A stretch of DNA of 64,000 nucleotides from Chthonomonas sp. (GTDB taxonomy: Bacteria > Armatimonadota > Fimbriimonadia > Fimbriimonadales > Fimbriimonadaceae). The notes below the pieces were generated by a model that saw only the letters and a program-made list of their open reading frames with translations, searched no databases and was not told the DNA's origin. A program made the translations under genes and the position numbers. The stretch covers positions 310,001-374,000 of the forward strand of contig JAEURP010000009.1 in NCBI GenBank assembly GCA_016788585.1, in the 5' to 3' direction. Positions 1 through 64,000 of this stretch are shown here, one piece after another (positions within the stretch are counted from its first letter, which is position 1; each line of letters begins with the position of its first letter).

Positions 1-2607
1 GACGGAAAAGTGAGCGGAACACTCAAAAGCCCTAATGTGAGCGCCAAGTTGGAGGGAGGAACAATCTCCTATTCTGGGGCGACCCTTGCCGGACTTTCCG
101 CCAGCATCTCGGCAAGCAACGACCTCATCAAAATTTTGAACGGCAATGTCGCAGTTGCCGATGGTGACAAGACTGGTTCGCTTCAGTTTAGCGGCCTTTA
201 TAGCCCGAGCGGCAAATCGGGCGAAGTCGAGGCAGCATGGTCAAGCCTCCCGCTTCGCCCATTGGCCCAGTTCGACGAGCGCTTCGCCGTCCAGGGTGAA
301 ACGACGGGCACGGCAAAATTTGCCTTGAACGACAAGGGACCAGTTTCTGGATCGGCAAGTGGTTCGCTGTCCGAAGTGGCTCTGAATGGTGAGCTAGTGG
401 GATCCGGTCCATTCGAGGCCAAGGTTGAAAAGGGCCAGTGGGTCGCCAGCGGCTCAATCGGATCTCTCGATCAGTATGCGTCCGTAGACGAGCTAAAGTC
501 AGACCAAAAGGGCAACTTGACCGGTCGCCTCACCTCTTATAAGATGAGGGCAGAGGCGTTGATTCGCCTGACTCGCGTTCAATGGAAGGAGACACCAGAA
601 GACATCCAACGATTTGTAGCCGGGCTCACGGGAGAAGTGGACGGCACGTTAGCATTTTCAAACATTAACAATGAGTTCAGGCTGCAAACCGACAACCTGA
701 CCGTGAGCGATTTGAATGTCGAAGGCCGGTCGGTCGGGACCCTTACCGCCAGTGTTTTTCGCGAGGGTCCTGCTTGGAGTATTGCCAGGGCCGAACTCGC
801 GAATGGTGAAGAGCGGATTAGCGGCAAAGGGCGGATCTTCGACGACGGAAACTTGTCCTTTGAAGGAGAAGCCAATAAGGTTAGCCTTTCGTGGCTCAAT
901 GCGATCAACCCCGATCTTGCCGTGGTTCCGGCTACGGCCGACGCCTCATTTATCTTGAGTGGCAAGTCCGATAACCCGAACCTCTTGGCTTCACTAAAAG
1001 TTGAAGGTGTACAGCGGGGAGACAAAGAAGAAACCTCCGTTCCACCAAGCTTGAATATCGATCGAATCGAGCTGAAGGACAAGATGATCACGGCAGGCGG
1101 CGCGTTTCAGGCCCAAGGCTTTACTGGCTCAGTTTCCTTCCATGGTCCATTAGCCACACTCATGCCTGCGCCGAAAGAAGGCCGAAATCCCGGCGAGTCC
1201 TTTGCACTGGAAGCCAATGTTGCCGAGCGCCAAATCGACGAATTCAAAGACCTGCTGACCTTCTTGGACTTTGAAAGGAGCTCAGGAAAGTTGGGCGGTA
1301 AGGTCTTGGCGACGGGGCATGTCGATGACGTAAAGCTGTCTGGCGGTCTGTCATTTGGCGGGGAGCCCGGGCGCCTGGCTTTCGCAGGCTATCGGACCGA
1401 ACTAGAGAACCCACTCCTGTCATTGGCCTTGAATGGTGACAGGCTGGAGTTTAACGCGACGGCAACCGGGAACCAGGGCGGCACATTGAGTGCGTCCATG
1501 AGTATCCCGAGCAAGTTGCCAAGCGGCTCTTTCGACGAGTGGCTTGCCAGTACCCCGATCCAAGGAGAAATTCGACTCAACAACCTCAAGGTCAATGAAG
1601 GGGATGCTACGAAAGCCAATCAGATCACGAGTTCATTGTCCACGATTTCAAGTGATGGCAATTCACCGGAGCCCATCCGTATTAGCGGAAATCTAAGTTC
1701 TCCGCTTATAGCTGGCAAGGTGCAAGTTGCTGGGGGAACTGGTGATTTACCAACTTTTGCCCAGGCAGAGACCGCAGCCGCTCCCCCGGTCGATCCGCGA
1801 TTTGACCTTGAATTTGCGACAGCAAACCCGCTGAGCATTCGGACAATCTCTGCCAACCTCATCGCGAATGCATCAGGTTCGATGAAGGGGAGCCTCACCC
1901 GTCCTCAAGCCGAGGGAACGTTCTTTGTAGATGGGGGCACCCTTCGTTTGCCGAACGCCAGGATCAAGCTCGATGACGGAGGTCTGGTGAGCTTCTCGAT
2001 GCGGACGAGTACGAGCGGTGAAACTACCATCGAAGTGCCCGTGACTCTTACTGGACGCACGTCAGTGAGCGCCAGAGGACCAAATTCCGGCTACCAGCGA
2101 TACGACATCCAGATTCAAGTGAATGGGGATCTGATGCAGCAAGGCGATTTGCAGTTGATCGGCCGCAGCGACCCCAATGACCTCACTCAAGAGCAGATCC
2201 TAGCGATCATCGGGCAACGCGACCTTCTCGAAGCCCTTGCCACAGGAACGCAGGGCACAAGTGGTGGGGAGTTTCGAGATGCCCTAATCGGGCTCCTGCT
2301 ACCAACATTAAGCGATCGCATTACCTCCGAACTTGCAACACAACTCAACTTGGATTACATCGCACTTGACTACAATCCATTTGAAGGGGCCATTCTAAGC
2401 GCAGCGAAGAGCTTCAACAAGTACGTGACCCTCGAAGGTCGCCGAGCCCTAACCGAGCAGCGGTTTGTGGACGCAATTCGTTACGAACTCAGGTTACTGT
2501 ATCGAGTGCCGACCAGTAACCCGTTATTGAGTCGCTCCCGATTCGTATTGAGCAGCAGTAATCAATCGGCATGGCGAGTTTCTATCGAGTTTTCGACTAA
2601 GTTTTGA
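1..2607 (+). CDS. tamB: TamB/DUF490-type translocation and assembly protein, 3' part
   Basis: The reading frame is open from the first base, so the start lies upstream; 868 codons are visible. Long stretches of alternating polar and hydrophobic residues in repeated short beta-strands (NGDRLEFNATATG, ISGNLSSPLIAGKVQV) fit the beta-taco/beta-helix of AsmA/TamB proteins. The last 300 residues match the DUF490 region: a VFFDGG-like stretch (TFFVDGGTLRLPNARI), then EQILAIIGQRDLL and a C-terminus ending in Phe. TamB-type proteins span the periplasm and move phospholipids or help assemble outer-membrane proteins, usually with a BamA/TamA partner; a bamA gene lies about 14 kb downstream. Family assignment is firm; whether it handles lipids or proteins cannot be told from sequence. 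Confidence 0.85.
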   Translation, partial: DGKVSGTLKSPNVSAKLEGGTISYSGATLAGLSASISASNDLIKILNGNVAVADGDKTGSLQFSGLYSPSGKSGEVEAAWSSLPLRPLAQFDERFAVQGETTGTAKFALNDKGPVSGSASGSLSEVALNGELVGSGPFEAKVEKGQWVASGSIGSLDQYASVDELKSDQKGNLTGRLTSYKMRAEALIRLTRVQWKETPEDIQRFVAGLTGEVDGTLAFSNINNEFRLQTDNLTVSDLNVEGRSVGTLTASVFREGPAWSIARAELANGEERISGKGRIFDDGNLSFEGEANKVSLSWLNAINPDLAVVPATADASFILSGKSDNPNLLASLKVEGVQRGDKEETSVPPSLNIDRIELKDKMITAGGAFQAQGFTGSVSFHGPLATLMPAPKEGRNPGESFALEANVAERQIDEFKDLLTFLDFERSSGKLGGKVLATGHVDDVKLSGGLSFGGEPGRLAFAGYRTELENPLLSLALNGDRLEFNATATGNQGGTLSASMSIPSKLPSGSFDEWLASTPIQGEIRLNNLKVNEGDATKANQITSSLSTISSDGNSPEPIRISGNLSSPLIAGKVQVAGGTGDLPTFAQAETAAAPPVDPRFDLEFATANPLSIRTISANLIANASGSMKGSLTRPQAEGTFFVDGGTLRLPNARIKLDDGGLVSFSMRTSTSGETTIEVPVTLTGRTSVSARGPNSGYQRYDIQIQVNGDLMQQGDLQLIGRSDPNDLTQEQILAIIGQRDLLEALATGTQGTSGGEFRDALIGLLLPTLSDRITSELATQLNLDYIALDYNPFEGAILSAAKSFNKYVTLEGRRALTEQRFVDAIRYELRLLYRVPTSNPLLSRSRFVLSSSNQSAWRVSIEFSTKF

Positions 2608-2646
2608 TTCGGGGCAATACAAGTACAATTCGCATGTGGTGATGCG

Positions 2647-3012
2647 ATGAAGAACATTTTGATCAAATGGCTTGTTCTGACCATCTCTGTCGTTATTGCG
2701 GCGATGGTCCTCCCTGGCTTCGAGGCAAACACGAGCGATCTTGTCTCCCTCTTTATCGGAAGCGCAGCACTTGCTTTCGTCAATGCCACCCTTGGACGGA
2801 TTCTGAAATTTGTAGCTGCCCCCGTCAACTGTTTGACCCTCGGCCTAGTTTCCTTAGTTATCAATGCCTTGATGCTTTGGTGGGTTGGGACTATGAACTT
2901 TGGCTTCAAAGTCGATGGATTCTTGCCCGCCTTTTTAGGAAGTCTGATTGTTTCGCTGGTGAGTGGAGTTCTTGGGGGCGTCCTATTGCCTGATAAGGAG
3001 AACAAAGACTAG
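2647..3012 (+). CDS. Phage holin family 4 / YvlD-like small membrane protein
   Basis: A 121-residue protein with four hydrophobic segments (about residues 5-24, 31-55, 60-85 and 92-113) and a short charged tail (DKENKD). The layout and the FVNATLGRILKFVAAPVNCLTLGL stretch match the small membrane family annotated as phage holin family 4 (YvlD in Bacillus). In most bacteria these are housekeeping membrane proteins of unknown function, and nothing here suggests a prophage. The gene sits 39 bp after the tamB stop and 2 bp before yvcK, so it is probably co-transcribed with yvcK, gmk and lgt. The ribosome binding site is weak (GTGGTGATG). Confidence 0.75.
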   Translation: MKNILIKWLVLTISVVIAAMVLPGFEANTSDLVSLFIGSAALAFVNATLGRILKFVAAPVNCLTLGLVSLVINALMLWWVGTMNFGFKVDGFLPAFLGSLIVSLVSGVLGGVLLPDKENKD

Positions 3013-3014
3013 GC

Positions 3015-4322
3015 ATGCTGAATCGGCGGAAGATTCGACGCGCTTTGGCGCCGACCGCCGATCTTGGTGGCTCTCTTGCCGCGGCTGTATTGGGCCTCGC
3101 CCTCTTAATCAGTGGGCTTACGCTTAGCTTTCGAGCGGCCGCCACCCCATTCCTCGCTTGGGTGAAGGCCACTTGGTTCACCTTTGTTCGCGCCTTTGGC
3201 GTCGAGTCTGCCGAATACGCGAACCACTTGCTGGGTGGAGCATTACTGATCCTGGGGTTTGTTCTCACATATGTCGGTACTCGATCCGTTATGCGGCGGC
3301 TCTTCCGAACTCTTAACCCTGGGGCCGCAGGATCGGTTGGGGCCCTCTACGTCCGACGCCAGCAACTGGCTCAAGGCTCTCGTATTGTCTGCCTAGGGGG
3401 TGGAACCGGTCTTTCGACTTTGCTCCGTGGCCTAAAAAACCACAGTTCCAACATTACGGCGATCGTTACGGTTACCGACGATGGCGGCTCCAGTGGGCGG
3501 CTGAGCGAAGAGCTTGGGATCATTCCTCCCGGCGATCTTCGTAATTGCTTGGTTGCGTTGGCTGATGCTGAAAAGCTGATGACCGACCTCTTTCAATATC
3601 GGTTTAAGGGGAAGCGGGGCTCGCTAAGCGGTCATAGCTTAGGCAATCTCTTGATCGCGGGTTTGATCGAGCAATGTGGTGGAGACTTCGAGCGAGCTCT
3701 CAACATGGCTAGCGAGGTCTTGGCGATTCGCGGTCGGGTAATGCCATCGACCCTCGAAAGGGTAAGGCTTAAGGCCGTCCTGGAGGATGGGCAAGAGGTC
3801 TTTGGAGAAACGAATATCGTGGCCTCAGGCGGCCGAATCCGCCGGCTCTTCATGGAGCCAAATAACGCCCATGCCTTTCCCGATGCGATTCAAGCGATTC
3901 ACGAGGCTGAACTCATCGTGATGGGGCCAGGTAGCGTTTATTCCAGCGTCATTCCAAACCTACTCGTCCCCGGCATTCCGGAAGCCATCCGAGATAGTAA
4001 GGCCATCAAGGCGTATATTTGTAATGTGATGACCCAGCCCGGCGAAAGCGATTCGTTCACTGCGGCTGAACATGTGCTGGCCATTGAAGCCAATGTCAGT
4101 CACCGTTTGTTCGATTACGTCTTAGTTAACAACCAACTCCCGAGTTCCAGCACTCTTGAGAAGTACCGTGAAAAGGACCAGTATCCTGTTGAGGCGGATG
4201 TCGATCGCATTCGAGCCATGGGCTTTCGGATTGTGAGAGGCGAGTTCATGAGCGAGTCCGACTATGTTCGACATGATCCTTCTCGTGTCGCGGCGTCGCT
4301 GATCAAATTGATAAACACATGA
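3015..4322 (+). CDS. yvcK: YvcK/CofD-family gluconeogenesis factor with N-terminal membrane segments
   Basis: A 435-residue protein. Residues 18-38 and 71-90 are hydrophobic, so it is probably membrane-anchored, followed by a YvcK domain from about residue 122. Visible family motifs are GGGTGLSTLLRGLK (128-141), TDDGGSSGRL, PPGDLRNCLVAL, GHSLGNLLIAGL and GPGSVYSSVIPNLL. YvcK proteins bind UDP-sugars and affect the split of carbon between central metabolism and peptidoglycan; they resemble CofD but lack its F420 role. Placement beside gmk and lgt agrees with an envelope or growth role. The two-helix N-terminal extension is longer than in Bacillus YvcK and is seen in some other phyla. The stop overlaps the gmk start (ATGA). 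Confidence 0.9.
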   Translation: MLNRRKIRRALAPTADLGGSLAAAVLGLALLISGLTLSFRAAATPFLAWVKATWFTFVRAFGVESAEYANHLLGGALLILGFVLTYVGTRSVMRRLFRTLNPGAAGSVGALYVRRQQLAQGSRIVCLGGGTGLSTLLRGLKNHSSNITAIVTVTDDGGSSGRLSEELGIIPPGDLRNCLVALADAEKLMTDLFQYRFKGKRGSLSGHSLGNLLIAGLIEQCGGDFERALNMASEVLAIRGRVMPSTLERVRLKAVLEDGQEVFGETNIVASGGRIRRLFMEPNNAHAFPDAIQAIHEAELIVMGPGSVYSSVIPNLLVPGIPEAIRDSKAIKAYICNVMTQPGESDSFTAAEHVLAIEANVSHRLFDYVLVNNQLPSSSTLEKYREKDQYPVEADVDRIRAMGFRIVRGEFMSESDYVRHDPSRVAASLIKLINT

Positions 4323-4894
4323 GCCTGAATCCTAAGCGCGTGCTAATTCTGAGCGGCCCAAGCGGGGTAGGCAAAGACACGGTCTTGGATCGATGGATGG
4401 CGCGAAATCCTAGGGTTGAACGGGTCATTGCCGTGACGACGAGACAGCCGCGGGAGGGAGAGGTGGATGGCGAAAGCTACCACTTTGTTACGCAAGATGA
4501 GTTTGACCGAGCTGCCGAGAATGGACAGTTCTTGGAGGCCAAGAATGTTCATGGAAACTGGTATGCCACACCCATGGCCGGAATTGAGGCGATTCTTAAG
4601 TGCGGCGGCATCGCCGTTCTGAAGATCGATGTGCAAGGGGCGAGAGAGGTTTTGTCTCGACACCCCGAAATCGTCACAGTATTCCTCATGCCCCCCTCGA
4701 TGGAGGAGTTGGAGCGACGAATTCGAGGGAGGCAGACCGATCATGACTCGAGTATCGTCCAGCGGTTGCAAAATGCCACGGACGAGGTGGCCGCTTCGAG
4801 CTTCTACATGCATCGAATCACTAATGATGATGTCGAGCGCGTCGTTGATCAGTTGGATGAACTCATCGGTGAACCCGTGACTGGACACAACTAG
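4319..4894 (+). CDS. gmk: Guanylate kinase
   Basis: A 191-residue cytoplasmic enzyme converting GMP and ATP to GDP and ADP. The P-loop GPSGVGKD is at residues 13-20; VTTRQPREGEVDGESYHFVT is the GMP-binding segment, followed by FLEAKNVHGNWYATP and VLKIDVQGAREV. RIRGRQTD supplies the lid arginines. Length is normal for the family. The P-loop ends in GKD rather than the commoner GKS/GKT, a variant also found in some other bacterial guanylate kinases. It is translationally coupled to yvcK through an ATGA overlap and is 5 bp upstream of lgt. Confidence 0.95.
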   Translation: MSLNPKRVLILSGPSGVGKDTVLDRWMARNPRVERVIAVTTRQPREGEVDGESYHFVTQDEFDRAAENGQFLEAKNVHGNWYATPMAGIEAILKCGGIAVLKIDVQGAREVLSRHPEIVTVFLMPPSMEELERRIRGRQTDHDSSIVQRLQNATDEVAASSFYMHRITNDDVERVVDQLDELIGEPVTGHN

Positions 4895-4899
4895 AACTC

Positions 4900-5694
4900 A
4901 TGCACCCCATTCTCTTTTACATTGGTAGCTTTCCGGTTCGAAGTTTCGGGCTGATGCTAATGGTCGGCTTCATTGTGGCGATCCTCATTGCATGCCGGCG
5001 AGCCAATCGATTCAATTTGACGCCGGCACAGATTCAGGACAGCGCGGTCTGGATCATTATCCTTGGCGTGTTATTTGCCCGCTTGGCTTTCATCGGTCAG
5101 GAGTGGAAGTACTACCAAAATCACACCAACGAGATCTTTAAGCTCCAAATGGATGGGCTCACTAGTTTCGGTGGTCTGCTCGGTGGCGCCATAGGTGTGT
5201 TCCTCTACTCGAAATTCAAAGGGCTCCATCCTTTGCAACTTCTCGATACGATTGGGGTCCCCATGCTTGTGGCGAGTGCGATTGGACGCGTGGGGTGTCT
5301 TCTAAACGGATGCTGTTATGGGTTCGCCTGCCAGTCTTCGCCACCAGGCGTTTCCCTCAGTGATGGCCGAGGTGGCACGCTGCTGGGGCCGAATGGCGAA
5401 CCCTACTTTATTCCAGCGCAGCTTTTAGACTCAGCCCTTGCCTTATTTGGTGTGCTTGTGATCACCCAACTGGAGCGAAGAGGGAAGCTTCCTCAGGGTG
5501 GTTCGCTCGGCTGGACGTTCATCGCATATGGCCTCGCGCGATTCACCTATGAGTTCATTCGATTTGGCCAGAGTTCTGAGGTCTTGCCCGGCATAATGCT
5601 AACGCATGCTCAGCTGGCCGCTGGCCTCCTGGCGTTCATTGGCCTAGTGATCCTGCTGTGGGCTCGGCGCCGTAAAGCCGTTGAGGTATCCTAG
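4900..5694 (+). CDS. lgt: Prolipoprotein diacylglyceryl transferase
   Basis: A 264-residue inner-membrane enzyme that moves diacylglycerol from phosphatidylglycerol to the lipobox cysteine of prolipoproteins, the first step of lipoprotein maturation. About seven hydrophobic helices are visible. The signature region is IGRVGCLLNGCCYG (a divergent form of the GRxGNFxN motif), preceded by GLTSFGGLLGGAIGVF and followed by YEFIRFGQ. Several lipoprotein substrates are encoded in this window: the pilus-operon lipoprotein, the coiled-coil lipoprotein by skp, the YgiB-like peptide, the acc-operon lipoprotein and the sugar-binding protein. It is probably the last conserved gene of the yvcK-gmk-lgt operon. 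Confidence 0.93.
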   Translation: MHPILFYIGSFPVRSFGLMLMVGFIVAILIACRRANRFNLTPAQIQDSAVWIIILGVLFARLAFIGQEWKYYQNHTNEIFKLQMDGLTSFGGLLGGAIGVFLYSKFKGLHPLQLLDTIGVPMLVASAIGRVGCLLNGCCYGFACQSSPPGVSLSDGRGGTLLGPNGEPYFIPAQLLDSALALFGVLVITQLERRGKLPQGGSLGWTFIAYGLARFTYEFIRFGQSSEVLPGIMLTHAQLAAGLLAFIGLVILLWARRRKAVEVS

Positions 5695-5702
5695 CTCATC
5701 AA

Positions 5703-5912
5703 ATGCGAGTACGAAATAAAGAATTGCGAAACAAGTGGCATCGCAAAGAGCAAAAGATCAAAGAGTTGATCAAGGAAGCGAAGGCAGGTGGAAAGAAGGA
5801 AAAACCCGCCAAGGCCGAAAAACCGGCGGCAGCAAAGAAGGCTGTAGCCCCAAAGAAGCCTGCCGCAACTAAGAAGCCTGCCGCCAAGAAGGACGAAAAG
5901 TCGGCCGAGTAG
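5703..5912 (+). CDS. Small Lys/Ala/Pro-rich basic protein
   Basis: A 69-residue protein. Residues 1-28 are a basic, probably helical segment with many Lys/Arg/Glu. The rest is a low-complexity tail of AAKK, PAATKKPAAKK and KPAKAEKP units, like the C-terminal tails of histone H1 and of bacterial H1-like nucleoid proteins. Function is unknown; binding to DNA or RNA, or to the ribosome, is a reasonable guess from charge alone. It lies 8 bp after lgt and just before a strong terminator, which makes it a credible last gene of the operon. The ribosome binding site is poor. The ORF could be spurious, but amino-acid bias and terminator position argue for a real gene. Confidence 0.6.
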   Translation: MRVRNKELRNKWHRKEQKIKELIKEAKAGGKKEKPAKAEKPAAAKKAVAPKKPAATKKPAAKKDEKSAE

Positions 5913-5934
5913 TTCTTTACTTCTAGAGAATTTA

Positions 5935-5966
5935 GTGCACATCAGCGCATGCTGGTGTGCATTTTT
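5935..5966 (+). terminator. Rho-independent terminator after the yvcK-gmk-lgt operon
   Basis: A 12-bp stem (GTGCACATCAGC / GCTGGTGTGCAT, one G-T wobble and a weak outer pair) with a four-base loop (GCAT) is followed at once by TTTTT. It is 22 bp after the stop of the basic small protein and separates the first operon from the pilus operon. Confidence 0.85.
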
Positions 5967-5969
5967 GAT

Positions 5970-6000
5970 TTGACTAAGCCCTCCATTGCAAACCTAAAAG
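5970..6000 (+). promoter_or_regulatory. Possible promoter of the pilus operon
   Basis: A TTGACT box (5970-5975) is followed 18-19 bp later by CTAAAA/TAAAAG (5994-6000). It lies directly behind the terminator and ahead of the small ORF and pilM. The -10 element is weak, so this is a suggestion only. The leader also contains an imperfect hairpin around 6008-6036 (AGGGC...GCCCT). Confidence 0.3.
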
Positions 6001-6130
6001 AGCACTCAAGGGCTTTCTTCTGAAAAGCTGCCCTCAAGATTCTGATTTGCCATCCCGAATATCTACCTGGGTCCCATTGTGGATTCGGAGTCAAGGAATG
6101 GTCGTACAGGATCAATCAGGAGAAAACCCT

Positions 6131-6313
6131 GTGTCAAAGAGCGCGAAGATTCGGGAACTCAGCAATGAGGTCAGCGAGATCGCGCGCCACGGGATGGACA
6201 ACACCATCCGGGCTTTTGAAGATTGGAAGTCTGTCTTGGGCTGGTCTGGATTCACGAGCGATCTGAATCAAGCCTGCCTCCGATACCACGCGAAGGAAGG
6301 AACACGATGTTAG
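6131..6313 (+). CDS. Small hypothetical protein leading the pilus operon
   Basis: I choose a GTG start at 6131 because an AGGAGA ribosome binding site (6118-6123) lies 7 bp ahead; longer in-frame starts at 6047 and 6098 lack one. The product has 60 residues, mostly helical and charged (KIRELSNEVSEIARHGMDN), with no signal peptide. Its stop codon (TGTTAG) overlaps the pilM ATG, so the two would be translationally coupled. I do not recognise the family. It could be a small cytoplasmic regulator or PilM partner, or a leader peptide. Position and Shine-Dalgarno site are the main support. Confidence 0.5.
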   Translation: MSKSAKIRELSNEVSEIARHGMDNTIRAFEDWKSVLGWSGFTSDLNQACLRYHAKEGTRC

Positions 6314-7383
6314 GCAAAAAAAGTTTCGTCGGGGTGGATTTTGGCCACCACACGATCAAGGCCGCGTATGCGGAACGATCCGCTCAAGGCTGGAAGATCA
6401 CCAAAGCTGGCTGGGTGCCAACTCCCGCCGACTGCATTAAGGAAGGGATTCTCGTCAACCCTGAACCACTTGCGGCGGCGCTGAAGGCATTGCTTCGCCA
6501 CACAGGCATCCAAGCAAAGAATGCCGTTCTCAGCGTACAGGGCAGTACTGTCGTAGTGCGAACGGTCCGAATGCCTAAGATGAGCGAGAGTGTTCTCCGC
6601 AAGTCGATTCGATTTGAAGCGGGTCGATATGTTCCGACCTCGGTTGAAGAGGCGTTTATCGAATTCGAGATCCTCGGTGATGCCGAAGATGGCCAGATGG
6701 ATGTGCTTATCGTCGCAGCCCCGAAGGACTTTGTCGAGAGCCGAGTGGTCGCGGCTCAGATGGCTGGGCTCGACGTCGATACCGTCGATGTCAGTCCATT
6801 TGCAGCCTATCGAGCGTTGGTTGAGACCGACGATAGCAAGGCATGGGACGAAGAGACCTTTGCCCTGATCGATCTTGGATCAGGCGCTAACACGGTAAGT
6901 GTGATCTCCGAAGGCCAATTTGCCATGACCCGAACCATTACGAATGGACACGGCGCGGCATTGACCGAGGCGTTGCGAACATTCTTCGATCTATCCGTGG
7001 AAGACGCCGAAGCCGGAAAGACTGCGCTCGACGTCAAAGAACTTCTAGACGAGGAGCCCCAAGAGAATCCTCCACTTCGAGTTCTTCATCCCTATCTGGA
7101 TGAATTGGTTCGAGAGATTCGCCGCTCACTCAACTACTACGAATCGCAATCCGTCGATGGGCAGGCACCCAAGCCCATCAAGTCCATTGTCCTCACCGGC
7201 GGCGGTGCAAAGCTCAATGGCATTGGCGACTATCTGGCTAACAAGCTTGGCCTCCCGGTCACCACGATGGGTGCTTTCGAAAATCCGAGGGTCATTAATC
7301 AGACTCCCCACGACTTTGGTGCCGGGCACGAGTTCAGCGTCGTCGCTGGATTGGCCATGCGCCCAACCATGAAGGCAGCCTAA
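6307..7383 (+). CDS. pilM: Type IV pilus assembly protein PilM
   Basis: A 358-residue actin-like ATPase-fold protein of the inner-membrane pilus alignment complex; it binds the cytoplasmic tail of PilN. Visible actin-fold motifs are VGVDFGHHTIKAAYAE (phosphate 1), ALIDLGSGANTVSVI (phosphate 2) and IVLTGGGAKLNGIGDYL (adenosine). The central SESVLRKSIRFEAGRYVP stretch is typical of PilM. The reading frame continues upstream to 6223, but 6307 has AAGGAAGG ahead of it and gives the usual N-terminus. It leads the pilM-N-O-P-Q operon. No ATPase gene (pilB, pilT) or pilin gene is in this window. Confidence 0.93.
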   Translation: MLGKKSFVGVDFGHHTIKAAYAERSAQGWKITKAGWVPTPADCIKEGILVNPEPLAAALKALLRHTGIQAKNAVLSVQGSTVVVRTVRMPKMSESVLRKSIRFEAGRYVPTSVEEAFIEFEILGDAEDGQMDVLIVAAPKDFVESRVVAAQMAGLDVDTVDVSPFAAYRALVETDDSKAWDEETFALIDLGSGANTVSVISEGQFAMTRTITNGHGAALTEALRTFFDLSVEDAEAGKTALDVKELLDEEPQENPPLRVLHPYLDELVREIRRSLNYYESQSVDGQAPKPIKSIVLTGGGAKLNGIGDYLANKLGLPVTTMGAFENPRVINQTPHDFGAGHEFSVVAGLAMRPTMKAA

Positions 7384-7393
7384 GAGGAAGACC

Positions 7394-7996
7394 ATGCCAC
7401 TCATTAATCTAATTCACGAACAACGACAAGCGCTCCGCGCGAACGAAAGAAAGGGTCGCATCGCCTTGGCAGGACTCCTTGCGTCGGCCGCGGTTAGCGT
7501 TGGGGCCTGGGGAACCATTTGGCTTCAAAGCGAAGGCGCACGCCAAGAGGCTGCGTCACTGCAGGCCGAGGTCGACAAGCTAAAGCCGATTCAGCAGGCT
7601 ATTCAAGCGAGTGAGATTCAATTCAATTCGCTCAGCCCGCGATTGGCTACGCTTCAAGATGCGGCTATGAGCACCCAGCGGTGGGGGCGAGTGATGAATC
7701 ATCTTTCGCACCATGTCCCGACGGGCGTTTGGCTCACACAGATGAAGTGTATGCAGCCTGCGGTTACTGATCCCGTCACGATCGAGCTACAAGGCTTAGC
7801 CCCAAGTCAGGAACTGGCTTCGGAGTTCATCTTGCGAGTACAGGCGAGTGAAGATCTCGAAAACGTGGTCTTGAAGGCGACGTCCGGCGACCAAGTCAAT
7901 GAGCGCCAGATGATTCGATTTGAATTGAAAGGTGATTTGGTTGGTACCGCCAAGCCAGCACCCGTAACCGAAGCAGATTCGGAGGAAACAAAGTGA
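7394..7996 (+). CDS. pilN: Type IV pilus assembly protein PilN
   Basis: A 200-residue bitopic inner-membrane protein. The PilN N-terminus (MPLINLIHEQRQALRANERK), which contacts PilM, is followed by one membrane helix (about residues 25-45), a coiled coil (EAASLQAEVDKLKPIQQAI) and a periplasmic ferredoxin-like domain (RWGRVMNHLSHHVPTGVWL). GAGGAAG precedes the ATG. Its stop overlaps the pilO start by 4 bp. PilN and PilO form the periplasmic heterodimer that links the PilM ring to the secretin. Confidence 0.9.
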   Translation: MPLINLIHEQRQALRANERKGRIALAGLLASAAVSVGAWGTIWLQSEGARQEAASLQAEVDKLKPIQQAIQASEIQFNSLSPRLATLQDAAMSTQRWGRVMNHLSHHVPTGVWLTQMKCMQPAVTDPVTIELQGLAPSQELASEFILRVQASEDLENVVLKATSGDQVNERQMIRFELKGDLVGTAKPAPVTEADSEETK

Positions 7997-8631
7997 AGGG
8001 AAATAAAGTACTCATCTTGTTGAGCGCGGCAGTCGTTGCTGCCGGTGGAACCGCTTGCTATTATCAGTGGCAGGACCTGAGTTCGCACAATGACAAGGTC
8101 GCGTCGCTGCGCAGCCAGGTTGAGAAGCAGTCCGATGTTCAAAAGCAGTTGGACGAAATCACGCTCAAGGTTCAGGAATCGCAAGAGAAACTTGACCACC
8201 TTGAATTGGGTGTTCCTGCTCGGGCCTACGTTCCAACCTTAATGGCCGAGATCGAGGGACTTGGTAAGTTCAATGGCATTCGAGTAACTGGTGTTCGGCC
8301 CATGCCGGCACGCTTCGCAAATCCGGTCAAAAAGTCATCGACCGATACCGAGAAAGCACCAGAGGTCAAAAAGACTTACGAAGAGCAATTAGTTGAAGTC
8401 AAGGGTACGGGGCACTACCTCAAGGTGCTTTCGTTCCTGGGCCAACTTGAGACCTTCCCGAAGATCGTCTCGGTGCAGTCCGTGACCCTGACCCCCAAGA
8501 ATGACTTGAATTCGAAGAACGACCCTTCAACCTTGGAGATCGTCGTCGAGCTCAAGGCATTTGTATTCCCCGATGCGGCCCCAAGCCGTACTCGATTGAC
8601 CGAGAAGAAGGTGAACCATGAAGGCGCCTAA
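7993..8631 (+). CDS. pilO: Type IV pilus assembly protein PilO
   Basis: A 212-residue PilO-type protein starting at GTG. Residues 5-25 form the membrane anchor, residues 30-75 a coiled coil (SLRSQVEKQSDVQKQLDEI), then a ferredoxin-like periplasmic domain (PARAYVPTLMAEIEGLGKFNGIRV and the family-typical GTGHYLKVLSFLGQLETFPKIVSV). A linker of about 25 residues rich in Lys and Ser separates the two. Overlaps with pilN (4 bp) and the PilP-like gene (14 bp) indicate tight coupling. Confidence 0.9.
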   Translation: MKGNKVLILLSAAVVAAGGTACYYQWQDLSSHNDKVASLRSQVEKQSDVQKQLDEITLKVQESQEKLDHLELGVPARAYVPTLMAEIEGLGKFNGIRVTGVRPMPARFANPVKKSSTDTEKAPEVKKTYEEQLVEVKGTGHYLKVLSFLGQLETFPKIVSVQSVTLTPKNDLNSKNDPSTLEIVVELKAFVFPDAAPSRTRLTEKKVNHEGA

Positions 8632-9235
8632 CGACAAGAAGCAAACAATCATTCTCGGCGCGCTTGGAGCGGTGCTCCTTGGCGTCGGTGCATTCCAATT
8701 CATTGGTGGAGGCGGTGGAGCCGCAGCCGATACGAAGTTGAAGCCCGCCTCCGAGGCCGACAATGCTGCCGTCGCGGCGGCGGCGACCGAGGATCGATCG
8801 GATAACCAATATGCAGGCATGCCTTTGGCTCAGCGCGATCCATTTGCACCACAGGTTCCGGCAACAGACGCAACGGCTTCCTCACCGAAGCCCCCGGCTC
8901 CGAAGCCAAACCCATACGTCCCTCTGCAACCCATGCCAGTGCCAAACCCAGGCCCGATGGTGGGTTCACTTCCTAACCCCGGTGGCTATGCTAGCGAAAA
9001 TACAGGCAATTTCGCGTCTAACCGTCCCCCTGTGCCGTCTATGAAGCTGTCGGGTGTTGTCATCGGTGGCCGTCAGGTTGCTTTGATTCAAACCGAAAGC
9101 GGGAAACAGCGCACGGTTGGAGTCGGAGACATGATCGGAGGTCAGAAGGTGGTCTCTATTTCCCGACGTGGTGTGGTTTTGGAAGGACATGGGCAGCGCT
9201 TGACGCTGACGCTTGATGACAATGCGGAAAACTAA
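8618..9235 (+). CDS. PilP-like pilus protein
   Basis: A 205-residue protein with one N-terminal membrane segment (about residues 9-30) and a long Pro/Ala-rich linker (residues 80-130, many PKP, PNP and PMP units). The C-terminal domain of about 65 residues (LSGVVIGGRQVALIQTESGK, VGVGDMIGGQKVVSISRRGV) resembles the beta-sandwich of PilP and other secretin-contacting proteins. Between pilO and pilQ this is the expected place for PilP, which connects PilNO to the secretin. Unlike Proteobacterial PilP there is no lipobox, so it is anchored by a helix. Assignment rests on position, layout and the C-terminal motif. Confidence 0.75.
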   Translation: MKAPNDKKQTIILGALGAVLLGVGAFQFIGGGGGAAADTKLKPASEADNAAVAAAATEDRSDNQYAGMPLAQRDPFAPQVPATDATASSPKPPAPKPNPYVPLQPMPVPNPGPMVGSLPNPGGYASENTGNFASNRPPVPSMKLSGVVIGGRQVALIQTESGKQRTVGVGDMIGGQKVVSISRRGVVLEGHGQRLTLTLDDNAEN

Positions 9236-11531
9236 TCGAATCTTCAGTCAACTCTTGACAGCTAGTTTGCTGGCGGCAACATCGTTGTCGGCAGCACAGG
9301 GCTTGGTGACCGGCGTTAATGTTGCCAGTTCTGTCAATGGAGTTGCAATTGTCGTTCGGGGTGAAAAGATCGGCGCACCGAGCATTAGCCGGATCAACAA
9401 TGGCACGGTCTATATTGCCAACTTCAGAGGAATGCTCAAGGCGTCGCCGGGCACTAGTTCTGTGAATCGGCACGGAATCACTTCCGTGCAGTGGTCACAG
9501 TCATCGAAGCACCCGCCGATCTCGCGAATCTTATTGAAGCTGCGATCTTCGGATCAGCCTACGGTTGCCCCGATTTCGGGCGGCTACAAGATCACGTTGG
9601 GATCGCCGGAGGCAGAGCTTCTGTTGGAACCGGTCGCCGCGCCGATTGCAGGCCCCATTGGTCAGCAGGTTTCAGTACAGGCCAGTCCTTCGACACCCAT
9701 CCTGCCGCTCCCGAAGCCAGCGCCGACAAAGGTCACGACGCCAAAGCCGATGAACCCATTGGTGGCTCAAATCGTACCGGCTGCGACAAGCGCGCCAGTT
9801 GCTAAGCCGATCACGTTGGAATTTGATGATGCCAAGGTGAGCCAGATTCTCAAAGCGTTAGCGATCCAAGCAGGCGTTAACATCGTCACCGCCCCAGAGG
9901 TGGAGGACAAGAAGCTGACGATCAAGCTCGAGAAGGTGACGACCGATCATGCGATGAACGTGATTACGGCAATGTCTGGTCTGCGGTATCAGCAGGTCGG
10001 CAAAACAATCGTCGTTGCTCCTCCAGAGCGGCTCGATGAAATCGTCCGAAACATCAAAGACCCGAATGCCTCGGTTGGCGGAACGCCAACCATCACGGAG
10101 CACACGGAAACGCGCATTATTCCAGTTTATAGCCGCCGCCGAACGCAGATCGAAACAGCCGTTTATCGAACTGTTCCCAAGGCAACCAACAACGGTGCCT
10201 ACGAGATCGTTTGGCCACCCGAGGATGACGACTACGTCATGCTGATCGGGCACCCATCGAGGCTCGCCGATGCTGAGAAGACGGTCAAGGAGATCGATCA
10301 TCAGATCTGTGCCGCAATAGGGGTCGACACATCTCACAAGGTGCAGAACGGCGACCCTGTCAACGATGAATTCGTCGTTTACGATGTTCTCTTCTGCGAG
10401 CCCCGCTCGTTGCGAGATGAACTCGTCCGACACGTTCCAGGTCTGCGCGCATCGATTTCGCCCGCTGCAGTAGGTAACCCCAGACTCTATGATCCGAAGG
10501 GCACGACTGCCATGTACGGTGGCTCGGCCTCAACTCCGCTTGCTGCCCAAGCACAGTCTGGCGGAAAGGATGAAGGCGAAGGCCAAAAGGACGCAACCGT
10601 TGCTGGCAATGCCGGATTCGCGGGCGGTCTCCAACAGCCTTACAAGGACGTCGAGCCAATCGCCGTTCCGATGCGCATGATCTTGCGCGGCACCAAGGAG
10701 CAGGTGGCTCTCGCCCGACGCGTTCTCGGTGTTCTTGATGTTGCTCCTCGCCTCGTGGCCTTGGAGATCCGCGTCATGGAACTTAGCAAAGAAGATGCTT
10801 TGAACCTTGGCCTAGATTGGAACATCTTTACCGGCGGCGCGGTGAAATTCTTGAACCTGACTACGGGTCTCGATTCGCCAAGTGGATCCGCCGGCGTCAG
10901 TCTCAACAACCGAAACTTCACTGGTGATGTCGTAGCGACGCTCGACAAGCTGGCAAATAAGAACAATCTGATTGCCCGCCCTAACATGATTGCACCCGAC
11001 GGACGCGAGTCAGAGTTGTTCATTGGCGATGTGATTCGATACGTCGAGACGATTACGGCAAGCCAAAATGGACCGAGCGTGCAAATCGGTACGGTCCGTG
11101 TTGGGATTAATCTCGCGGTAATGCCAAGAATCAGCGCCGATGGCACGATGACCTTGGACTTGCGACCGGTCGTAAGCTTCTTGACAGGCTTTACTCGCGT
11201 AAGCGTCCAAGGATTTGCGGCTGAATTGCCTCAAACGAGTGAGCGTATTGCCCAGCAGACCATTCCGATGCGAAGCGGCGAGACGTTTGCCATCAGTGGT
11301 CTCATTCAAAGCCAAGATGTCGAGCAGCTGAAGGGAGTTCCAATTCTCATGGATCTGCCAATCATCGGCGCCCTCTTCCGACGAACCACGACACAGACGA
11401 TTCGCAAGGAACTCGTGGTCTTTGTAACGGCCAAGTCGATGACCGGGCCGTTGAGCACGGGAAACTCTGGCCTTCCAATGGAATCTGAGAAGGCCGCGGC
11501 AAAGGACGATAAAGCTCCAAAGGGTAACTGA
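9216..11531 (+). CDS. pilQ: Type IV pilus secretin PilQ
   Basis: An outer-membrane secretin of about 771 residues. Starts at TTG 9213, ATG 9216 and ATG 9222 are all possible and none has a clear Shine-Dalgarno; each gives a signal peptide (LLTASLLAATSLSAAQG). Order: AMIN domain (about 30-130, envelope targeting), Pro-rich linker (160-200), STN/secretin N0 domain (LEFDDAKVSQILKALA...GKTIVVAPP, 195-275), further N-domains, and the secretin pore domain (about 480-745) with PRLVALEIRVMELSKEDALNLG, RPNMIAPDGRESELFIGD and SGLIQSQDVEQLKGVPILMDLPIIGALF. It overlaps the upstream gene by about 20 bp and the next lipoprotein gene by 1 bp (TGATG). Confidence 0.93.
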   Translation: MTMRKTNRIFSQLLTASLLAATSLSAAQGLVTGVNVASSVNGVAIVVRGEKIGAPSISRINNGTVYIANFRGMLKASPGTSSVNRHGITSVQWSQSSKHPPISRILLKLRSSDQPTVAPISGGYKITLGSPEAELLLEPVAAPIAGPIGQQVSVQASPSTPILPLPKPAPTKVTTPKPMNPLVAQIVPAATSAPVAKPITLEFDDAKVSQILKALAIQAGVNIVTAPEVEDKKLTIKLEKVTTDHAMNVITAMSGLRYQQVGKTIVVAPPERLDEIVRNIKDPNASVGGTPTITEHTETRIIPVYSRRRTQIETAVYRTVPKATNNGAYEIVWPPEDDDYVMLIGHPSRLADAEKTVKEIDHQICAAIGVDTSHKVQNGDPVNDEFVVYDVLFCEPRSLRDELVRHVPGLRASISPAAVGNPRLYDPKGTTAMYGGSASTPLAAQAQSGGKDEGEGQKDATVAGNAGFAGGLQQPYKDVEPIAVPMRMILRGTKEQVALARRVLGVLDVAPRLVALEIRVMELSKEDALNLGLDWNIFTGGAVKFLNLTTGLDSPSGSAGVSLNNRNFTGDVVATLDKLANKNNLIARPNMIAPDGRESELFIGDVIRYVETITASQNGPSVQIGTVRVGINLAVMPRISADGTMTLDLRPVVSFLTGFTRVSVQGFAAELPQTSERIAQQTIPMRSGETFAISGLIQSQDVEQLKGVPILMDLPIIGALFRRTTTQTIRKELVVFVTAKSMTGPLSTGNSGLPMESEKAAAKDDKAPKGN

Positions 11532-11929
11532 TGAAGCGCATCTGTTTGGCATTGCCATTGTTAGCGCTCATTGGCGGATGCGCGGGCACCATCAATAGAG
11601 ACAATATCTATGCTGGTGAATGGACGGGTCCTTACACCGACGTTACTCGACCGGCAACTGGATCCGTTGACTGGGATATCTTGGTGGACGGCACCATGAG
11701 TGGCACGATTACTCGCGACAGCGACGGCGAGGTCGGGACCTTTACGGGAACGATCGACCAAAGTGGTCAGTTCACCGGCTCGGCAACCTTTGCGAGCGGA
11801 GGGAACTTCGATAGCGTCGACGGATCGATCACTTACAGTTCATCGGATACAGTTGGCAACTTCCACTACTATTTCGATGGAGATTGGACGACCGCTACGT
11901 TCACCCTCGAACCAGTCGTTACCCCTTAG
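11531..11929 (+). CDS. Small beta-rich lipoprotein of the pilus operon
   Basis: A 132-residue precursor with a signal peptide and a clear lipobox (LALIGGC, Cys at residue 17). The mature part has repeated Gly/Thr/Asp-rich strands (MSGTITRD, GTFTGTIDQSGQFTGSATF, GSITYSSSD), suggesting a small beta-sandwich or barrel. I do not recognise the family. Its start overlaps the pilQ stop, so it is very probably co-expressed with the secretin. A small lipoprotein at this position could act as a pilotin, but it is not a TPR protein like PilF/PilW and the role is only inferred. Confidence 0.8.
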   Translation: MKRICLALPLLALIGGCAGTINRDNIYAGEWTGPYTDVTRPATGSVDWDILVDGTMSGTITRDSDGEVGTFTGTIDQSGQFTGSATFASGGNFDSVDGSITYSSSDTVGNFHYYFDGDWTTATFTLEPVVTP

Positions 11930-11953
11930 TGTCGGCATCAGTCACACTAAGGG
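11923..11953. other. Perfect 10-bp hairpin overlapping a stop codon, no U-tract
   Basis: CCCTTAGTGT (11923-11932) and ACACTAAGGG (11944-11953) are perfect inverted repeats with an 11-base loop. The left arm contains the TAG stop of the pilus-operon lipoprotein, and the next ATG is 3 bp beyond the right arm. No run of T follows on either strand. It may terminate transcription, stabilise the 3' end, or mask the ribosome binding site of the following gene. Confidence 0.6.
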
Positions 11954-11956
11954 CTA

Positions 11957-12757
11957 ATGCTCTTCTCGGAAACCGCGCCAGAAGCTTGGGCGAGTCGCTA
12001 CGGCAGCCATCCCACTCAGTCGCTTGAAGGCCTCGATGCCTTTTTGCGCCATCGGTCAGTTCGCAGGTTTGCTCCAGTTTCGATCTCCGAAGATACAGTT
12101 GCTGGACTGATGGCGGCCGCTCAAAGCGCTTCCACCAGTAGCAACTTGCAACTATGGAGCGCGATTAGTGTTCAAGAGCCATCGCGGCGCGCCGCGATGG
12201 CGGAGCTATGCGCCGATCAAAAGCAAGTGAAGGATGCCGCCTGGTTCTTTGCCTTTTGTGCTGATCACTATCGACTATCTATGGCCGCACAGAAGGCGGG
12301 AGTAGATCCAAAGGGATTGGATTATGCTGAATTCGGAATCATGGCAATCATAGACGTTGCTCTAGCGGCGGAGCGATTTGCTTGTGCCGCCGAGGCCCAG
12401 GGCTATGGCATCTGCTACATCGGAGCCCTCAGGAATCAACCGGCCGAGGTCGAGCGACTACTGGAGTTGCCGCACGGCACATTTGGAGCCTTTGGAATGT
12501 GCTTGGGCGTTCCTGCGGATAGCGAAACGGCGCGGATTAAGCCGCGATTGAAACAATCTCAAGTATGGTTCCGCGAGACTTACGATGCGGATGTTTCGGT
12601 CGATGAGTATGAATTGCGGATGAAACCCACTTATGAGCGTCGGGGCATGAGTACATCATGGGCTAGCCACAGTGGTATCCGCGCCGACGGAGAGCACATG
12701 ACCGGGCGCGATGTCTTGTTGGATTACCTCCACAAGCAGGGATTTTTTCTACGCTAA
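11957..12757 (+). CDS. NfsA/FRP-type nitroreductase family flavoprotein
   Basis: A 266-residue FMN-dependent oxidoreductase of the nitroreductase superfamily, closest in layout to NAD(P)H-dependent NfsA-type enzymes. Family features are HRSVRRFAPVSISEDTVAGLMAAAQSASTSSNLQLWSAI near the N-terminus (FMN phosphate-binding Arg residues and the SNLQ motif), ALAAERFACAAEAQGYGICYIGALRN in the middle and FGMCLGVP near residue 175. The likely substrates are quinones, nitro compounds or flavin. The 3' end overlaps the end of lpxC, which is transcribed convergently. Its start is 3 bp from a strong hairpin, so expression separate from the pilus operon is possible but uncertain. Confidence 0.88.
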   Translation: MLFSETAPEAWASRYGSHPTQSLEGLDAFLRHRSVRRFAPVSISEDTVAGLMAAAQSASTSSNLQLWSAISVQEPSRRAAMAELCADQKQVKDAAWFFAFCADHYRLSMAAQKAGVDPKGLDYAEFGIMAIIDVALAAERFACAAEAQGYGICYIGALRNQPAEVERLLELPHGTFGAFGMCLGVPADSETARIKPRLKQSQVWFRETYDADVSVDEYELRMKPTYERRGMSTSWASHSGIRADGEHMTGRDVLLDYLHKQGFFLR

Positions 12758-13566
12758 GTGCGAACGATGGATGTCGCTTGGGCAAGTCGTGCAGCTGCCT
12801 CAACGTTTGCCGAGTGTCCGCTGCGCTCGGCAATGACGTCGATGGCTTGAACCGGAATCCCACTCAAGTAAAGATCGCCGATCAGGTCAAGGAGCTTGTG
12901 CCTGGCCGCCTCGTCTTCGAACAGGGCCTCATTTTCGTAACCGTCACGACCAATGATGACGGCGGTGCTTTCATCAAGTCCCAGTCCTAGGCCCGCTCTT
13001 CTGGCAGACTCGATTTCGTCAGCGAAGGCAATCGTTCTGGCCGGCGCAATTTCCTTACTGAAGACCTCCGGAGACAGGTTTGCTTCGAAGGATTGAGTCC
13101 CGGGGAAACACTCTTCAGTAACAAACTCGTAGCGCCAGCGTCCATTTCCAGCTGCGATCGCCAGCGAACGTTCGTGGCACTTGACAAAGACACGTGCGTA
13201 CGGCGGGTTCACCTCAATGGAGCCGATTTTCTCGAGGCCCACACTTCGGAGCCCCTCGACGAAAACCTTGGAGGCGCCTCCCGCAGCCGGAAGTTCTCCT
13301 CCCGTGACTTCGACCTCGGCATCGGTGAGGCCCAAGCCCGCCAACGCTGCCATGAGATGCTCGATCGTTGAGATATCGCCAAGACGGGTGCAGCGCACAG
13401 TTTCCTTGATCTCACTCGGCTCCGCTCGCCACCGGTTGTTTCCTGACCGAAAGGCGATTCCATTGGTACCGGGGTGAATTGAAGCGGTAACGGGAGATCC
13501 GGAATGCAGCCCCTGGCCCACAAAGGTAGCGGTCGATCGCACCGTCAGACGGTCGAACACGTTCAC
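12754..13566 (-). CDS. lpxC: UDP-3-O-acyl-N-acetylglucosamine deacetylase
   Basis: A 270-residue zinc amidase for the committed step of lipid A synthesis. Catalytic and metal residues are visible: E69-H70 in STIEHLMAAL, H223 and D227 in RHKLLDLIGDL, and the general-acid His of SGH near residue 251. The N-terminus (TVRSTATFVGQGLHSG) is typical. At 270 residues it is about 30 shorter than E. coli LpxC, mainly at the C-terminal end. It is the last gene of the bamA-skp-lipoprotein-lpxD-lpxC operon and overlaps lpxD by 4 bp. It supports an LPS-containing outer membrane. Confidence 0.95.
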   Translation of the reverse strand: MNVFDRLTVRSTATFVGQGLHSGSPVTASIHPGTNGIAFRSGNNRWRAEPSEIKETVRCTRLGDISTIEHLMAALAGLGLTDAEVEVTGGELPAAGGASKVFVEGLRSVGLEKIGSIEVNPPYARVFVKCHERSLAIAAGNGRWRYEFVTEECFPGTQSFEANLSPEVFSKEIAPARTIAFADEIESARRAGLGLGLDESTAVIIGRDGYENEALFEDEAARHKLLDLIGDLYLSGIPVQAIDVIAERSGHSANVEAAARLAQATSIVRT

Positions 13567-14597
13567 TCTTTGTCCTCCATTTGTGCAACTTGCGCCTCCA
13601 GAGCCTTGACCCTCTTCAACAATGCCGGCAGTTCTTTGATCGCCAACATTTGGCGGAGGGACTCTCGAACGTCTTGAGCGGGAAGTCCAAAGTACTCCCC
13701 GCTTTTGGTCAGGTCTTGCATGACCCCAGTTCTGCCTCCAAGCATGATGTCGTCGCCTACGGAGCGATGGTCGGCAATGGCGGTTTGCCCGCCCATAACT
13801 ACTCGATTGCCGACTCTCACAGATCCGGCGATGCTCGTATGGGCTGCAATGACAACCGAGGTCCCAATGGTCACGTTGTGAGCGACTTGGACCATATTGT
13901 CGAGTTTCGTCCCATCCCCAACGACAGTTTCGCCGCAGGTCGAGCGATCAATGCAGGTTCCAGCACCAACTTCAACATCGTCGCCAAGAACGACGCCCCC
14001 CACCTGAGGCACCTTAACTCGTTGCTTTCCATCCCAAACAAAGCCGAAACCGTCTGCACCCAGCACGCAATTAGCGTGCAAGATGCACCGGTCGCCAATT
14101 CGAACATCTTGCATCAAGACAACTCCCGGATAGACGATCGTATCTTCGCCGACAACACAGGCTTCGCCAATGTAGGCACCCGCGTGGACCTTTGCCCTTG
14201 CTCCAACTCTGGCATCTTTCTCGATTACGACGAAGGGGCCAATGCTGGCCGTTTGGTCCACCCAGGCGCGCGGGTCAATCTGAGCAGCAGGGTGGATTCC
14301 CTCCATGATGGGAATGGGCCGGTGAGCAAAATGGAGCAGCCTCCCGAATGCCAGTCGTGGCTGGGTAACTCGAATTGCAGGCCTTCCATGTGCATCGATT
14401 TCATCAGAAACGATCAAAGCTCCCACTCCCGCCGCAGCATCGGCAAAGGCCTGATTCTCGGCGAAGGCAATGCCGTTGGGATCATTGGAGTCGGCCCGAA
14501 CTGGCCGGCTGACTCGGAAGTGAGCTGGGCCTTCTAGCCGCCCTCCAACCAATTGAGCTAACTCGCCTAAAGTCCAGCCTTCTGCTTTTGGATCCAT
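13563..14597 (-). CDS. lpxD: UDP-3-O-acylglucosamine N-acyltransferase
   Basis: About 344 residues from the start chosen here (the frame stays open to 14672; ATGs at 14606 and 14597 are the sensible starts because LpxD proteins begin just before TLGELAQLVGGRLEG). The N-terminal uridine-binding domain is followed by a left-handed beta-helix of hexapeptide repeats (IGPFVVIEKDARVGARAKV, IGDRCILHANCVLG). The catalytic His lies in NMVQVAHNVTIG. A short coiled C-terminal helix (ALLKRVKALEAQVAQMEDKE) matches the family. It adds the second acyl chain in lipid A synthesis, downstream of LpxC. The 5' end overlaps the upstream lipoprotein gene by about 30 bp. Confidence 0.93.
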   Translation of the reverse strand: MDPKAEGWTLGELAQLVGGRLEGPAHFRVSRPVRADSNDPNGIAFAENQAFADAAAGVGALIVSDEIDAHGRPAIRVTQPRLAFGRLLHFAHRPIPIMEGIHPAAQIDPRAWVDQTASIGPFVVIEKDARVGARAKVHAGAYIGEACVVGEDTIVYPGVVLMQDVRIGDRCILHANCVLGADGFGFVWDGKQRVKVPQVGGVVLGDDVEVGAGTCIDRSTCGETVVGDGTKLDNMVQVAHNVTIGTSVVIAAHTSIAGSVRVGNRVVMGGQTAIADHRSVGDDIMLGGRTGVMQDLTKSGEYFGLPAQDVRESLRQMLAIKELPALLKRVKALEAQVAQMEDKE

Positions 14598-15550
14598 AAA
14601 ATGCATTCTTTCGTGGCGTCCCGCCCTTGGTTGCGATTCAATACCAGTCGGTAGCCCTGCGATCCAGCCCAAATGCCCGCCTTTTGCTCAGCAGTCCATC
14701 TCGGTGAAAACACTGGTCGTTGTCTCGGCAACGATGTCAGCGCTTCGCGGCTAGAGTTTACGCGAACTGATGCATTTGGCGTCGAAGGAAGTTCCAGCCG
14801 CGCGCCCTGAAGGGGCTCCATCGAAGCCATCGGGTCGCTTCCACCTTCGCTCAATTGCGCCAATGCCTTGATGAGACGTTCTTCTCCTTCCTTGCGTGCC
14901 ACGTTGGCGTTGTTCCTCAGAGTTTCATCATCGCGGGCAATTCGGCGATAGGCTTGATCCAATATCGCTGTTCGCTCCTCAAGGTAGGTTGCATTTAGCT
15001 GTTCCAGTTCTCCGCGGATGGCTTCAACGCGTTTTGCCCTATCTTCGGACCACTTCGCGGCGACTGTGCGATAGGGGTGACCAAGATCAGGGAACCCCAT
15101 GAGATTGGTGAGCTCTAAGGTCAACTCACCAGCTCGTGGCGCCAACTTATCAAAAGGAATGCGTGTTTGGGCGGCGGCATCATCGAGGAGTCGGGCGTGT
15201 TCCGGTGCCAGCCGCGCACGTGAGGCTGCGAGGGCCGACTCAATTTCCGCGTCGAGCACCTTGAGGCGTTGGGTCATGATGCGGCGAATGGCATCCTGCC
15301 GGTTGCTCTTTATCTGGGCGGCACTTTCCTCCAGTTCCTTCTGAGTCAGTGCGCTAAAAAGTCGTTTCGAAGAGGAACCACGCACGGTTCCGACCGCCGC
15401 GATGGTCGGCTGCTGAACCCCCGGCACCGCGGGTGCCTCGTCCATAAGTGAAACGGCTAACTGATCGAGATTGACATAAACAACGGGTTGCTCAGGTGAT
15501 GAGCAACCCGCAATGACGAGAGGCAGCAGGAGACAAATCACCCTGCGCAT
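14567..15550 (-). CDS. Coiled-coil lipoprotein in the bamA-skp-lpx operon
   Basis: A 327-residue precursor. ATG at 15550 is preferred over GTG 15559 because AGGTGA precedes it. The signal peptide ends in a lipobox (VIAGCSS, Cys about 16). Residues 70-240 are highly charged and helical with many Arg, Glu and Ala (EIESALAASRARLAPEHARLL, EAIRGELEQLNATYLEERTAI), predicting long coiled coils like Skp/OmpH. The last 60 residues hold a compact SPRWTAEQKAGIWAGSQGYRLVLN segment. Not recognised by name. Position between skp and lpxD suggests a lipid-anchored helper of outer-membrane assembly, possibly a diverged Skp relative; that is inference. Confidence 0.8.
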   Translation of the reverse strand: MRRVICLLLPLVIAGCSSPEQPVVYVNLDQLAVSLMDEAPAVPGVQQPTIAAVGTVRGSSSKRLFSALTQKELEESAAQIKSNRQDAIRRIMTQRLKVLDAEIESALAASRARLAPEHARLLDDAAAQTRIPFDKLAPRAGELTLELTNLMGFPDLGHPYRTVAAKWSEDRAKRVEAIRGELEQLNATYLEERTAILDQAYRRIARDDETLRNNANVARKEGEERLIKALAQLSEGGSDPMASMEPLQGARLELPSTPNASVRVNSSREALTSLPRQRPVFSPRWTAEQKAGIWAGSQGYRLVLNRNQGRDATKECILWIQKQKAGL

Positions 15551-15555
15551 TGTGA

Positions 15556-16194
15556 TCACCTGCCGGCGTTCATGGAAGTCACCGTTGGCGCGGTGAGGTC
15601 ATTCGCCCCGTAAGGCGCAACGGTCGTCTCGAAAACCGTAGTGAACCCTTGTTGCTTCGAAACTCGGGAAAGAGCGGCCTTCGCCAAGTCGATCGTCGTT
15701 TGCTGAAGTTGCTCTCGAAGATTAGACAAGTCGTTGCTGAACTCTCGATCCCAAACTTGGGCAAGGTCCTCCATTCGTCTGGCCCGCTCACTGTATTCTT
15801 GAATCTGGCGTCGATCCGCTTCGGTCAGATTTTGCTTTGTCATCAAGTCTGCGCGAGCCTTGTCACTGGCCTGAACATCCTTCTTGATCTTATCGACTGA
15901 TGCCTTGTCTGCCTCAGTTTGAGGGTCCTTCAACTCCAGGGCCTTCAATTGATTTGCCTGCTCCACGGTCATTACCGTGTAGGTCGTGATGAAGTCTAGC
16001 AAGGCTCGACGCTTGGCCAGGGCTTGGTTGAGCTTGGTGCTATTGGTCTTCCCGATGTTGCTATCCTGAATTACCTTATTCAGGTCGACAACGCCGGTCT
16101 TTTCTGCGGTCGTCTGGAATCCTGAACCGAAGAAGACGACAGCCATGGCGGCGGCGGCGACCCAGCCCGAGTAGAGTTTGATTGTTGATTTCAT
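15556..16194 (-). CDS. skp: OmpH/Skp-family periplasmic chaperone
   Basis: A 212-residue precursor starting at the ATG ahead of KSTIKLYSGWVAAAAMAVVFFGSGFQ, a signal peptide; the long upstream extension of the frame runs into bamA and is rejected. The mature protein has the Skp layout: a short strand (KTGVVDLNKVIQDSNIGK), a long charged coiled-coil region (about 55-165) and a returning strand (LSRVSKQQGFTTVFETTVAPYGANDLT). Skp-type chaperones hold unfolded outer-membrane proteins in the periplasm and hand them to BamA, whose gene is immediately upstream, 8 bp away. Confidence 0.88.
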   Translation of the reverse strand: MKSTIKLYSGWVAAAAMAVVFFGSGFQTTAEKTGVVDLNKVIQDSNIGKTNSTKLNQALAKRRALLDFITTYTVMTVEQANQLKALELKDPQTEADKASVDKIKKDVQASDKARADLMTKQNLTEADRRQIQEYSERARRMEDLAQVWDREFSNDLSNLREQLQQTTIDLAKAALSRVSKQQGFTTVFETTVAPYGANDLTAPTVTSMNAGR

Positions 16195-16202
16195 GGTTTG
16201 TT

Positions 16203-17984
16203 TTAGAAGCTGCCGCCAATTGAGAAGTGGGTTCGTGACCCTCCGTCTGGGCGGAAGCCGAAGTCGATGCGAATTGAGCCGAGCGGTGTTCGGAAGCCGA
16301 CGCCAGCGCCGTATCCCAAATGAAGCTTCATTGAATCGGATTGGCTGAAGTTGCTGATGCCGGGATACCCACCCCAAGCTCCGCCGTAGTCAACGAAGCC
16401 GATAACTGTGAAGGCATCTGACATTGGCATCGGGTACCGGTATTCGGCCGAAGCAACAATTGCATTCTTGCCCCAGAAGCGCTGCTCGGCATAGCCGCGC
16501 AGGGAGTCGGAGCCGCCGATAAACATCTGTTCGTAGAACGGCACGTCACCAGAGATCATGCCCATGCGGCTCCGGAATGCCAGCACCGGGCGAGGATCCG
16601 TTAGCTTCCGGCGATCGGCTGGGCGGCGGCTGTAAAAAGCCTTGTATTCCATCGTCGTTCGTACGAAGGGGTTCTTTCCGAGAACGTCAGTAAAGCTCGC
16701 GACACTTCCGCCAATCGTATCGATCTTGCTGATTCCTGGTTCGACACTGGCTCTGAAATAGTCGCCTTCAAATGGGTCGAGGGGAACGTCTCGGCGATCA
16801 CGGCTCAGTTGAAGAATGCCCCTCAGAAGGGAGCCATCTTGCCGGATGTACTCCGCGCTGCTGCTACTCAGATTGATTGCTCGGATGTTCTCAAGGCTGA
16901 AACCAAGCGTGCCGTAAAAGCCTCCCTTAAGGGGTCGCGATGCATTGAATGCACCTCCCGTTCGGCGTTCGTCAAACCGATCATCACGGCTGAGCGTTGA
17001 GGAACTGCTCCCAAAACTCGCAAAATAACTCTGAACCCTCGAATAGACTGAGAATTGAATCGCAGTATCGTTTTTGTCGAAATAGGGATCGCCAAAATCA
17101 AAGGATACGCTAGCACCCGATCCAAACGTGTCTTGCTGGATTCGGGCTCCAAGGTTCTGTCCCATACCTCGGAAGTTCGAGTCGCTAATCGCAAAAGTGC
17201 CAGCGAGTCGGCTAGACGGGTCCATGGCGACGCCAACATCGAACTTCGCCGTACGCGTCTCCTTCAAGTCCATCAAGAGATCGACTTTTCCAATTTCCGC
17301 AGCGGGTCGTAATCCGGGGTCGGCCTTCTCGAACCACTGCGTGCTTCGAATTCGCCGGACGTCAGAGGCCCAGGTCGATTCATTAAGTGGCTCTCCTACC
17401 TTTGACTTGATCATTCTCTGAACGACGCGAGACTTGGTTCTCGTCAGGCCGGTAACGATGATGTCGTTAATCGTGGTTTCGATTACGAGGATGACCATCG
17501 TTTCCGGTTGGTCAGCCATTGTGGGAAAGTCGACTTCGGCGAAGTATCCGCGCTGGTCATAGAGACTGCGAATCGCCTCTGCTGTTGGGCGCCGGGCGTT
17601 AAAATTCAGTAGCGCATCTTTCTGTTGTGTTACCAACTTGAGGATTTCTTCGGTCTTGATCACAGAATTACCCATGATCGAGATTTCCTTAACGACGGGG
17701 TTTTCCTCTATGTCAACGATAATTTGAACTTCCGAGTCACTCAACTGACGGCTGAAGACCTTAACATCTTTGAACACGCCTTGGGCTCGAAGAGTGTTCT
17801 GATCGCGCTCTAACTCATCGGCGATAAACGGACGCCCCTCAGCGGCGCGCATATTGGCTCGAATGGCCTCGGTTGTAATTCGATTGTTACCTCGCACCAA
17901 AATTTCTTTGATGACCATCGTGCTCTGAGCGTGCATCGTGGCGGCGAGGGCAAACAGCAGTAAAGTTCCAACTCCTTTGGGCAA
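16203..17984 (-). CDS. bamA: Outer-membrane protein assembly factor BamA
   Basis: I place the start at TTG 17984: GGAGGA (17991-17996) lies 6 bp upstream and the product begins PKGVGTLLLFALAATMHAQS, a good signal peptide, whereas the longer frame to 18134 has none. The protein has 593 residues: three POTRA domains (about 25-100, 101-175, 176-250; VKEISIMGNSVIKTEEIL is the second) instead of the five in E. coli, then a 16-strand Omp85 barrel. GGSDSLRGYAEQRF is the conserved lid-loop motif, and the C-terminus ends in Phe (HFSIGGSF), a beta-signal. It inserts beta-barrel proteins into the outer membrane. Confidence 0.95.
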   Translation of the reverse strand: MPKGVGTLLLFALAATMHAQSTMVIKEILVRGNNRITTEAIRANMRAAEGRPFIADELERDQNTLRAQGVFKDVKVFSRQLSDSEVQIIVDIEENPVVKEISIMGNSVIKTEEILKLVTQQKDALLNFNARRPTAEAIRSLYDQRGYFAEVDFPTMADQPETMVILVIETTINDIIVTGLTRTKSRVVQRMIKSKVGEPLNESTWASDVRRIRSTQWFEKADPGLRPAAEIGKVDLLMDLKETRTAKFDVGVAMDPSSRLAGTFAISDSNFRGMGQNLGARIQQDTFGSGASVSFDFGDPYFDKNDTAIQFSVYSRVQSYFASFGSSSSTLSRDDRFDERRTGGAFNASRPLKGGFYGTLGFSLENIRAINLSSSSAEYIRQDGSLLRGILQLSRDRRDVPLDPFEGDYFRASVEPGISKIDTIGGSVASFTDVLGKNPFVRTTMEYKAFYSRRPADRRKLTDPRPVLAFRSRMGMISGDVPFYEQMFIGGSDSLRGYAEQRFWGKNAIVASAEYRYPMPMSDAFTVIGFVDYGGAWGGYPGISNFSQSDSMKLHLGYGAGVGFRTPLGSIRIDFGFRPDGGSRTHFSIGGSF

Positions 17985-18075
17985 TGAAAATCCTCCAGTG
18001 ACTGATAGTGTAGACGGTTCTCGCCTGCCATCGTTACCGGGTCTCATCGGGCAAAAGTTCCCCAGAACAAAACGG

Positions 18076-19146
18076 CTAGCCAATGACAGCTCGAACTTCC
18101 TTGCTCTTCTTGTTAACTCGCCAAATGAAGGCATCGAGAACGTAGTGGGTTACTTGGGGCATCGTCAGGAGTGGAACCAGGATCGCTAATGCCGTTGCGG
18201 GCAACGTCCAGTTGAAGCCGCCAAACAACTCAGCATGTTCCTTCCAGACAAACCAATCCCAAATCCCTTCTTCAAAGTACGCCAAGGCGAGCAGGGCAAG
18301 AATGTAGGCCGGGACGTACTTGAGTTGGAAGAATCTTAAGAAACCATTCTTAGCATTGGCTTCGTTAGATCGCTTCCGATATTGGTAAATCCAGATTAGC
18401 GCCATGTAGGGAACACCGTGCGAAACAATGTTGACGAGCATGAACGTCAGATTGCCGTTAAAAACGATAATGCCGGTACCCCAGGCTGCTGCCGTTGCCA
18501 ACAGCAAGGAGACCTTGCCCAAGTTGAACTCCTTCGTCTGGTGCCAGCGGGAAATCTCTTTACCAAAGAAAGCTAGCATCGCGGTCACATAGACGAAGCG
18601 GAGGATGAGCTCCGGCCAAACGGAGGGAATTCGAATGACCTCGAAGTTACTGAACCACTGAAAGTTGCGGCCGTAGGTGTGCCAATAAACTAGAGGATAG
18701 ATCGTTGCGAGGTAGATAACGATTTGATCGAGCCGATAATCGAAACCGCCTACCGGTTCGCCTCGCCGATACAACATAAAAAAACCGTACTGCTGTCGAA
18801 CGAAATGGTAGATGGCAAAGTAGGCAACCGCTCCCCAAAAAACTCCAGCCCCAGCAAACGCATAGAGCAATATTCCCGCGCCCCAAGACAGGATGGGAAC
18901 GACAATATAAAGTGCTCGGCGGCGCTGGAACTCATCTTTGTCGAGATAGGTTCGAAAAAGCGAACTGTAGACGTGCGCTACATCGATGCCGAGAACAAGC
19001 AGTATCCAGAGCCAAAGAGGTGCATCATCAAACGCAGCCATCCTGTGGCCAAAAGTCAAGACGATCAAGGTCACGGCCACCGGCGGACCTATGATCGCCA
19101 GAAGATCGAATTTCTTGGAGTAAATCCAAGGGGTGGCAATGCTCAT
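18076..19146 (-). CDS. Polytopic membrane protein with conserved-looking histidines
   Basis: A 356-residue protein with about nine or ten hydrophobic helices and no signal peptide. Polar residues inside or at the ends of helices stand out: DVAHVYSSLFRTYLDK, AIYHFVRQQYGFF, NIVSHGVPYMALIW and QVTHYVLDAFIWR. The spacing of the histidines recalls membrane di-iron or haem proteins and the HYVLDAFIWR ending recurs in membrane proteins of unknown function. I cannot name the family. It lies 91 bp upstream of bamA on the same strand and 1 bp downstream of the GyrI-like gene. Confidence 0.75.
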   Translation of the reverse strand: MSIATPWIYSKKFDLLAIIGPPVAVTLIVLTFGHRMAAFDDAPLWLWILLVLGIDVAHVYSSLFRTYLDKDEFQRRRALYIVVPILSWGAGILLYAFAGAGVFWGAVAYFAIYHFVRQQYGFFMLYRRGEPVGGFDYRLDQIVIYLATIYPLVYWHTYGRNFQWFSNFEVIRIPSVWPELILRFVYVTAMLAFFGKEISRWHQTKEFNLGKVSLLLATAAAWGTGIIVFNGNLTFMLVNIVSHGVPYMALIWIYQYRKRSNEANAKNGFLRFFQLKYVPAYILALLALAYFEEGIWDWFVWKEHAELFGGFNWTLPATALAILVPLLTMPQVTHYVLDAFIWRVNKKSKEVRAVIG

Positions 19147-19147
19147 C

Positions 19148-19615
19148 TTAGGAAAGAGGCATGAATATGTCGGTGATCAGTTGATCTGCAGGGGTTTCGC
19201 TTGGGTCATTAACATAGACCTCGAATGCAGGATTGTCACTGATTCCTCTACCAAGAGTATTTTCAATATGGTTGATCAGCTGACCGTATACGGGCTCCAT
19301 TGCCTCGTATGGTCCGACATAGCGGTAGGTCGCATATTCGCCGCTAGGGAGGTGTTGCAGTTCGAGGGCTAGCCCCCCAGTATCGCCAAGACTGTAACCG
19401 ACCGGTACTTCGACGCAAGCTGCCGATCGCAATTGGTGCGCAGGCGTAAACTCAGGATTGTCCCAATAGATGCCAAGGGTTCTTTGCACTGGCACTCCAT
19501 TCGCGGTCACCCAACCCCAGAGCTGGTCAAACTTCGGCGCGAGCTGTTCGTAAGGGCCGGTATGCCGAAGCATTACAACAGGAATAGGTTCTGACTGAAT
19601 GATCTGAACGTTCAC
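19148..19615 (-). CDS. GyrI-like small-molecule-binding domain protein
   Basis: A GTG start at 19615 gives 155 residues; the longer frame (to 19732) overlaps the end of the upstream gene and has no ribosome site. The protein is one GyrI-like/AraC-effector-binding domain: VVMLRHTGPYEQLAPKFDQLWGW is the first half and YATYRYVGPYEAMEPVYGQLINHI the pseudo-symmetric second half, ending in VYVNDPSETPADQLITDIFMPL. Such stand-alone domains bind or hydrolyse small lipophilic or cationic molecules, or inhibit gyrase. No DNA-binding domain is attached. Co-directional with the glutathionylspermidine synthase-like gene. Confidence 0.88.
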   Translation of the reverse strand: MNVQIIQSEPIPVVMLRHTGPYEQLAPKFDQLWGWVTANGVPVQRTLGIYWDNPEFTPAHQLRSAACVEVPVGYSLGDTGGLALELQHLPSGEYATYRYVGPYEAMEPVYGQLINHIENTLGRGISDNPAFEVYVNDPSETPADQLITDIFMPLS

Positions 19616-19635
19616 AAGAATTATCTTAGCCCAAG

Positions 19636-20772
19636 TCAAAAGTAGTGAGGCACGAATCTGGCCAAGTTTTGTGTGATCGGCCCATCCGATTCCCGGATTC
19701 CAATTCCTCGTGCTTCGGAATCGATGACCCATGACCCTACGATCGCGTGATTTCCTTCAAATACCGGCAGGGGGCAATATTCCTGAAATGCAAACGGCCC
19801 GGACTCATAGTCGCCTTCGATCTGCACGTTCATGTCCTTGGCAACAATTGAAACATTGGCTCCCTCGCGACCAAAGAATGGCTTTCGGACATACGAGCTC
19901 AGGTCGCGAGGACCGTCCAGATAGCACGAGAGCAAGTTCGGGTGGCCGGGGAACATCTCCCACAACACTGCCAAGATGCCTTTGTTAGCCACGACCATTT
20001 TCCAGATCGGCTCGATCCAGTTGAGATTTGAATAGGTGCGCAGCGCCAACGGACCGAATTCCTCTTCGATCATCACTTCCCATGGATAGAGCTTGAATAA
20101 GGTTTGGATGGGGCGATCTTCGGGATCGACGAACTGATTCGTAACGTCGCTCCATGCAAGTTCTTGCATCCAATTCAGTTGAACATTCAGGCCAGCCTCA
20201 TGAGCTGTATCCATCATTACCGCTGTGGTCATTAGGTCTTCAGCGAAGTCGATGCACGCAAAATGCACCAACCCTGAAGACATGAATCCTTCCTCTTTTA
20301 ACGCTCGCCACTTCGCAACGAGTCCTTCCCAAATCGAGTTGAACTGATCTCGGTTTGGCTTCACCTCCTGTAACCAGTACCACTGGATCACGGCCGCTTC
20401 GAGAAGCGATGTCGGAGTGTCTGCGTTGTACTCGAGCAGTTTTGGTGGATCGGAGCCGTCGTAAACCAAATCGAACCGGCCGTAAATGGCGGGCGGATCG
20501 TCATCCCAAGCTTTGGTGATCACGGGCCAAGCCGCCTGTGGAATGCCTAATCTTTCGAAGTCTTGCGTTTCGATCACGCGTTCGACCGCGCTCATACACA
20601 TCTCGTGTAGCTCTAATGTGGCTGACTCCAGTGTCTCGATCTCGTTTCGATCGAATTGGTAAGCGGCCTCTTCAAACCAATAGGGCAGTTCGTCGACCGT
20701 GTGAAACGAGAGACCAAGTTTCTCGATCTTCTCTTTGTAATCGGGGCGCGAATCTTGTCGCTCTCGCCTCAT
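19636..20772 (-). CDS. Glutathionylspermidine synthase-family ATP-grasp ligase (YgiC/YjfC-like)
   Basis: A 378-residue protein matching the C-terminal ligase domain of glutathionylspermidine synthase as a stand-alone protein. Family stretches include RFDLVYDGSDPPKLLEYNADTPTSLLEAAVIQWYWLQ, HFACIDFAEDLMTTAVMMDTA, PFFGREGANVSIV and IVGSWVIDSEARGIGIRESDG near the C-terminus. The E. coli homologues YgiC and YjfC lack the amidase half and their substrate is unsettled, so peptide-amine ligase is the safest statement. The start codon follows the stop of a tiny YgiB-like lipoprotein with no gap, mirroring the ygiB-ygiC pairing. Confidence 0.9.
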   Translation of the reverse strand: MRRERQDSRPDYKEKIEKLGLSFHTVDELPYWFEEAAYQFDRNEIETLESATLELHEMCMSAVERVIETQDFERLGIPQAAWPVITKAWDDDPPAIYGRFDLVYDGSDPPKLLEYNADTPTSLLEAAVIQWYWLQEVKPNRDQFNSIWEGLVAKWRALKEEGFMSSGLVHFACIDFAEDLMTTAVMMDTAHEAGLNVQLNWMQELAWSDVTNQFVDPEDRPIQTLFKLYPWEVMIEEEFGPLALRTYSNLNWIEPIWKMVVANKGILAVLWEMFPGHPNLLSCYLDGPRDLSSYVRKPFFGREGANVSIVAKDMNVQIEGDYESGPFAFQEYCPLPVFEGNHAIVGSWVIDSEARGIGIRESDGPITQNLARFVPHYF

Positions 20773-20985
20773 CTAGCTGGACGAAGTGAAGCCACCGCCG
20801 CCGAATCCGCCAGTTCGGACATTTACCCATCGTGCGCCGGCGCGGCCGCTGCTGCAGTCGGTGCCGGGCAGAACTTTCCCGGTTGCATCCTGGCACTCGC
20901 GGCGAGTCCCCGAGCAACCTGTCACCGAAATGCCGGCGACAATAGCAAGTATCAAGGTAGCGGGTACTTGATTGGACTTCTTCAT
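20773..20985 (-). CDS. Tiny YgiB/DUF1190-like lipoprotein
   Basis: A 70-residue precursor from the ATG of MKKSNQVPATLILAIVAG; an upstream in-frame ATG at 21033 would spoil the signal peptide. Lipobox ISVTGCSG puts the lipidated Cys near residue 24. The mature part carries two more Cys (RECQDATGK, GTDCSSG) and ends RTGGFGGGGFTSSS. E. coli YgiB also begins with a lipoprotein signal and has Cys residues and a TRGGFG-type C-terminal segment, and its gene pairs with ygiC as this one does. It is far shorter than YgiB (about 220 residues). The stop is directly followed by the ligase start codon. Confidence 0.7.
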   Translation of the reverse strand: MKKSNQVPATLILAIVAGISVTGCSGTRRECQDATGKVLPGTDCSSGRAGARWVNVRTGGFGGGGFTSSS

Positions 20986-21063
20986 GTCTCTAGCGAACAT
21001 TACCCAATCCGACGACCATTTGCGCTGATTCACTCCAGGACCGCGCTACAATGAAGGTTCCGA

Positions 21064-23625
21064 ATGAAGCCCCGCACGCCCATGCTGCAGCAGTACTTCC
21101 AAGCGAAGGAAGCGCACCCTGGGGTGCTCATGGCGATGCGTGTCGGCGACTTTTACGAGTTCTATGGCGACGACGCCACCCTCGCCGCTGAGATTCTCCA
21201 GATCACGCTGACCGGGCGCGACGACGGCCCGAATGGCCGCATCGCGATGGCCGGCGTGCCATTCCATTCGGTCGAGAAATACCTCGCACGGCTTGTTGCC
21301 AGTGGTCAAAAGGTCGCTCTATGCGATCAGGTCGAAGACCCAAAAACGGCTAAGGGCTTGGTTCGGCGGGCGGTCACGCGGGTCTTGTCGGCCGGAACGG
21401 TGCTCGAAGATTCGATGCTCGCCCCGAACTCGAACAACTTCTTGTCGGCGCTTTGCCTGGTCGGCGATCGGGCTGGTTTCGCTGCCCTCGACCCATCTAC
21501 GGGTGAGTTTATGGTCACGGAGATCGCGGGCGAAGAATTGCAGATGATCGCGCTTCAGGAACTCTCGCGCATTCGGCCGTCCGAACTCCTTTGCAGCGAC
21601 ACTTTTTCCGACTTACCACTGGGCGAACTCGGCATCGCCAAGACCGAGTGGAACCAACTCGATGCGCGGAAGGCCCTGCGCTCGCTTCAAGATCACTTTC
21701 GCGTGAACTCGCTAGACGGCTTCGGCCTCGGCGACAATCCATCCGCGTGGGTGGCTGCCGCGATGGTGCTCACCTATGCGTCAAAGAACGGCCTTGAACT
21801 GGGCCACGTCGAAACGATCAGCAGCTACTCAATCGAGAGTTTCATGGGCCTCGACCCTTCGACCCGCCGCGCCCTCGAACTCACCGAAAATCTAAGCGAT
21901 CGCAGCAAACGCTTCACCCTCCTCAGCGTCCTCGATCAAACCGTAACGAGTCCCGGTGCCCGACTCCTAAAACGCTGGATCGAACAGCCCTTGCTCGATG
22001 CCAAATCAATTAGCGCCCGCCACGATGCGGTCGAACGTTTTGTCAAAGTTGGTCTTCACAGAGCGGACCTGCGGGACGCTCTCGCAAGATTCAGCGACCT
22101 TGAACGCCTTGTCGGCCGATGCTCGGCTGGCTTGGCCGGCCCGCGCGACCTTGCCGCAATGCGCACGACCCTCGTCGCCCTACCAAATCTTGAAGCACCG
22201 CTCAGCAAAGTAAACGAAGGCCGAATCGCCGAGCTCTACAACATGATCGGCGATCACTCCGAACTCGCGAGCCTCCTCGACGAGGCCGTGATGAATGATC
22301 CGCCGCACTCGATGCGCGAAGGCGGCATCATCAAACCAGGCTACGACGCCGAACTCGATAAACTCCGCGATATCAGCCGAGACGGTCGAAAATTCATTGC
22401 TGAACTCGAGCAAGCCGAACGCGAGCGAACCGGCATCGCCACCCTAAAAGTCGGCTTTAACAACGTCTTCGGCTACTACTTAGAGGTCAGCAAATTGCAC
22501 CAAAGCAAGGTGCCGCAAGACTTCATTCGCAAGCAAACCACGGCCAATGCCGAGCGCTACATCACCGCTCAGCTAAAGGATCACGAGAACGCCGTTCTGG
22601 GCGCGAGCGACAAGGCTCAAGCCCTCGAAGGCGAGCTATTCATCCGCCTTAGGACAAGAATATCCGAGCACTCGGCGACGCTCCTTCAAACTGCCCGCGC
22701 TCTTGCCGAACTCGACGTCCTCTCCTGTCTCGCCGAAGTCGCCGTCTCCCGCGACTACCGCCGCCCAGAAATAGTCGAAGATGACATTCTCGAAATCGAA
22801 ACCGGTCGCCACCCCGTCGTTGAAGCCAATGCCCCAAACTTCGTCCCGAACGATTCCTCGTTCGATGGAGATGAAAGGTTGATGGTGCTCACTGGCCCGA
22901 ACATGAGCGGCAAATCCACCTACCTTCGCCAAGTCGCGACCATCGTCCTGCTCGCCCAAATCGGCTCCTTTGTACCGGCGCGCAAAGCCAAGCTCGGCCT
23001 CTGCGACCGCATCTTCGCCCGCATCGGAGCCAAAGACGAAATCGCGCTCGGCCAATCCACGTTCATGGTCGAAATGACCGAAAGCGCTTTCATCCTCAAC
23101 CACGCAACCGAGAGTTCTCTCGTCGTTCTCGACGAGGTCGGTCGTGGCACCAGCACCTTCGATGGCCTCGCCATCGCCTGGGCAATGCTCGAAAGACTCA
23201 GCGAGATCGGGAGCAAGACGATGTTCGCGACCCACTATCACCAACTCAACGTGCTCGCCGACCAGCTTCCCGGAGTCGCAAACTATCGGGTTAGTGTAAA
23301 AGAGGTCGGCGACGACATCGTGTGGACGCACAAAGTCCTCCCCGGCGGCACGGACCGCTCTTACGGCATCCACGTCGCTCGCAAAGCCGGCGTCCCTCGA
23401 CCTGTCCTCGAAAGAGCGAGCGAGATTCTGGAAGGGCTAGAACTTGCCGAACCCGCCGCCGCGCCAAAGCCAAGCGTGAAGGGCTTGCAACTCACCCTAT
23501 TCGAAGTTGAAGACCCGCCAGTAGTCAAAAAGCTAAAACAACTGGATGTCGAAGACCTGACTCCACTCCAGGCAATCGCTCTACTCGGAGAATGGAAGAA
23601 AGAACTAGAAGTTCCTAAGCCTTAA
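21064..23625 (+). CDS. mutS: DNA mismatch repair ATPase MutS
   Basis: An 853-residue MutS1-type protein. The mismatch-reading motif is in MRVGDFYEFYGDDA (Phe-x-Glu), followed by connector, core/lever, clamp and C-terminal ATPase. Walker A is LTGPNMSGKSTYLRQ, then FARIGAKDEIALGQSTFMVEM and VVLDEVGRGTSTFDGLAIAWA (Walker B), and TMFATHYHQLNVL. The C-terminus LTPLQAIALLGEWKKEL is the usual MutS end. GAAGG precedes the start by 6 bp; a second ATG at codon 7 is possible. The gene is transcribed away from the YgiB-like gene. No mutL is in the window. Confidence 0.97.
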   Translation: MKPRTPMLQQYFQAKEAHPGVLMAMRVGDFYEFYGDDATLAAEILQITLTGRDDGPNGRIAMAGVPFHSVEKYLARLVASGQKVALCDQVEDPKTAKGLVRRAVTRVLSAGTVLEDSMLAPNSNNFLSALCLVGDRAGFAALDPSTGEFMVTEIAGEELQMIALQELSRIRPSELLCSDTFSDLPLGELGIAKTEWNQLDARKALRSLQDHFRVNSLDGFGLGDNPSAWVAAAMVLTYASKNGLELGHVETISSYSIESFMGLDPSTRRALELTENLSDRSKRFTLLSVLDQTVTSPGARLLKRWIEQPLLDAKSISARHDAVERFVKVGLHRADLRDALARFSDLERLVGRCSAGLAGPRDLAAMRTTLVALPNLEAPLSKVNEGRIAELYNMIGDHSELASLLDEAVMNDPPHSMREGGIIKPGYDAELDKLRDISRDGRKFIAELEQAERERTGIATLKVGFNNVFGYYLEVSKLHQSKVPQDFIRKQTTANAERYITAQLKDHENAVLGASDKAQALEGELFIRLRTRISEHSATLLQTARALAELDVLSCLAEVAVSRDYRRPEIVEDDILEIETGRHPVVEANAPNFVPNDSSFDGDERLMVLTGPNMSGKSTYLRQVATIVLLAQIGSFVPARKAKLGLCDRIFARIGAKDEIALGQSTFMVEMTESAFILNHATESSLVVLDEVGRGTSTFDGLAIAWAMLERLSEIGSKTMFATHYHQLNVLADQLPGVANYRVSVKEVGDDIVWTHKVLPGGTDRSYGIHVARKAGVPRPVLERASEILEGLELAEPAAAPKPSVKGLQLTLFEVEDPPVVKKLKQLDVEDLTPLQAIALLGEWKKELEVPKP

Positions 23626-23660
23626 CTTCGTACTTCCAACCTCGTACTTCTTACTTCGGA
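23624..23660. repeat. Degenerate ACTTC(G/T)T phrase repeat behind mutS
   Basis: The 35 bp between the mutS stop and the tRNA gene consist of imperfect copies of a short unit: ACTTCGT, ACTTCCA, CTCGT, ACTTCTT, ACTTCGG. No coding potential. Similar phrase arrays, with different words, occur in other gaps of this window. Confidence 0.6.
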
Positions 23661-23662
23661 AA

Positions 23663-23748
23663 TGGTGCCGGGGGAGGGACTCGAACCCTCATGAGTTTGA
23701 GCTCAACGGTGTTTGAGACCGCCGCGTCTACCATTCCGCCACCCCGGC
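23663..23748 (-). tRNA. tRNA-Leu (anticodon CAA)
   Basis: Read on the minus strand the gene begins GCCGGGGTGGCGGAATGGTA and ends in the matching acceptor strand CCCCGGC, discriminator A and an encoded CCA. The anticodon stem-loop is GCGGT-CTCAAAC-ACCGT, giving anticodon CAA (reads UUG). The long variable arm (TGAGCTCAAACTCA) and the T-loop GGTTCGAGTCC are as expected for a class II leucine tRNA. It is 86 bases including CCA. Confidence 0.95.
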
Positions 23749-23829
23749 GAGGAACAGGCTGGGAGAATACCCCGCTTACCACCGGAGCGCAGACCAGAGA
23801 CCCGAGCACAGAGTTTTACTCTGCAAACC

Positions 23830-26800
23830 TCACTCCCCCTTAACCGGAGTCGCCTCAACCGCCCCGCCCGTATACTCAACTCGAATCGTCGTCACCGCAT
23901 TCAAGCCCGTACGCAACGCACCCGAGACCTGCACTTGCCCCGAGCCACCCAGCCACGTGTAAGGCACAACAACAGTCCCCACCATCACCCGCGAAGGTTT
24001 CGAACCCACTGGCACCTTGATCCGCACATCAAAGTTCGCTGCACTGCCGGTCTTGTTCGTGATATTGCACTGGTTCACCCGCTGAAATTCGCGATAAGCC
24101 GCATCAAATCGAGAAGTCCCCAACCGCAATCCGGTAAACGCAAACTGCGACCATCCGCTTGGAGCCTTCGGCGCGAGCTTCAGCGTATTGGTCGTCTTGT
24201 CCGCCTCGTAGTCGAGGAACGCCATCACCGAATCCATGTACGTGCTCATGGATTCCCACGCATTGGGCCATGCCGTTTGCAGGGAGAAGTCAGGATAGAT
24301 TTCGTACTGGCTCGGCGAGATTTGCTCCGCGCCAAAACCGAGCGGGCCAAGCCAAGGGAAGAGCAATTCGATCTTCTCGCGATGCAGGTCAATGTCAGCC
24401 TTGCCAACAGTGAAGTCAGCGCGATCAGCGTGGAAAAGCCCAAACCAAAGCGTGCTCAAGAACCAGGGCCCGCCATTCCAATAGCCATCGCCCCAGTACC
24501 GATTAACCAAACCGCTAAACTCGCCGCCGCCATTCACCAATGGTCGGAACTGCCCCGAACCAGGATGCGCCGCGAAGCCATTGATCCGGTCAAGAATCGC
24601 CGTTGCCCGCGCATCATTCGAAGCGATGACATTGAACGGATAAGTCACCCCGAGTTGGCTGATATCAATGTTCTCGCCGCCCCATGCGAGTCGCCCATTC
24701 AGGCCACCCAACAGGTTCGCCGCGCGAGCATTGTAATCAGCCGCCCGGGCCGACCAATTCACCGGCGAATTGCCGACTAAGACACTGAGTCGTTGCGCAA
24801 TCGTCGCCGCGTCCCAAAGCCCGCGTATGCAATTCGCGTTCGAGTAGATGAACTCATCAAACGAATCCTCCCAGACATTCATGGTGTGCATGAGCTGGTT
24901 CGTGTCGTCGTAATAAAGCCGAGTGTCCAGCGCGCTGTCGCTGCTCATTGCGAGTGCTGCCTCGTGCACCATTGCTGCGTTGTTGATGAGCAAACTATCA
25001 TCGCCTGTCAAGCGATACAGATACAACAAAGCCCAAGGCAACACCGCGGTCTCATCCACCTGCGGCGCGCTCCAAACAATGTAGCCATCGGTCGTGTACT
25101 TCTGATACCAAAAGCCTTTGCCCCAGCTTTCATTGCCGCGATACGCAACATCGCGCATCCAGCGAATCATCTCGTTCGACTCCGGAATGTGCCCCGCCCG
25201 CGCCAAGCTGACGAGCGCGTACATCATGTCGCGAGGCCAAACATAGGGGTAGGCGCCGTTATGCATTCCCGCGATCAGAGATCCCGTTTCGGTATCGATA
25301 TGAAGCGCTGTCGCCAGCTTCGATCGCCTCCAAAGCGCGTCGTAGCGGTCGTCCGGCAAGTCCACCATCACGCCCTGTTGAAGCCAATTCGTCCAATATT
25401 GGCTCGTGAGATTCTGCAGATTCGCCGCGCTTTGCAACTGGAACCAGTCGAGTACAGGTTGCAACTTCTGGCTGTACACATTCGTAACCCCCGCCGGCCG
25501 AGCGTAAGCTCCAGCTACGATCAGATCGAGCTCTTTGGTCTGCCCGGGCGCGAGAGTGAGTTGCGTGCCGATCCAACCTTCGCCCTGATCAGTACTCGTA
25601 TCCCGCCAATTGTCCGTAGACCAAGACCCGCCCGCATTGCCGGGGATCGGGGCCACCTTGAGCCCCGCAGCTAGGTATAGCGAGATGTCTTTGTTCAGCG
25701 CGCCAAAGCTGGTCGGGTTGTATTCGCTCGGCGGCTGAATGTTGTTGCCGCCGCCAAAGACGTTGCGCTGCGTTCGGTCATGCGCCACCATCGCATTGCG
25801 TGTCGCGTCAATTTCTGCGCCATCATAGGTCTCTCCACCATTCAGCGCCCAGTCGCCAAAGGTGTAGAAATTCAGTGTCTTCGTCGTTGGCCCGTCATTG
25901 CGAATCAACGTGCGTTTGATGTGAATGGACTTCTCTGAACTCGGAAACGCGATTCCGATCGGCGAAAAGTCGGTTTGCTCGACATAAAGGTTGTTACCGC
26001 CTGCCGTTAGGCGCTGGGTGGTGCGCAGCACATTCGTGTCGCCGAGGTAGTTCTGCGTCACCTGGCTGTAGCTCACGCCATTTGGGTTGCTGAGCCAATG
26101 CGTCAGGCCATCTACGCGGATGCCACTCACCATCTGGTTGATGTGCATCTGGCCTCGGTGATTGGTAGGAAGACCAGGTGGAAACGTATCATTGCCCCCG
26201 CTATAACCCTCGTTCCGCGTCCCGACTCCGTTCACGCCGCCCGCGCCGGGGTAGTAGATGTCGTAGAGCGACCCATTCTGGTCGAGCATCGTATTGATGA
26301 AGCCATTGCCGGTAACCGCCTCTTCTTTCCAGAAAGACACGGCTGGATAGCCAGCGCTCGGGTTCGGCGATCCCGCACCCGCACCGGGCCATGCCAGCTT
26401 GTTCCAGTAGCTATAGGTAAACCCGCCGTCAGCAAAAACCTCTTGCATATCGCCGGTAGACCAGGCTCCGATTCGGTACCGAATGTTCTGCGCGTAGCCG
26501 CGGGTTGAAGCGGGCAGAGTCGCCTTCCACCAGTCATCATTCCCACCGCCCGCGCGCGGTTCGTTCCGAACAAATGTAATCTGCCCACCCGAGCTTCTCA
26601 GCGCCGAGGTTGAGGCCGAAGGGTCACCAAAGACCCCGGTCGGATTCGTGCCATTGGTCGTGTAGTAGATCGCGACTCGGTCGTAGGTGAACGAGGGCCC
26701 AATCTTGATCCAGATGTCAATCGGCTCATCCTCACGAGGCACATCGCTCTCGCGCATCGTGACGCCACCAGGCTCCCCAAACACCTGATTTGTCGGTGAA

Positions 26801-26874
26801 TGGGCGACCAAACTTGGCACAGCCCCTACCCAAGCAGCCAAAGCTAACAACCAACAAAGAACAAAAGACCTCAT
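23830..26874 (-). CDS. Secreted GH15-type glucoamylase/glucodextranase-like glycoside hydrolase
   Basis: A 1014-residue precursor with a signal peptide (VLCWLLALAAWVGAVPSLVA). Residues 45-170 look like an N-terminal beta-sandwich of the starch-binding or pre-domain type. Residues 200-480 are the super-sandwich seen before GH15 catalytic domains, and 510-900 the (alpha/alpha)6 barrel: GAYPYVWPRDMMYALVSLARAGH, QVDETAVLPWALLYLYRLTGD, MNVWEDSFDEFIYSNANCIRGL and RYWGDGYWNGGPWFLSTLW. The Glu of WEDSF and a Glu of the C-terminal barrel region are likely catalytic. It releases glucose or similar units from alpha-glucans outside the cell or in the periplasm. A short hairpin (CAGAGT-TTT-ACTCTG, 23809-23823) lies just behind the stop. 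No transporter or other glycosidase is adjacent. Confidence 0.88.
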   Translation of the reverse strand: MRSFVLCWLLALAAWVGAVPSLVAHSPTNQVFGEPGGVTMRESDVPREDEPIDIWIKIGPSFTYDRVAIYYTTNGTNPTGVFGDPSASTSALRSSGGQITFVRNEPRAGGGNDDWWKATLPASTRGYAQNIRYRIGAWSTGDMQEVFADGGFTYSYWNKLAWPGAGAGSPNPSAGYPAVSFWKEEAVTGNGFINTMLDQNGSLYDIYYPGAGGVNGVGTRNEGYSGGNDTFPPGLPTNHRGQMHINQMVSGIRVDGLTHWLSNPNGVSYSQVTQNYLGDTNVLRTTQRLTAGGNNLYVEQTDFSPIGIAFPSSEKSIHIKRTLIRNDGPTTKTLNFYTFGDWALNGGETYDGAEIDATRNAMVAHDRTQRNVFGGGNNIQPPSEYNPTSFGALNKDISLYLAAGLKVAPIPGNAGGSWSTDNWRDTSTDQGEGWIGTQLTLAPGQTKELDLIVAGAYARPAGVTNVYSQKLQPVLDWFQLQSAANLQNLTSQYWTNWLQQGVMVDLPDDRYDALWRRSKLATALHIDTETGSLIAGMHNGAYPYVWPRDMMYALVSLARAGHIPESNEMIRWMRDVAYRGNESWGKGFWYQKYTTDGYIVWSAPQVDETAVLPWALLYLYRLTGDDSLLINNAAMVHEAALAMSSDSALDTRLYYDDTNQLMHTMNVWEDSFDEFIYSNANCIRGLWDAATIAQRLSVLVGNSPVNWSARAADYNARAANLLGGLNGRLAWGGENIDISQLGVTYPFNVIASNDARATAILDRINGFAAHPGSGQFRPLVNGGGEFSGLVNRYWGDGYWNGGPWFLSTLWFGLFHADRADFTVGKADIDLHREKIELLFPWLGPLGFGAEQISPSQYEIYPDFSLQTAWPNAWESMSTYMDSVMAFLDYEADKTTNTLKLAPKAPSGWSQFAFTGLRLGTSRFDAAYREFQRVNQCNITNKTGSAANFDVRIKVPVGSKPSRVMVGTVVVPYTWLGGSGQVQVSGALRTGLNAVTTIRVEYTGGAVEATPVKGE

Positions 26875-27302
26875 GCGACCCCATCAGGGTAACACACGAG
26901 TCATCCGGAAACAACCCGGGAGCATAGGCTTTAGCCTTTTCAATGGCGGTTCGGCTTTAGTCTAACCCGTCGAAAGCTCAGTGCGTGCTAGGGCTAACGT
27001 GTTGGCAGGGTTTGCGTAATCATCCCACTGCAAAGGCGTACCCCAACTGTCGTCCATCCAGGTCCACTTCGTCCACGGTTGTTCAAATTCAGAAGCTTTG
27101 TGGTTGACAAAGCACGATCTCAGCCCATTGCTATTAACCATGACCTTCGCGCCCTCCGCGACCACATTGCGATCTTTGCGTTTAAGAACCTCCAAGACAC
27201 GAAACCGAACAACGAAAGAAGGGGAGGAAATTCCGTCATTTCGTCACTTTCGTCATTTCGTCAAGTAAGCGAAACCCGAGCCCCGAGACCCGAGACCCGA
27301 AA
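26875..27302. repeat. Intergenic gap filled with several degenerate short-phrase repeats
   Basis: This 428-bp gap between the GH15 gene and rnj has no convincing gene. It contains GGCTTTAGCC-like inverted words (26935-26983), a GTCCATCCAGGTCCACTTCGTCCACGG phrase (27052-27077), here written as imperfect GTCCANNN units, a (C/T)TTGCG-type array (27143-27180: TTCGCG, TCCGCG, ATTGCG, TTTGCG), a TTTCGTCA array (27232-27263, four near-copies) and a CCCGAGA array (27274-27302, four near-copies) touching the rnj stop codon. The 77-codon ORF across it is explained by these words. Confidence 0.6.
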
Positions 27303-28940
27303 CTACACCCGTACAATGCTTGCCACGATCATCGGCCGGAGAGACGCTTGCCGCTGCAACATGACATTGATTGCGTCGGTGACCTTGCCAACAACAAGTC
27401 CATCATTACTGAGATCCTTCGCACCGAGGGCACCGAGGGCGTCTTCGGCGGCTTCTTTGGCCCGCGAAAGGGAGGACTCCGAGCCGGAATATCCGCGCGA
27501 AGAGAGGGTTACTCCCAGCGGCCCTTTGGTCGAAGAAATCTTGGCGACGGCCGTGACCAATCCGAAGTCGGACAGCACCATGCGATCGCGAACTGTTTGC
27601 GGCGACACGATGTGGCCGCCCTTATCAATCCAAAGTTCGGCGCCATCGGTCGCGTCATCTAGCCAGGCGTGGGTCTCATCGATGATGAGCTTCTTGCCGT
27701 CTTGCAGCTTGAACATTCGGTGCTCAGCGTGGCCCATCGCCTTCGCCATCTCGCAGTAGGTGTGCAAGTGGCGCGGCTCGCCGTGAACCGGAGCAAGGTA
27801 GAACGGCTTGGTCAAGTTGATCATCATCTTGAGCTCGTCCTGATAGGCGTGCCCGCTGACGTGAATCGGCGGATTGGCATCGTGGACCACGACCGCTCCA
27901 AGCCTAAACAATCGGTTAGTGGTTTGCCAAATCGCGGCTTCGTTGCCCGGAATCGGGCGCGCCGAATAAAGAATCGTATCGCCTTCGCGAACGCGCATCC
28001 GCGAGTACTCTTCGCGAGACATCTGAACCAGCGCGCTCATCGGCTCTCCTTGGCTACCGGTGGTCAGAATCACGACTTGGTCTTCGGGCAGTTCGCTGGC
28101 TTGGTCAAGCCGAATTCGGACACCCTTGGGAGGGTTTATGTAGCCCAGCTGGGTGCAGATATCTACCGTCTGCTCCATGCGGCGACCCGCGACCGCGACC
28201 TTGCGACCCGTCTCAGCGGCCACGTCCATCGCCTGCTGCATGCGGTGGATGTTGCTACTGAACATCGTGATGAGAATGCGGCCCGGAGCTTCGGCAAAAG
28301 CCTTGCGGAAGCCATCGGTCGCGAGTTGCTCGCTGGGGCCGAAGCCTGGGCGCTCGACATTGGTCGAGTCGCTAAGAAGGCAAACAACACCTGACTCGCC
28401 AAGCTCGGTCAAACGCTTTAGATCGCTGAGCTTGCCATCTACAGGGGTGAAGTCGAATTTAAAGTCAGCAGTGAAGAGAACAACACCGTGCTCGGAATGA
28501 ATCGCGATACAACTGGTTTCGGGAATCGAGTGGGTGATGCGCACGAACTCAAACTTAAGATCACCAGCCGGAATGAGATCGCCGTAACGAACGGTCACCG
28601 TCTTCAAATTGCGCGTATCCATGCGCTCTTCCAGCTTGGGCCGGATCATCGCATGGGTGAACTGAGTGGCATAGATGGGAACGTTCACCTGGCGAAGCAG
28701 GTGAGAAAGGGCGCCAACGTGGTCTTCGTGGGCATGGGTGAGAACGACGCCTCGAAGCTTGTCTTTGTGCTCGACGGCGTAGGAAAAATCGGGAATCACG
28801 ACATCAACGCCGTGCATATCTTCATCGGGAAAAGAAATGCCGCAATCCACCATCAGCATGTCGTCGCCTTGAGTGACGAGGGTGCAATTGCGACCGATCT
28901 CCCCGGCCCCTCCGAGGGGCAGGATTTCAAGTTGTTTCAA
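27303..28940 (-). CDS. rnj: Ribonuclease J
   Basis: A 545-residue metallo-beta-lactamase/beta-CASP RNase with 5'-3' exo- and endonuclease activity in rRNA and mRNA maturation. Motifs: LPLGGAGEIGRNC at the N-terminus, the zinc-binding HAHEDH at residues 69-74, ADFKFDFTP, LLSDSTNVERPG, beta-CASP motifs (ITMFSSNIHRMQQAMD, TTGSQGEP) and HVSGHAYQDELKMMINL and PVHGEPRHL. The C-terminal small domain of about 100 residues is present (LSSRGYSGSESSLSRAKEAAEDAL). Length matches Bacillus RNase J1. It is likely to be the last gene of the acc-nusB-folD operon. Confidence 0.96.
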   Translation of the reverse strand: MKQLEILPLGGAGEIGRNCTLVTQGDDMLMVDCGISFPDEDMHGVDVVIPDFSYAVEHKDKLRGVVLTHAHEDHVGALSHLLRQVNVPIYATQFTHAMIRPKLEERMDTRNLKTVTVRYGDLIPAGDLKFEFVRITHSIPETSCIAIHSEHGVVLFTADFKFDFTPVDGKLSDLKRLTELGESGVVCLLSDSTNVERPGFGPSEQLATDGFRKAFAEAPGRILITMFSSNIHRMQQAMDVAAETGRKVAVAGRRMEQTVDICTQLGYINPPKGVRIRLDQASELPEDQVVILTTGSQGEPMSALVQMSREEYSRMRVREGDTILYSARPIPGNEAAIWQTTNRLFRLGAVVVHDANPPIHVSGHAYQDELKMMINLTKPFYLAPVHGEPRHLHTYCEMAKAMGHAEHRMFKLQDGKKLIIDETHAWLDDATDGAELWIDKGGHIVSPQTVRDRMVLSDFGLVTAVAKISSTKGPLGVTLSSRGYSGSESSLSRAKEAAEDALGALGAKDLSNDGLVVGKVTDAINVMLQRQASLRPMIVASIVRV

Positions 28941-28960
28941 GACCCTTAGGGTACCAGACG

Positions 28961-29626
28961 CTAGTTGTTGTTCCGGCTCGCCGATAGGTAGTACAGCAGG
29001 ATGAGGATGCTTTGTAGCGCAGCAGCCACATAAGTGAGGGCGGCGGCATTGAGGACTTTCTTGGCACCGACCATTTCCTGCGCCGTCAAGAGCTGCGAAC
29101 TCTCAAGTGTGCGCAAGGCTCGGGCACTGGCGTTAAACTCGACCGGCAATGTGACCAAGGCGAAAATGGTCGTGAGTGAGAAAAGAAGGGCTCCAATGAG
29201 CATGAGGGGGCCGAAATTTAAGAAGGCACCCACCATGAAAACCATGGGGGCGATCCCGCCGCTGACCGAGACCGCAGGCACAATAGCTCCGCGCATCTTC
29301 AGGGGCGCATAGTCCTGAGCGTCTTGCTCGGCATGGCCTAGCTCGTGGGCAACAACCGCGACGCTTGCGACTGAGTTCTGAACGGAGGACTCGGAAAGCC
29401 GAATCACTTTGCCGCGCGGGTCATAGTGGTCCGTGAGCTCGCCTTGAATTCGATCAACCCGAACGTGAACATTGGTGTGATCCATGATCCACTGGGCTGC
29501 TTGAACGCCATTGACTCCTCGCTGTGTCGGCACTTGGGCGTACTTAGCAAAGGTGCTTTTGACTTTGTACTGAGCCCAAAGGGCAAGCACAAGTCCTGGC
29601 AACGCGAAAATGAGATACGTAAGCAT
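28961..29626 (-). CDS. YugP-like zinc metallopeptidase (membrane)
   Basis: A 221-residue membrane protease-like protein. A first hydrophobic helix (about 3-18) is followed by GVNGVQAAQWIMDHTNVHVRV and the zinc motif HELGH (residues 94-98) in VAVVAHELGHAEQDAQDY. Three more hydrophobic stretches (110-165, 195-215) and the charged DHYDPRGKVIRLSESS segment are typical of the neutral zinc metallopeptidase family that includes Bacillus YugP. The role in other bacteria is unclear; membrane-protein quality control is commonly assumed. It is 20 bp upstream of rnj. Confidence 0.9.
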   Translation of the reverse strand: MLTYLIFALPGLVLALWAQYKVKSTFAKYAQVPTQRGVNGVQAAQWIMDHTNVHVRVDRIQGELTDHYDPRGKVIRLSESSVQNSVASVAVVAHELGHAEQDAQDYAPLKMRGAIVPAVSVSGGIAPMVFMVGAFLNFGPLMLIGALLFSLTTIFALVTLPVEFNASARALRTLESSQLLTAQEMVGAKKVLNAAALTYVAAALQSILILLYYLSASRNNN

Positions 29627-29673
29627 CTATCGCAGATTCATAACGTAAACCCAAGCCCCAAGTTCCAACGGTC

Positions 29674-30066
29674 CTAGATTTCTGGATGGGACTGTTGCAG
29701 AGCTTTGGGTGCCTTGCTCCGCCAAGCTTCTATGAGCAGGTCGCGGAGAATATCATTCGGAACCTTTGCTAGCTCCACTACGACGGCGGGATAGTTGTTG
29801 TAATGCGGGTCGTGGATGAAGAACTCAGGGTCGGTTTGTTCAATGACCTCACGAGCGGAGAGGGAAGCTGTGGAGATCGCCCAAAACCTGGGATTAGGCA
29901 CGCGGGCTTTCTTTGGTTCCAGGCGTTCAAGCCAAACCCAACAGATACCCTTCATCTTGCCTCTGACTTCGACTTCGAAAGCATTGCCATTTTGGACAAT
30001 TCCCGGGAGCGACAATGCCGTCGTCGCCAGGTCGTCAAGAGTTGCCAAGACTCGCCTCGGCGGCAT
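29674..30066 (-). CDS. MmcQ/YjbR-family protein
   Basis: A 130-residue protein of the small YjbR-like fold. Family-like stretches are SLPGIVQNGNAFEVEVRGKMKGICWVW and DPHYNNYPAVVVELAKVPNDILRDLLIEAWRSKAPKAL near the C-terminus. Members resemble the double-wing DNA-binding fold but their function is not established. ATG 30066 overlaps folD by 32 bp; TTG 30048 with GAGGCG ahead is a good alternative and would give 124 residues. It follows folD directly. Confidence 0.75.
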   Translation of the reverse strand: MPPRRVLATLDDLATTALSLPGIVQNGNAFEVEVRGKMKGICWVWLERLEPKKARVPNPRFWAISTASLSAREVIEQTDPEFFIHDPHYNNYPAVVVELAKVPNDILRDLLIEAWRSKAPKALQQSHPEI

Positions 30067-30895
30067 CGACCGTGTTCATGAGGAGCGAGACGACGGTCAT
30101 TGGGCCCACACCGCCGGGCACGGGCGTGATCCAGCTGGCCTTCTCAGAGCATTCTTCGAAATGGCAATCGCCGACGTCTTTGTCACGGCCCTCGACTCGG
30201 TTATAGCCCGCGTCTACCACGACCGCGCCTGGCTTAATCCAATCTCCTCGGACCATTTCGGGACGCCCGACAGCGGCGACGACCACGTCGGCCATGCGGC
30301 AAAGGTCTGGCAATTTCTGGGTCTTGCTGTGCGCGATCGTGACGGTCGCGTTCTTTTCGAGAAGCATCAGGGCCATCGGTTTGCCGAGGATGACGCTGCG
30401 CCCAATGACGACAGCATGCTTGCCAACTAAATCGATGCCGTAATGATCGAGCAACCGAATGATGCCCAATGGCGTTGCGCAACGAAAACCAGGAAGCCCA
30501 GCAACGAGGGCACCAAGGGATTGGGGCGTGAGTCCGTCAGCGTCTTTGCCGGAACCGAGGGCGAGCAGAGCAGCATCTTCGTCGAGGTGCTTTGGGAGGG
30601 GGTGCTGAAGCAAAACACCATGTACACTTGTGTCGGCGTTTAGTTTCGCGATTTGATAGAGTAATTCGGCTTGAGTCGTGTTGGCCCCGGCTTCCCATTG
30701 ACCGCTTTCCATTCCGGCTTTGGTGGCCCAAGCGCGCTTCATGTTTACGTAGGCGACGCTGGCGGGGTCTTGTGAGGCCACAATCGCTTCTAAACGGGGC
30801 ACAATCCCCTTTTCGCGTAGGGCAGCAACGCGGGAATTGAGTTGTTCGCGCAGGGTTGTGCTGAGGGCTTTGCCATCAAGAAGTTGGGCGGGCAT
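30035..30895 (-). CDS. folD: Methylenetetrahydrofolate dehydrogenase/cyclohydrolase FolD
   Basis: A 286-residue bifunctional enzyme interconverting 5,10-methylene- and 10-formyl-tetrahydrofolate. Visible motifs are VASQDPASVAYVNMKRAWATKAGM (the catalytic Lys in YVNMK), GVLLQHPLPKHLDED, GKDADGLTP, CATPLGIIRLLDHYGID, VVIGRSVILGKPMALMLLEKNATVTIAHSKT (dinucleotide binding) and ITPVPGGVGPMTVVSLLMNTV at the end. It supplies formyl groups for, among others, the Fmt reaction encoded elsewhere in the window. It lies 26 bp after nusB. Confidence 0.96.
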   Translation of the reverse strand: MPAQLLDGKALSTTLREQLNSRVAALREKGIVPRLEAIVASQDPASVAYVNMKRAWATKAGMESGQWEAGANTTQAELLYQIAKLNADTSVHGVLLQHPLPKHLDEDAALLALGSGKDADGLTPQSLGALVAGLPGFRCATPLGIIRLLDHYGIDLVGKHAVVIGRSVILGKPMALMLLEKNATVTIAHSKTQKLPDLCRMADVVVAAVGRPEMVRGDWIKPGAVVVDAGYNRVEGRDKDVGDCHFEECSEKASWITPVPGGVGPMTVVSLLMNTVDAAEASLGNS

Positions 30896-30921
30896 TGGGT
30901 ACCCCTATTTTGGCATGGAGG

Positions 30922-31494
30922 CTAAGGCGTGCGGATTGTCCAGCCCGGCGATTTGGAAAGCTCTTCGTGGAGTTCCGAACCGGCCTGTACGATTTCTTCC
31001 TCTTCATCTTGGACTGGTGCCGGAGGAGTGGGCTCAGCGAGCATCGGGTCGAAATCTTCGTGCTTAAAATGGGCCTTTGCCGTTAGCGGTAACAGCTTGC
31101 CAAGCACGCCGTTGATGAACTTAAAGCTGTTTTGATCACCATAGGTTTTCGCCAGATTTACAGTTTCGTTGATCGTGACTTTTGGTGGTGTTTGAGGAAC
31201 AAATTGGAACTCGGCCGCCGCCATCCGAAGTAATGCTCGATCGACCTTGGATATCCGATCAAATCGCCAGCCCTCGGCCATTAATGGCTCAAGTAAGGCG
31301 TCGATCGAGTCTCGGTCATCAATCGTGGCGGTGACGATGGTTTGGATGTACCCGGCAAGTATCTCGGGGAATGCCTCTTGACCAAGCGCATATTCTAGGA
31401 TTTCCTTCAAGTCGACCTCGGCGGAATCCAGCGAGTAGATTGCCTGGAAGGCAGCATTCCGAGCGGCAAGCCGAAGATCCGCAGGCGACTTCAA
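30922..31494 (-). CDS. nusB: Transcription antitermination factor NusB
   Basis: A 190-residue protein starting at TTG, whose start overlaps the accC stop (TTGA). The all-helical NusB domain covers residues 1-140: RLAARNAAFQAIYSLDSAEV, ILAGYIQTIVTATIDDRDSIDALL, DRISKVDRALLRMAAAEFQF and PPKVTINETVNLAKTYGDQNSFKFINGVLG. It acts with NusE (S10) at boxA in rRNA transcription. The C-terminal extension (about 145-190) is acidic and Pro-rich, unlike E. coli NusB, and is probably disordered. Confidence 0.93.
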   Translation of the reverse strand: MKSPADLRLAARNAAFQAIYSLDSAEVDLKEILEYALGQEAFPEILAGYIQTIVTATIDDRDSIDALLEPLMAEGWRFDRISKVDRALLRMAAAEFQFVPQTPPKVTINETVNLAKTYGDQNSFKFINGVLGKLLPLTAKAHFKHEDFDPMLAEPTPPAPVQDEEEEIVQAGSELHEELSKSPGWTIRTP

Positions 31495-32846
31495 ACGAGG
31501 GCTTCCTCGAGCATCGAGGGCACAAACGCGGTGGTCACTTTGCCCGAAACATAGTCTGGGTGGCGGACCAAACGCCGCAGGAAGGGAATGTTGGTTGAGA
31601 TTCCTTCGACATGAAACTCATCGAGCGCGACTGTGAGCCGGCGAAGGCACTCGTCACGGTCACGACCGGTGACAATCAGTTTCGCGATCATCGGATCGTA
31701 AAATGGCGAAATCGTAAACCCAGCGTAAACGTGGGTGTCCATTCGCACGCCAATCCCGCCTGGAGCATTCCAAAGCGTGATCCGCCCAGTACTTGGCGCA
31801 AAGTCATTGTCAGGGTCCTGTGCCGTTATTCGAGCTTCGATCGAGTGCCCACTCAACACGAGATCATTCTGGGTGAAGCTCAGTTTCTCACCGGAGGCAA
31901 TACGCAACTGCTGCTCGACTAGGTCGAGGCCTGTGACGCTCTCAGTCACCGGGTGCTCGACTTGAAGACGAGTGTTCATTTCCAAGAAGTAGAACTCGCC
32001 CTGCTCGTCCACCAAGAACTCAACGGTGCCGGCATTCGTGTAGCCGACGCTACCCGCAACGCGCACCGCCGCTTCACCCATTTCTTTGCGGAGAGCCGGG
32101 TCCATCAAGGCAAATGGGGCCTCCTCTACGATTTTCTGGTGGCGAAGGTTCTGTACTGAGCACTCGCGCTCAAAAAGGTAAACGCCATTGCCGTGCTCGT
32201 CGAAGAGAACTTGGATTTCGACGTGTCGTGGGTTCTCGACGAACTTCTCAACGAGCATGGCGTCATTTCCAAAGCTCGCCTGAGCCTCGGCCTGAGCGAT
32301 ACTCCAACACTTTTGAAGTTCCGCAGGATCAGCGACTTTACGAATTCCGCGACCGCCGCCCCCGGCTACGGCCTTGAGGAGTACCGGGTAGCCGATTTCC
32401 GTCGCAAGCGCAAGGGCGTCCTGCTCGGTTTCAACTGGACCATCGCTACCTGGAACGACCGGGCAATTCGATGCAATGGCGGCTTCCTTGGCCTTTGCCT
32501 TGTCTCCCATGGCGACAATGGCGGATGCCGGGGGGCCGATGAACTTGACGCCCATCTGGGCGAGCGCTTCAGCAAAGTGATCGCGCTCAGAGAAATACCC
32601 GTAGCCGGGATGAACTGCATCGGCCCCCGAAATCTCGACCGCCATCAAGACGTTAGCCAAGTTTAGATACGAGTCCGTGTTTGAGGCTTCTCCGACGCAA
32701 ATCGCGTGATCGGCAAATGACACATGGAGGCTGTCTTTGTCCATCTGGCTGTATATGGCGACCGTTTCGATACCAAGCGCTTTGCATCCGCGCATCACGC
32801 GCAACGCAATCTCTCCCCGATTTGCAACCAAAACCTTCTTAAACAT
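31491..32846 (-). CDS. accC: Biotin carboxylase subunit of acetyl-CoA carboxylase
   Basis: A 451-residue ATP-grasp enzyme that carboxylates biotin on the carrier protein using bicarbonate and ATP. It starts at MFKKVLVANRGEIALRVMRG; the frame runs 10 codons further but the ATG at 32846 overlaps the upstream stop (TAATG) and gives the usual N-terminus. Motifs: HPGYGYFSERDHFAEAL, VLLKAVAGGGGRGIRKV (ATP loop), FLEMNTRLQVEHPVTESVTGLDLV (catalytic Glu, Arg) and GHSIEARITAQDP. It is separated from the accB-like gene by a lipoprotein gene, unlike the usual accB-accC pair. Confidence 0.96.
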   Translation of the reverse strand: MFKKVLVANRGEIALRVMRGCKALGIETVAIYSQMDKDSLHVSFADHAICVGEASNTDSYLNLANVLMAVEISGADAVHPGYGYFSERDHFAEALAQMGVKFIGPPASAIVAMGDKAKAKEAAIASNCPVVPGSDGPVETEQDALALATEIGYPVLLKAVAGGGGRGIRKVADPAELQKCWSIAQAEAQASFGNDAMLVEKFVENPRHVEIQVLFDEHGNGVYLFERECSVQNLRHQKIVEEAPFALMDPALRKEMGEAAVRVAGSVGYTNAGTVEFLVDEQGEFYFLEMNTRLQVEHPVTESVTGLDLVEQQLRIASGEKLSFTQNDLVLSGHSIEARITAQDPDNDFAPSTGRITLWNAPGGIGVRMDTHVYAGFTISPFYDPMIAKLIVTGRDRDECLRRLTVALDEFHVEGISTNIPFLRRLVRHPDYVSGKVTTAFVPSMLEEALV

Positions 32847-33169
32847 TAGTACTTTTTGTGTCCCGGATGGTCGCACTTCACGTTGCCGGTGGAGGCGTCG
32901 TACGTATAGGGCTTCTTGTCGATTGGGTCCACGATCATTTCGGCGGGAAGTCTGAGCTCGGCAAGGCTCCCCGGCGGCGTTTCATCGGCATTTGTCATCG
33001 CAATGACGATGGCGGCTCTAATCTGCCTTAGGTTCTCCATGCAGACTTCATCTTTAGCTCGGGCCATGCTCTGACCGACAGCGGTGTGACCAACTTGGTC
33101 GGCCCTCTGGTTACCCGTCTCGGTGCAGCCAATCATGACGATTGGGACTAGAAACAACCATGTCTTCAT
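32846..33169 (-). CDS. Lipoprotein with pseudopilin-like C-terminus, between accB-like and accC
   Basis: A 107-residue precursor with signal peptide and lipobox (IVMIGC, Cys about 15). The mature part has a helical stretch (MENLRQIRAAIVIAMTNADETPP) and ends DPIDKKPYTYDASTGNVKCDHPGHKKY. The final segment resembles the C-terminal strands of type II secretion/pilin-like proteins (DPxxxxPYxYD...CPxH), in which a lipobox instead of a prepilin site is unusual. It overlaps accB-like (ATGA) and accC (TAATG), so it is strictly co-translated with the carboxylase genes. Function unknown. Confidence 0.8.
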   Translation of the reverse strand: MKTWLFLVPIVMIGCTETGNQRADQVGHTAVGQSMARAKDEVCMENLRQIRAAIVIAMTNADETPPGSLAELRLPAEMIVDPIDKKPYTYDASTGNVKCDHPGHKKY

Positions 33170-33567
33170 GCCGGCTCAACCCTCGCGACAACCTGTCCAA
33201 ACTCTACTGCTTCGCCATCTTCGACCAAAAGCTCCGCAATCGTCCCGCCTTTGCTTGAAATCACATCCTGCCGAAGGCCCAGCGCGGTGACGGCGCCAAT
33301 AGTGTCGCCCTTCTCGATTTCTGCCCCCACTTTCACATCCGCAAGAGCAAAATAGCCGACACTCGTAGCCTTGACTTCATAGAGTGTCTCAGCATGGGTG
33401 ACGGCAGCCATCTCGGGTACTTCGGGGGTTTCAATAGCCGGGGATGCGGCGGAATCGAAAGTTGCCGTAAATCGCTCTCCATGGGCCTTCACGCTGACAT
33501 AGCGATACCCATTTTCTTGCGCCGTCTGAAGGGCGTGCTGGATCAAGTCAAGGCCAAGACCGGGCAT
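33166..33567 (-). CDS. Biotin carboxyl carrier protein homologue lacking the biotinyl lysine
   Basis: A 133-residue AccB-like protein. The N-terminal helix (LIQHALQTAQENGYRYVSVKAHGERFT), Pro/Ala-rich linker (38-55) and C-terminal biotinyl-domain fold (ATSVGYFALADVKVGAEIEKGDTIGAV, then GGTIAELLVEDGEAVEFGQVVARVEPA) follow AccB. In AccB the hairpin carries EAMKM with the biotinylated Lys; here it reads TALGL (94-98), with Gly97 in the Lys position. The protein cannot be biotinylated there. The frame is intact and the gene sits at the head of the acc operon, so it is not simply decayed. Plant BADC proteins, which lack the same Lys and restrain acetyl-CoA carboxylase, are the nearest functional parallel (inference). 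No convincing Shine-Dalgarno precedes the ATG. Confidence 0.85.
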   Translation of the reverse strand: MPGLGLDLIQHALQTAQENGYRYVSVKAHGERFTATFDSAASPAIETPEVPEMAAVTHAETLYEVKATSVGYFALADVKVGAEIEKGDTIGAVTALGLRQDVISSKGGTIAELLVEDGEAVEFGQVVARVEPA

Positions 33568-33588
33568 GAAGGGGAGTGTACCAAGGTC

Positions 33589-33641
33589 AAAAAAAATGGT
33601 GGGTCGCTGTTCTGTTTTAGGGAGGAGAGGTGCGACCCACC
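33589..33641 (-). terminator. Intrinsic terminator/attenuator upstream of the accB-like gene
   Basis: On the minus strand a perfect 10-bp stem (GGTGGGTCGC / GCGACCCACC) with a 24-base loop is followed by A and eight T. The structure has the form of a rho-independent terminator, yet it ends only about 21 bp ahead of the accB-like ATG on the same strand. It may be an attenuator in the acc leader, or the end of an unseen minus-strand transcript with a separate leaderless promoter (TACACT, 7 bp before the ATG) driving acc. Confidence 0.75.
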
Positions 33642-33810
33642 CAGAGGCTGTCTTCGTTGCTTTTGCTGATTGAGGAGTGAACCTTCTGCTGTTCGCTTCC
33701 TATGTACTTCTCAACCACCGGTCGAGGCGCTTGGTTCCCAGAATTCAAAGTCCTGGGACCTCCCGTATTTGCTCTAGCTGTGAGATGACGGAGGAAGTGG
33801 AACTCATGAG
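33642..33810. other. Divergent intergenic region with a second hairpin
   Basis: Between the acc terminator and cheD-like there is no ORF. GGTTCCCAG (33733-33741) and CTGGGACC (33753-33760) form a near-perfect hairpin. I checked for c-di-GMP (GEMM) riboswitch landmarks and found none. GGAGGAAG at 33790-33797 and GGGGGAAGG near 33820 are the candidate ribosome sites of the cheD-like gene. Confidence 0.5.
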
Positions 33811-34335
33811 TTGAGCCAGGGGGAAGGTTTGAGTACGAATCAATTCAATGTTGGAATCACCGAAGTGAGGGTGGTTAAGGGGCCGACGCTCCTCGAATGC
33901 CATGGGGTCGGAAGTTGTATTGCTTTGTTCGCCTATGACTCAGTAAACACGCTGTCTGGAGTGGCATACATCGTGTTGCCGAAGAGGCTGGCGAGCTCGA
34001 CAGACGCCTACCAGGGGCTGTTTGTGGACTCGGCCGTTGAGTTGCTCCTCAAAAAGCTGCTTGACGCCGGTGCGTCGCAAGAGAGCCTGAAATGGGCCTA
34101 TGTTGGGGCAGCTGAGTTCCTCAAACTTACCAATGGTACGCAGTTACCTGCACTGGAGATAGGACGCCGCAATGCTGAAGCGATCGAGGCTGAGCTCGAG
34201 CGGCTGGGCATTGAGATTACAGCCAAAGACATTGGCGGCACGATAGGCCGCGACGTTTCATTCTGCACCTCCGACGCGGAACTCAAGGTGCGAACGGTTC
34301 ACGAAGGAGAAAAGACGCTATGCAACCTGCAGTAA
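33811..34335 (+). CDS. CheD-like protein with altered active site
   Basis: About 174 residues; TTG 33811 or TTG 33829 (with GGGGG 5 bp ahead) may be the start. CheD deamidates chemoreceptor glutamines with a Cys-His-Thr site. The nucleophile is kept in CHGVGSCIALFAYD (Cys36), and GGTIGRDVSF near the C-terminus is the family's second motif. The His of the GLAHxMLP motif, 17 residues after the Cys, is Tyr53 (SGVAYIVLP), and the position of the helper Thr (six before the Cys) is Cys30. It is followed by HDOD and CheY genes, overlapping HDOD by 16 bp; no MCP, CheA, CheW or CheC gene is in the window. Confidence 0.83.
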   Translation: MSQGEGLSTNQFNVGITEVRVVKGPTLLECHGVGSCIALFAYDSVNTLSGVAYIVLPKRLASSTDAYQGLFVDSAVELLLKKLLDAGASQESLKWAYVGAAEFLKLTNGTQLPALEIGRRNAEAIEAELERLGIEITAKDIGGTIGRDVSFCTSDAELKVRTVHEGEKTLCNLQ

Positions 34336-35195
34336 CGCCATCAGACCGCCCGCGGCTCCCAATTCAGGCGATTCTGCGGCAAACCCAGGATCTGCCGGTG
34401 TTGCCGGGGGCGATCATGCGGGTCATCCAACTTACGGGGAACAGTGACGCCACTTCGCGCGCGGTCGCCGAGGCAATTGGAATGGACCAGGCAGTCACTG
34501 CAAAGGTTCTACGACTCGCTAACAGCTCCTTTTATGGATTGCCACGAAAAGTAACGTCGCTTCAGGAAGCAGTCATCCTTTTGGGATTCCGTACGGTCAG
34601 GCTAATCGCGATGGTGGCGGGAACCTCAACCTGGATGAGCAGACCGCTCAAGGGTTACGATTTGCCGCCCCGCCAGTTAATGCGACACTCGATGGGTCTG
34701 GCGCTGGGTTGCCAAATGATCGCGCGAATCGGTCAGTTCGATCCCGACGAGGCTTTCGTGGCGGGACTGCTTGCTGATATTGGCAAGATCGCAATCGATA
34801 AGTGTATCGACGGCAAGATCTCACTGATGATGCAGTTGGGCATCAAAGCGGGAATGACGTTTGAAGACGTTGAGCGCACGGTCTTAGGGCATACCCACTC
34901 TGAAATCGGCGCCCACATGGCCGAGAATTGGAACCTGCCGCAAGAGATCGTTGAAGGAATCAAGTGGCACCACGATCCAACGAGCGCTGGTGAAGCGTGG
35001 CTGCCCCACGTCATCCACCTCGCAGACGTTCTCGCCATGATGACGGGCTTTGGCATTGGAGGCGACGGCCTTCAGTACAAGCTTTGCGAGGACAGCCTGG
35101 AAATCTGCCGACTTTCTGCCGAAGATTTCGATGGACTGATCGAACAGTTCGTCGGAGCGGTTCTTCACGGAGAATCTCTCTTCGATGGCATGTAA
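34320..35195 (+). CDS. HDOD-domain signalling protein
   Basis: A 291-residue protein of the HDOD family, a catalytically quiet relative of HD phosphohydrolases. Typical stretches: LPVLPGAIMRVIQLTGNSDATSRAVAEAIGMDQAVTAKVLRLANSSFYGL, VTSLQEAVILLGFRTVRLIAM, DPDEAFVAGLLADIGKIAIDKCI and HTHSEIGAHMAENWNLPQEIVEGIKWHHDP. The HD pair is present in part (ADIGKIA, WHH). HDOD proteins work with CheY-like regulators and c-di-GMP systems; here one directly precedes cheY (TAATG overlap) and follows cheD-like. GGAGAA precedes the ATG. Confidence 0.93.
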   Translation: MQPAVTPSDRPRLPIQAILRQTQDLPVLPGAIMRVIQLTGNSDATSRAVAEAIGMDQAVTAKVLRLANSSFYGLPRKVTSLQEAVILLGFRTVRLIAMVAGTSTWMSRPLKGYDLPPRQLMRHSMGLALGCQMIARIGQFDPDEAFVAGLLADIGKIAIDKCIDGKISLMMQLGIKAGMTFEDVERTVLGHTHSEIGAHMAENWNLPQEIVEGIKWHHDPTSAGEAWLPHVIHLADVLAMMTGFGIGGDGLQYKLCEDSLEICRLSAEDFDGLIEQFVGAVLHGESLFDGM

Positions 35196-35557
35196 TGTCG
35201 AGCACACGCAGAGTACTGATTTCAGATGACGCCGAGTACATTCGGCTCGCTCTTCGGCGCATCTTATGCGCCCATGGATGGGAGGTTGTGGGAGAAGCAG
35301 AAAACGGCGCCCAAGCCGTTAAAATGTTCAACGAGCTCGCTCCCGATCTTGTGCTCATGGATATTACGATGCCCGAGATGGATGGCATCTCCGCTCTTCG
35401 AGCGATTCTTAGCGCGCATCCGGATGCAAAGATCGTGGTTTGTAGCGCGATGGGCAAGCACAATTTGGTCAATGAGGCCGTCGCTGCCGGTGCTACCGAC
35501 TTCATCATCAAGCCGTTCTGCGACGAAAAGGTCTGGGCGACCGTTTCGGCGGCCTAA
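35195..35557 (+). CDS. CheY-like single-domain response regulator
   Basis: A 120-residue receiver domain. The start is the ATG overlapping the HDOD stop; the frame stays open far upstream but that part is a shadow of HDOD. The acidic pair is D11-D12 (VLISDDAEYIR), the phosphorylation site D56 (LVLMDITMPEMDG), the switch Ser84 (VVCSAMG) and the Lys106 (FIIKPFCD). There is no output domain, so it must act by binding a partner, as CheY binds the flagellar switch or pilus regulators. No kinase gene is nearby. Confidence 0.94.
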   Translation: MSSTRRVLISDDAEYIRLALRRILCAHGWEVVGEAENGAQAVKMFNELAPDLVLMDITMPEMDGISALRAILSAHPDAKIVVCSAMGKHNLVNEAVAAGATDFIIKPFCDEKVWATVSAA

Positions 35558-35606
35558 TCTTCTCGCCAACTGAAACCTCGGAGCGCAAATCTTACTAAAA
35601 TAGGTC

Positions 35607-36464
35607 ATGGCTCGACAGACATTTCCTGGAATTACGGCCGAAGCTTTTGTGAGCGACAATGATCGACGAGCGCTCGCCGCTCTTGAAAAGATCCCTCTGT
35701 TGCCTGACTTAGTTCGGAAGTTCTATGACATGGGGATCGATCGCTGGATGTACGTCTACAACATGGGAAGGGCTGTTCGTTGCGGTCCTCGTCAGTACAG
35801 CACGCTTTACGACATCATGCGCGAGAGTTGCAATGTGCTGGATATGGCCGAGCCCGAGCTCTATATCAGCAGCAATCCATTTCCGAATGCATTCGCCGGC
35901 GGGGTAGAGCGCCCCTACATTACGCTTCGGAGTTCGATGGTCGACACTCTCAGTGACGAAGAACTCTTCCACCTGATTGGGCATGAGCTTGGGCATATAA
36001 AGGCTGGGCACATTTTGTATTTCTCTGTGGCTCAGGTCATCGCGCCACTTTTGGAGATGATAGGAAGACGAACCTTCGGGTTAGGTGATGCAGTGAGTTA
36101 TGGCATCGTGCTGGCTCTCTATGAGTGGTCGCGTCAAGCTGAGATAAGCGCGGATCGGGCCGGTCTGTTGGTCGCCCAGAGCCTTGGCATTTCACTAGAT
36201 GCAAACCTCAAGCTCTGCGCTGGTCCAAATCGACTGAGCCACGAAATGAGCCGCGATGCCTTTCTCGATCAAGCGCGCACCTATCAAGAAATGCCGATGC
36301 AAGATGCTTGGGGCAAGGTCATTTGGTTCTTGCTCATGAACTGGAGTAGCACTCACCCCATGTTTGTCCACCGCGCGCAAGAGCTGGATAAGTGGGTCGC
36401 GTCGGGCGCTTACGAGAAGATTTTGGCTGGCGACTACGCCGGCTCGAAGGCCGGGGTCAGTTAG
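35607..36464 (+). CDS. M48-family metallopeptidase
   Basis: A 285-residue zinc peptidase with HELGH at residues 126-130 (LFHLIGHELGHIKAGHIL) and the third ligand region QAEISADRAGLLVAQ (Glu-x3-Asp). N-terminal 50 residues are polar, without a signal peptide; two hydrophobic helices follow the HELGH motif (about 133-150, 158-172). The layout fits cytoplasmic-facing M48 peptidases of the HtpX/YhfN type. SSTHPMFVHRAQEL near the end is the usual C-terminal M48 motif. It stands alone, 49 bp after cheY. Confidence 0.92.
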   Translation: MARQTFPGITAEAFVSDNDRRALAALEKIPLLPDLVRKFYDMGIDRWMYVYNMGRAVRCGPRQYSTLYDIMRESCNVLDMAEPELYISSNPFPNAFAGGVERPYITLRSSMVDTLSDEELFHLIGHELGHIKAGHILYFSVAQVIAPLLEMIGRRTFGLGDAVSYGIVLALYEWSRQAEISADRAGLLVAQSLGISLDANLKLCAGPNRLSHEMSRDAFLDQARTYQEMPMQDAWGKVIWFLLMNWSSTHPMFVHRAQELDKWVASGAYEKILAGDYAGSKAGVS

Positions 36465-36605
36465 TTTTCAGTGCTCGGCTTTTGGTGTTCAGCGCCTCAT
36501 GCGGGGTCTAAATCAGAAATTTGTTATGTGTTCCTTCACGGTTCCAGATCGAACGTCGAAAACTGAACACTGACAACGAGCTACCTACTTCATAATTGGA
36601 ACGTA
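36465..36605. repeat. Intergenic inverted TTTTCAGTG/TTCAG phrase repeat
   Basis: Directly after the M48 stop the sequence reads TTTTCAGTGCTCGGCTTTTG and GGTGTTCAGCG; about 70 bp later the reverse-complement words CGAAAACTGAACACTGAC appear (36556-36575). The result is an imperfect inverted repeat of CAGTGTTCAGTTTTCG-like words. CATAAT (36590-36595) ahead of the next ATG could be its -10 box. No ORF of note. Confidence 0.55.
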
Positions 36606-38093
36606 ATGGCAGACCCGATTCTGATCGGCATGGGCGACGCGCCCGTCAATCTTCTTCCCGCTAAGGCAAACCGTCATGGCATCATCGCTGGCGCGACGGG
36701 TACTGGGAAGACCGTCACGATGCAAATGCTCGCCGAGAGCTTCAGTCGTCAGGGCGTGCCCTGTTTTGTAGCAGATATCAAAGGCGACCTAAGCGGCATT
36801 TCCCAAAAAGGTGGCGGCAACCAGAAGGTCGAAGACCGGCTTGGAGAGTTGGGTATTTCGCCTGACTACTCGGGCAATCCCGTGGTCTTCTGGGATCTTT
36901 TTGGCAAGCAGGGACATCCTATTCGGGCAACGGTCAGTGAAATGGGGCCCTTGCTCCTAAGCCGAATGCTGGAGCTGAACGACACTCAAGAGGGTGTTCT
37001 GAACATTGCCTTCCGCGTGGCGGATGAACAGGGCCTGCTCCTACTCGATCTCAAAGACCTCCGAGCGATGCTTGTCGAAGTGGCAAATCGAGCCAATGAG
37101 CTGCAACAGGTCTACGGAAATGTTTCAGCGGCTTCAGTTGGTGCAATTCAACGCAATCTCCTTGTTCTTGAAGAGCAGGGCGGCGATCAGTTCTTTGGTG
37201 AGCCAGCGCTCGACCTGCGCGATTTTATGCGAACAGACCTCACCGGACGAGGGGTGATCAATGTGTTGGCGGCGGATAAGCTCATGTCGAGTCCAAAGCT
37301 CTACTCAACCTTTTTGCTGTGGCTACTGGCAGAACTTTTCGAAGTCCTGCCCGAGATCGGTGATCCTGAGAAGCCCAAGATTGTGTTCTTCTTTGATGAA
37401 GCCCATCTTCTATTTACCGATGCTCCAAAACCCTTGCTGGAGAAGGTGAACCAAGTTGTTCGCCTGATCCGATCCAAAGGAGTTGGTGTTTACTTCATCA
37501 CGCAGAATCCCGCGGACATTCCGGACTCCGTCTTGGCTCAGCTTGGCAATCGCGTGCAGCATGCGCTGCGGGCGTTTACACCTAGCGAAATGAAGGGGAT
37601 TAAGGCCGCAAGTGATAGTTTTAGAGCTAATCCAAAATTCGACACTGAAGAGGCCATCACGCAGTTAGGAGTTGGCTGGGGTTTGGTGTCGGTCCTCGAT
37701 GAAAAGGGCGCACCTACAGTAGTCGAAAAGACAGCAGTGCGACCGCCGTTTAGCCGGCTTGGCCCCGCGGCCCCCGACGAAAAGCAAGTCCTGTTGCAAG
37801 GTTCACCCGTGGCAAACAAGTACGAAACAACGGTTGACCGAGAGTCGGCTTACGAGAAGCTCAAAGTAAAGGCCGAAGCAACGGCGAAAGAGGAGGCAGA
37901 AGCTGAGGCCGCAAAGCAGCGCGCCAAGGCAGAGGCCGCCGCAGCCAAGGAGGCCGCCCGGGCCGAGAAGTCGAGCGCTCGCCGAGGCGATACACTGGTA
38001 GAGTCTGTGATCAAGAGCACTATGCGATCAGCCGGCACTTCCATTGGCCGTCAGATTGTCCGTGGCATCCTTGGAAACCTGTTCAAGCGCTAG
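36606..38093 (+). CDS. HerA/DUF853-type ATPase (YjgR-like)
   Basis: A 495-residue P-loop ATPase of the FtsK-HerA superfamily, DUF853 branch. Walker A is GATGTGKT at residues 29-36 in [36 protein letters not shown] and [20 protein letters not shown] are characteristic; Walker B is [13 protein letters not shown], followed by [44 protein letters not shown]. The C-terminal quarter is Ala/Glu/Lys-rich coiled coil ([21 protein letters not shown]) ending in a basic segment. Function of the family is unsettled; DNA or protein pumping has been suggested. It is convergent with the sugar-binding protein gene, 1 bp apart. Confidence 0.9.
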
Positions 38094-38094
38094 A

Positions 38095-39105
38095 TTAGGG
38101 CTGGATGGACTTTGCGTAATCCGGTAGCTTGTCCAGCATCTGTTCCTTCGTTTCTTTTGCCAGGTTGTCGCGGGTCAGCCACACACCATTATTGAACGTC
38201 GGAATTGGGTCGATGGCAAGTCCATTCTTTATCGCGTTTACGACTCGCTTGAACACATCATAGGCATGGGCTTTTGGCCCGATAAGGACCGCGGCATAGT
38301 AACCAGAAGGTTTGTTCAGTTCGTCTAGAGCTCCAAGCCCACCGATACTGACTCCGATAACCTGCTGGGCTGGTACGCCCGCCGCTTCAGAGGCTCGAAC
38401 GGCAGACAGGACTGGGGCGTCGGCGCCACCTACAATCAGCCAGTTCTTGTACTTCTTGAAATCTGACGCTTGGGACTGAATCTGACTGGCGCTATACCCA
38501 GAAGCGATGAATGTCTCCTTCATGGCCGACCCTCGTTGCTGAAGTTTCGCGCCGTCGCTGGTCATTGAGATAATCACCCCGGTTTCGCTGGACTTCCAGC
38601 CTCGCTTCGTTGCCTCATTGATCGCCCCATTGGCGGCAAACGCCCCTAGGTCTCGGTTGTTGACGCCAAAAAACGGCATATCGAGGTAGCGCTTGCTCTC
38701 GGCATCGCGCAACCGGGTGTTGATTGCCATCGTTGGGATGCCAAATCGTTCAGTATCGTCTCGAATAATGAGTCCGGCCTCCTCAAGCGGGGATTCGATA
38801 ATCAGCCCAGTAGACCGAGTTGCCGACGCAGCCCCAACCGCTTCCTTGACGAGGGCATTAGAGGCACCGTTGACAGTGACAAGGTGAATCGTCGAACCAA
38901 CTTCCTTTGCGGCGAGATTCATGTATTCGAGCTGCAACTTTCGCCAAGGATCATCTGGATTGGGCATGGCTACTGCAATATCACGAACGCTAACTTGGCG
39001 GCCCCCACTTGTTGGGTCGCGCTGCGACTTAGTTGGATTGCAACCGGTGGCGGAAAGTAGGGCCACGAGTGCCAACGCCGAAGAAATGCCTCTCATTAAA
39101 GTCAT
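38095..39105 (-). CDS. Sugar-binding lipoprotein (periplasmic binding protein, Peripla_BP_4 type)
   Basis: A 336-residue precursor with lipobox LLSATGC (Cys about 22), so it is anchored to a membrane. The mature part is a two-lobed ribose/arabinose-type binding protein: VSVRDIAVAMPNPDDPWRKLQLEYMNLAAKEVG, RSTGLIIESPLEEAGLIIRDD, FGVNNRDLGAFAANGAINEATKRGWK and VIGVSIGGLGALDELNKPSGYYAAVLIGPKAHAYDVFKRVVNAIKNG. Such proteins feed sugars to ABC importers or chemoreceptors. No permease or ATPase gene is adjacent, so the partner lies elsewhere or it acts as a sensor. It is divergent from the GH20 gene. Confidence 0.88.
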   Translation of the reverse strand: MTLMRGISSALALVALLSATGCNPTKSQRDPTSGGRQVSVRDIAVAMPNPDDPWRKLQLEYMNLAAKEVGSTIHLVTVNGASNALVKEAVGAASATRSTGLIIESPLEEAGLIIRDDTERFGIPTMAINTRLRDAESKRYLDMPFFGVNNRDLGAFAANGAINEATKRGWKSSETGVIISMTSDGAKLQQRGSAMKETFIASGYSASQIQSQASDFKKYKNWLIVGGADAPVLSAVRASEAAGVPAQQVIGVSIGGLGALDELNKPSGYYAAVLIGPKAHAYDVFKRVVNAIKNGLAIDPIPTFNNGVWLTRDNLAKETKEQMLDKLPDYAKSIQP

Positions 39106-39171
39106 TATGTCGTCTCAATAACGTTACTGGAGCACTTTTGGGTTCCAGCGGGTTCAGTAGAATAGCAAAAT

Positions 39172-40932
39172 ATGGTCCCTCAGCTAACTTCGTTCGAATT
39201 GAAACCCGGCGAGTTTATGTGGAAGGGAGACAAATCTCCGAAGGATCTGATTGAGGAGATAGAAGATGTTCAAGATCAGATTTGGGCTCTTGGAGATGGG
39301 TGCGAGCTAGTAATCAGGTTAGCCAATCAACCGCCTGAGGTCTACCACGTAGAGGTTAGCGAGGATGACATTCTCATTCACGTTGCGGATCATAACGGAA
39401 AGCTCTACGCGCTCCAGGACCTCAGCAGCTTGATGCAAGGCGGCAAGATTCCATGCTGCTCATTCCTAGAGTTCCCTAGGTATTCGTGGCGCGGCATGAT
39501 GCTGGATGTTTCTCGCCATTTCCAACCCAAGGAGTTCGTACTCAAGTTCATCGACCTCCTTTTCATCCACAAGATGAACAGCCTGCACCTGCATCTTTGT
39601 GATGACCAAGGCTGGCGGATGGAGATCAAGCGCTATCCCCGCCTTACCGAAGTGGGTGCCTGGAGGAAGGAGACCCAAATTCGGCCCGGAGACCCGGAGA
39701 CAGATGGCATTCCCCATGGCGGTTTCTACACTCAAGACGATCTCCGGGAAATCGTTGCCTATGCTGCGAAGCGAGGGATCACGGTGATGCCGGAAATCGA
39801 GATGCCGGGGCATTGCCAGGCGGCGCTGGCGGCTTATCCTGAACTAGGCAACACGGGAGTTCAGTTGGAGCCCAGTACGCGATTTGGCGTAATCGAGGAT
39901 GTCTACGGGGTTCAAGACGAGACAATCGAGTTTCTAGAGAATGTCCTGGAAGAGGTTTTGGAGGTTTTTCCGAGCGAATTCATCCACGTTGGCGGAGACG
40001 AAGTGCCAAAGAAGCAATGGAAGGAATCGTCCGTGGCTCAGCAGCGGATGAAAGACGAAGGGCTCGCCGATGAGGACGAGCTTCAATCGTGGTTCATTAG
40101 GCACTTTGATCGCTGGCTGGCGGCTCGAGGTCGACGGCTTATTGGTTGGGACGAGATTCTGGAGGGTGGCCTCGCCCCTGGGGCCGCCGTCATGAGTTGG
40201 CGCGGAACAGAAGGCGGCTCGAAGGCGCTTGAGATGGGTCACGTTGCCATCATGGTGCCGCACACCCATTGCTACTTCGACCATTACCAAAGCAGCATCA
40301 AGGCGACCGAGCCTATCGCAATCGGTGGATGCACGCCCTTGCGAAAGGTGTATGAGTTTGATCCCGGGGGAGGCGCGTTGATGTGGGGTTCTCAGGGGCA
40401 ATTGTGGAGCGAATACATGAAGACCCCCGAGCATGTTGAATACATGGCCTTACCCCGCATGTGCGCCTTGGCCGAGGTGCTTTGGGGGAAAGCCGACGGT
40501 GAGACTTACGAGACTTTCGAAGAACGTCTGGTGCCTCATTTGGAGAAGCTCAAGGCGTTGGGCTACAACTTCCGACCCCTTCAGCCCGATCCGCCAGCTA
40601 ACTATGTGCGCATCGGCGGCTGGGAGAAGAATGAACTGGCGGGCAAGCCAAGTGAGCTGAAACTTTCCATTCCCACTCGCGTGAGCCTTGAGTCAGGCTT
40701 TTCAGTATCGGTGAATTACGGTGGCGGATTCTACGGTGTCTTCATTGATGCGATCGAGGTTCGCAGCTCAACTGGAGTGATTCGTGCTGACAACAAGGGG
40801 TCGAGCGGCAACATCGACGACAACAATGTGGTGGAATTCCCAGCAATGGCACACCCGGTCGAAGTGGTTGTGACACTAAGGTCTAAGGGCACCGGTGACA
40901 CGGTTGGAAGCGTTTTCGTGGTTTTGCCGTAG
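39172..40932 (+). CDS. Beta-N-acetylhexosaminidase, GH20
   Basis: A 586-residue glycosidase removing terminal GlcNAc/GalNAc residues. The N-terminal GH20b-like domain (1-100) is followed by the TIM barrel from FPRYSWRGMMLDVSRHFQP. HLCDDQGWRMEIKRYP, TVMPEIEMPGHCQAALAAYPEL and FIHVGGDEVPKKQW with the catalytic pair D276-E277 are diagnostic; GWDEILEGGLAPGAAVMSWRG and MWGSQGQLWSEY complete the active site. A C-terminal beta domain (about 480-586) follows. No signal peptide is visible, so it appears cytoplasmic, perhaps in peptidoglycan or chitooligosaccharide recycling. TAGAAT lies 8 bp before the ATG, so the transcript may be leaderless. Confidence 0.94.
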   Translation: MVPQLTSFELKPGEFMWKGDKSPKDLIEEIEDVQDQIWALGDGCELVIRLANQPPEVYHVEVSEDDILIHVADHNGKLYALQDLSSLMQGGKIPCCSFLEFPRYSWRGMMLDVSRHFQPKEFVLKFIDLLFIHKMNSLHLHLCDDQGWRMEIKRYPRLTEVGAWRKETQIRPGDPETDGIPHGGFYTQDDLREIVAYAAKRGITVMPEIEMPGHCQAALAAYPELGNTGVQLEPSTRFGVIEDVYGVQDETIEFLENVLEEVLEVFPSEFIHVGGDEVPKKQWKESSVAQQRMKDEGLADEDELQSWFIRHFDRWLAARGRRLIGWDEILEGGLAPGAAVMSWRGTEGGSKALEMGHVAIMVPHTHCYFDHYQSSIKATEPIAIGGCTPLRKVYEFDPGGGALMWGSQGQLWSEYMKTPEHVEYMALPRMCALAEVLWGKADGETYETFEERLVPHLEKLKALGYNFRPLQPDPPANYVRIGGWEKNELAGKPSELKLSIPTRVSLESGFSVSVNYGGGFYGVFIDAIEVRSSTGVIRADNKGSSGNIDDNNVVEFPAMAHPVEVVVTLRSKGTGDTVGSVFVVLP

Positions 40933-40943
40933 GATAGAAGGAG

Positions 40944-41300
40944 ATGAGCGAACGGCACATGTTGATTTACGATGCCGACTGCGGTTTTTGCCAGTGGTCA
41001 GCCGATCGCCTTATTTCAAGGGGTGGCCCATTCGAAGCGTCGCCCAATTCGCGACATCCTGAACTAAAGGATCGGTCCAAGCGCGAGATCATTGTTCGGT
41101 TAGCTTCCGGGCGAGAACTTGGAGGCGCAAACGCTGTGCTCTTTATCCTTTCGCAATCGGGCTGGGGGTGGTTTGCTAGGATGCTGATGCTCCCGCCATT
41201 CATCTGGGTGTTAGGCGCCGGATACTGGATCATCGCTCGGAATCGCCAGCGGATCAGCCGGCTACTCCGGCTCCCAGCGACCTGCTCGATAGAACGCTAG
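40944..41300 (+). CDS. DCC-family thiol-disulfide oxidoreductase-like protein
   Basis: A 118-residue protein of the DUF393/DCC family, with LIYDADCGFCQWSADRL near the N-terminus (Cys13-x-x-Cys16), RLASGRELGGANAVLFIL in the middle and a hydrophobic stretch WFARMLMLPPFIWVLGAGYWIIARNR towards the end. The fold is thioredoxin-like but the family's reaction is not established. Members are often found next to or fused to HTTM proteins, and an HTTM gene lies 1.3 kb away. GGAG precedes the ATG. The end overlaps the convergent GAF gene by 4 bp. Confidence 0.88.
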   Translation: MSERHMLIYDADCGFCQWSADRLISRGGPFEASPNSRHPELKDRSKREIIVRLASGRELGGANAVLFILSQSGWGWFARMLMLPPFIWVLGAGYWIIARNRQRISRLLRLPATCSIER

Positions 41301-41740
41301 TCCCAGCGCTCGGCGATTAGTTGAGCCAAGTTCTCTAGGCCAGCTTCGTCCGAGGCATCAAATGCGCCAACCGAGTGGCTATCGATGTCGATCTGGCCGA
41401 GAATGACTTCACCCTTGCGAATTAGAACCACGATTTCTGCGCGAGTTTCCAGCGAGCATGCGAGGTAATTCTCGATCTCGCGAACATCCTGGATGACCTG
41501 ATTTCGGTTCTCAGAGACCGCCGTGCCGCAGACTCCAACGCCGATGGCAATCACCTGGTGGTCGGTAGGAGCCCCGACATAGGCATCGAGGTGCAAAGCC
41601 CCGTCCTGCATGGCGTAAATACCGCTCCAGTCATAGCCATGGAGCCCGGCAAGCTCTTGCATGGCCTGCTGGCGAAAGTCTCTTCCGTTGAGGTCGCTTG
41701 TCCGCAGACGCGTGATGATGTCTTGAATTTCAGCTTTCAT
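41297..41740 (-). CDS. GAF-domain protein, free methionine-R-sulfoxide reductase-like
   Basis: 147 residues from ATG 41740; the frame runs further upstream but that part overlaps the preceding gene. It is one GAF domain with fRMsr features: HGYDWSGIYAMQDGALHLDAYVGA, IGVGVCGTAVSENRNQVIQDV and LACSLETRAEIVVLIRKGEVILGQIDIDS. Two of the three fRMsr cysteines are kept, Cys71 and Cys95, 24 apart as in E. coli (94 and 118). The third position (E. coli 84, ten residues before Cys71) is His61. Whether it still reduces free methionine sulfoxide is therefore uncertain. The start overlaps the upstream gene by 11 bp. Confidence 0.85.
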   Translation of the reverse strand: MKAEIQDIITRLRTSDLNGRDFRQQAMQELAGLHGYDWSGIYAMQDGALHLDAYVGAPTDHQVIAIGVGVCGTAVSENRNQVIQDVREIENYLACSLETRAEIVVLIRKGEVILGQIDIDSHSVGAFDASDEAGLENLAQLIAERWD

Positions 41741-42518
41741 GAGATTGTCGCCATTGGTCGAGGGCTTCGTCTGTAGATTGGCCGGGAGGTGGATTGAGGT
41801 CGAAGACAGGGATGCCCTCCCATCGTGCAGTGTCCTTTCCGCCGGAGGTGACCAAGAATGGTCCGACTCTTTCACCTGCAGACAGGATTTTGCCGTGCAG
41901 AATCCTGTCGCAGAGTCGAAGGAGAAAGGTCTCCGCGAGAGGATGAGAGCTTCCGATCGACAACTCTGGAAGGGCGAATTTCATTAGTCCCAGTGTGTGG
42001 GTTACTTCGCCCGACACGACTTTGATGTGTTCGCTAACATCGAACTCGGGGCTCGTTCGAGGCACTTTGATCACCTCGGAGGGTAGAAGATACCGCTGGC
42101 AAATGGGATCGGCAACGACCCCTTCGGTAAGGTCGGCGAGCCGCCGGGCGGCGAGGAGAAAGAAATCGAGAGCCGGAAAAGTCGCGGGATCGAAGGCTTC
42201 AAACGTGAGTTGCATTACATGCCAGGTGGCGGCGATCCTGTTTCGAACCTCCTCTTGGGTCTGTAGCCCCTTGTCGCTTTGCAGAAAAGGCTCTGGGGCG
42301 AAGCCCGCTTCATCCCGCGGCATCACCATAAGCTTGAGCATGGTCTTTTGATCCACAGAAGCCATTGCGTAGATTCCGCGCTCCATTGGGTAATCCAAGT
42401 CCGCCTTGGTTACAGCCTGTAATGGGGCGAGCATTCCGGGGATGGCCCCTCCCTCACCCTTGGGATTCATGATTTCTCTGGGTGAGGGAAGCCGTGACGT
42501 CGCTCCGAGTACAGACAA
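41730..42518 (-). CDS. Conserved-looking hypothetical protein
   Basis: A 262-residue soluble protein starting at TTG 42518, supported by AAAGGA 8 bp upstream; no ATG start exists further upstream before the stop at about 42626. It is acidic, without signal peptide or membrane segments. Recognisable pieces are few: MASVDQKTMLKLMVMPRDEAGFAPEPFL, ATWHVMQLTFEAFDPATFPALDFFLLAARRLADLTEGVVADPICQRYLLP and PFLVTSGGKDTARWEGIPVFDLNPPPG. I do not recognise the family. It is between the HTTM and GAF genes in a run of overlapping minus-strand genes. Confidence 0.7.
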   Translation of the reverse strand: MSVLGATSRLPSPREIMNPKGEGGAIPGMLAPLQAVTKADLDYPMERGIYAMASVDQKTMLKLMVMPRDEAGFAPEPFLQSDKGLQTQEEVRNRIAATWHVMQLTFEAFDPATFPALDFFLLAARRLADLTEGVVADPICQRYLLPSEVIKVPRTSPEFDVSEHIKVVSGEVTHTLGLMKFALPELSIGSSHPLAETFLLRLCDRILHGKILSAGERVGPFLVTSGGKDTARWEGIPVFDLNPPPGQSTDEALDQWRQSHES

Positions 42519-42579
42519 GTAATAGTCCTTTGAAATCTCGTAACCGAGGGTCTTGGGTTTGCTGAACTTGAAGAGATCA

Positions 42580-43494
42580 CTAAGCTTGCGATGCGGTGGT
42601 TTGACTTCTTTGCCTCCTTTGGCTTAGCCAGTTCTTCACTTCCGTGCCTTCATAGTGGGATAAGTACTGAGCCACCGAAATGAATGCAAAAAGAGGGATG
42701 TTAAATCGATACTCGATTACGGCATGGAGGGCAACTCCGCTGAGGAGTACCCACTTCCTCGCAGGTCGCCAATAGACTAGGTAGGCAAGAGCCGCTTCCA
42801 CAATGAGAGTTCCCCAGGTTGCAGCCTGAAGAAACGGGGGCAAGTCCACCCAAAGGGGTGTTGGAAACCTATCGAACTCGAGCAATCGTCCGGGGTACCA
42901 AGCTGCCGTCCCGTCGATCCAATGCACGCCATTTAGTTTGTGCCAGACGGTGGTCCCGTAGACCAATGTCATTTGAATTTGGATCAATCTCTGGGGCCAT
43001 AAGCTAACGCTATCGAGAACCGGGAGCCCCTTTCGTTCGCGCAAGAGGCGATCGAGGCTAAAGTCAGCCCCGCATGGAGATACGGCAAGGGTAATGAGGC
43101 TAATGCGAAGCAATGTGTCGCCGCCGTTTAGGATGAAAGGATTCCGATGATGCAGCGTGATCATTCCGACCGCCAGAGCGATCGTGGAGAATCGGGTCCA
43201 GAGGCCAAAAGTCGATAGGATTGCGCTGATCAGGGTCAGGCCGAAAAGCGTTGCAGTTACCGGGGCTGAAGTCACGCCCTGCAGTAGATTGAGGTGCCAG
43301 ATTGGGCCAGCCCAATACTCAGCGTCGCGGGCCGTGGCGAGCCCCGATTCGGTGTACCAAGTGTTGAAGTCAAGGCTCAAAAGTAGGAGGCAGACGGCGG
43401 CTAAGCCGCCCAAAACCGCCCGATACACCCCCAGCGTGAAGGGCGATCCCCAGCCAAAGATCCAACGATCGATTTTCTTGATCACTTGCTCCAC
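42580..43494 (-). CDS. HTTM-domain membrane protein
   Basis: A 304-residue polytopic membrane protein of the HTTM (horizontally transferred transmembrane) family, related to vitamin K-dependent gamma-glutamyl carboxylase. Typical are the N-terminal GVYRAVLGGLAAVCLLLL, LHHRNPFILNGGDTLLRISLI, RLIQIQMTLVYGTTVWHKLNGVHWIDGTAAWY and LHAVIEYRFNIPLFAFISVAQYL. Seven or eight helices are predicted. Carboxylase activity of bacterial members is mostly unproven. It overlaps the upstream partner gene by 13 bp and the hypothetical gene follows 61 bp downstream. Confidence 0.9.
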   Translation of the reverse strand: MEQVIKKIDRWIFGWGSPFTLGVYRAVLGGLAAVCLLLLSLDFNTWYTESGLATARDAEYWAGPIWHLNLLQGVTSAPVTATLFGLTLISAILSTFGLWTRFSTIALAVGMITLHHRNPFILNGGDTLLRISLITLAVSPCGADFSLDRLLRERKGLPVLDSVSLWPQRLIQIQMTLVYGTTVWHKLNGVHWIDGTAAWYPGRLLEFDRFPTPLWVDLPPFLQAATWGTLIVEAALAYLVYWRPARKWVLLSGVALHAVIEYRFNIPLFAFISVAQYLSHYEGTEVKNWLSQRRQRSQTTASQA

Positions 43495-44096
43495 CCCTTA
43501 TCCCGATAGAGCCGCTGTAAGTCGACCATCTGGGGATGGAACATCGTGGTGGCAAACGGACGATCGGGTTCCAACTTTTGCGAAGGCGGAGGAACGTCGC
43601 GCCACTTCTTTTGAAGGTTAAGACCAACGGCGGGGTTACTCTTGTCGAGGGTCGCTTGGGTTGCCATCCACTGGGCCCATGTCGGCCAGAGGTATTGATA
43701 ATCGCTATCGTGAACCCGCTCACCATACTTTCGGTACCGCTCTTTGTAGTACTTTTCCAGTAGCGGCATATTCTTGATCCGCGGGAATTCAACCGATTTT
43801 GTGGTGCCATCCTGATACTGAATGGCGGCATCGAAGTAGTAGTCCTTACGGAGTGGGTCTGGGGCGAACATGTCCCAGTACTGCCAGAGTCCGAGAGGTT
43901 CGACATACCATCGCGAAGGCCCCGGGCGAACATGCTTGTCATTGAAGGCCAGCATATTGTCTAGTGGCCCGCCCTGCGCCCGACCTTCCCGAACAGCGGG
44001 TGGCGGGTGCGGGAAGCACCAGGAGGTGACCAGCACGACATGAATCCACCACCAGATCTTGAGCGGTAAGCGGACGGTTCGAGGTTCTTGACTCAC
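43482..44096 (-). CDS. Partner protein of the HTTM gene, single-pass membrane
   Basis: A 204-residue protein starting at GTG, overlapping the hslU stop (GTGA). One membrane helix near the N-terminus (IWWWIHVVLVTSWCF) precedes a polar domain. SRWYVEPLGLWQYWDMFAPDPLRKDYYFDAAIQYQDG is distinctive: a W/Q-xxWxMFAPDP-type motif is common in short proteins encoded next to HTTM genes. The C-terminal half (YQYLWPTWAQWMATQ, PPPSQKLEPDRPFATTMFHP) has no recognised motif. A functional pair with the HTTM protein is likely from context. Confidence 0.75.
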   Translation of the reverse strand: MSQEPRTVRLPLKIWWWIHVVLVTSWCFPHPPPAVREGRAQGGPLDNMLAFNDKHVRPGPSRWYVEPLGLWQYWDMFAPDPLRKDYYFDAAIQYQDGTTKSVEFPRIKNMPLLEKYYKERYRKYGERVHDSDYQYLWPTWAQWMATQATLDKSNPAVGLNLQKKWRDVPPPSQKLEPDRPFATTMFHPQMVDLQRLYRDKGWSK

Positions 44097-45487
44097 AGTA
44101 GATTTTTGCTCTTGCTGGCACTCTCGACGAGAGGCCCGAGGAGCCTGCGAATGTCAGCAACATCAAAAGTGATCCGGCGAGGGCCGCAATCGGGAGCCTC
44201 GAACAGAAGGTCTTCTAGCAACTTCTCCATCAAAGTATGGAGCCGCCTCGCGCCAATGTTCTCCAGTTTCTGATTGAGCACTACAGCGAAATGGGCAACT
44301 TCATCGAGCGCCGAAGAAGTGAAAGAGATTTCCGTGCCATCTACTTCAAGCAGCTTCTGATACTGCTTGACAATCGCATTCTTGGGTTCGCGTAGGATGC
44401 GCCCAAAGTCGTCTTCGGCAAGCGGGTTTAACTCGACCCGGATGGGTAATCGGCCCTGAAGCTCTGGGATCAAGTCGCTCGGCTGCGAGATATGGAAGGC
44501 GCCGGCGCAAACAAAGAGAATATGATCGGTGCGAAGCGGCCCAAACTTGGTCGCGACGGTGCTGCCTTCGATAACGGGCAGCAGGTCACGCTGAACCCCC
44601 TCCCGACTAACATCTGGGCCCGAGCCGCCTGAGCTCTTAATCGCGACTTTGTCAATTTCGTCGATGAAAACGATTCCAGTCTGTTCTGCGCGGTGAATGG
44701 CCTCTTGGTTAAGTGAATTTGGCTCAATTAGGTCTTTGGCAATACTGTCCTCAAGGATGACCTTTGCATCGCGCACGAGTAGTCGGCGATAGGAACTTCG
44801 GCTTCCGCCGAATGGGTTGTTCGCGCCGAGCATATCGAGCCCCATCTCTTCCATTCCGCCGGGCGTGAATACCTGGAGAAAGTTGCTGCCCTTTTCTTCG
44901 ATTTCAACCTCGACCTCCTTATCATCGTGGAGGCCGCGTTCAACCTCGTCAATGAGCTTTGCTCGCATGGCGTGCAAGTCGAATCCAGTTTCCGGTGTGT
45001 CTGGAAGTGGGTAGTCGGCCCCAAAACCCATCTCATTAGGTAGTGCTTGATACTCCGGTAACTCCGTCGAGAGTTGATCCGCGATTCGTTCTAGCATTCG
45101 CCGGTGAGCGGCTTCGCGGACTATTTCCTTTCTCTCTGCTTCCACAAGGCGAGCCGCATTTGCGGCAAGATCGCGGATCATCGAGTCGACATCGCGGCCC
45201 ACATAGCCAACCTCGGTGAATTTCGTTGCTTCCACCTTAACGAATGGGGCACGGGCTAGCTGGGCTAAGCGTCGAGCAATTTCGGTTTTGCCGACACCCG
45301 TGGGGCCGATCATCAGGATGTTCTTTGGAACAATGTCCTGCTTGTCTTGTTCGCTAAGCTGTTGGCGGCGATACCGATTTCGCAACGCTACCGCAACTGC
45401 CCGCTTCGCTTCGCTTTGCCCGATGATGTAGACGTCGAGCTGGGCGACGATCTGTGCGGGAGTCAGAGTTTCAATCGGCGGATTCAT
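44093..45487 (-). CDS. hslU: HslU ATPase subunit of the HslUV protease
   Basis: A 464-residue AAA+ unfoldase. P-loop GPTGVGKT at residues 61-68; VEATKFTEVGYVGRDVDSMIRDL is the pore-1 region (GYVG), then a long I-domain (about 110-235), Walker B IVFIDEIDKVAI, sensor regions LLPVIEGSTVATKFGPLRTDHILFVCAGAF and PSDLIPELQGRLPIRVEL, and the C-terminal GARRLHTLMEKLLEDLLFEAP. Length and order match HslU. Its partner hslV normally lies directly upstream; here icd occupies that place (4-bp gap) and no hslV is in the window. Confidence 0.96.
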   Translation of the reverse strand: MNPPIETLTPAQIVAQLDVYIIGQSEAKRAVAVALRNRYRRQQLSEQDKQDIVPKNILMIGPTGVGKTEIARRLAQLARAPFVKVEATKFTEVGYVGRDVDSMIRDLAANAARLVEAERKEIVREAAHRRMLERIADQLSTELPEYQALPNEMGFGADYPLPDTPETGFDLHAMRAKLIDEVERGLHDDKEVEVEIEEKGSNFLQVFTPGGMEEMGLDMLGANNPFGGSRSSYRRLLVRDAKVILEDSIAKDLIEPNSLNQEAIHRAEQTGIVFIDEIDKVAIKSSGGSGPDVSREGVQRDLLPVIEGSTVATKFGPLRTDHILFVCAGAFHISQPSDLIPELQGRLPIRVELNPLAEDDFGRILREPKNAIVKQYQKLLEVDGTEISFTSSALDEVAHFAVVLNQKLENIGARRLHTLMEKLLEDLLFEAPDCGPRRITFDVADIRRLLGPLVESASKSKNLL

Positions 45488-45490
45488 CGG

Positions 45491-46789
45491 TTAGAAGTGA
45501 GAGATGATATTGTCGCCAAACTCGCTGCACTTGATCTCCGTCGCGCCATCCATGAGCCTCGCAAAATCATAGGTGACTCGCTTTGAGGAAATGGCTCCCT
45601 CGACTCCCTTCACGATCAAATCGGCGACTTCTGTCCAACCCATGTATCGGAACATCATTTCGCCGCTCAAAATCACGCTGCATGGGTTCACCTTGTCTTG
45701 ACCAGCGTACTTTGGCGCCGTGCCGTGAGTCGCCTCAAAAATTGCGTGTCCAGTAAGGTAATTGATGTTCGCACCCGGAGCAATTCCAATCCCACCAACC
45801 TGCGCGGCAAGGGCGTCGCTCAAGTAGTCGCCGTTGAGGTTCAACGTTGCGATGACATCGAAGTCGCTTGGCCTGGTCAGTACTTGCTGAAGAGTGATGT
45901 CGGCAATGGAGTCCTTGATCATGATTCCAGCTCCAGGCTGACCCTCGGGAATCACGTGCCAAGGCCCGCCATCGAGAGGAACGGCACCAAAGAAATCTGC
46001 GGCAACCTTGTATCCCCAGTCGCGGAATGCGCCTTCTGTGAACTTCATGATGTTGCCCTTATGGACGAGGGTGACGCTCTTGCGACCAGTGGAGATTGCA
46101 TAGCTCAGTGCGCTGTGAACAATACGCTCGGTCCCCATGTAGCTCACGGGCTTGATGCCAATGCCAACTTCAACCGCGTTGCTTCTTGGTGGCATGCCGA
46201 TTCCTTCAAGCTGCTTGTTCCAGTCGTCTGATTTTTGCTGAGTTCCGAACCGAATCTTTCCAAATTCTTTTGGAAATTTCTCTTTGATGAAATCGAGGAC
46301 GACCTGAGCTTCGGGGGTTCCAGCGGCGAATTCGATGCCTGCGTAGATGTCTTCGGTGTTTTCTCTAAAGATCACCATATCGACGGCCCCAGGGTCTTTG
46401 ACCGGAGAAGGGACACCATTGAACCAACGCACGGGACGAAGGCAGACGTACAGATCGAGCATTTGTCGCAACGCGACGTTTAGAGAGCGGATACCGCCGC
46501 CGACGGGAGTCGTCAGTGGCCCCTTGATCCCAACCAAGTAGTTTCTAAAATCGTCTAGGGTTGCATCGGGTAGCCAACTTCCGGTTTGGTTAAAAGCCTT
46601 CTCGCCCGCCAGCACCTCGTGCCACTCAACCTTGCGCTCGCCACCGTATGCCTTGGCGACGGCGCTATCGAAGACGCGGACGCTGGAGGCCCAAATGTCT
46701 GGCCCAATGCCATCGCCTTCGATGAACGGAATAATCGGATCATTGGGGACATTTAGCCCTCCGGCAGACATAGTAATCGCGGTTGCCAT
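45491..46789 (-). CDS. icd: Isocitrate dehydrogenase
   Basis: 432 residues from ATG 46789 (the frame is open to 46849, but that would cross the divergent HIT start). A second ATG at 46771 is possible. It oxidatively decarboxylates isocitrate to 2-oxoglutarate. Motifs: [52 protein letters not shown] (substrate Ser/Asn/Arg), [70 protein letters not shown] and [13 protein letters not shown]. The layout is that of the E. coli-type NADP enzyme; cofactor choice was not established from sequence. Confidence 0.95.
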
Positions 46790-46839
46790 TGCTTGCCAGG
46801 AGGATACCAGGCTAGGTTTAGAGCCCATGAGGACGCATA

Positions 46840-47181
46840 ATGGTTTCAATGGCCAGCTTGTTTACGAGGATCATTCAGGGCGAGATTCCGGCAGAAATCA
46901 TCTATGAGGATGACCACTGCGTAGCTTTCCGAGACATTGCTCCGGTGGCACCAGTGCACGTTCTTATCGTGCCGCGGACTGAAGTCACTGGGGTGGCTGA
47001 GTTGGACCGCGAGGGGGACCATCAGCACCTACTTTATGCGGCTCGGCTGATTGCGGAGCAGCTGAAATTGAACGATGGCTATCGAATCGTGATTAACCAG
47101 GGGGAGCAAGCCGGTCAAACGGTTCCGCACCTTCACATGCACTTGTTGGCTGGGCGGGCTTTAGTCTGGCCGCCAGGCTAG
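46840..47181 (+). CDS. HIT-family nucleotide hydrolase/transferase (HinT-like)
   Basis: 113 residues from ATG 46840 (GAGGA 7 bp ahead); ATG 46852 is an alternative. It is a complete HIT protein: [71 protein letters not shown] with the His triad HLHMH at 97-101. Bacterial HinT proteins hydrolyse aminoacyl- or lysyl-adenylates and AMP-lysine-type compounds. Its 3' end overlaps the end of the convergent flippase gene by 21 bp. Confidence 0.95.
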
Positions 47182-48660
47182 TTTCTGGATGAATCGCGGA
47201 AGGACCCTTGCAAGTCTGCTGGGGAGCCAGATCGCCCCGAAGCCGTAAAGACAGGCCATGTAAAGGTAGGAAAGAACCGAAGAGATGCCAATTCCGGCGA
47301 TCGCGTTTTGTTGCCAACCAAGAACATGGATTAGCCGAAATCCAATGACCCAGAAGATCGAAGCAAAGAGGACGATAAAGGCTTTCTTGGTAACAACCTC
47401 AGCGAGTTCCAGGTTGGGAATCAAGTACTTTTTGGCTGCCCATTCTAGGGGATAGAACTGAACGAGTTGCAAGACGATCCGTGCGGCGGCAATGCCTACA
47501 AGGCCAAATTTCAGCGCCGCCGGAACGGCCAAGAAGGCGGTGCCGAGTAGCATGAACCACATGAATGGGGCGGTCAGGTGAGGTCGAGCCGTCGCCGTCG
47601 AAAACGATGCGAATAGTGAGCCGTAAAGAGCGAACGAGGCGTCGATGCTTGCCAGTGCGAAGAGAATCGTCATGACCGGATCGTAGGCGGGATAGATCAG
47701 GCGGATGTAAGACTCTCCGCAAGCGGATGGGATAAACAAGACAGCCATCGCAAGGGCCATTGTTGCCGATGAGAGCTTTCGATAGGCCGTCTGCAGTGCT
47801 TCTTGCCCCACCAGGTTCACCCTAGCAATCTCGGCTGGAAACACATGCGCGATTGGCATAGTCGACTTAAGAGTTTCGGGGATCCGAACCGACTGGTCGT
47901 AGATTCCGAGGCCGGCTTGGCTCACCACCCGACTCAGCACAATGCGGTCAAAGCCCGTCGCGATTGTCGCCGAGTTAGAAAGGGAGGAGCGTTTTACGAA
48001 CGCCTTGACATCCTCAAACTCCTTCCAAAAAAAGCCGACCCTCGGAGATCCGAAGCCAAGCTTGCGGATTTTGAATTCATTGGCGATGGTCACATAGAGC
48101 ATGCCGGCGAAGCTCCCAACCCAAAACCCCCATGGTTGTCGGAAAGCGTAGATGAGCCAGAGACTCAAGGCGGTGTTCAGAAAGGCCGAGATCGTAGCCG
48201 TTAGGGCAATGAACGAATATCGTCCATGGCTGACCAGCGCTGCGTACTGTCCGTTATTGATCAAGACGAGCATTCCGGTGAGCGCAGCAGCGGCGTAGAA
48301 AGCCATCGCGTCCAACCCGTGCCCAACCGATCGAACATAGCCAAATTGAAAAGCCGCGGCGTAGATCAGCACGAGCAGAGCGCAGAGGTAGCATGAGATG
48401 GCGGTGTGTGTGGCCAGTAGCCGGCTTGCCGTCAGTTGATTCTTCTCGCTGATCGCCTTGATCATCGAGTTCACAGTTGCCCCGGTCATTCCGAGATCGC
48501 AAATGGTCTGGCAGATCGCCCACAGAATGACCATGAGAGCGATCCCCCCCCAGTTCTCATTGCCGAGCCACTCTACGAATCGACCGACAGCCCAAACATT
48601 AAGAAGAAGGGTGGCGAGCCTCGAAATGCTCAGGTAGACCGTGCCGCGAAGGACGCTCAT
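47161..48660 (-). CDS. Polysaccharide/oligosaccharide flippase (MATE/Wzx-like)
   Basis: A 499-residue integral membrane protein with about 12-14 helices of the MVF/PST family: LRGTVYLSISRLATLLLNVWAVGRFVEWLG at the N-terminus, SLSNSATIATGFDRIVLSRVVSQAGLGIYDQSVRIPETLKS in the middle (the usual amphipathic second half start), and FIPSACGESYIRLIYPAYDPV. It would flip lipid-linked sugars. It is translationally coupled to the TolB-like gene by ATGA. No glycosyltransferases are adjacent, so the polymer is unknown. Its end overlaps the HIT gene. Confidence 0.8.
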   Translation of the reverse strand: MSVLRGTVYLSISRLATLLLNVWAVGRFVEWLGNENWGGIALMVILWAICQTICDLGMTGATVNSMIKAISEKNQLTASRLLATHTAISCYLCALLVLIYAAAFQFGYVRSVGHGLDAMAFYAAAALTGMLVLINNGQYAALVSHGRYSFIALTATISAFLNTALSLWLIYAFRQPWGFWVGSFAGMLYVTIANEFKIRKLGFGSPRVGFFWKEFEDVKAFVKRSSLSNSATIATGFDRIVLSRVVSQAGLGIYDQSVRIPETLKSTMPIAHVFPAEIARVNLVGQEALQTAYRKLSSATMALAMAVLFIPSACGESYIRLIYPAYDPVMTILFALASIDASFALYGSLFASFSTATARPHLTAPFMWFMLLGTAFLAVPAALKFGLVGIAAARIVLQLVQFYPLEWAAKKYLIPNLELAEVVTKKAFIVLFASIFWVIGFRLIHVLGWQQNAIAGIGISSVLSYLYMACLYGFGAIWLPSRLARVLPRFIQKLAWRPD

Positions 48661-49928
48661 TGGGGACTTAGGGTCGGGAAGGCATATTCGCCGTCATCGT
48701 GGGTGAGGCGCTTTTCGGTGCCGTCTCTCGGATCGACTTGGAAAATCGGACGGACACCTCCCAGAGGGCGAGCGTAAAGAATGCTCTTGCTATCCGGGGT
48801 CCAAGTGGCCTCAAAAACGCCGTGAGGGGTGATGGCCGCGCCCTCGGTGGCTACTCCGCCTGGCTTGGCAACAATAAGTTGCAGGGGTTCAAACTCTCCG
48901 CTTGGTCCCAGCTTTCCATTGGAGTAAAGCACTTGAGTGCCGTCCGGTGAAACGGCAGGAAAGGCCAACACACTTTCATTTTCTTTCGTCGCAAAGATCA
49001 CCTGCGAAGATCCCGGCTTCGAAGGGTCCACATATATCACCCCGTGGGCGAAGGGGCGAACGGCCTTGCCATCTTTAATGAACTCCTCGGGAATGTTTTC
49101 AGAATCAATCCACTGAAAGTCCAGAACACAGATGGTGGCGGCTCCGTCGGGCCCGACGTCGAACGTAATGCTGTTTCCTGCCGCTATTGGCACTGGCGGT
49201 TGCATCTTGCCCTGAGCATCTGGTTCGAAGTCCTGAATAAGTAGGATTTCACCATCCTCTCGTTTCATTGTTGCGATGACAAAGCGCCGATCTTTGCCCC
49301 ACTTCGCTTCCTTGAAACTCTCGCCGATTCGGCTGTAGATTGCCGAGGCTTGGTTTACCGTCCCTCCTTCCTCGCCCGTCGAAGTGTCTCCGGTAGGGGG
49401 GAGAATTTGGCGAATCGAGCCATCCACCGCCGAGTACTCGCATACGGAGCCAACTTCCGAGCCGCCGGCAACGAGAATTGCTGATTCATTGATTTCGGCA
49501 TAGCCAGCCGGGCCAAACCAGGGCGTTCCTTTGCTGCGTGAACCTACCGACCGCCGCTCAGGAGCATCTCCGCCAGGTCGGAACCGAAAAATGTGAAAGG
49601 TTTCGTCTTCTCGATCGCTAGAAAAGAACAGGCGCTGGCCATCGGGACGCCAAGTGGGCTTCTGGTCATGATTTCCCTGCGACCATCCCTTAACTTCGAT
49701 CTTTTTGCCCTCAGTGTCAAAGAGCACGACTCTTGTGCCGTCACCTTCGAACTGAAGGGCCGCCATCATTCCTTTGGTATCTGCCGTGAGAATCTTGTCG
49801 GGGTCGCGTCCAAATGACCGAAGCCAATTGATACCGAATACCAACCCGGCTAATAATAAGAGACCAATTGCAAAGCGCAGCAGAAGTCGCTCATTCTTGA
49901 AAACTGGTCGTCCTTCCGTTTGGCCCAT
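48657..49928 (-). CDS. TolB-like/PD40 beta-propeller protein with N-terminal anchor
   Basis: A 423-residue protein. Residues 18-36 form a membrane anchor after a polar N-terminus, placing the rest outside the cytoplasm. Propeller blades are visible as PD40-type repeats: QKPTWRPDGQRLFFSSDREDETFHIFRF, VLAFPAVSPDGTQVLYSNGKL, FEATWTPDSKSILYARPLGG and EYAFPTLSPQ at the C-terminus. Family members bind other proteins or carbohydrates, or serve as periplasmic scaffolds; no catalytic site is evident. It precedes the flippase gene and follows fmt by 6 bp, suggesting an envelope role. Confidence 0.82.
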   Translation of the reverse strand: MGQTEGRPVFKNERLLLRFAIGLLLLAGLVFGINWLRSFGRDPDKILTADTKGMMAALQFEGDGTRVVLFDTEGKKIEVKGWSQGNHDQKPTWRPDGQRLFFSSDREDETFHIFRFRPGGDAPERRSVGSRSKGTPWFGPAGYAEINESAILVAGGSEVGSVCEYSAVDGSIRQILPPTGDTSTGEEGGTVNQASAIYSRIGESFKEAKWGKDRRFVIATMKREDGEILLIQDFEPDAQGKMQPPVPIAAGNSITFDVGPDGAATICVLDFQWIDSENIPEEFIKDGKAVRPFAHGVIYVDPSKPGSSQVIFATKENESVLAFPAVSPDGTQVLYSNGKLGPSGEFEPLQLIVAKPGGVATEGAAITPHGVFEATWTPDSKSILYARPLGGVRPIFQVDPRDGTEKRLTHDDGEYAFPTLSPQ

Positions 49929-49934
49929 AGCTGT

Positions 49935-50849
49935 TCAATTGTAGGCGATGTTCGATCCGACCGTCAGTCTTGCTCCATTGGCAAATTCGCGGCCCGCCAT
50001 TCGTTTGCGGCCACTAGGTTGAATCTCAATCAATTCTAGTGAGCCTTTGCCAAAAGCAACTATGAATGGGTTTAGGGCGAGAACTTCACCTGTTGGCCCC
50101 GACCGCTCATTCAGTCGAACCTTTGAAAGCTTGATTGGGCCGAATATGGAGGGAAGGCTTGCGCCCGGCGATGGTGTCGAACCCCGAAATCGGTTGAACT
50201 CGGCCTGAGCGGAGTGTGACCAGTTTAGGGTGGCGTCCTCCTTCGTCATCTTCGCCGCATGCGTTGCTTTAGTGTGGTCCTGTTCCTGCGATGGGTAGTC
50301 TCCCGAAGCCAGTTGCGATTTCCATTCGGTTGTCATCTTGGCTGCTAGTCGAGCGAGGCGACCCTGCAACTCGCCATAAGTTTCTTTTGGGTTGATCGCA
50401 AGTCGTTCTACAGCAATCATTGGCCCCGTGTCCATTCCTCTTTCCATTTGCATAAGGGTGACTCCGGTTTCGGAGTCACCATTGAGCAAGCAACGTTGGA
50501 TAGGTGCCGCTCCTCGATAGAGCGGCAGGATGCTTCCGTGCAAGTTGATGCCGCCGTGTTTGCCGCACGAAAGAAGATCAGTGGAGAGGATTTGTCCATA
50601 TGCGGCGACCAGGAGAAAGTCCGGTGCTAAGCCACATACAGTCTCAATGAACTCCGGAGCGCGGGCTTTCTCTGGCGTCACCACAGGAAGGCCCAATTCG
50701 AGAGATCTCGATTTGACGGGCGACGGCCTAAGGTCCAGCCCCCGCCCAGAAGGGCGGTCAGGTTGGCTAACGACGAGCACGCAATCAGCAGCAATCGCCT
50801 CTAGCGAAGGTACGGCAAATTCAGCGGTTCCAAAGAACACTATTCGCAC
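49935..50849 (-). CDS. fmt: Methionyl-tRNA formyltransferase
   Basis: A 304-residue enzyme formylating initiator Met-tRNA with 10-formyl-THF. Motifs: RIVFFGTAEFAVPSLEAI, VVSQPDRPSGRGLDLRPSPVK, PDFLLVAAYGQILSTDLL, GGINLHGSILPLYRGAAPIQRCLLNGDSETGVTLMQMERGMDTGPM (catalytic Asn, His, Asp). The C-terminal tRNA-binding domain is present (RFRGSTPSPGASLP...GEVLAL), slightly short at the end. It is 8 bp after def, the usual pairing. Formyl donor synthesis by FolD is encoded in the same window. Confidence 0.96.
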   Translation of the reverse strand: MRIVFFGTAEFAVPSLEAIAADCVLVVSQPDRPSGRGLDLRPSPVKSRSLELGLPVVTPEKARAPEFIETVCGLAPDFLLVAAYGQILSTDLLSCGKHGGINLHGSILPLYRGAAPIQRCLLNGDSETGVTLMQMERGMDTGPMIAVERLAINPKETYGELQGRLARLAAKMTTEWKSQLASGDYPSQEQDHTKATHAAKMTKEDATLNWSHSAQAEFNRFRGSTPSPGASLPSIFGPIKLSKVRLNERSGPTGEVLALNPFIVAFGKGSLELIEIQPSGRKRMAGREFANGARLTVGSNIAYN

Positions 50850-50857
50850 AGACTTAC

Positions 50858-51391
50858 TTACTCAACCTCGTCGTCAGTTTCCGGGTGGCTCCAGTGCAAA
50901 GTCGCCATATCTACCTTATCGATAAAAAGGACGCCGTCGAGATGATCGACTTCATGCTGTACGACTCGGGCCGGCAATCCCGCCATTTCATAGGAAACCG
51001 GCTTGCCTTTTCGGTCAAAAGCTTGCACTTCAACGCTTTCTGCTCGCAAAACGTCCCCGTACAGGCCAGGAATGCTGAGACAGCCCTCCTGACCAATCTG
51101 CTCCCCATGCTTTTCCGTGATCACGGGATTCACGAGGACCAAGGGCTTCGTGCCGGCTGGCGCAACAATGATGATTCGCTCAAGGCTGCCCATTTGGGGT
51201 GCCGCGAGTCCGATTCCGTTGGCAAGCCTTAGGGCATGGAGCATCGACTTGATGAGCTCATCGGTTTTTTTGGTAACCGCAGTGACTTCATTACAGACTT
51301 TGCGTAAGACAGGGTCAGGAATCTTGACGACCGGACGGTCGGCGTTCGTCACGTAAAGGTACTTAAACTCGTCTGGCACGACGATGTCCAT
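50858..51391 (-). CDS. def: Peptide deformylase
   Basis: A 177-residue metalloenzyme that removes N-formyl groups. All three motifs are visible: GIGLAAPQ (59-66), EGCLS (102-106, metal Cys) and HEVDH (146-150). The first 20 residues (MDIVVPDEFKYLYVTNADRP) extend beyond the common N-terminus, which begins near VVKIPDPVLRKVC. It is followed by fmt and preceded by a methyltransferase gene in the same run. Confidence 0.96.
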   Translation of the reverse strand: MDIVVPDEFKYLYVTNADRPVVKIPDPVLRKVCNEVTAVTKKTDELIKSMLHALRLANGIGLAAPQMGSLERIIIVAPAGTKPLVLVNPVITEKHGEQIGQEGCLSIPGLYGDVLRAESVEVQAFDRKGKPVSYEMAGLPARVVQHEVDHLDGVLFIDKVDMATLHWSHPETDDEVE

Positions 51392-51399
51392 GGGTTCGA

Positions 51400-52140
51400 T
51401 TATGGAAGATAGCGAGCGCAGTAGTGGATGCGGTCGCTCATCTTTCGCGGTTTGCGCAGCGTGTAACTCTCATAGGCCTCGATCTGCGAAAAACCAGCAT
51501 CGGACAGGGCATCGCGCACTTCAGCATCGCTATGGGCTCTTTGAACGTGCGTTTCAGTCCAATGCTGCCCCCCTTTCCAAAAGTCCATGGTGACCGTGAT
51601 GACACGGGTATCGCTGTCGTAATGCCCTTGCCAATCGTACTTGAGGTCGGTTCTCTTGCGAAGATCCTGTTGAGTGAACATTTCCGCCTCAAATGCAAAT
51701 GCCGTATTGAGGTCGAAAATCAAAGATCCCTCCGGCTCCAGATGATTGGCAATTGCTTGAATCGCTGAGCGAAACCCGTCTAACTCGGCTATGTAATTGA
51801 GGCTATCGAAGAAGGAGTAAGCGCAGCCATACCGGCGAGGCAGTTCAAACGATCGTGCATCAGCTACGAAATATGCGATATCTAGGCCGAGCTGCTCGGC
51901 CTTCTGCTTTGCCTTTTCTATCATCTGGGCACTAAGGTCAAATCCAGAGACCGTGTAGCTGTCTTGAACCAGCATTTCCGCCATGGTGCCGGTACCGCAA
52001 CAAACATCGAGAAGATCCATTGTGGGATTCTCCTGGCGCACCAGCAAGAGCTTTAGGTACTCAACCCACATTCGGTAGGGCACCGCCGCCATGAGTTGGT
52101 CGTAATGGGGCGCGATAGGCCCAAAGCTGGGGTTTGTCAT
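51400..52140 (-). CDS. Class I SAM-dependent methyltransferase
   Basis: A 246-residue methyltransferase. Motif I is LLDVCCGTGTMAEML (42-56), followed by SGFDLSAQMIEKAKQKAEQLGLDIAYFVADARSFELP (motifs II-III) and CAYSFFDSLNYIAELDGFRSAIQAIANHLEPEGSLIFDLNTAFAFE. The substrate cannot be told; the family includes methyltransferases acting on small molecules and cyclopropane synthases. N-terminal FGPIAPHYDQLM is the typical lead for this group. It lies between comEA and def, 8 bp from the latter. Confidence 0.9.
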   Translation of the reverse strand: MTNPSFGPIAPHYDQLMAAVPYRMWVEYLKLLLVRQENPTMDLLDVCCGTGTMAEMLVQDSYTVSGFDLSAQMIEKAKQKAEQLGLDIAYFVADARSFELPRRYGCAYSFFDSLNYIAELDGFRSAIQAIANHLEPEGSLIFDLNTAFAFEAEMFTQQDLRKRTDLKYDWQGHYDSDTRVITVTMDFWKGGQHWTETHVQRAHSDAEVRDALSDAGFSQIEAYESYTLRKPRKMSDRIHYCARYLP

Positions 52141-52177
52141 TCAGAACTCGGTTGAACTATTCAACCCCAAACGGACC

Positions 52178-52768
52178 CTAGGGGCTAACCAGCGGACGGA
52201 TCTCGGCCATTTTTTTGGGTCCGATGCCCTTGACCTTCTGGAGGTCCTCGACCGATTGAAAGGGTCCAAATTGCTCGCGATAGGCGATAATCTTAGCGGC
52301 AGTGGCCGGGCCGACTCCGGGAAGCTTGTCTAGTTCGGCGGCGCTGGCCCGGGAGAGAGAGATTGTTCCTTGCGGAGCATCATCTCGCTCGACACTTGCA
52401 CTCGCCACCACTCGTTTGGGCTCAGGTGATACTACGCTCGACATCCCTGGCATAAAGCCTTGGATCGTATCGGCTCCAGCAATTTCGATCTTTGTTCCGT
52501 CAACGACCCTTTCTGCGAGGTTGAGCCCGGACAAATCGGCGCCCCTCGTCGTACCGCCCGCCGCCTTAAGTGCATCTTCAACATTGCTACCCTCGGCAAT
52601 TCGAACCACCCCTTGATTTCGGACCGCGCCAGTGACATGCACTTGAATCTGACCCGACGAGGTAGCACTAGAAACCTTGCCCATTTGCGAACCCGAGAAT
52701 GTCGCGAAGGCGATGCCGATAGCGGCCAAGCCTCCAAGTCCAAGCTTTTGAAAACGATCTAATGCCAT
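52178..52768 (-). CDS. comEA: ComEA-like DNA-binding competence protein
   Basis: A 196-residue protein with an N-terminal membrane segment (about 10-27), an SLBB domain (QIQVHVTGAVRNQGVVRIAEGSNVEDALKAAGG, 40-100), a linker and a double helix-hairpin-helix region (LSRASAAELDKLPGVGPATAAKIIAYREQFGPFQSVEDLQKVKGIGPKKMAEIRPLV, here cited in parts). It binds incoming double-stranded DNA in the periplasm during transformation, a process that also needs type IV pilus machinery; the PilMNOPQ set in this window fits that. No comEC or comF is nearby. Confidence 0.9.
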   Translation of the reverse strand: MALDRFQKLGLGGLAAIGIAFATFSGSQMGKVSSATSSGQIQVHVTGAVRNQGVVRIAEGSNVEDALKAAGGTTRGADLSGLNLAERVVDGTKIEIAGADTIQGFMPGMSSVVSPEPKRVVASASVERDDAPQGTISLSRASAAELDKLPGVGPATAAKIIAYREQFGPFQSVEDLQKVKGIGPKKMAEIRPLVSP

Positions 52769-52823
52769 TTCGAGGTGTTTTTATGTTAACGAACAGCAAA
52801 AATGCGGTCAAGTTGTTCTCTGT

Positions 52824-53747
52824 CTACTTGATTGCAGGATTGAGTTCAAGAAATGCATGGCGCCAGCCTCGAGTGCTGACAACGCAGGATTCGGCCCGCA
52901 GGGCAAACATGAAGCGTTCCAAGATTAGCGCTCCAATATGCAGGCTTCGTTCTCGCCCAGGCTCGATTCCGGGCACGGCGGCCCGCTCGGCATCGCTCAT
53001 TTCCATGAGCCACTGGGTAGCCCGGCTCACTTCTTCGTAGTCCAGCGTCTGGCCATGGACACGGCTGGAATCCCATTCGAGCATGTGTTCGCGAATTGTG
53101 ATTAGGTTGGTTCCTGTCGCACCGAGAGAAACAACCGCTCCACTTTGATTGGGCAGGTAGCAAAGGCCGATCACGTCGTCAAGGTAAGAGATTGTCCTCA
53201 TGATCATTTCAGGTGTGGCCCGTTCCGATGGGAAGAACTCCTCGCGCATGCCCAAGGCCCCGATCGCGAAGCTATGACGAAATCGTTGGTTCCAGGTGCC
53301 GCCAATTCGATCGCTCGTCACCAATTCGGTGCTGTGTCCGCCCGGATCAATAATCGAAAGGCGGTTGCTGCGGGCAAACAAGGGGTCAGAGCCCACGGCA
53401 GAGAATCCAAGATCGGCCTCTAGTTCACCAGAGATCACGTCGATTGGGGTGCCCTGCTTTGCAGCGCGTTCGCAGAACTCTACGCTATTACTAGCCATTC
53501 GAACTGCCATCGTTGCCCCGCTCCGTAGCGCGGGGGCACCGGCATCGAGGCTGAGCTGTCGGTATTCGGCCAGTGTCTCTAAGGTCGATTGCATGCCAGT
53601 CTCCGAGAGGAGACCCGAGGTCTTTGTTCCTAGCCCAAGACCGGTGACACGTGATCTTTCGAGAATGGGCACCCAAATGCCCGATTGGTACTCACTGACC
53701 AGCAAAAGGACAGAATTTGAACCCACATCGACGACCGCTCGCACCAT
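52824..53747 (-). CDS. Ppx/GppA-family exopolyphosphatase/pppGpp phosphatase
   Basis: A 307-residue protein of the actin-fold Ppx/GppA family, N-terminal domains only. Motifs: MVRAVVDVGSNSVLLLVSEYQSG (phosphate 1), TRVTGLGLGTKTSGLLSETGMQSTLETL, VISGELEADLGFSAV, RLSIIDPGGHSTELVTS (phosphate 2), and GATGTNLITIREHML. The C-terminal HD domain of the longer Ppx is missing, so it is of the short type. It hydrolyses polyphosphate or pppGpp. It diverges from rpsA. Confidence 0.92.
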   Translation of the reverse strand: MVRAVVDVGSNSVLLLVSEYQSGIWVPILERSRVTGLGLGTKTSGLLSETGMQSTLETLAEYRQLSLDAGAPALRSGATMAVRMASNSVEFCERAAKQGTPIDVISGELEADLGFSAVGSDPLFARSNRLSIIDPGGHSTELVTSDRIGGTWNQRFRHSFAIGALGMREEFFPSERATPEMIMRTISYLDDVIGLCYLPNQSGAVVSLGATGTNLITIREHMLEWDSSRVHGQTLDYEEVSRATQWLMEMSDAERAAVPGIEPGRERSLHIGALILERFMFALRAESCVVSTRGWRHAFLELNPAIK

Positions 53748-53872
53748 TGGCTCACAGTGTAACCGGGAATGGGCCAGTCTTTCGTACTGAGATTCTGCTG
53801 TTCTGGAACTTAGAGGCGGTTTTCGGGTACAGTCTCTGCCGCCAGATCGTTTCGCATCTGTGCGTTCATGTC

Positions 53873-55417
53873 ATGACAATTAACGAGGAACAGATCGCAT
53901 CTGCTACGCCCGAGGATTCTGCCAAGCCGGCAGAGACGACTGGTGTAGCTGAGGCGCCGACGAGTACTGAGGCTCCTGCTGCTGTAGCAACAGAGGCCCC
54001 CGCCCCAACCCCAGAGCCAGCGGCTGTCGCCGCCCCGGCAGAACCCCACGACCCCAACCGACCTGCGGTTGAAGTGGCCGACGATTCTGACCTATTTGAC
54101 CAATGGCTCTCTAACCCCGACCAGGCCAGTGACGATGCCGCCGATAGCCGACGCCGACTCAATCGAGGCGATCTTATCGAAGCAACTGTCATCCAAGTCG
54201 CCAAGGACAGGGTGTTTGTTGATTTGGGGACCAAGTCTGAAGGCGAGATTCCTCTCAATGAGTTGACCGATGCCAATGTGGACACGGCCGAAGGCCTTGT
54301 TAATGTTGGCGACAAGATCAAAGTTGTCGTCATTCGCCACGGGCGAGACGGCAACCCCATCGTATCGAAGAAGCAAGCCGACTTTGACGAGGCTTGGCAT
54401 AAGATCGTCGCCGCCCACACTGAGGGCACGATGCTTACCGCTCCTGTTGTCGAGCGAGTCAAAGGTGGTTTGGTCGTCGATATTGGCGTACGCGGTTTCG
54501 TTCCTGCCACCCATGTTGGCAACGGCAAGATTCGTAACCTCGACCGCTACGTTGGTCAGCCGATCGAACTGAAGGTAATCGAAGTTGATAAGGAGCGCAA
54601 GAAAGTTGTGCTCTCCAATCGAGATGCCGAAGAAAAGCGACGCGACGAGCTGAGAGACAAGGTCTTTACAGAATTCAAGCCAGGCGACATTGTCGAGGGT
54701 ACTGTGCGTCGGCTCGCCGATTACGGTGCATTCGTTGACCTTGGTGGAATCGATGGTCTCTTGCACATCAGCGAGATGAGCTGGATGCGGATCAACCATC
54801 CCCGCGAAGTCTTGAAGGAAGGCGAGAGCCTTAAGGTCATGGTTCTCAAGTTAGATAAGGACAATGGCAAAATCAGCCTTGGCCTTCGGCAGGTGTTGCC
54901 TGATCCTTGGAATCAGATCAAAGAGAACTACCAAGTTGGTCAGAAGCTCAATGTTTCGATCACTCGAATGGTGCAGAGCGGCGCGTTCGTGAAGTTGCCT
55001 GAGGGCGCAGAAGCGTTCCTCCCAATTAGCGAGATTAGCCACCAGCGGATTAACAAGCCGCAGGACGTCTTGACCGAGAATCAGGAAGTCGAATTGACAG
55101 TGATTGATCTGCGACCCGATGAGCGGCGAATGGTTCTTAGCCTCAAGCATGGAACGGACGGGGCTCAGCAGATTGGCTACGGATATGGCGGACCCGCCGA
55201 AGCCGAATACGATTCCGGTCGGTCCTCGTCTCGTGACCGGCACCGAAAGCCGGGTGGCAAGAAGGGCGGCAAGGGCCAAGAGTACTCCGGCGGAGGTAGC
55301 TCTGGCGGTGCGACCATTGGTGAGCGACTTGGAATGCTGAAGGGCTTCCACTTCCGAAGTGAAGAGGACGAAGCTGCCGAAGAGGCGCCCAAGGACGAGC
55401 CTAAGACAGAAGAGTAA
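53873..55417 (+). CDS. rpsA: 30S ribosomal protein S1
   Basis: 514 residues from ATG 53873; the frame extends to 53717 but the ATG-TINEEQ start leaves the upstream part as the ppx antisense and leader. An Ala/Pro/Glu-rich N-terminal region (1-95) is followed by four S1 domains: about 98-168 (RGDLIEATVIQVAKDRVFVDLG), 185-255 (GTMLTAPVVERVKGGLVVDIGVRGFVP), 272-342 (GDIVEGTVRRLADYGAFVDLGGIDGLLHISEMSW) and 357-428 (GQKLNVSITRMVQSGAFVKLPEGAEAFLP). E. coli S1 has six. The tail has RSSSRDRHRKPGGKKGGKG and a Gly/Ser run. There is no evident Shine-Dalgarno, as in other rpsA leaders. Confidence 0.93.
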   Translation: MTINEEQIASATPEDSAKPAETTGVAEAPTSTEAPAAVATEAPAPTPEPAAVAAPAEPHDPNRPAVEVADDSDLFDQWLSNPDQASDDAADSRRRLNRGDLIEATVIQVAKDRVFVDLGTKSEGEIPLNELTDANVDTAEGLVNVGDKIKVVVIRHGRDGNPIVSKKQADFDEAWHKIVAAHTEGTMLTAPVVERVKGGLVVDIGVRGFVPATHVGNGKIRNLDRYVGQPIELKVIEVDKERKKVVLSNRDAEEKRRDELRDKVFTEFKPGDIVEGTVRRLADYGAFVDLGGIDGLLHISEMSWMRINHPREVLKEGESLKVMVLKLDKDNGKISLGLRQVLPDPWNQIKENYQVGQKLNVSITRMVQSGAFVKLPEGAEAFLPISEISHQRINKPQDVLTENQEVELTVIDLRPDERRMVLSLKHGTDGAQQIGYGYGGPAEAEYDSGRSSSRDRHRKPGGKKGGKGQEYSGGGSSGGATIGERLGMLKGFHFRSEEDEAAEEAPKDEPKTEE

Positions 55418-55421
55418 TCCC

Positions 55422-55970
55422 ATGATCGCCATCACCGGTGGCATCGCAGAAGGCAAGAGCACAGTGTTGGAGGTCCTCCGTAAGGAGGGCCTCCGCGTGC
55501 TTTCGGCCGATGAAGTTGTAAAGGAGATATGGCAAGACTCAGCCATTCTCGGTGCCCTCGGCGAGCTCTTAGGTTTGCCGGAGCCAAATAAAGAAGCAGT
55601 TACCAAGAAGATTGTCGAATCGGAATCGGCGCGACACGAGGTTAATCGCTTCTTTCACCCGCGGGTGCATCGAAAAATTGTCAATTCTGACGCAGAAGCT
55701 GCAGAGATCCCTCTGCTTTTCGAGACGTGCACCCAGGGCAGCTATTCTTCAATTTGGGTGGTGACCTGTGGCCAAGAAGAGCAGTTAAAGAGGCTGTCAG
55801 CAAGAGTCGGGCGAGAGCGTGCGGAGCAGTTATTGGACTTGCAATTGCCGACTCGCGCAAAAATACCGTTCGCTGATGAAGTGTTGCGAACCAACGGGAC
55901 GCTGGCCGACGTCCATACCGCGACCTGCCATGCGTTAGAAAGATTTCGGCAGAACCGGTTGTTGCCATAG
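55422..55970 (+). CDS. coaE: Dephospho-CoA kinase
   Basis: 182 residues from ATG 55422, 4 bp after rpsA; the frame upstream is a shadow of rpsA. It performs the last step of CoA synthesis. The P-loop is GGIAEGKS (6-13), a variant of the usual GGIGSGKS. Other features: LRVLSADEVVKEIWQDSAI (the Asp-Ala-Asp-like motif is altered), FFHPRVHRKIV, AAEIPLLFETCTQGSYSSIWVVTC and DEVLRTNGTLADVHTATCHAL. It is somewhat shorter than E. coli CoaE (206). Confidence 0.88.
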   Translation: MIAITGGIAEGKSTVLEVLRKEGLRVLSADEVVKEIWQDSAILGALGELLGLPEPNKEAVTKKIVESESARHEVNRFFHPRVHRKIVNSDAEAAEIPLLFETCTQGSYSSIWVVTCGQEEQLKRLSARVGRERAEQLLDLQLPTRAKIPFADEVLRTNGTLADVHTATCHALERFRQNRLLP

Positions 55971-55973
55971 CGA

Positions 55974-56003
55974 TTGCAGACATTGTTCGCGATGGGCTAT
56001 AGT
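55974..56003 (+). promoter_or_regulatory. Predicted sigma-70-type promoter of the exported-protein cluster
   Basis: TTGCAG (55974-55979) and TATAGT (55998-56003) are 18 bp apart, just behind coaE. The expected leader of about 75 bases contains a stable hairpin, CACGGC-TTTG-GCCGTG near 56033-56048, ahead of the GTG start at 56085. Confidence 0.55.
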
Positions 56004-56084
56004 GCAACCTGTCTGCGTCGCATGGCGTAGGCCACGGCTTTGGCCGTGTCAGTTATGAGGATTAAGGATGGAGGACTCGTCAGA

Positions 56085-58028
56085 GTGAGGCGGTTCATAA
56101 ACAGTTTGACCGGCAAAGTCACAAGCGCTGTGGCTATTTTTTCATTGGTGTTGCCTACGCTAGCCTTGGTTTTAATTAGCCAGCGTGCGCAGGCCCAGAT
56201 TGTCTCGTTGCCCACATGGGCCGTCGTGCAATTCGACGTTCAGCAGGGAACGGCTGCGCCTTCAATTGGCCAGTCCGCTGCTGAAGCCATGGTCAACGAA
56301 TTGAGCAAATCGCAAAAGTACGATGTACTTTCTAGCGAGACGGTGAGCCGCACGATCGGCAACCTCGGCTTTGTTCAACCGATGACTCGCAAAAACGAGT
56401 TGATTCGCGTTGGACAGGAGCTTCGAGCTAATACGATCGTTAGTGGTGAAATCGTCAACTCTCGCATCGTTTCGGTTAATGGCGGCAAGCGCGCCGACGT
56501 AATGATGCGCGTGATTGTGTGGGATGTGGCGAGCGGCGAGCAAGTAAATGGTGCTGCCGTCTTGCAATCTTCTGGTGTGCGCGCTGGCGATGTCAGCGAC
56601 GAGACTCTTTATGACGAAGCGGTAGCCGCTGGTGCATTTGAGTCCGTTAATGCGATTCAACGCAATACGCTCCCAGCAGCAACGATTCTAAATACGACCA
56701 GTAAGCGAGCCTTGATCAATCAAGGAACGCGTTCTGGCTTTACCAATGGTCAGGAAGTCATCATCGTGCGTGGTCGCGAGCAGGTAGCTCGTGGTCGCGT
56801 CGCAGGTGTTGAGCCCGACCAGGCTTACATCGAAGTAACTCAGCAAACCAAGGGCATTCAGCCGGGCGATCGTGTCCGCGCTGTGTTCATGGTGCCCGTC
56901 TTGGATTCTCGATGGCCAGCGGGTAACAACCCACGCGTGAAGACTTCACGCCGGGGTGGCAGCAACTCGGGTCTTGTCTCGACACTTCTAGTGTTGGGCC
57001 TCGTACTCTTCGTTGTTGGAGGAGCCGGTGGAAATAGCGCTGGAAACGTACGCGACGTGCGGGCCCAAGCGACGACCGTTCCTGGCGCTCCTGTCGATCA
57101 GATCGCTGTTCAGGTTAGCTGGATTCCCGATGCCTTTATCAAGGGTAATGGCGATCGACTTCAGTTCCAGATCTGGCGCGATGACGTTCCAGATGCTCCA
57201 GTCATGATCGTGCCTGGCTCGCAGCGAAGCGCGATCGACCGAGGCAATGTTGCCGATACGTTCACTTGGGGTGACTACCCTGTGTCGGGCGGAATCGACT
57301 GCGACACAGATGCTCCTGATGTTGACACTGGCGTCGGCGTTCCGCTGCAACCTGGTCTGCGATACACCTACTCTGTTGAACTGATCTATCGTGTCAACTC
57401 GATTGATGTTCCCGGTAGCTCGGCTGGCTCTGGTGGTGGCACGACTGGTGGAACAACTGGTGGCACGACTGGCACCACTGGCACAGGTGGATCAACCGGC
57501 CTTAGCACGGGCTCTCGTGGACTTCTGTATACGGCGAATGCAAACCTAGAAGCTCGCTATGCCAGCATGGTCGCTCCCCCATCGGGCGGAGTCCGCGGTG
57601 GCACTATCGAATACTGCTACTTCCGAACAGATCGCACTCCCGCAAAGGGCCCGGCAACTCCGTTCGTCCGCCCACAGCTGACCACACCTCCGAACAACCA
57701 GATCATCGCGGCAGCCACAATCTTCCGATTCCAATCGGTACGAGGCGTGAGCGCTGATGTGACGATCGAATATGTTCTGCAGTTCGCCCTCGACCAGGCG
57801 TTTACACAAAGCGTGCAGACGATTGAGCGATGGCAAGACCGAACCGGTACCGGCATTCTGAGTACGCCAAGGGCGATCACAGAAGTCAATTCCTATCAGT
57901 CATCGGCAGCGCGTGTCTACTGGCGAATCGGAGCTAAGGCGATCGGAGACAACCCAGGACCACTCGGAGGATATATCTTCGCAGAGCCGTTCTGGTTCCA
58001 ACGCCCAGTGCTTCCACCCGGCCCTTAG
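56085..58028 (+). CDS. Exported CsgG/FlgT-like protein with Gly/Thr linker
   Basis: I prefer GTG 56085: GGAGGA lies 9 bp ahead and the product starts with a signal peptide (VAIFSLVLPTLALVLISQRAQA). 647 residues. Residues about 45-185 resemble CsgG/LpoB/FlgT N-type domains (WAVVQFDVQQGTAAPSIGQSAAEAMVNELSK, QELRANTIVSGEIVNSRIVSVNGGKRADVMMRVIVWD). Residues 190-275 resemble the FlgT C-terminal beta domain (GTRSGFTNGQEVIIVRG). A membrane helix (LVSTLLVLGLVLFVVGGAGG) divides it from a beta-rich half with a Gly/Thr run (GGTTGGTTGGTTGTTGTGG) near 460-480. It is the first of four exported-protein genes. Confidence 0.82.
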   Translation: MRRFINSLTGKVTSAVAIFSLVLPTLALVLISQRAQAQIVSLPTWAVVQFDVQQGTAAPSIGQSAAEAMVNELSKSQKYDVLSSETVSRTIGNLGFVQPMTRKNELIRVGQELRANTIVSGEIVNSRIVSVNGGKRADVMMRVIVWDVASGEQVNGAAVLQSSGVRAGDVSDETLYDEAVAAGAFESVNAIQRNTLPAATILNTTSKRALINQGTRSGFTNGQEVIIVRGREQVARGRVAGVEPDQAYIEVTQQTKGIQPGDRVRAVFMVPVLDSRWPAGNNPRVKTSRRGGSNSGLVSTLLVLGLVLFVVGGAGGNSAGNVRDVRAQATTVPGAPVDQIAVQVSWIPDAFIKGNGDRLQFQIWRDDVPDAPVMIVPGSQRSAIDRGNVADTFTWGDYPVSGGIDCDTDAPDVDTGVGVPLQPGLRYTYSVELIYRVNSIDVPGSSAGSGGGTTGGTTGGTTGTTGTGGSTGLSTGSRGLLYTANANLEARYASMVAPPSGGVRGGTIEYCYFRTDRTPAKGPATPFVRPQLTTPPNNQIIAAATIFRFQSVRGVSADVTIEYVLQFALDQAFTQSVQTIERWQDRTGTGILSTPRAITEVNSYQSSAARVYWRIGAKAIGDNPGPLGGYIFAEPFWFQRPVLPPGP

Positions 58029-58070
58029 GACCGAGGAACAAAACTCGACGGAACTCATGTCCAATCCAAT

Positions 58071-58106
58071 CGTCCTGACTAGGGGTATCTCTACCTAGTC
58101 AGGACG
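58071..58106. other. Perfect 13-bp hairpin without U-tract
   Basis: CGTCCTGACTAGG (58071-58083) and CCTAGTCAGGACG (58094-58106) are perfect inverted repeats around a 10-base loop. It lies between two exported-protein genes, 42 bp after one stop and 20 bp before the next ATG. No T-run follows on either strand. Confidence 0.75.
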
Positions 58107-58126
58107 GAACCCCAAATCTAGCACTA

Positions 58127-61018
58127 ATGAAGCTCGTTACTAGACTCTTTTCTCTGGCCACCTTGGTTGCTTTTGGTGGTATTGCCACCGCACAAACGGG
58201 ATGGGGCGATTCCTGTATCGACCCAGAGAACACCCAGCCACGATCCGATGATCACGCGGCTCTTTATTTGCAGAACCAGTTCTTGATCCATGCGGTCGGC
58301 GTTTCCGGAACGGTTACGTATGGTGGAGAGACTGGCCCCTGCTATGCACCAGCTCGAACTCTCGACATGGCTGGCCGTTTCGGCTTCATGAATGGCCCGG
58401 TCGGTTCAATCCAATCGAGCTTTGATAACTTTATGGCCCTGACCACGGGTATGCCGACTGACCCAGCGGGAGATTTCTGCTACGCACGAATCATCAGTGG
58501 TCCAGCGGCAGGCCCCTTAATTACAACCCTTTTTGGTGAGGGCGGCGTCGGTGCTTTTTCTGGCCTCAGTAACCGCTACATCGAGACAACCTGGGCGGGC
58601 GGCGATACTCAGGTTGTGCTTACCTCGCGATTGATTGGCGATGCAACGCGACTGCACTGGCGAATCACCAACACCTCTGGTGACGCTGCACAGATCGGTT
58701 TGAAGTTTGGCGCCTACATGGGCATGCGCGTAGATAATGCGGACCAATTTGGCCACACCCAGGCTGGCTCATTGCTTCCATCTGGCGCAATCGCCAAGCC
58801 AACGGCCATTCCTGGTGCGGACGGCGACATTAATCGAAATGGATACGTTTCTTTCATCGAGACGGACACCACGAAGCCAATCCATACCGGCAAGAACTGG
58901 TTGCGAACGAATCCTCGCTTCCCAAGCCGGGTGAATTTCCAGTGGGGCCAATGGAACCCCTACGGCATTCGAATCGACAACGATCCCAACGATGAAACGC
59001 ATGATCAGACTGCGGCAAGCCAAATGCTGATCGGTACTCACCAAGGTCAGAGCGGCATCTTGTTTGGCAATAACATGTCGAGCCGCCTCTTTAACGATAC
59101 ATTGTTGCCCGCAGGTGATCCAGCCCTAGTGCCAGGAATCGCAAATGTAAGGGAAGACTCGGATACTCCGATTCGAGAAGCCAGCTTCATACAAGTTTTC
59201 CCCGCCCAGATTGTCGCACCAGGAGGGCAGCGAGAAATTGTTCAGTACATTCGTTCGCCTTGGAGTGTCGGCGACTACCTCGATCCATATACGGTTGTGG
59301 TTGATGCTCCGCGAGTGATCGAATCATCGCCCGGCGACCTAAATGATTTGTCGCCGAATCCGATGGCGATCGCGGCATATATCGACAATCAATATGCACA
59401 GGTCGATCAGTCAATCACGCTGAACGACGTCCGATTCACTATCAGTTTCCCAACGGGAAGCGGATTGTCGCTCGCACCAGGTGAGCAGGCGGCCAAGACC
59501 CTACCAAGTGTCGCGCCCAATGGCATCGGCACAGTGACTTGGCAGGTTCAGGCGAGCGGCGACGTGGTCGGTAACCAACCCTACACAGTAACGGTTGCTC
59601 CGGCAAATAGCGCGACAAAGACGATCAACTCGAACGTTCTCGTTTCTGGTACTCCGCGCACACGAATTCCTGAGGGTGCCGTCTTGGTGACGTTCCCCTG
59701 GAATTTCCCTGATTCCTCGCTCGACGCAATTTTTGGTGGTGGTATCCAATTCGGAGTCGACTACTTGGCCTACCGCTGGGACCCAGTTACCTTGCAGTAT
59801 CTGCCCCAGGTGACGGCACGACGCGGCGAGTCGGTTTGGATCGTTTCGCTAAACGACAATGCGTTCCAAACTTTGAATGGTGCGGCGATTCCGGGCGATA
59901 TCAACAGCGGCGGGCTATCGACCACCCTGCAACCGGGCTGGAACATGATTGGCAATCCGTATCCATATGCGATTCGCTTGAGCACGCTCGTAGCCGTTGG
60001 CCTTTCCGATCCTTCGACGTCCCTTACCTGGGATCAGTTGGTGACGACTGGATGGGTTAGCCCCGCGCTTGCCTTTTGGGAGCGCGATCCACTCGATCCA
60101 GATAGCGGTTTCTATCGCTTTACCGAGGGTAATGCCGACTTCTTGCAGCCGGGTCGAGGATATTGGGTCTATGTGGTTACGCCCCAGCGTATTCAGATCA
60201 CCTGGCCTTCGGTCCTTTTGGCTGGCGTCAGCAACACAACGCGCCGACCGGGAGAAGAAGTTAAGTCTAATTGGCGGCAAACCGATCGACAGTGGCGTCT
60301 TCAGATGGTCGCTCGAACCAACGACGGTATCGACTCGCAAAACTTCATTGGCGTGACCACGAGTGCCGCCAATGCGAAGAACTTGCGAAAGTTTGATCCT
60401 CCTGTGGCACCTAAGAGCAAGGTCGACCTCTCTATCAAGGAGATGGTCGCCGGACGCGAAGAGCGGCTCGCCGCTTCGTTCGCCGACTCCGGCAATCGCC
60501 GAACTTGGAAGCTCGTAGCTAAGGCCGAAACGGCTGGTGAGGTCATTCTGACTTGGCCAAACATCGCAACAGTGCCGCGCAACATGCGGTTCACGTTGAA
60601 GGACACTGCGACGAATACGACCAAGGATCTTCGGTTCCAAAGCAGTTACGCTTTCACAACTGAAGAGCCGACCGTACGAGAGTTCGTCCTGACAATGGAG
60701 CCCGCAGGTACGGCCAGAGCCTTGATCGGCAATGTCACCGTGAGCCGCCCAGGCCGAGATGCGAATAGCCCGATTGTCATCGACTACACGCTCTCCAGCG
60801 AAGCCATGACGACGATTACGATCATGAGCAACGGTAAGGAAGTCTATCGCTTCCACCGTGGTCGGTCTAGCACGGCAGGCGCGAACCAAGTGACTTGGTC
60901 CATGCGCGATTCGGCCAACCGAGCCGTCGCTCCTGGAACCTATCAGGTGGAAATCCGAGCTGAATCGTCAACCGGTGAAGTCGTTCGAAAGATTGTCCCG
61001 GTCAATGTGGTTCGTTAA
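58127..61018 (+). CDS. Large exported protein with C-terminal FlgD-like Ig domain
   Basis: A 963-residue precursor with a signal peptide (LFSLATLVAFGGIATAQ). Residues 20-420 are a beta-rich region with several Cys (SCIDPENTQPRSDDHAALYLQNQFLIHAVGVSG) and no family I recognise. Around 530-680 are repeats of the type PEGAVLVTFPWNFPDSS and LQPGWNMIGNPYPYAIRLSTL, a motif seen in secreted proteins of several phyla. Residues 880-963 match FlgD-type Ig-like domains (YTLSSEAMTTITIMSNGKEVYR, GTYQVEIRAESSTGEV), often at the C-terminus of secreted or surface proteins. It probably sits on the cell surface. The 3' end overlaps the next gene by 14 bp. Confidence 0.8.
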   Translation: MKLVTRLFSLATLVAFGGIATAQTGWGDSCIDPENTQPRSDDHAALYLQNQFLIHAVGVSGTVTYGGETGPCYAPARTLDMAGRFGFMNGPVGSIQSSFDNFMALTTGMPTDPAGDFCYARIISGPAAGPLITTLFGEGGVGAFSGLSNRYIETTWAGGDTQVVLTSRLIGDATRLHWRITNTSGDAAQIGLKFGAYMGMRVDNADQFGHTQAGSLLPSGAIAKPTAIPGADGDINRNGYVSFIETDTTKPIHTGKNWLRTNPRFPSRVNFQWGQWNPYGIRIDNDPNDETHDQTAASQMLIGTHQGQSGILFGNNMSSRLFNDTLLPAGDPALVPGIANVREDSDTPIREASFIQVFPAQIVAPGGQREIVQYIRSPWSVGDYLDPYTVVVDAPRVIESSPGDLNDLSPNPMAIAAYIDNQYAQVDQSITLNDVRFTISFPTGSGLSLAPGEQAAKTLPSVAPNGIGTVTWQVQASGDVVGNQPYTVTVAPANSATKTINSNVLVSGTPRTRIPEGAVLVTFPWNFPDSSLDAIFGGGIQFGVDYLAYRWDPVTLQYLPQVTARRGESVWIVSLNDNAFQTLNGAAIPGDINSGGLSTTLQPGWNMIGNPYPYAIRLSTLVAVGLSDPSTSLTWDQLVTTGWVSPALAFWERDPLDPDSGFYRFTEGNADFLQPGRGYWVYVVTPQRIQITWPSVLLAGVSNTTRRPGEEVKSNWRQTDRQWRLQMVARTNDGIDSQNFIGVTTSAANAKNLRKFDPPVAPKSKVDLSIKEMVAGREERLAASFADSGNRRTWKLVAKAETAGEVILTWPNIATVPRNMRFTLKDTATNTTKDLRFQSSYAFTTEEPTVREFVLTMEPAGTARALIGNVTVSRPGRDANSPIVIDYTLSSEAMTTITIMSNGKEVYRFHRGRSSTAGANQVTWSMRDSANRAVAPGTYQVEIRAESSTGEVVRKIVPVNVVR

Positions 61019-63038
61019 AGAACTGTTCAGTCGAGTAGTGGCTGGCCTCCGTAGGGGCCAGCCACTGCTGTTCTTGATGCTCTTACCGGTCATTAGTGCA
61101 GCCCAGACTGCCTCGATCCAAATCAGCACATTCCCCGACGCCATCCTCGCCGATGGTTCGAGCACGGTCGCGATCAGCGTGCAGGTTCGTAATCGCAACG
61201 GGTCGAATGTGCCGGACGGAACTCAAGTTCTCTTCGAGACAACTCTTGGCTCTGTGCGCCCCAACCTCGTCGAGACAAAGAACGGATTCGCCCAAACTAC
61301 TCTCACATCGGATCAGATCGCTGGAATAGCAAAGGTGACAGCAAGTGTCCTTGCCTACCGCGCCACGGCAACCGTTGAAGTCAAGTTCGCGGCTTCTAAG
61401 GACGAGCTTGCTACAGAACAGTTTGTTGCTACCCTTGTTGCTAGCAATCGCCTAACCTATTCGACTGAAAAGCGAATCATGCGAGCCGATGGCCCGGGGC
61501 AAAAGGTCCATCTCATTGGACCGGGCTTTGAAATTTTTGCCGACGACCTTCAATACGATGTTCTTGGATATGTCGTGATTGCAAAGGGCGCGAAATTGAT
61601 CGTGCAAGAGAAGACTCTCGAACTGTCGACAATGTCCCTAAACTTGCGAGACCTGACCGGTGTGGGCTTAGCGGCGACAAAGGTCAAGGTTCCGAAGATC
61701 ATTGCGAAGCATCCTTGGTTTAATATCGTGGCCGAGGAGCGGGAGAGGCACGGCCCAGTTAAAATTGCGAACGGTGAAGCGGTCCCTTCGACCGAGGCTT
61801 TGGACCCCACTGCCTTTGACTTCACTGATATCGACGGCGACGTTACGCTCGTGTACGCCAAACAAGCGACAATTTTCCCAACTAAAGAAGTCCAGTTTCG
61901 GTCGGCGACTGTTGATATCCAAGGATCGAAACTGTTGCGCGGTGTGCCCCTCTTTCGAGTGAGCACCCAATCGGTTACCCCAGTCTTGACGGAGGAGTTT
62001 GTGCGAGTCTCGGACAATGCTTTCAATGTCGACTTCCCCTACTACTTGAACCTGAGCGCTGGGGACTCCACGAATCTAAGGTTTCGCTACGGGACGCTCT
62101 ACTCCAGGGGTTTTGGCGCGACGGGCGGCATGTACTTAGATTTCGAGCGGGACTGGACTCTCAAAGGTGATCAACGGGGGCGATTCGCATTCCTGGGCAT
62201 TGGGCGAAAGGATTGGGGGCTCACCGCTCGACAGTCGCTGAATCTTTGGAAGGATGCAAGCGCCTACTTGCAAGCCGATTTTCCGGCGAACCGAGCCATT
62301 TCAGGCTCGGCTAGCGCCGATTCTAGGATTGGGAAGACATTTCGGGCATCGTACAGCGGCAGCGCATACTATGCCGTAAAGGGGGCGGATTACTCGAGTT
62401 ATGACCAAACGCTCTCGGTGAGGCGGGACCCAATTCGGCTTGGCAAGTCTCCAGTTAGCGTGAACTTCGGTGTTCTTGCTTCGATGCGGAACTATGAAAC
62501 TTCCTCGACGAGCCTATTCTCGCGCAGCTACGGAGCGGATGTTCAGGCACTCCTAGCCACGCAGAGTTTCCGCGATGTCACCCTCAACGCGAGCGGTCGA
62601 GTTAGCCAGCTCTGGGGTTACAACGTCCGAAATGGCCTCACGACTGGTCTATCGGCGACGCTTGCCTCCCCGATCGGGCCAAGAGGGAGCATGCAACTCA
62701 TGTATGACTTCAGTGATGACTACTTTAGCGCTCAAACGGTTGGAAAGCACCGTCTCGCGGCCGACATGAGTTTTGATACCGGCAACTTCTACTTCTATTC
62801 ATTTCTATCCAAGAGCCTCGATCGAGATCGCTATAACCTGCAGGGTGACCTAAGTTATCGATTCGATAAGCGATGGCGGATCGGCTTGACGGGCACTCAC
62901 GAGTCATTCTTGGGCTCTCGATATTCGGACTACGGAGCCGTCTTGGCTTTTAATCTTGGCTTGCGCGAGATTGGGATCAGCTACAGCAAGCAGCGAAATC
63001 GGATTGGTTTTGAGATATTGGGCACACCGATTCGTTAG
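61005..63038 (+). CDS. Outer-membrane protein with invasin-like Ig domain, OstA-like domain and beta-barrel
   Basis: 677 residues from ATG 61005 overlapping the upstream stop; the signal peptide is LLFLMLLPVISAAQ. Residues 35-135 form a BIG_1/invasin-type Ig domain (IQISTFPDAILADGSSTVAISVQVRNRNGSNVPDGTQVLF, TTLTSDQIAGIAKVTASVLAYRATATVEV). Residues 145-330 resemble LptA/OstA strands (FEIFADDLQYDVLGYVVIAKGAKLIVQEKTLEL). Residues 340-677 are a series of amphipathic strands, many aromatic, fitting a beta-barrel, though the C-terminus (LGTPIR) lacks a terminal Phe. The domain order is not one I know; function in LPS or surface-polymer transfer is only a possibility. Confidence 0.78.
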   Translation: MWFVKELFSRVVAGLRRGQPLLFLMLLPVISAAQTASIQISTFPDAILADGSSTVAISVQVRNRNGSNVPDGTQVLFETTLGSVRPNLVETKNGFAQTTLTSDQIAGIAKVTASVLAYRATATVEVKFAASKDELATEQFVATLVASNRLTYSTEKRIMRADGPGQKVHLIGPGFEIFADDLQYDVLGYVVIAKGAKLIVQEKTLELSTMSLNLRDLTGVGLAATKVKVPKIIAKHPWFNIVAEERERHGPVKIANGEAVPSTEALDPTAFDFTDIDGDVTLVYAKQATIFPTKEVQFRSATVDIQGSKLLRGVPLFRVSTQSVTPVLTEEFVRVSDNAFNVDFPYYLNLSAGDSTNLRFRYGTLYSRGFGATGGMYLDFERDWTLKGDQRGRFAFLGIGRKDWGLTARQSLNLWKDASAYLQADFPANRAISGSASADSRIGKTFRASYSGSAYYAVKGADYSSYDQTLSVRRDPIRLGKSPVSVNFGVLASMRNYETSSTSLFSRSYGADVQALLATQSFRDVTLNASGRVSQLWGYNVRNGLTTGLSATLASPIGPRGSMQLMYDFSDDYFSAQTVGKHRLAADMSFDTGNFYFYSFLSKSLDRDRYNLQGDLSYRFDKRWRIGLTGTHESFLGSRYSDYGAVLAFNLGLREIGISYSKQRNRIGFEILGTPIR

Positions 63039-64000
63039 CCTTTTCGGCATCGCGTGCTTGGCGGCCATGCCGAGCGCTGCGGATTTTGGTCGGTTCGGGT
63101 TTGGTCCAACTCCCAAGATTCCCGGTTGGGACTTTAGTTTCGAGGGGATCAAAGCGGCATTTGCTTCCTCCGACAGATTGGTCTTCGAGACACCAATACA
63201 AGCTGCCCAGCCACGAGAAGTCCAAGCTCATGAAGCATCATTTGCTTTGGTGGGGGGCGGGCAGGCCCCGACGCGGCTACGCGTTAACCTGTTCGCCCCT
63301 GGACCGGAGTTCCTCTTTGAGCGTGGATTCAAGCTGAAGTGCCGGTCGCTCTCGGCGCCATTGCTTTCTTGGGCCGAGGGGAGCGTTGCCGAGGGAGTCG
63401 AGACGCCCAAGGGAAGATGGGTCGCCATCAGCTTTCAAGATAGTCAGCCCCCGATCTTGCTGACAATGCTCGATGAGCCTGCATCGATCATTGTTACGGG
63501 TCGAGCCGGGGACTGGACCATTGCTACTGTGAGCCCATACCGCAAGTGGATTCGGTTGGCCCTACCGGTCGGCGTAAGGGCTTGGACGACCACCGACGCG
63601 GCAGCTTTAGGTGCCATGGTGAAACAAATCCGTTCGAACGGGATGTTTTGGACGGGGCCCTCGCCGGTTCTCCAGCGAATTGAGGCCGTAAATGGTCCCG
63701 GCTACGTGGATGGCATCTGGACATTTAGCGGACCCAATGCGGTGGTGCCGTTTGCGGCCTTTCTCGCCCGCCGAGGTGGGTATGGAGTTCAGATTCAGTC
63801 GAAGATCAAGGAGATTGCCGCGCCGAGCGATGAAGGCCCAGTCGCGTACGTTCCCGAAAAGACATTGCGATTGCGGTTTCCGATGCTTACTGTTCCAGCA
63901 GGGAGAAGTCTCGTTTCCGGTCCAGCTACGATTTCTTCGTCGGTGCCAGATGGAGCCCACTATGCGTTATTCGAGCGGGCAATGCAATCCCTGATGGCTC
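63010..64000 (+). CDS. Exported protein of unknown function, 3' end cut by window
   Basis: No stop codon occurs before the end of the window, so 330 codons are seen. A TTG start at 63010 within the end of the upstream gene gives a good signal peptide (FVSLFGIACLAAMPSAA); ATG 63067 would remove most of it. The mature part is rich in beta strands and aromatic residues (APLLSWAEGSVAEGVETPKG, PILLTMLDEPASIIVTGRAGD, GYVDGIWTFSGPNAVVPFA). I do not recognise it. It continues the run of co-directional, overlapping exported-protein genes. Confidence 0.7.
   Translation, partial: MRYWAHRFVSLFGIACLAAMPSAADFGRFGFGPTPKIPGWDFSFEGIKAAFASSDRLVFETPIQAAQPREVQAHEASFALVGGGQAPTRLRVNLFAPGPEFLFERGFKLKCRSLSAPLLSWAEGSVAEGVETPKGRWVAISFQDSQPPILLTMLDEPASIIVTGRAGDWTIATVSPYRKWIRLALPVGVRAWTTTDAAALGAMVKQIRSNGMFWTGPSPVLQRIEAVNGPGYVDGIWTFSGPNAVVPFAAFLARRGGYGVQIQSKIKEIAAPSDEGPVAYVPEKTLRLRFPMLTVPAGRSLVSGPATISSSVPDGAHYALFERAMQSLMA

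Follow-up and report, generated by a model that had tools for sequence, protein, structure and literature searches.

A candidate BADC-like paralogue of AccB, lacking the biotinyl lysine, at the head of the accC operon in Armatimonadota

AccB (BCCP; TIGR00531; PDB 1bdo and 4hr7) joins an N-terminal region to a biotinyl-domain barrel, and in Bacillota a normal AccB is encoded at the head of an accC-nusB-folD operon. In plants, AccB homologues known as BADC proteins lack the AMKL motif, and thus the site of biotinylation, and coexist with a true BCCP. They were first called inhibitors and later assembly factors; the second view, in which BADC helps to assemble the BC-BCCP subcomplex, is the one argued in PMC11926652. 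Actinobacterial acyl-CoA carboxylases contain another small, non-catalytic protein, the AccE-type subunit (Thermobifida fusca), which promotes assembly and activity of the biotin carboxylase complex but binds the carboxyltransferase subunit and is not described as an AccB homologue, so that its relation to the protein considered here is by function only (PMC7835884). The literature searched, from which subscription journals were mostly absent, yielded no paper on a BADC-like AccB of bacteria.

The window, by which we mean the whole 64,000-nucleotide stretch of Chthonomonas sp. DNA analysed here, contains an operon of the Bacillota type whose first gene encodes an AccB-like protein. This gene lies where the initial annotation had placed it, on the minus strand; the plus-strand frame over the same positions is interrupted by a stop. 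The features of the locus are as follows.

33166-33567, minus strand: AccB-like protein of 133 amino acids that lacks the biotinyl lysine, first gene of the accC operon (open reading frame, Pfam and profile match)
33460-33552, minus strand: N-terminal helix and beta hairpin (residues 6-36), matching the AccB N-terminal region (model and alignment)
33328-33354, minus strand: shortened thumb site, 9 residues between Gly71 and Gly81 (alignment)
33274-33288, minus strand: TALGL (residues 94-98) where AccB has EAMKM, with the Gly97 codon at 33277-33279 (translation and codon)
32846-33169, minus strand: small gene with a pseudopilin-like or lipoprotein-like product, located after the AccB-like gene and before accC, its start overlapping the preceding stop (ATGA)
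31491-32846, minus strand: accC, biotin carboxylase, its start overlapping the preceding stop (TAATG)
30922-31494, minus strand: nusB-like gene, its start overlapping the accC stop (TTGA); named from sequence and operon place
30035-30895, minus strand: folD-like gene, named from sequence and operon place

That the protein has the fold of a biotinyl domain is indicated both by Pfam (Biotin_lipoyl, PF00364, 32.2 bits against a cut-off of 22.1) and by structure comparison, the modelled barrel matching 1bdo with Z 13.4 (rmsd 1.9 over 73 residues) and 4hr7 with Z 13.2. No BADC structure was among the solved-structure matches listed for the model. A family profile matches E. coli AccB (4hr7_B, E 6e-17) over positions 4-132, an alignment that takes in the biotinyl domain as well as the N-terminal region. 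The predicted structure (mean pLDDT 74) likewise starts with a helix and hairpin, which a disordered linker connects to the barrel. The N-terminal elements (helix 6-19, strands 23-28 and 31-36) are modelled with moderate confidence, at a pLDDT of about 63-76. The initial annotation was thus right that the N-terminal region of AccB is kept. Its statement that the rest of the biotinyl domain is well kept holds for the barrel and not for the thumb, whose shortening it had missed: the segment has 9 residues in the alignment, as against 16 in thumb-bearing AccB. The TIGR00531 equivalog score, 34.4 bits, falls below the cut-off of 115.2, which the true AccB of the same genome also misses, at 95.5 bits. 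A lipoyl domain of the E2 or GcvH type was considered and rejected: the lipoyl lysine, usually in T-D-K, is absent, and the TDK-bearing E2 proteins of the genome are separate.

Glycine at the lysine position, the central claim made for this gene, is borne out by translation, by the profile alignment, which sets ALGL opposite AMKM of E. coli AccB, and by the codon, GGC, which is three substitutions away from AAA or AAG. Only four columns are invariant among 30 relatives that are 27-59% identical to the window protein; Gly97 is one of them, as are Gly71 and Gly124, so that neither chance nor a misread base accounts for the glycine. Judged by its sequence, the protein can take no biotin at the position where AccB carries it. 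Its LG motif presumably resembles that of plant BADC.

The operon AccC is intact, as had been noted: it is full length, scores 633.6 against a TIGR00514 cut-off of 626.5, and retains the conserved stretches EMNTRLQVEHPVTE and CSVQ...RHQK. The order AccB-like gene, pseudopilin-like gene, accC, nusB, folD recurs across Armatimonadota, and this orthologous position in an accB-accC-nusB-folD operon marks the protein as an AccB homologue by descent. The named relatives belong to this phylum; they include Armatimonadetes bacterium 55-13 and an assembly that bears the label Fimbriimonas ginsengisoli (L245). At least 107 of the 121 genomes have accC at the locus of the AccB-like gene, a count made after two duplicate genomes were removed by hand and in which many of the loci read were short.

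The pseudopilin-like gene lies between the AccB-like gene and accC in 107 of the 123 loci scanned across the phylum (L070, L072, L079, L080, L082 and others). Some members carry an N-terminal methylation motif (31.7 bits in L082, above the cut-off); the N-terminus of the window protein is more lipoprotein-like. In family f2, of the same order, the lysine-less AccB-like gene lies outside the accC operon but is retained (L036, L076, L077, L128, L172), and its motif reads EVLGIPNE or NVLGIPNE.

The initial annotation had named a second, true AccB as an alternative to a BADC-like regulator, and had proposed a genome-wide search for an xMKM-bearing AccB and for birA. A lysine-bearing second AccB and a biotin ligase were found in the window's genome (2.38 Mb, 95% complete), for which, as for the others, genome-wide statements rest on searches across genomes. 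Another contig encodes a canonical AccB, with EAMKVFNE and the thumb, between guaA and a homoserine-dehydrogenase-like gene, and there is one biotin ligase. AccA and accD are also present, both above cut-offs. A BADC-like protein presupposes a true carrier, so the two readings are compatible. Together, the true AccB, AccA, AccC, AccD and the biotin ligase rule out loss of the pathway: the AccB-like protein is a paralogue, and the pathway is not broken. A further biotin carrier, with EAMKTQQ, adjoins an HMG-CoA-lyase-like gene, and the remaining Biotin_lipoyl matches belong to lipoyl E2 proteins or to an HlyD-type adaptor. The true accB occupies an unusual place for such a gene (L002 1117-2623, contig C24), directly preceding and slightly overlapping the homoserine-dehydrogenase-like gene.

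Across the phylum, the residue at the lysine position of the operon protein was read in 121 genomes, two duplicates having been removed by hand; most genomes compared are assemblies from metagenomes. It is glycine in 70, lysine in 37, arginine in 4, threonine in 3, aspartate in 3, asparagine in 2, serine in 1 and histidine in 1, so that 84 of the 121 have a residue other than lysine. The second AccB, read in 70 loci that cover part of the genomes, has both the lysine and a 16-residue thumb segment in all 70, as do all 43 AccBs of other bacteria. Outside the window's family, it retains the lysine in each of the 31 genomes that have a lysine-less operon protein and in which it was read. A genome search found no second AccB in G126 and G127, whose congeners have one; assembly gaps are the likely cause.

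Parsimony requires at least nine changes between lysine and non-lysine on the AccC tree (85 rows) and at least seven on an AccB tree built with the lysine column left out, which has few columns and weak deep branches. Several well-supported clades are mixed: f19 and f11 (both K, R), f29 (K, S), f12 (K, N, G, D) and f15/f16 (G, K). Lysine-bearing operon proteins retain closely similar flanks, [E/Q][S/A/T][M/L/I]K, and this similarity, with the lysine found in all second AccBs read, makes losses much likelier than gains. It is thus much more probable, on these sequence grounds, that lysine was lost several separate times from the operon protein within Armatimonadota than that it was gained. Lysine at this locus in relatives had been named as an observation that would undo the initial reading; it occurs only in deeper relatives, where it points to repeated loss and not to an error. 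Seven to nine changes in a gene that is kept also mean that the lysine is dispensable in the operon paralogue. The short thumb segment is found in most operon proteins, lysine-bearing (35 of 37) and lysine-less alike, so the thumb was probably lost first. In work by Cronan from 2001, which PMC11926652 cites, the thumb of E. coli AccB is reported to be essential.

A profile of the protein matched 202 of 205 genomes of the phylum, some of these best matches being the second AccB. Outside Armatimonadota, every confirmed AccB-type match of the genome scan has EAMK or ESMK, with a profile that was tuned to the ALGL motif and GEVVEVLV and that lysine-less AccBs of other phyla could escape. One match of the scan (L296) proved not to be an AccB, and a scan of viral contigs for an AccB-like protein gave no match.

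The AccB-like gene is under purifying selection, with dN/dS of 0.07-0.45 in 11 close pairs and 0.115 within the window's own genus. Its fate also appears linked to that of the carboxylase. The two genomes of genus g29 (G032 and G131; same family, 1.5 Mb, 97% complete) lack the operon AccB-like protein together with the true AccB, the operon-type AccC and the FAS-type AccA and AccD; the scores of their sole AccC, 521-541 bits, resemble that of the window genome's second AccC. The protein thus disappears with the carboxylase, in a joint loss that concerns one genus and hence counts as one event. A PCC/MCC-like carboxylase alone remains in g29, which may import fatty acids or live as a dependent.

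We give a probability of about two in three to the reading that this AccB paralogue has lost biotin carrying and is retained as a non-catalytic, BADC-like subunit of acetyl-CoA carboxylase. The kept fold and N-terminal region, the adjacency to accC in a tightly overlapping operon that the gene heads, the true AccB encoded elsewhere, the dispensable lysine, the purifying selection and the joint loss in g29 all favour it, as does the plant precedent. Against it stand the 37 relatives with lysine at the locus, in which the protein may serve as a carrier, the position of the gene outside the accC operon in family f2, the moderate confidence of the modelled N-terminal part and the fact that the joint loss is one event. 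Made next to AccC, the protein would bind AccC, the true AccB or both through its N-terminal helix, hairpin and barrel surface, and would take some of the AccB places in the AccC-AccB subcomplex. By occupying these places it could determine how the enzyme assembles or how active it is, in the manner of plant BADC. An E. coli AccC dimer binds four AccB (PMC3896788), which makes a mixed complex of AccB and AccB-like subunits conceivable. An activating effect, as an assembly glue, appears somewhat more likely than an inhibiting one, as a dummy carrier.

The inhibitory model of BADC offers a different role, that of a dominant-negative regulator which keeps the true AccB off AccC by competition and so lowers malonyl-CoA synthesis; this was the role that the initial annotation preferred. 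It would fit the gene arrangement, the lysine-less protein sharing an operon with AccC and the true AccB being encoded at another site, and inhibition in vivo has been recorded in plants, going by its citation in PMC11926652. The same paper argues, however, that assembly is the better reading of later reconstitution and NMR work, and a pure inhibitor would be expected to have been lost in some lineages, yet almost every genome of the phylum has the gene; we consider this role unlikely. A still smaller chance attaches to a protein acting mainly on expression, by AccB-type autoregulation in which the N-terminal region controls transcription of the accC operon. The N-terminal domain of E. coli AccB does autoregulate accBC (PMC3896788), and here the region is kept and the gene heads the operon; but the C-terminal barrel, with its invariant Gly71, Gly97 and Gly124, is conserved too, needlessly for pure N-terminal regulation, and in family f2 the gene persists apart from accC.

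Several independent losses of lysine, with many different replacements, might also be expected of a relic, an operon copy made redundant once the second AccB took over and now on its way to gene loss. Such decay is very improbable given the dN/dS values and the frames free of internal stops, which together rule out a pseudogene, and given that Gly97 does not vary within the window's family, whose members share 27-59% identity with the window protein. An error of sequence or assembly, or the attachment of carboxyl groups to another residue of the protein, found no support and is scarcely credible: the three-base difference from a lysine codon and the agreement of relatives rule out a sequencing error, and the genome has a true AccB and a biotin ligase.

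The interpretation given in the initial annotation is partly supported. Its comparison with plant BADC fits the missing biotin site, the N-terminal region, the true AccB, purifying selection and joint loss; a lowering of carboxylase activity by the protein is conjectural. The likeness is one of features and extends to a non-catalytic role only by inference for the Armatimonadota protein. Unlike plant BADC, that protein is bacterial and operon-encoded, and its lysine would have been lost within Armatimonadota, several times. For the phylum as a whole, the odds seem even that AccB has split into a thumb-bearing biotinylated carrier and a thumbless structural subunit with a dispensable lysine, an independently evolved counterpart of BADC.

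Annotators should be aware that the accB label on a gene of an acc operon does not guarantee a carrier; in Armatimonadota the true carrier is encoded elsewhere. Retention of the protein beside an intact second carrier, after loss of the lysine, suggests that it persists as a structural or regulatory subunit like those of plant chloroplasts. Whether plant BADC is an inhibitor or an assembly subunit is disputed, and repeated loss of the lysine with retention of the protein would provide natural replicates for this dispute, the lysine-bearing and lysine-less orthologues of the same subunit allowing comparative reconstitution. If true, the split AccB system would show that the structural role of AccB is separable from biotin carrying.
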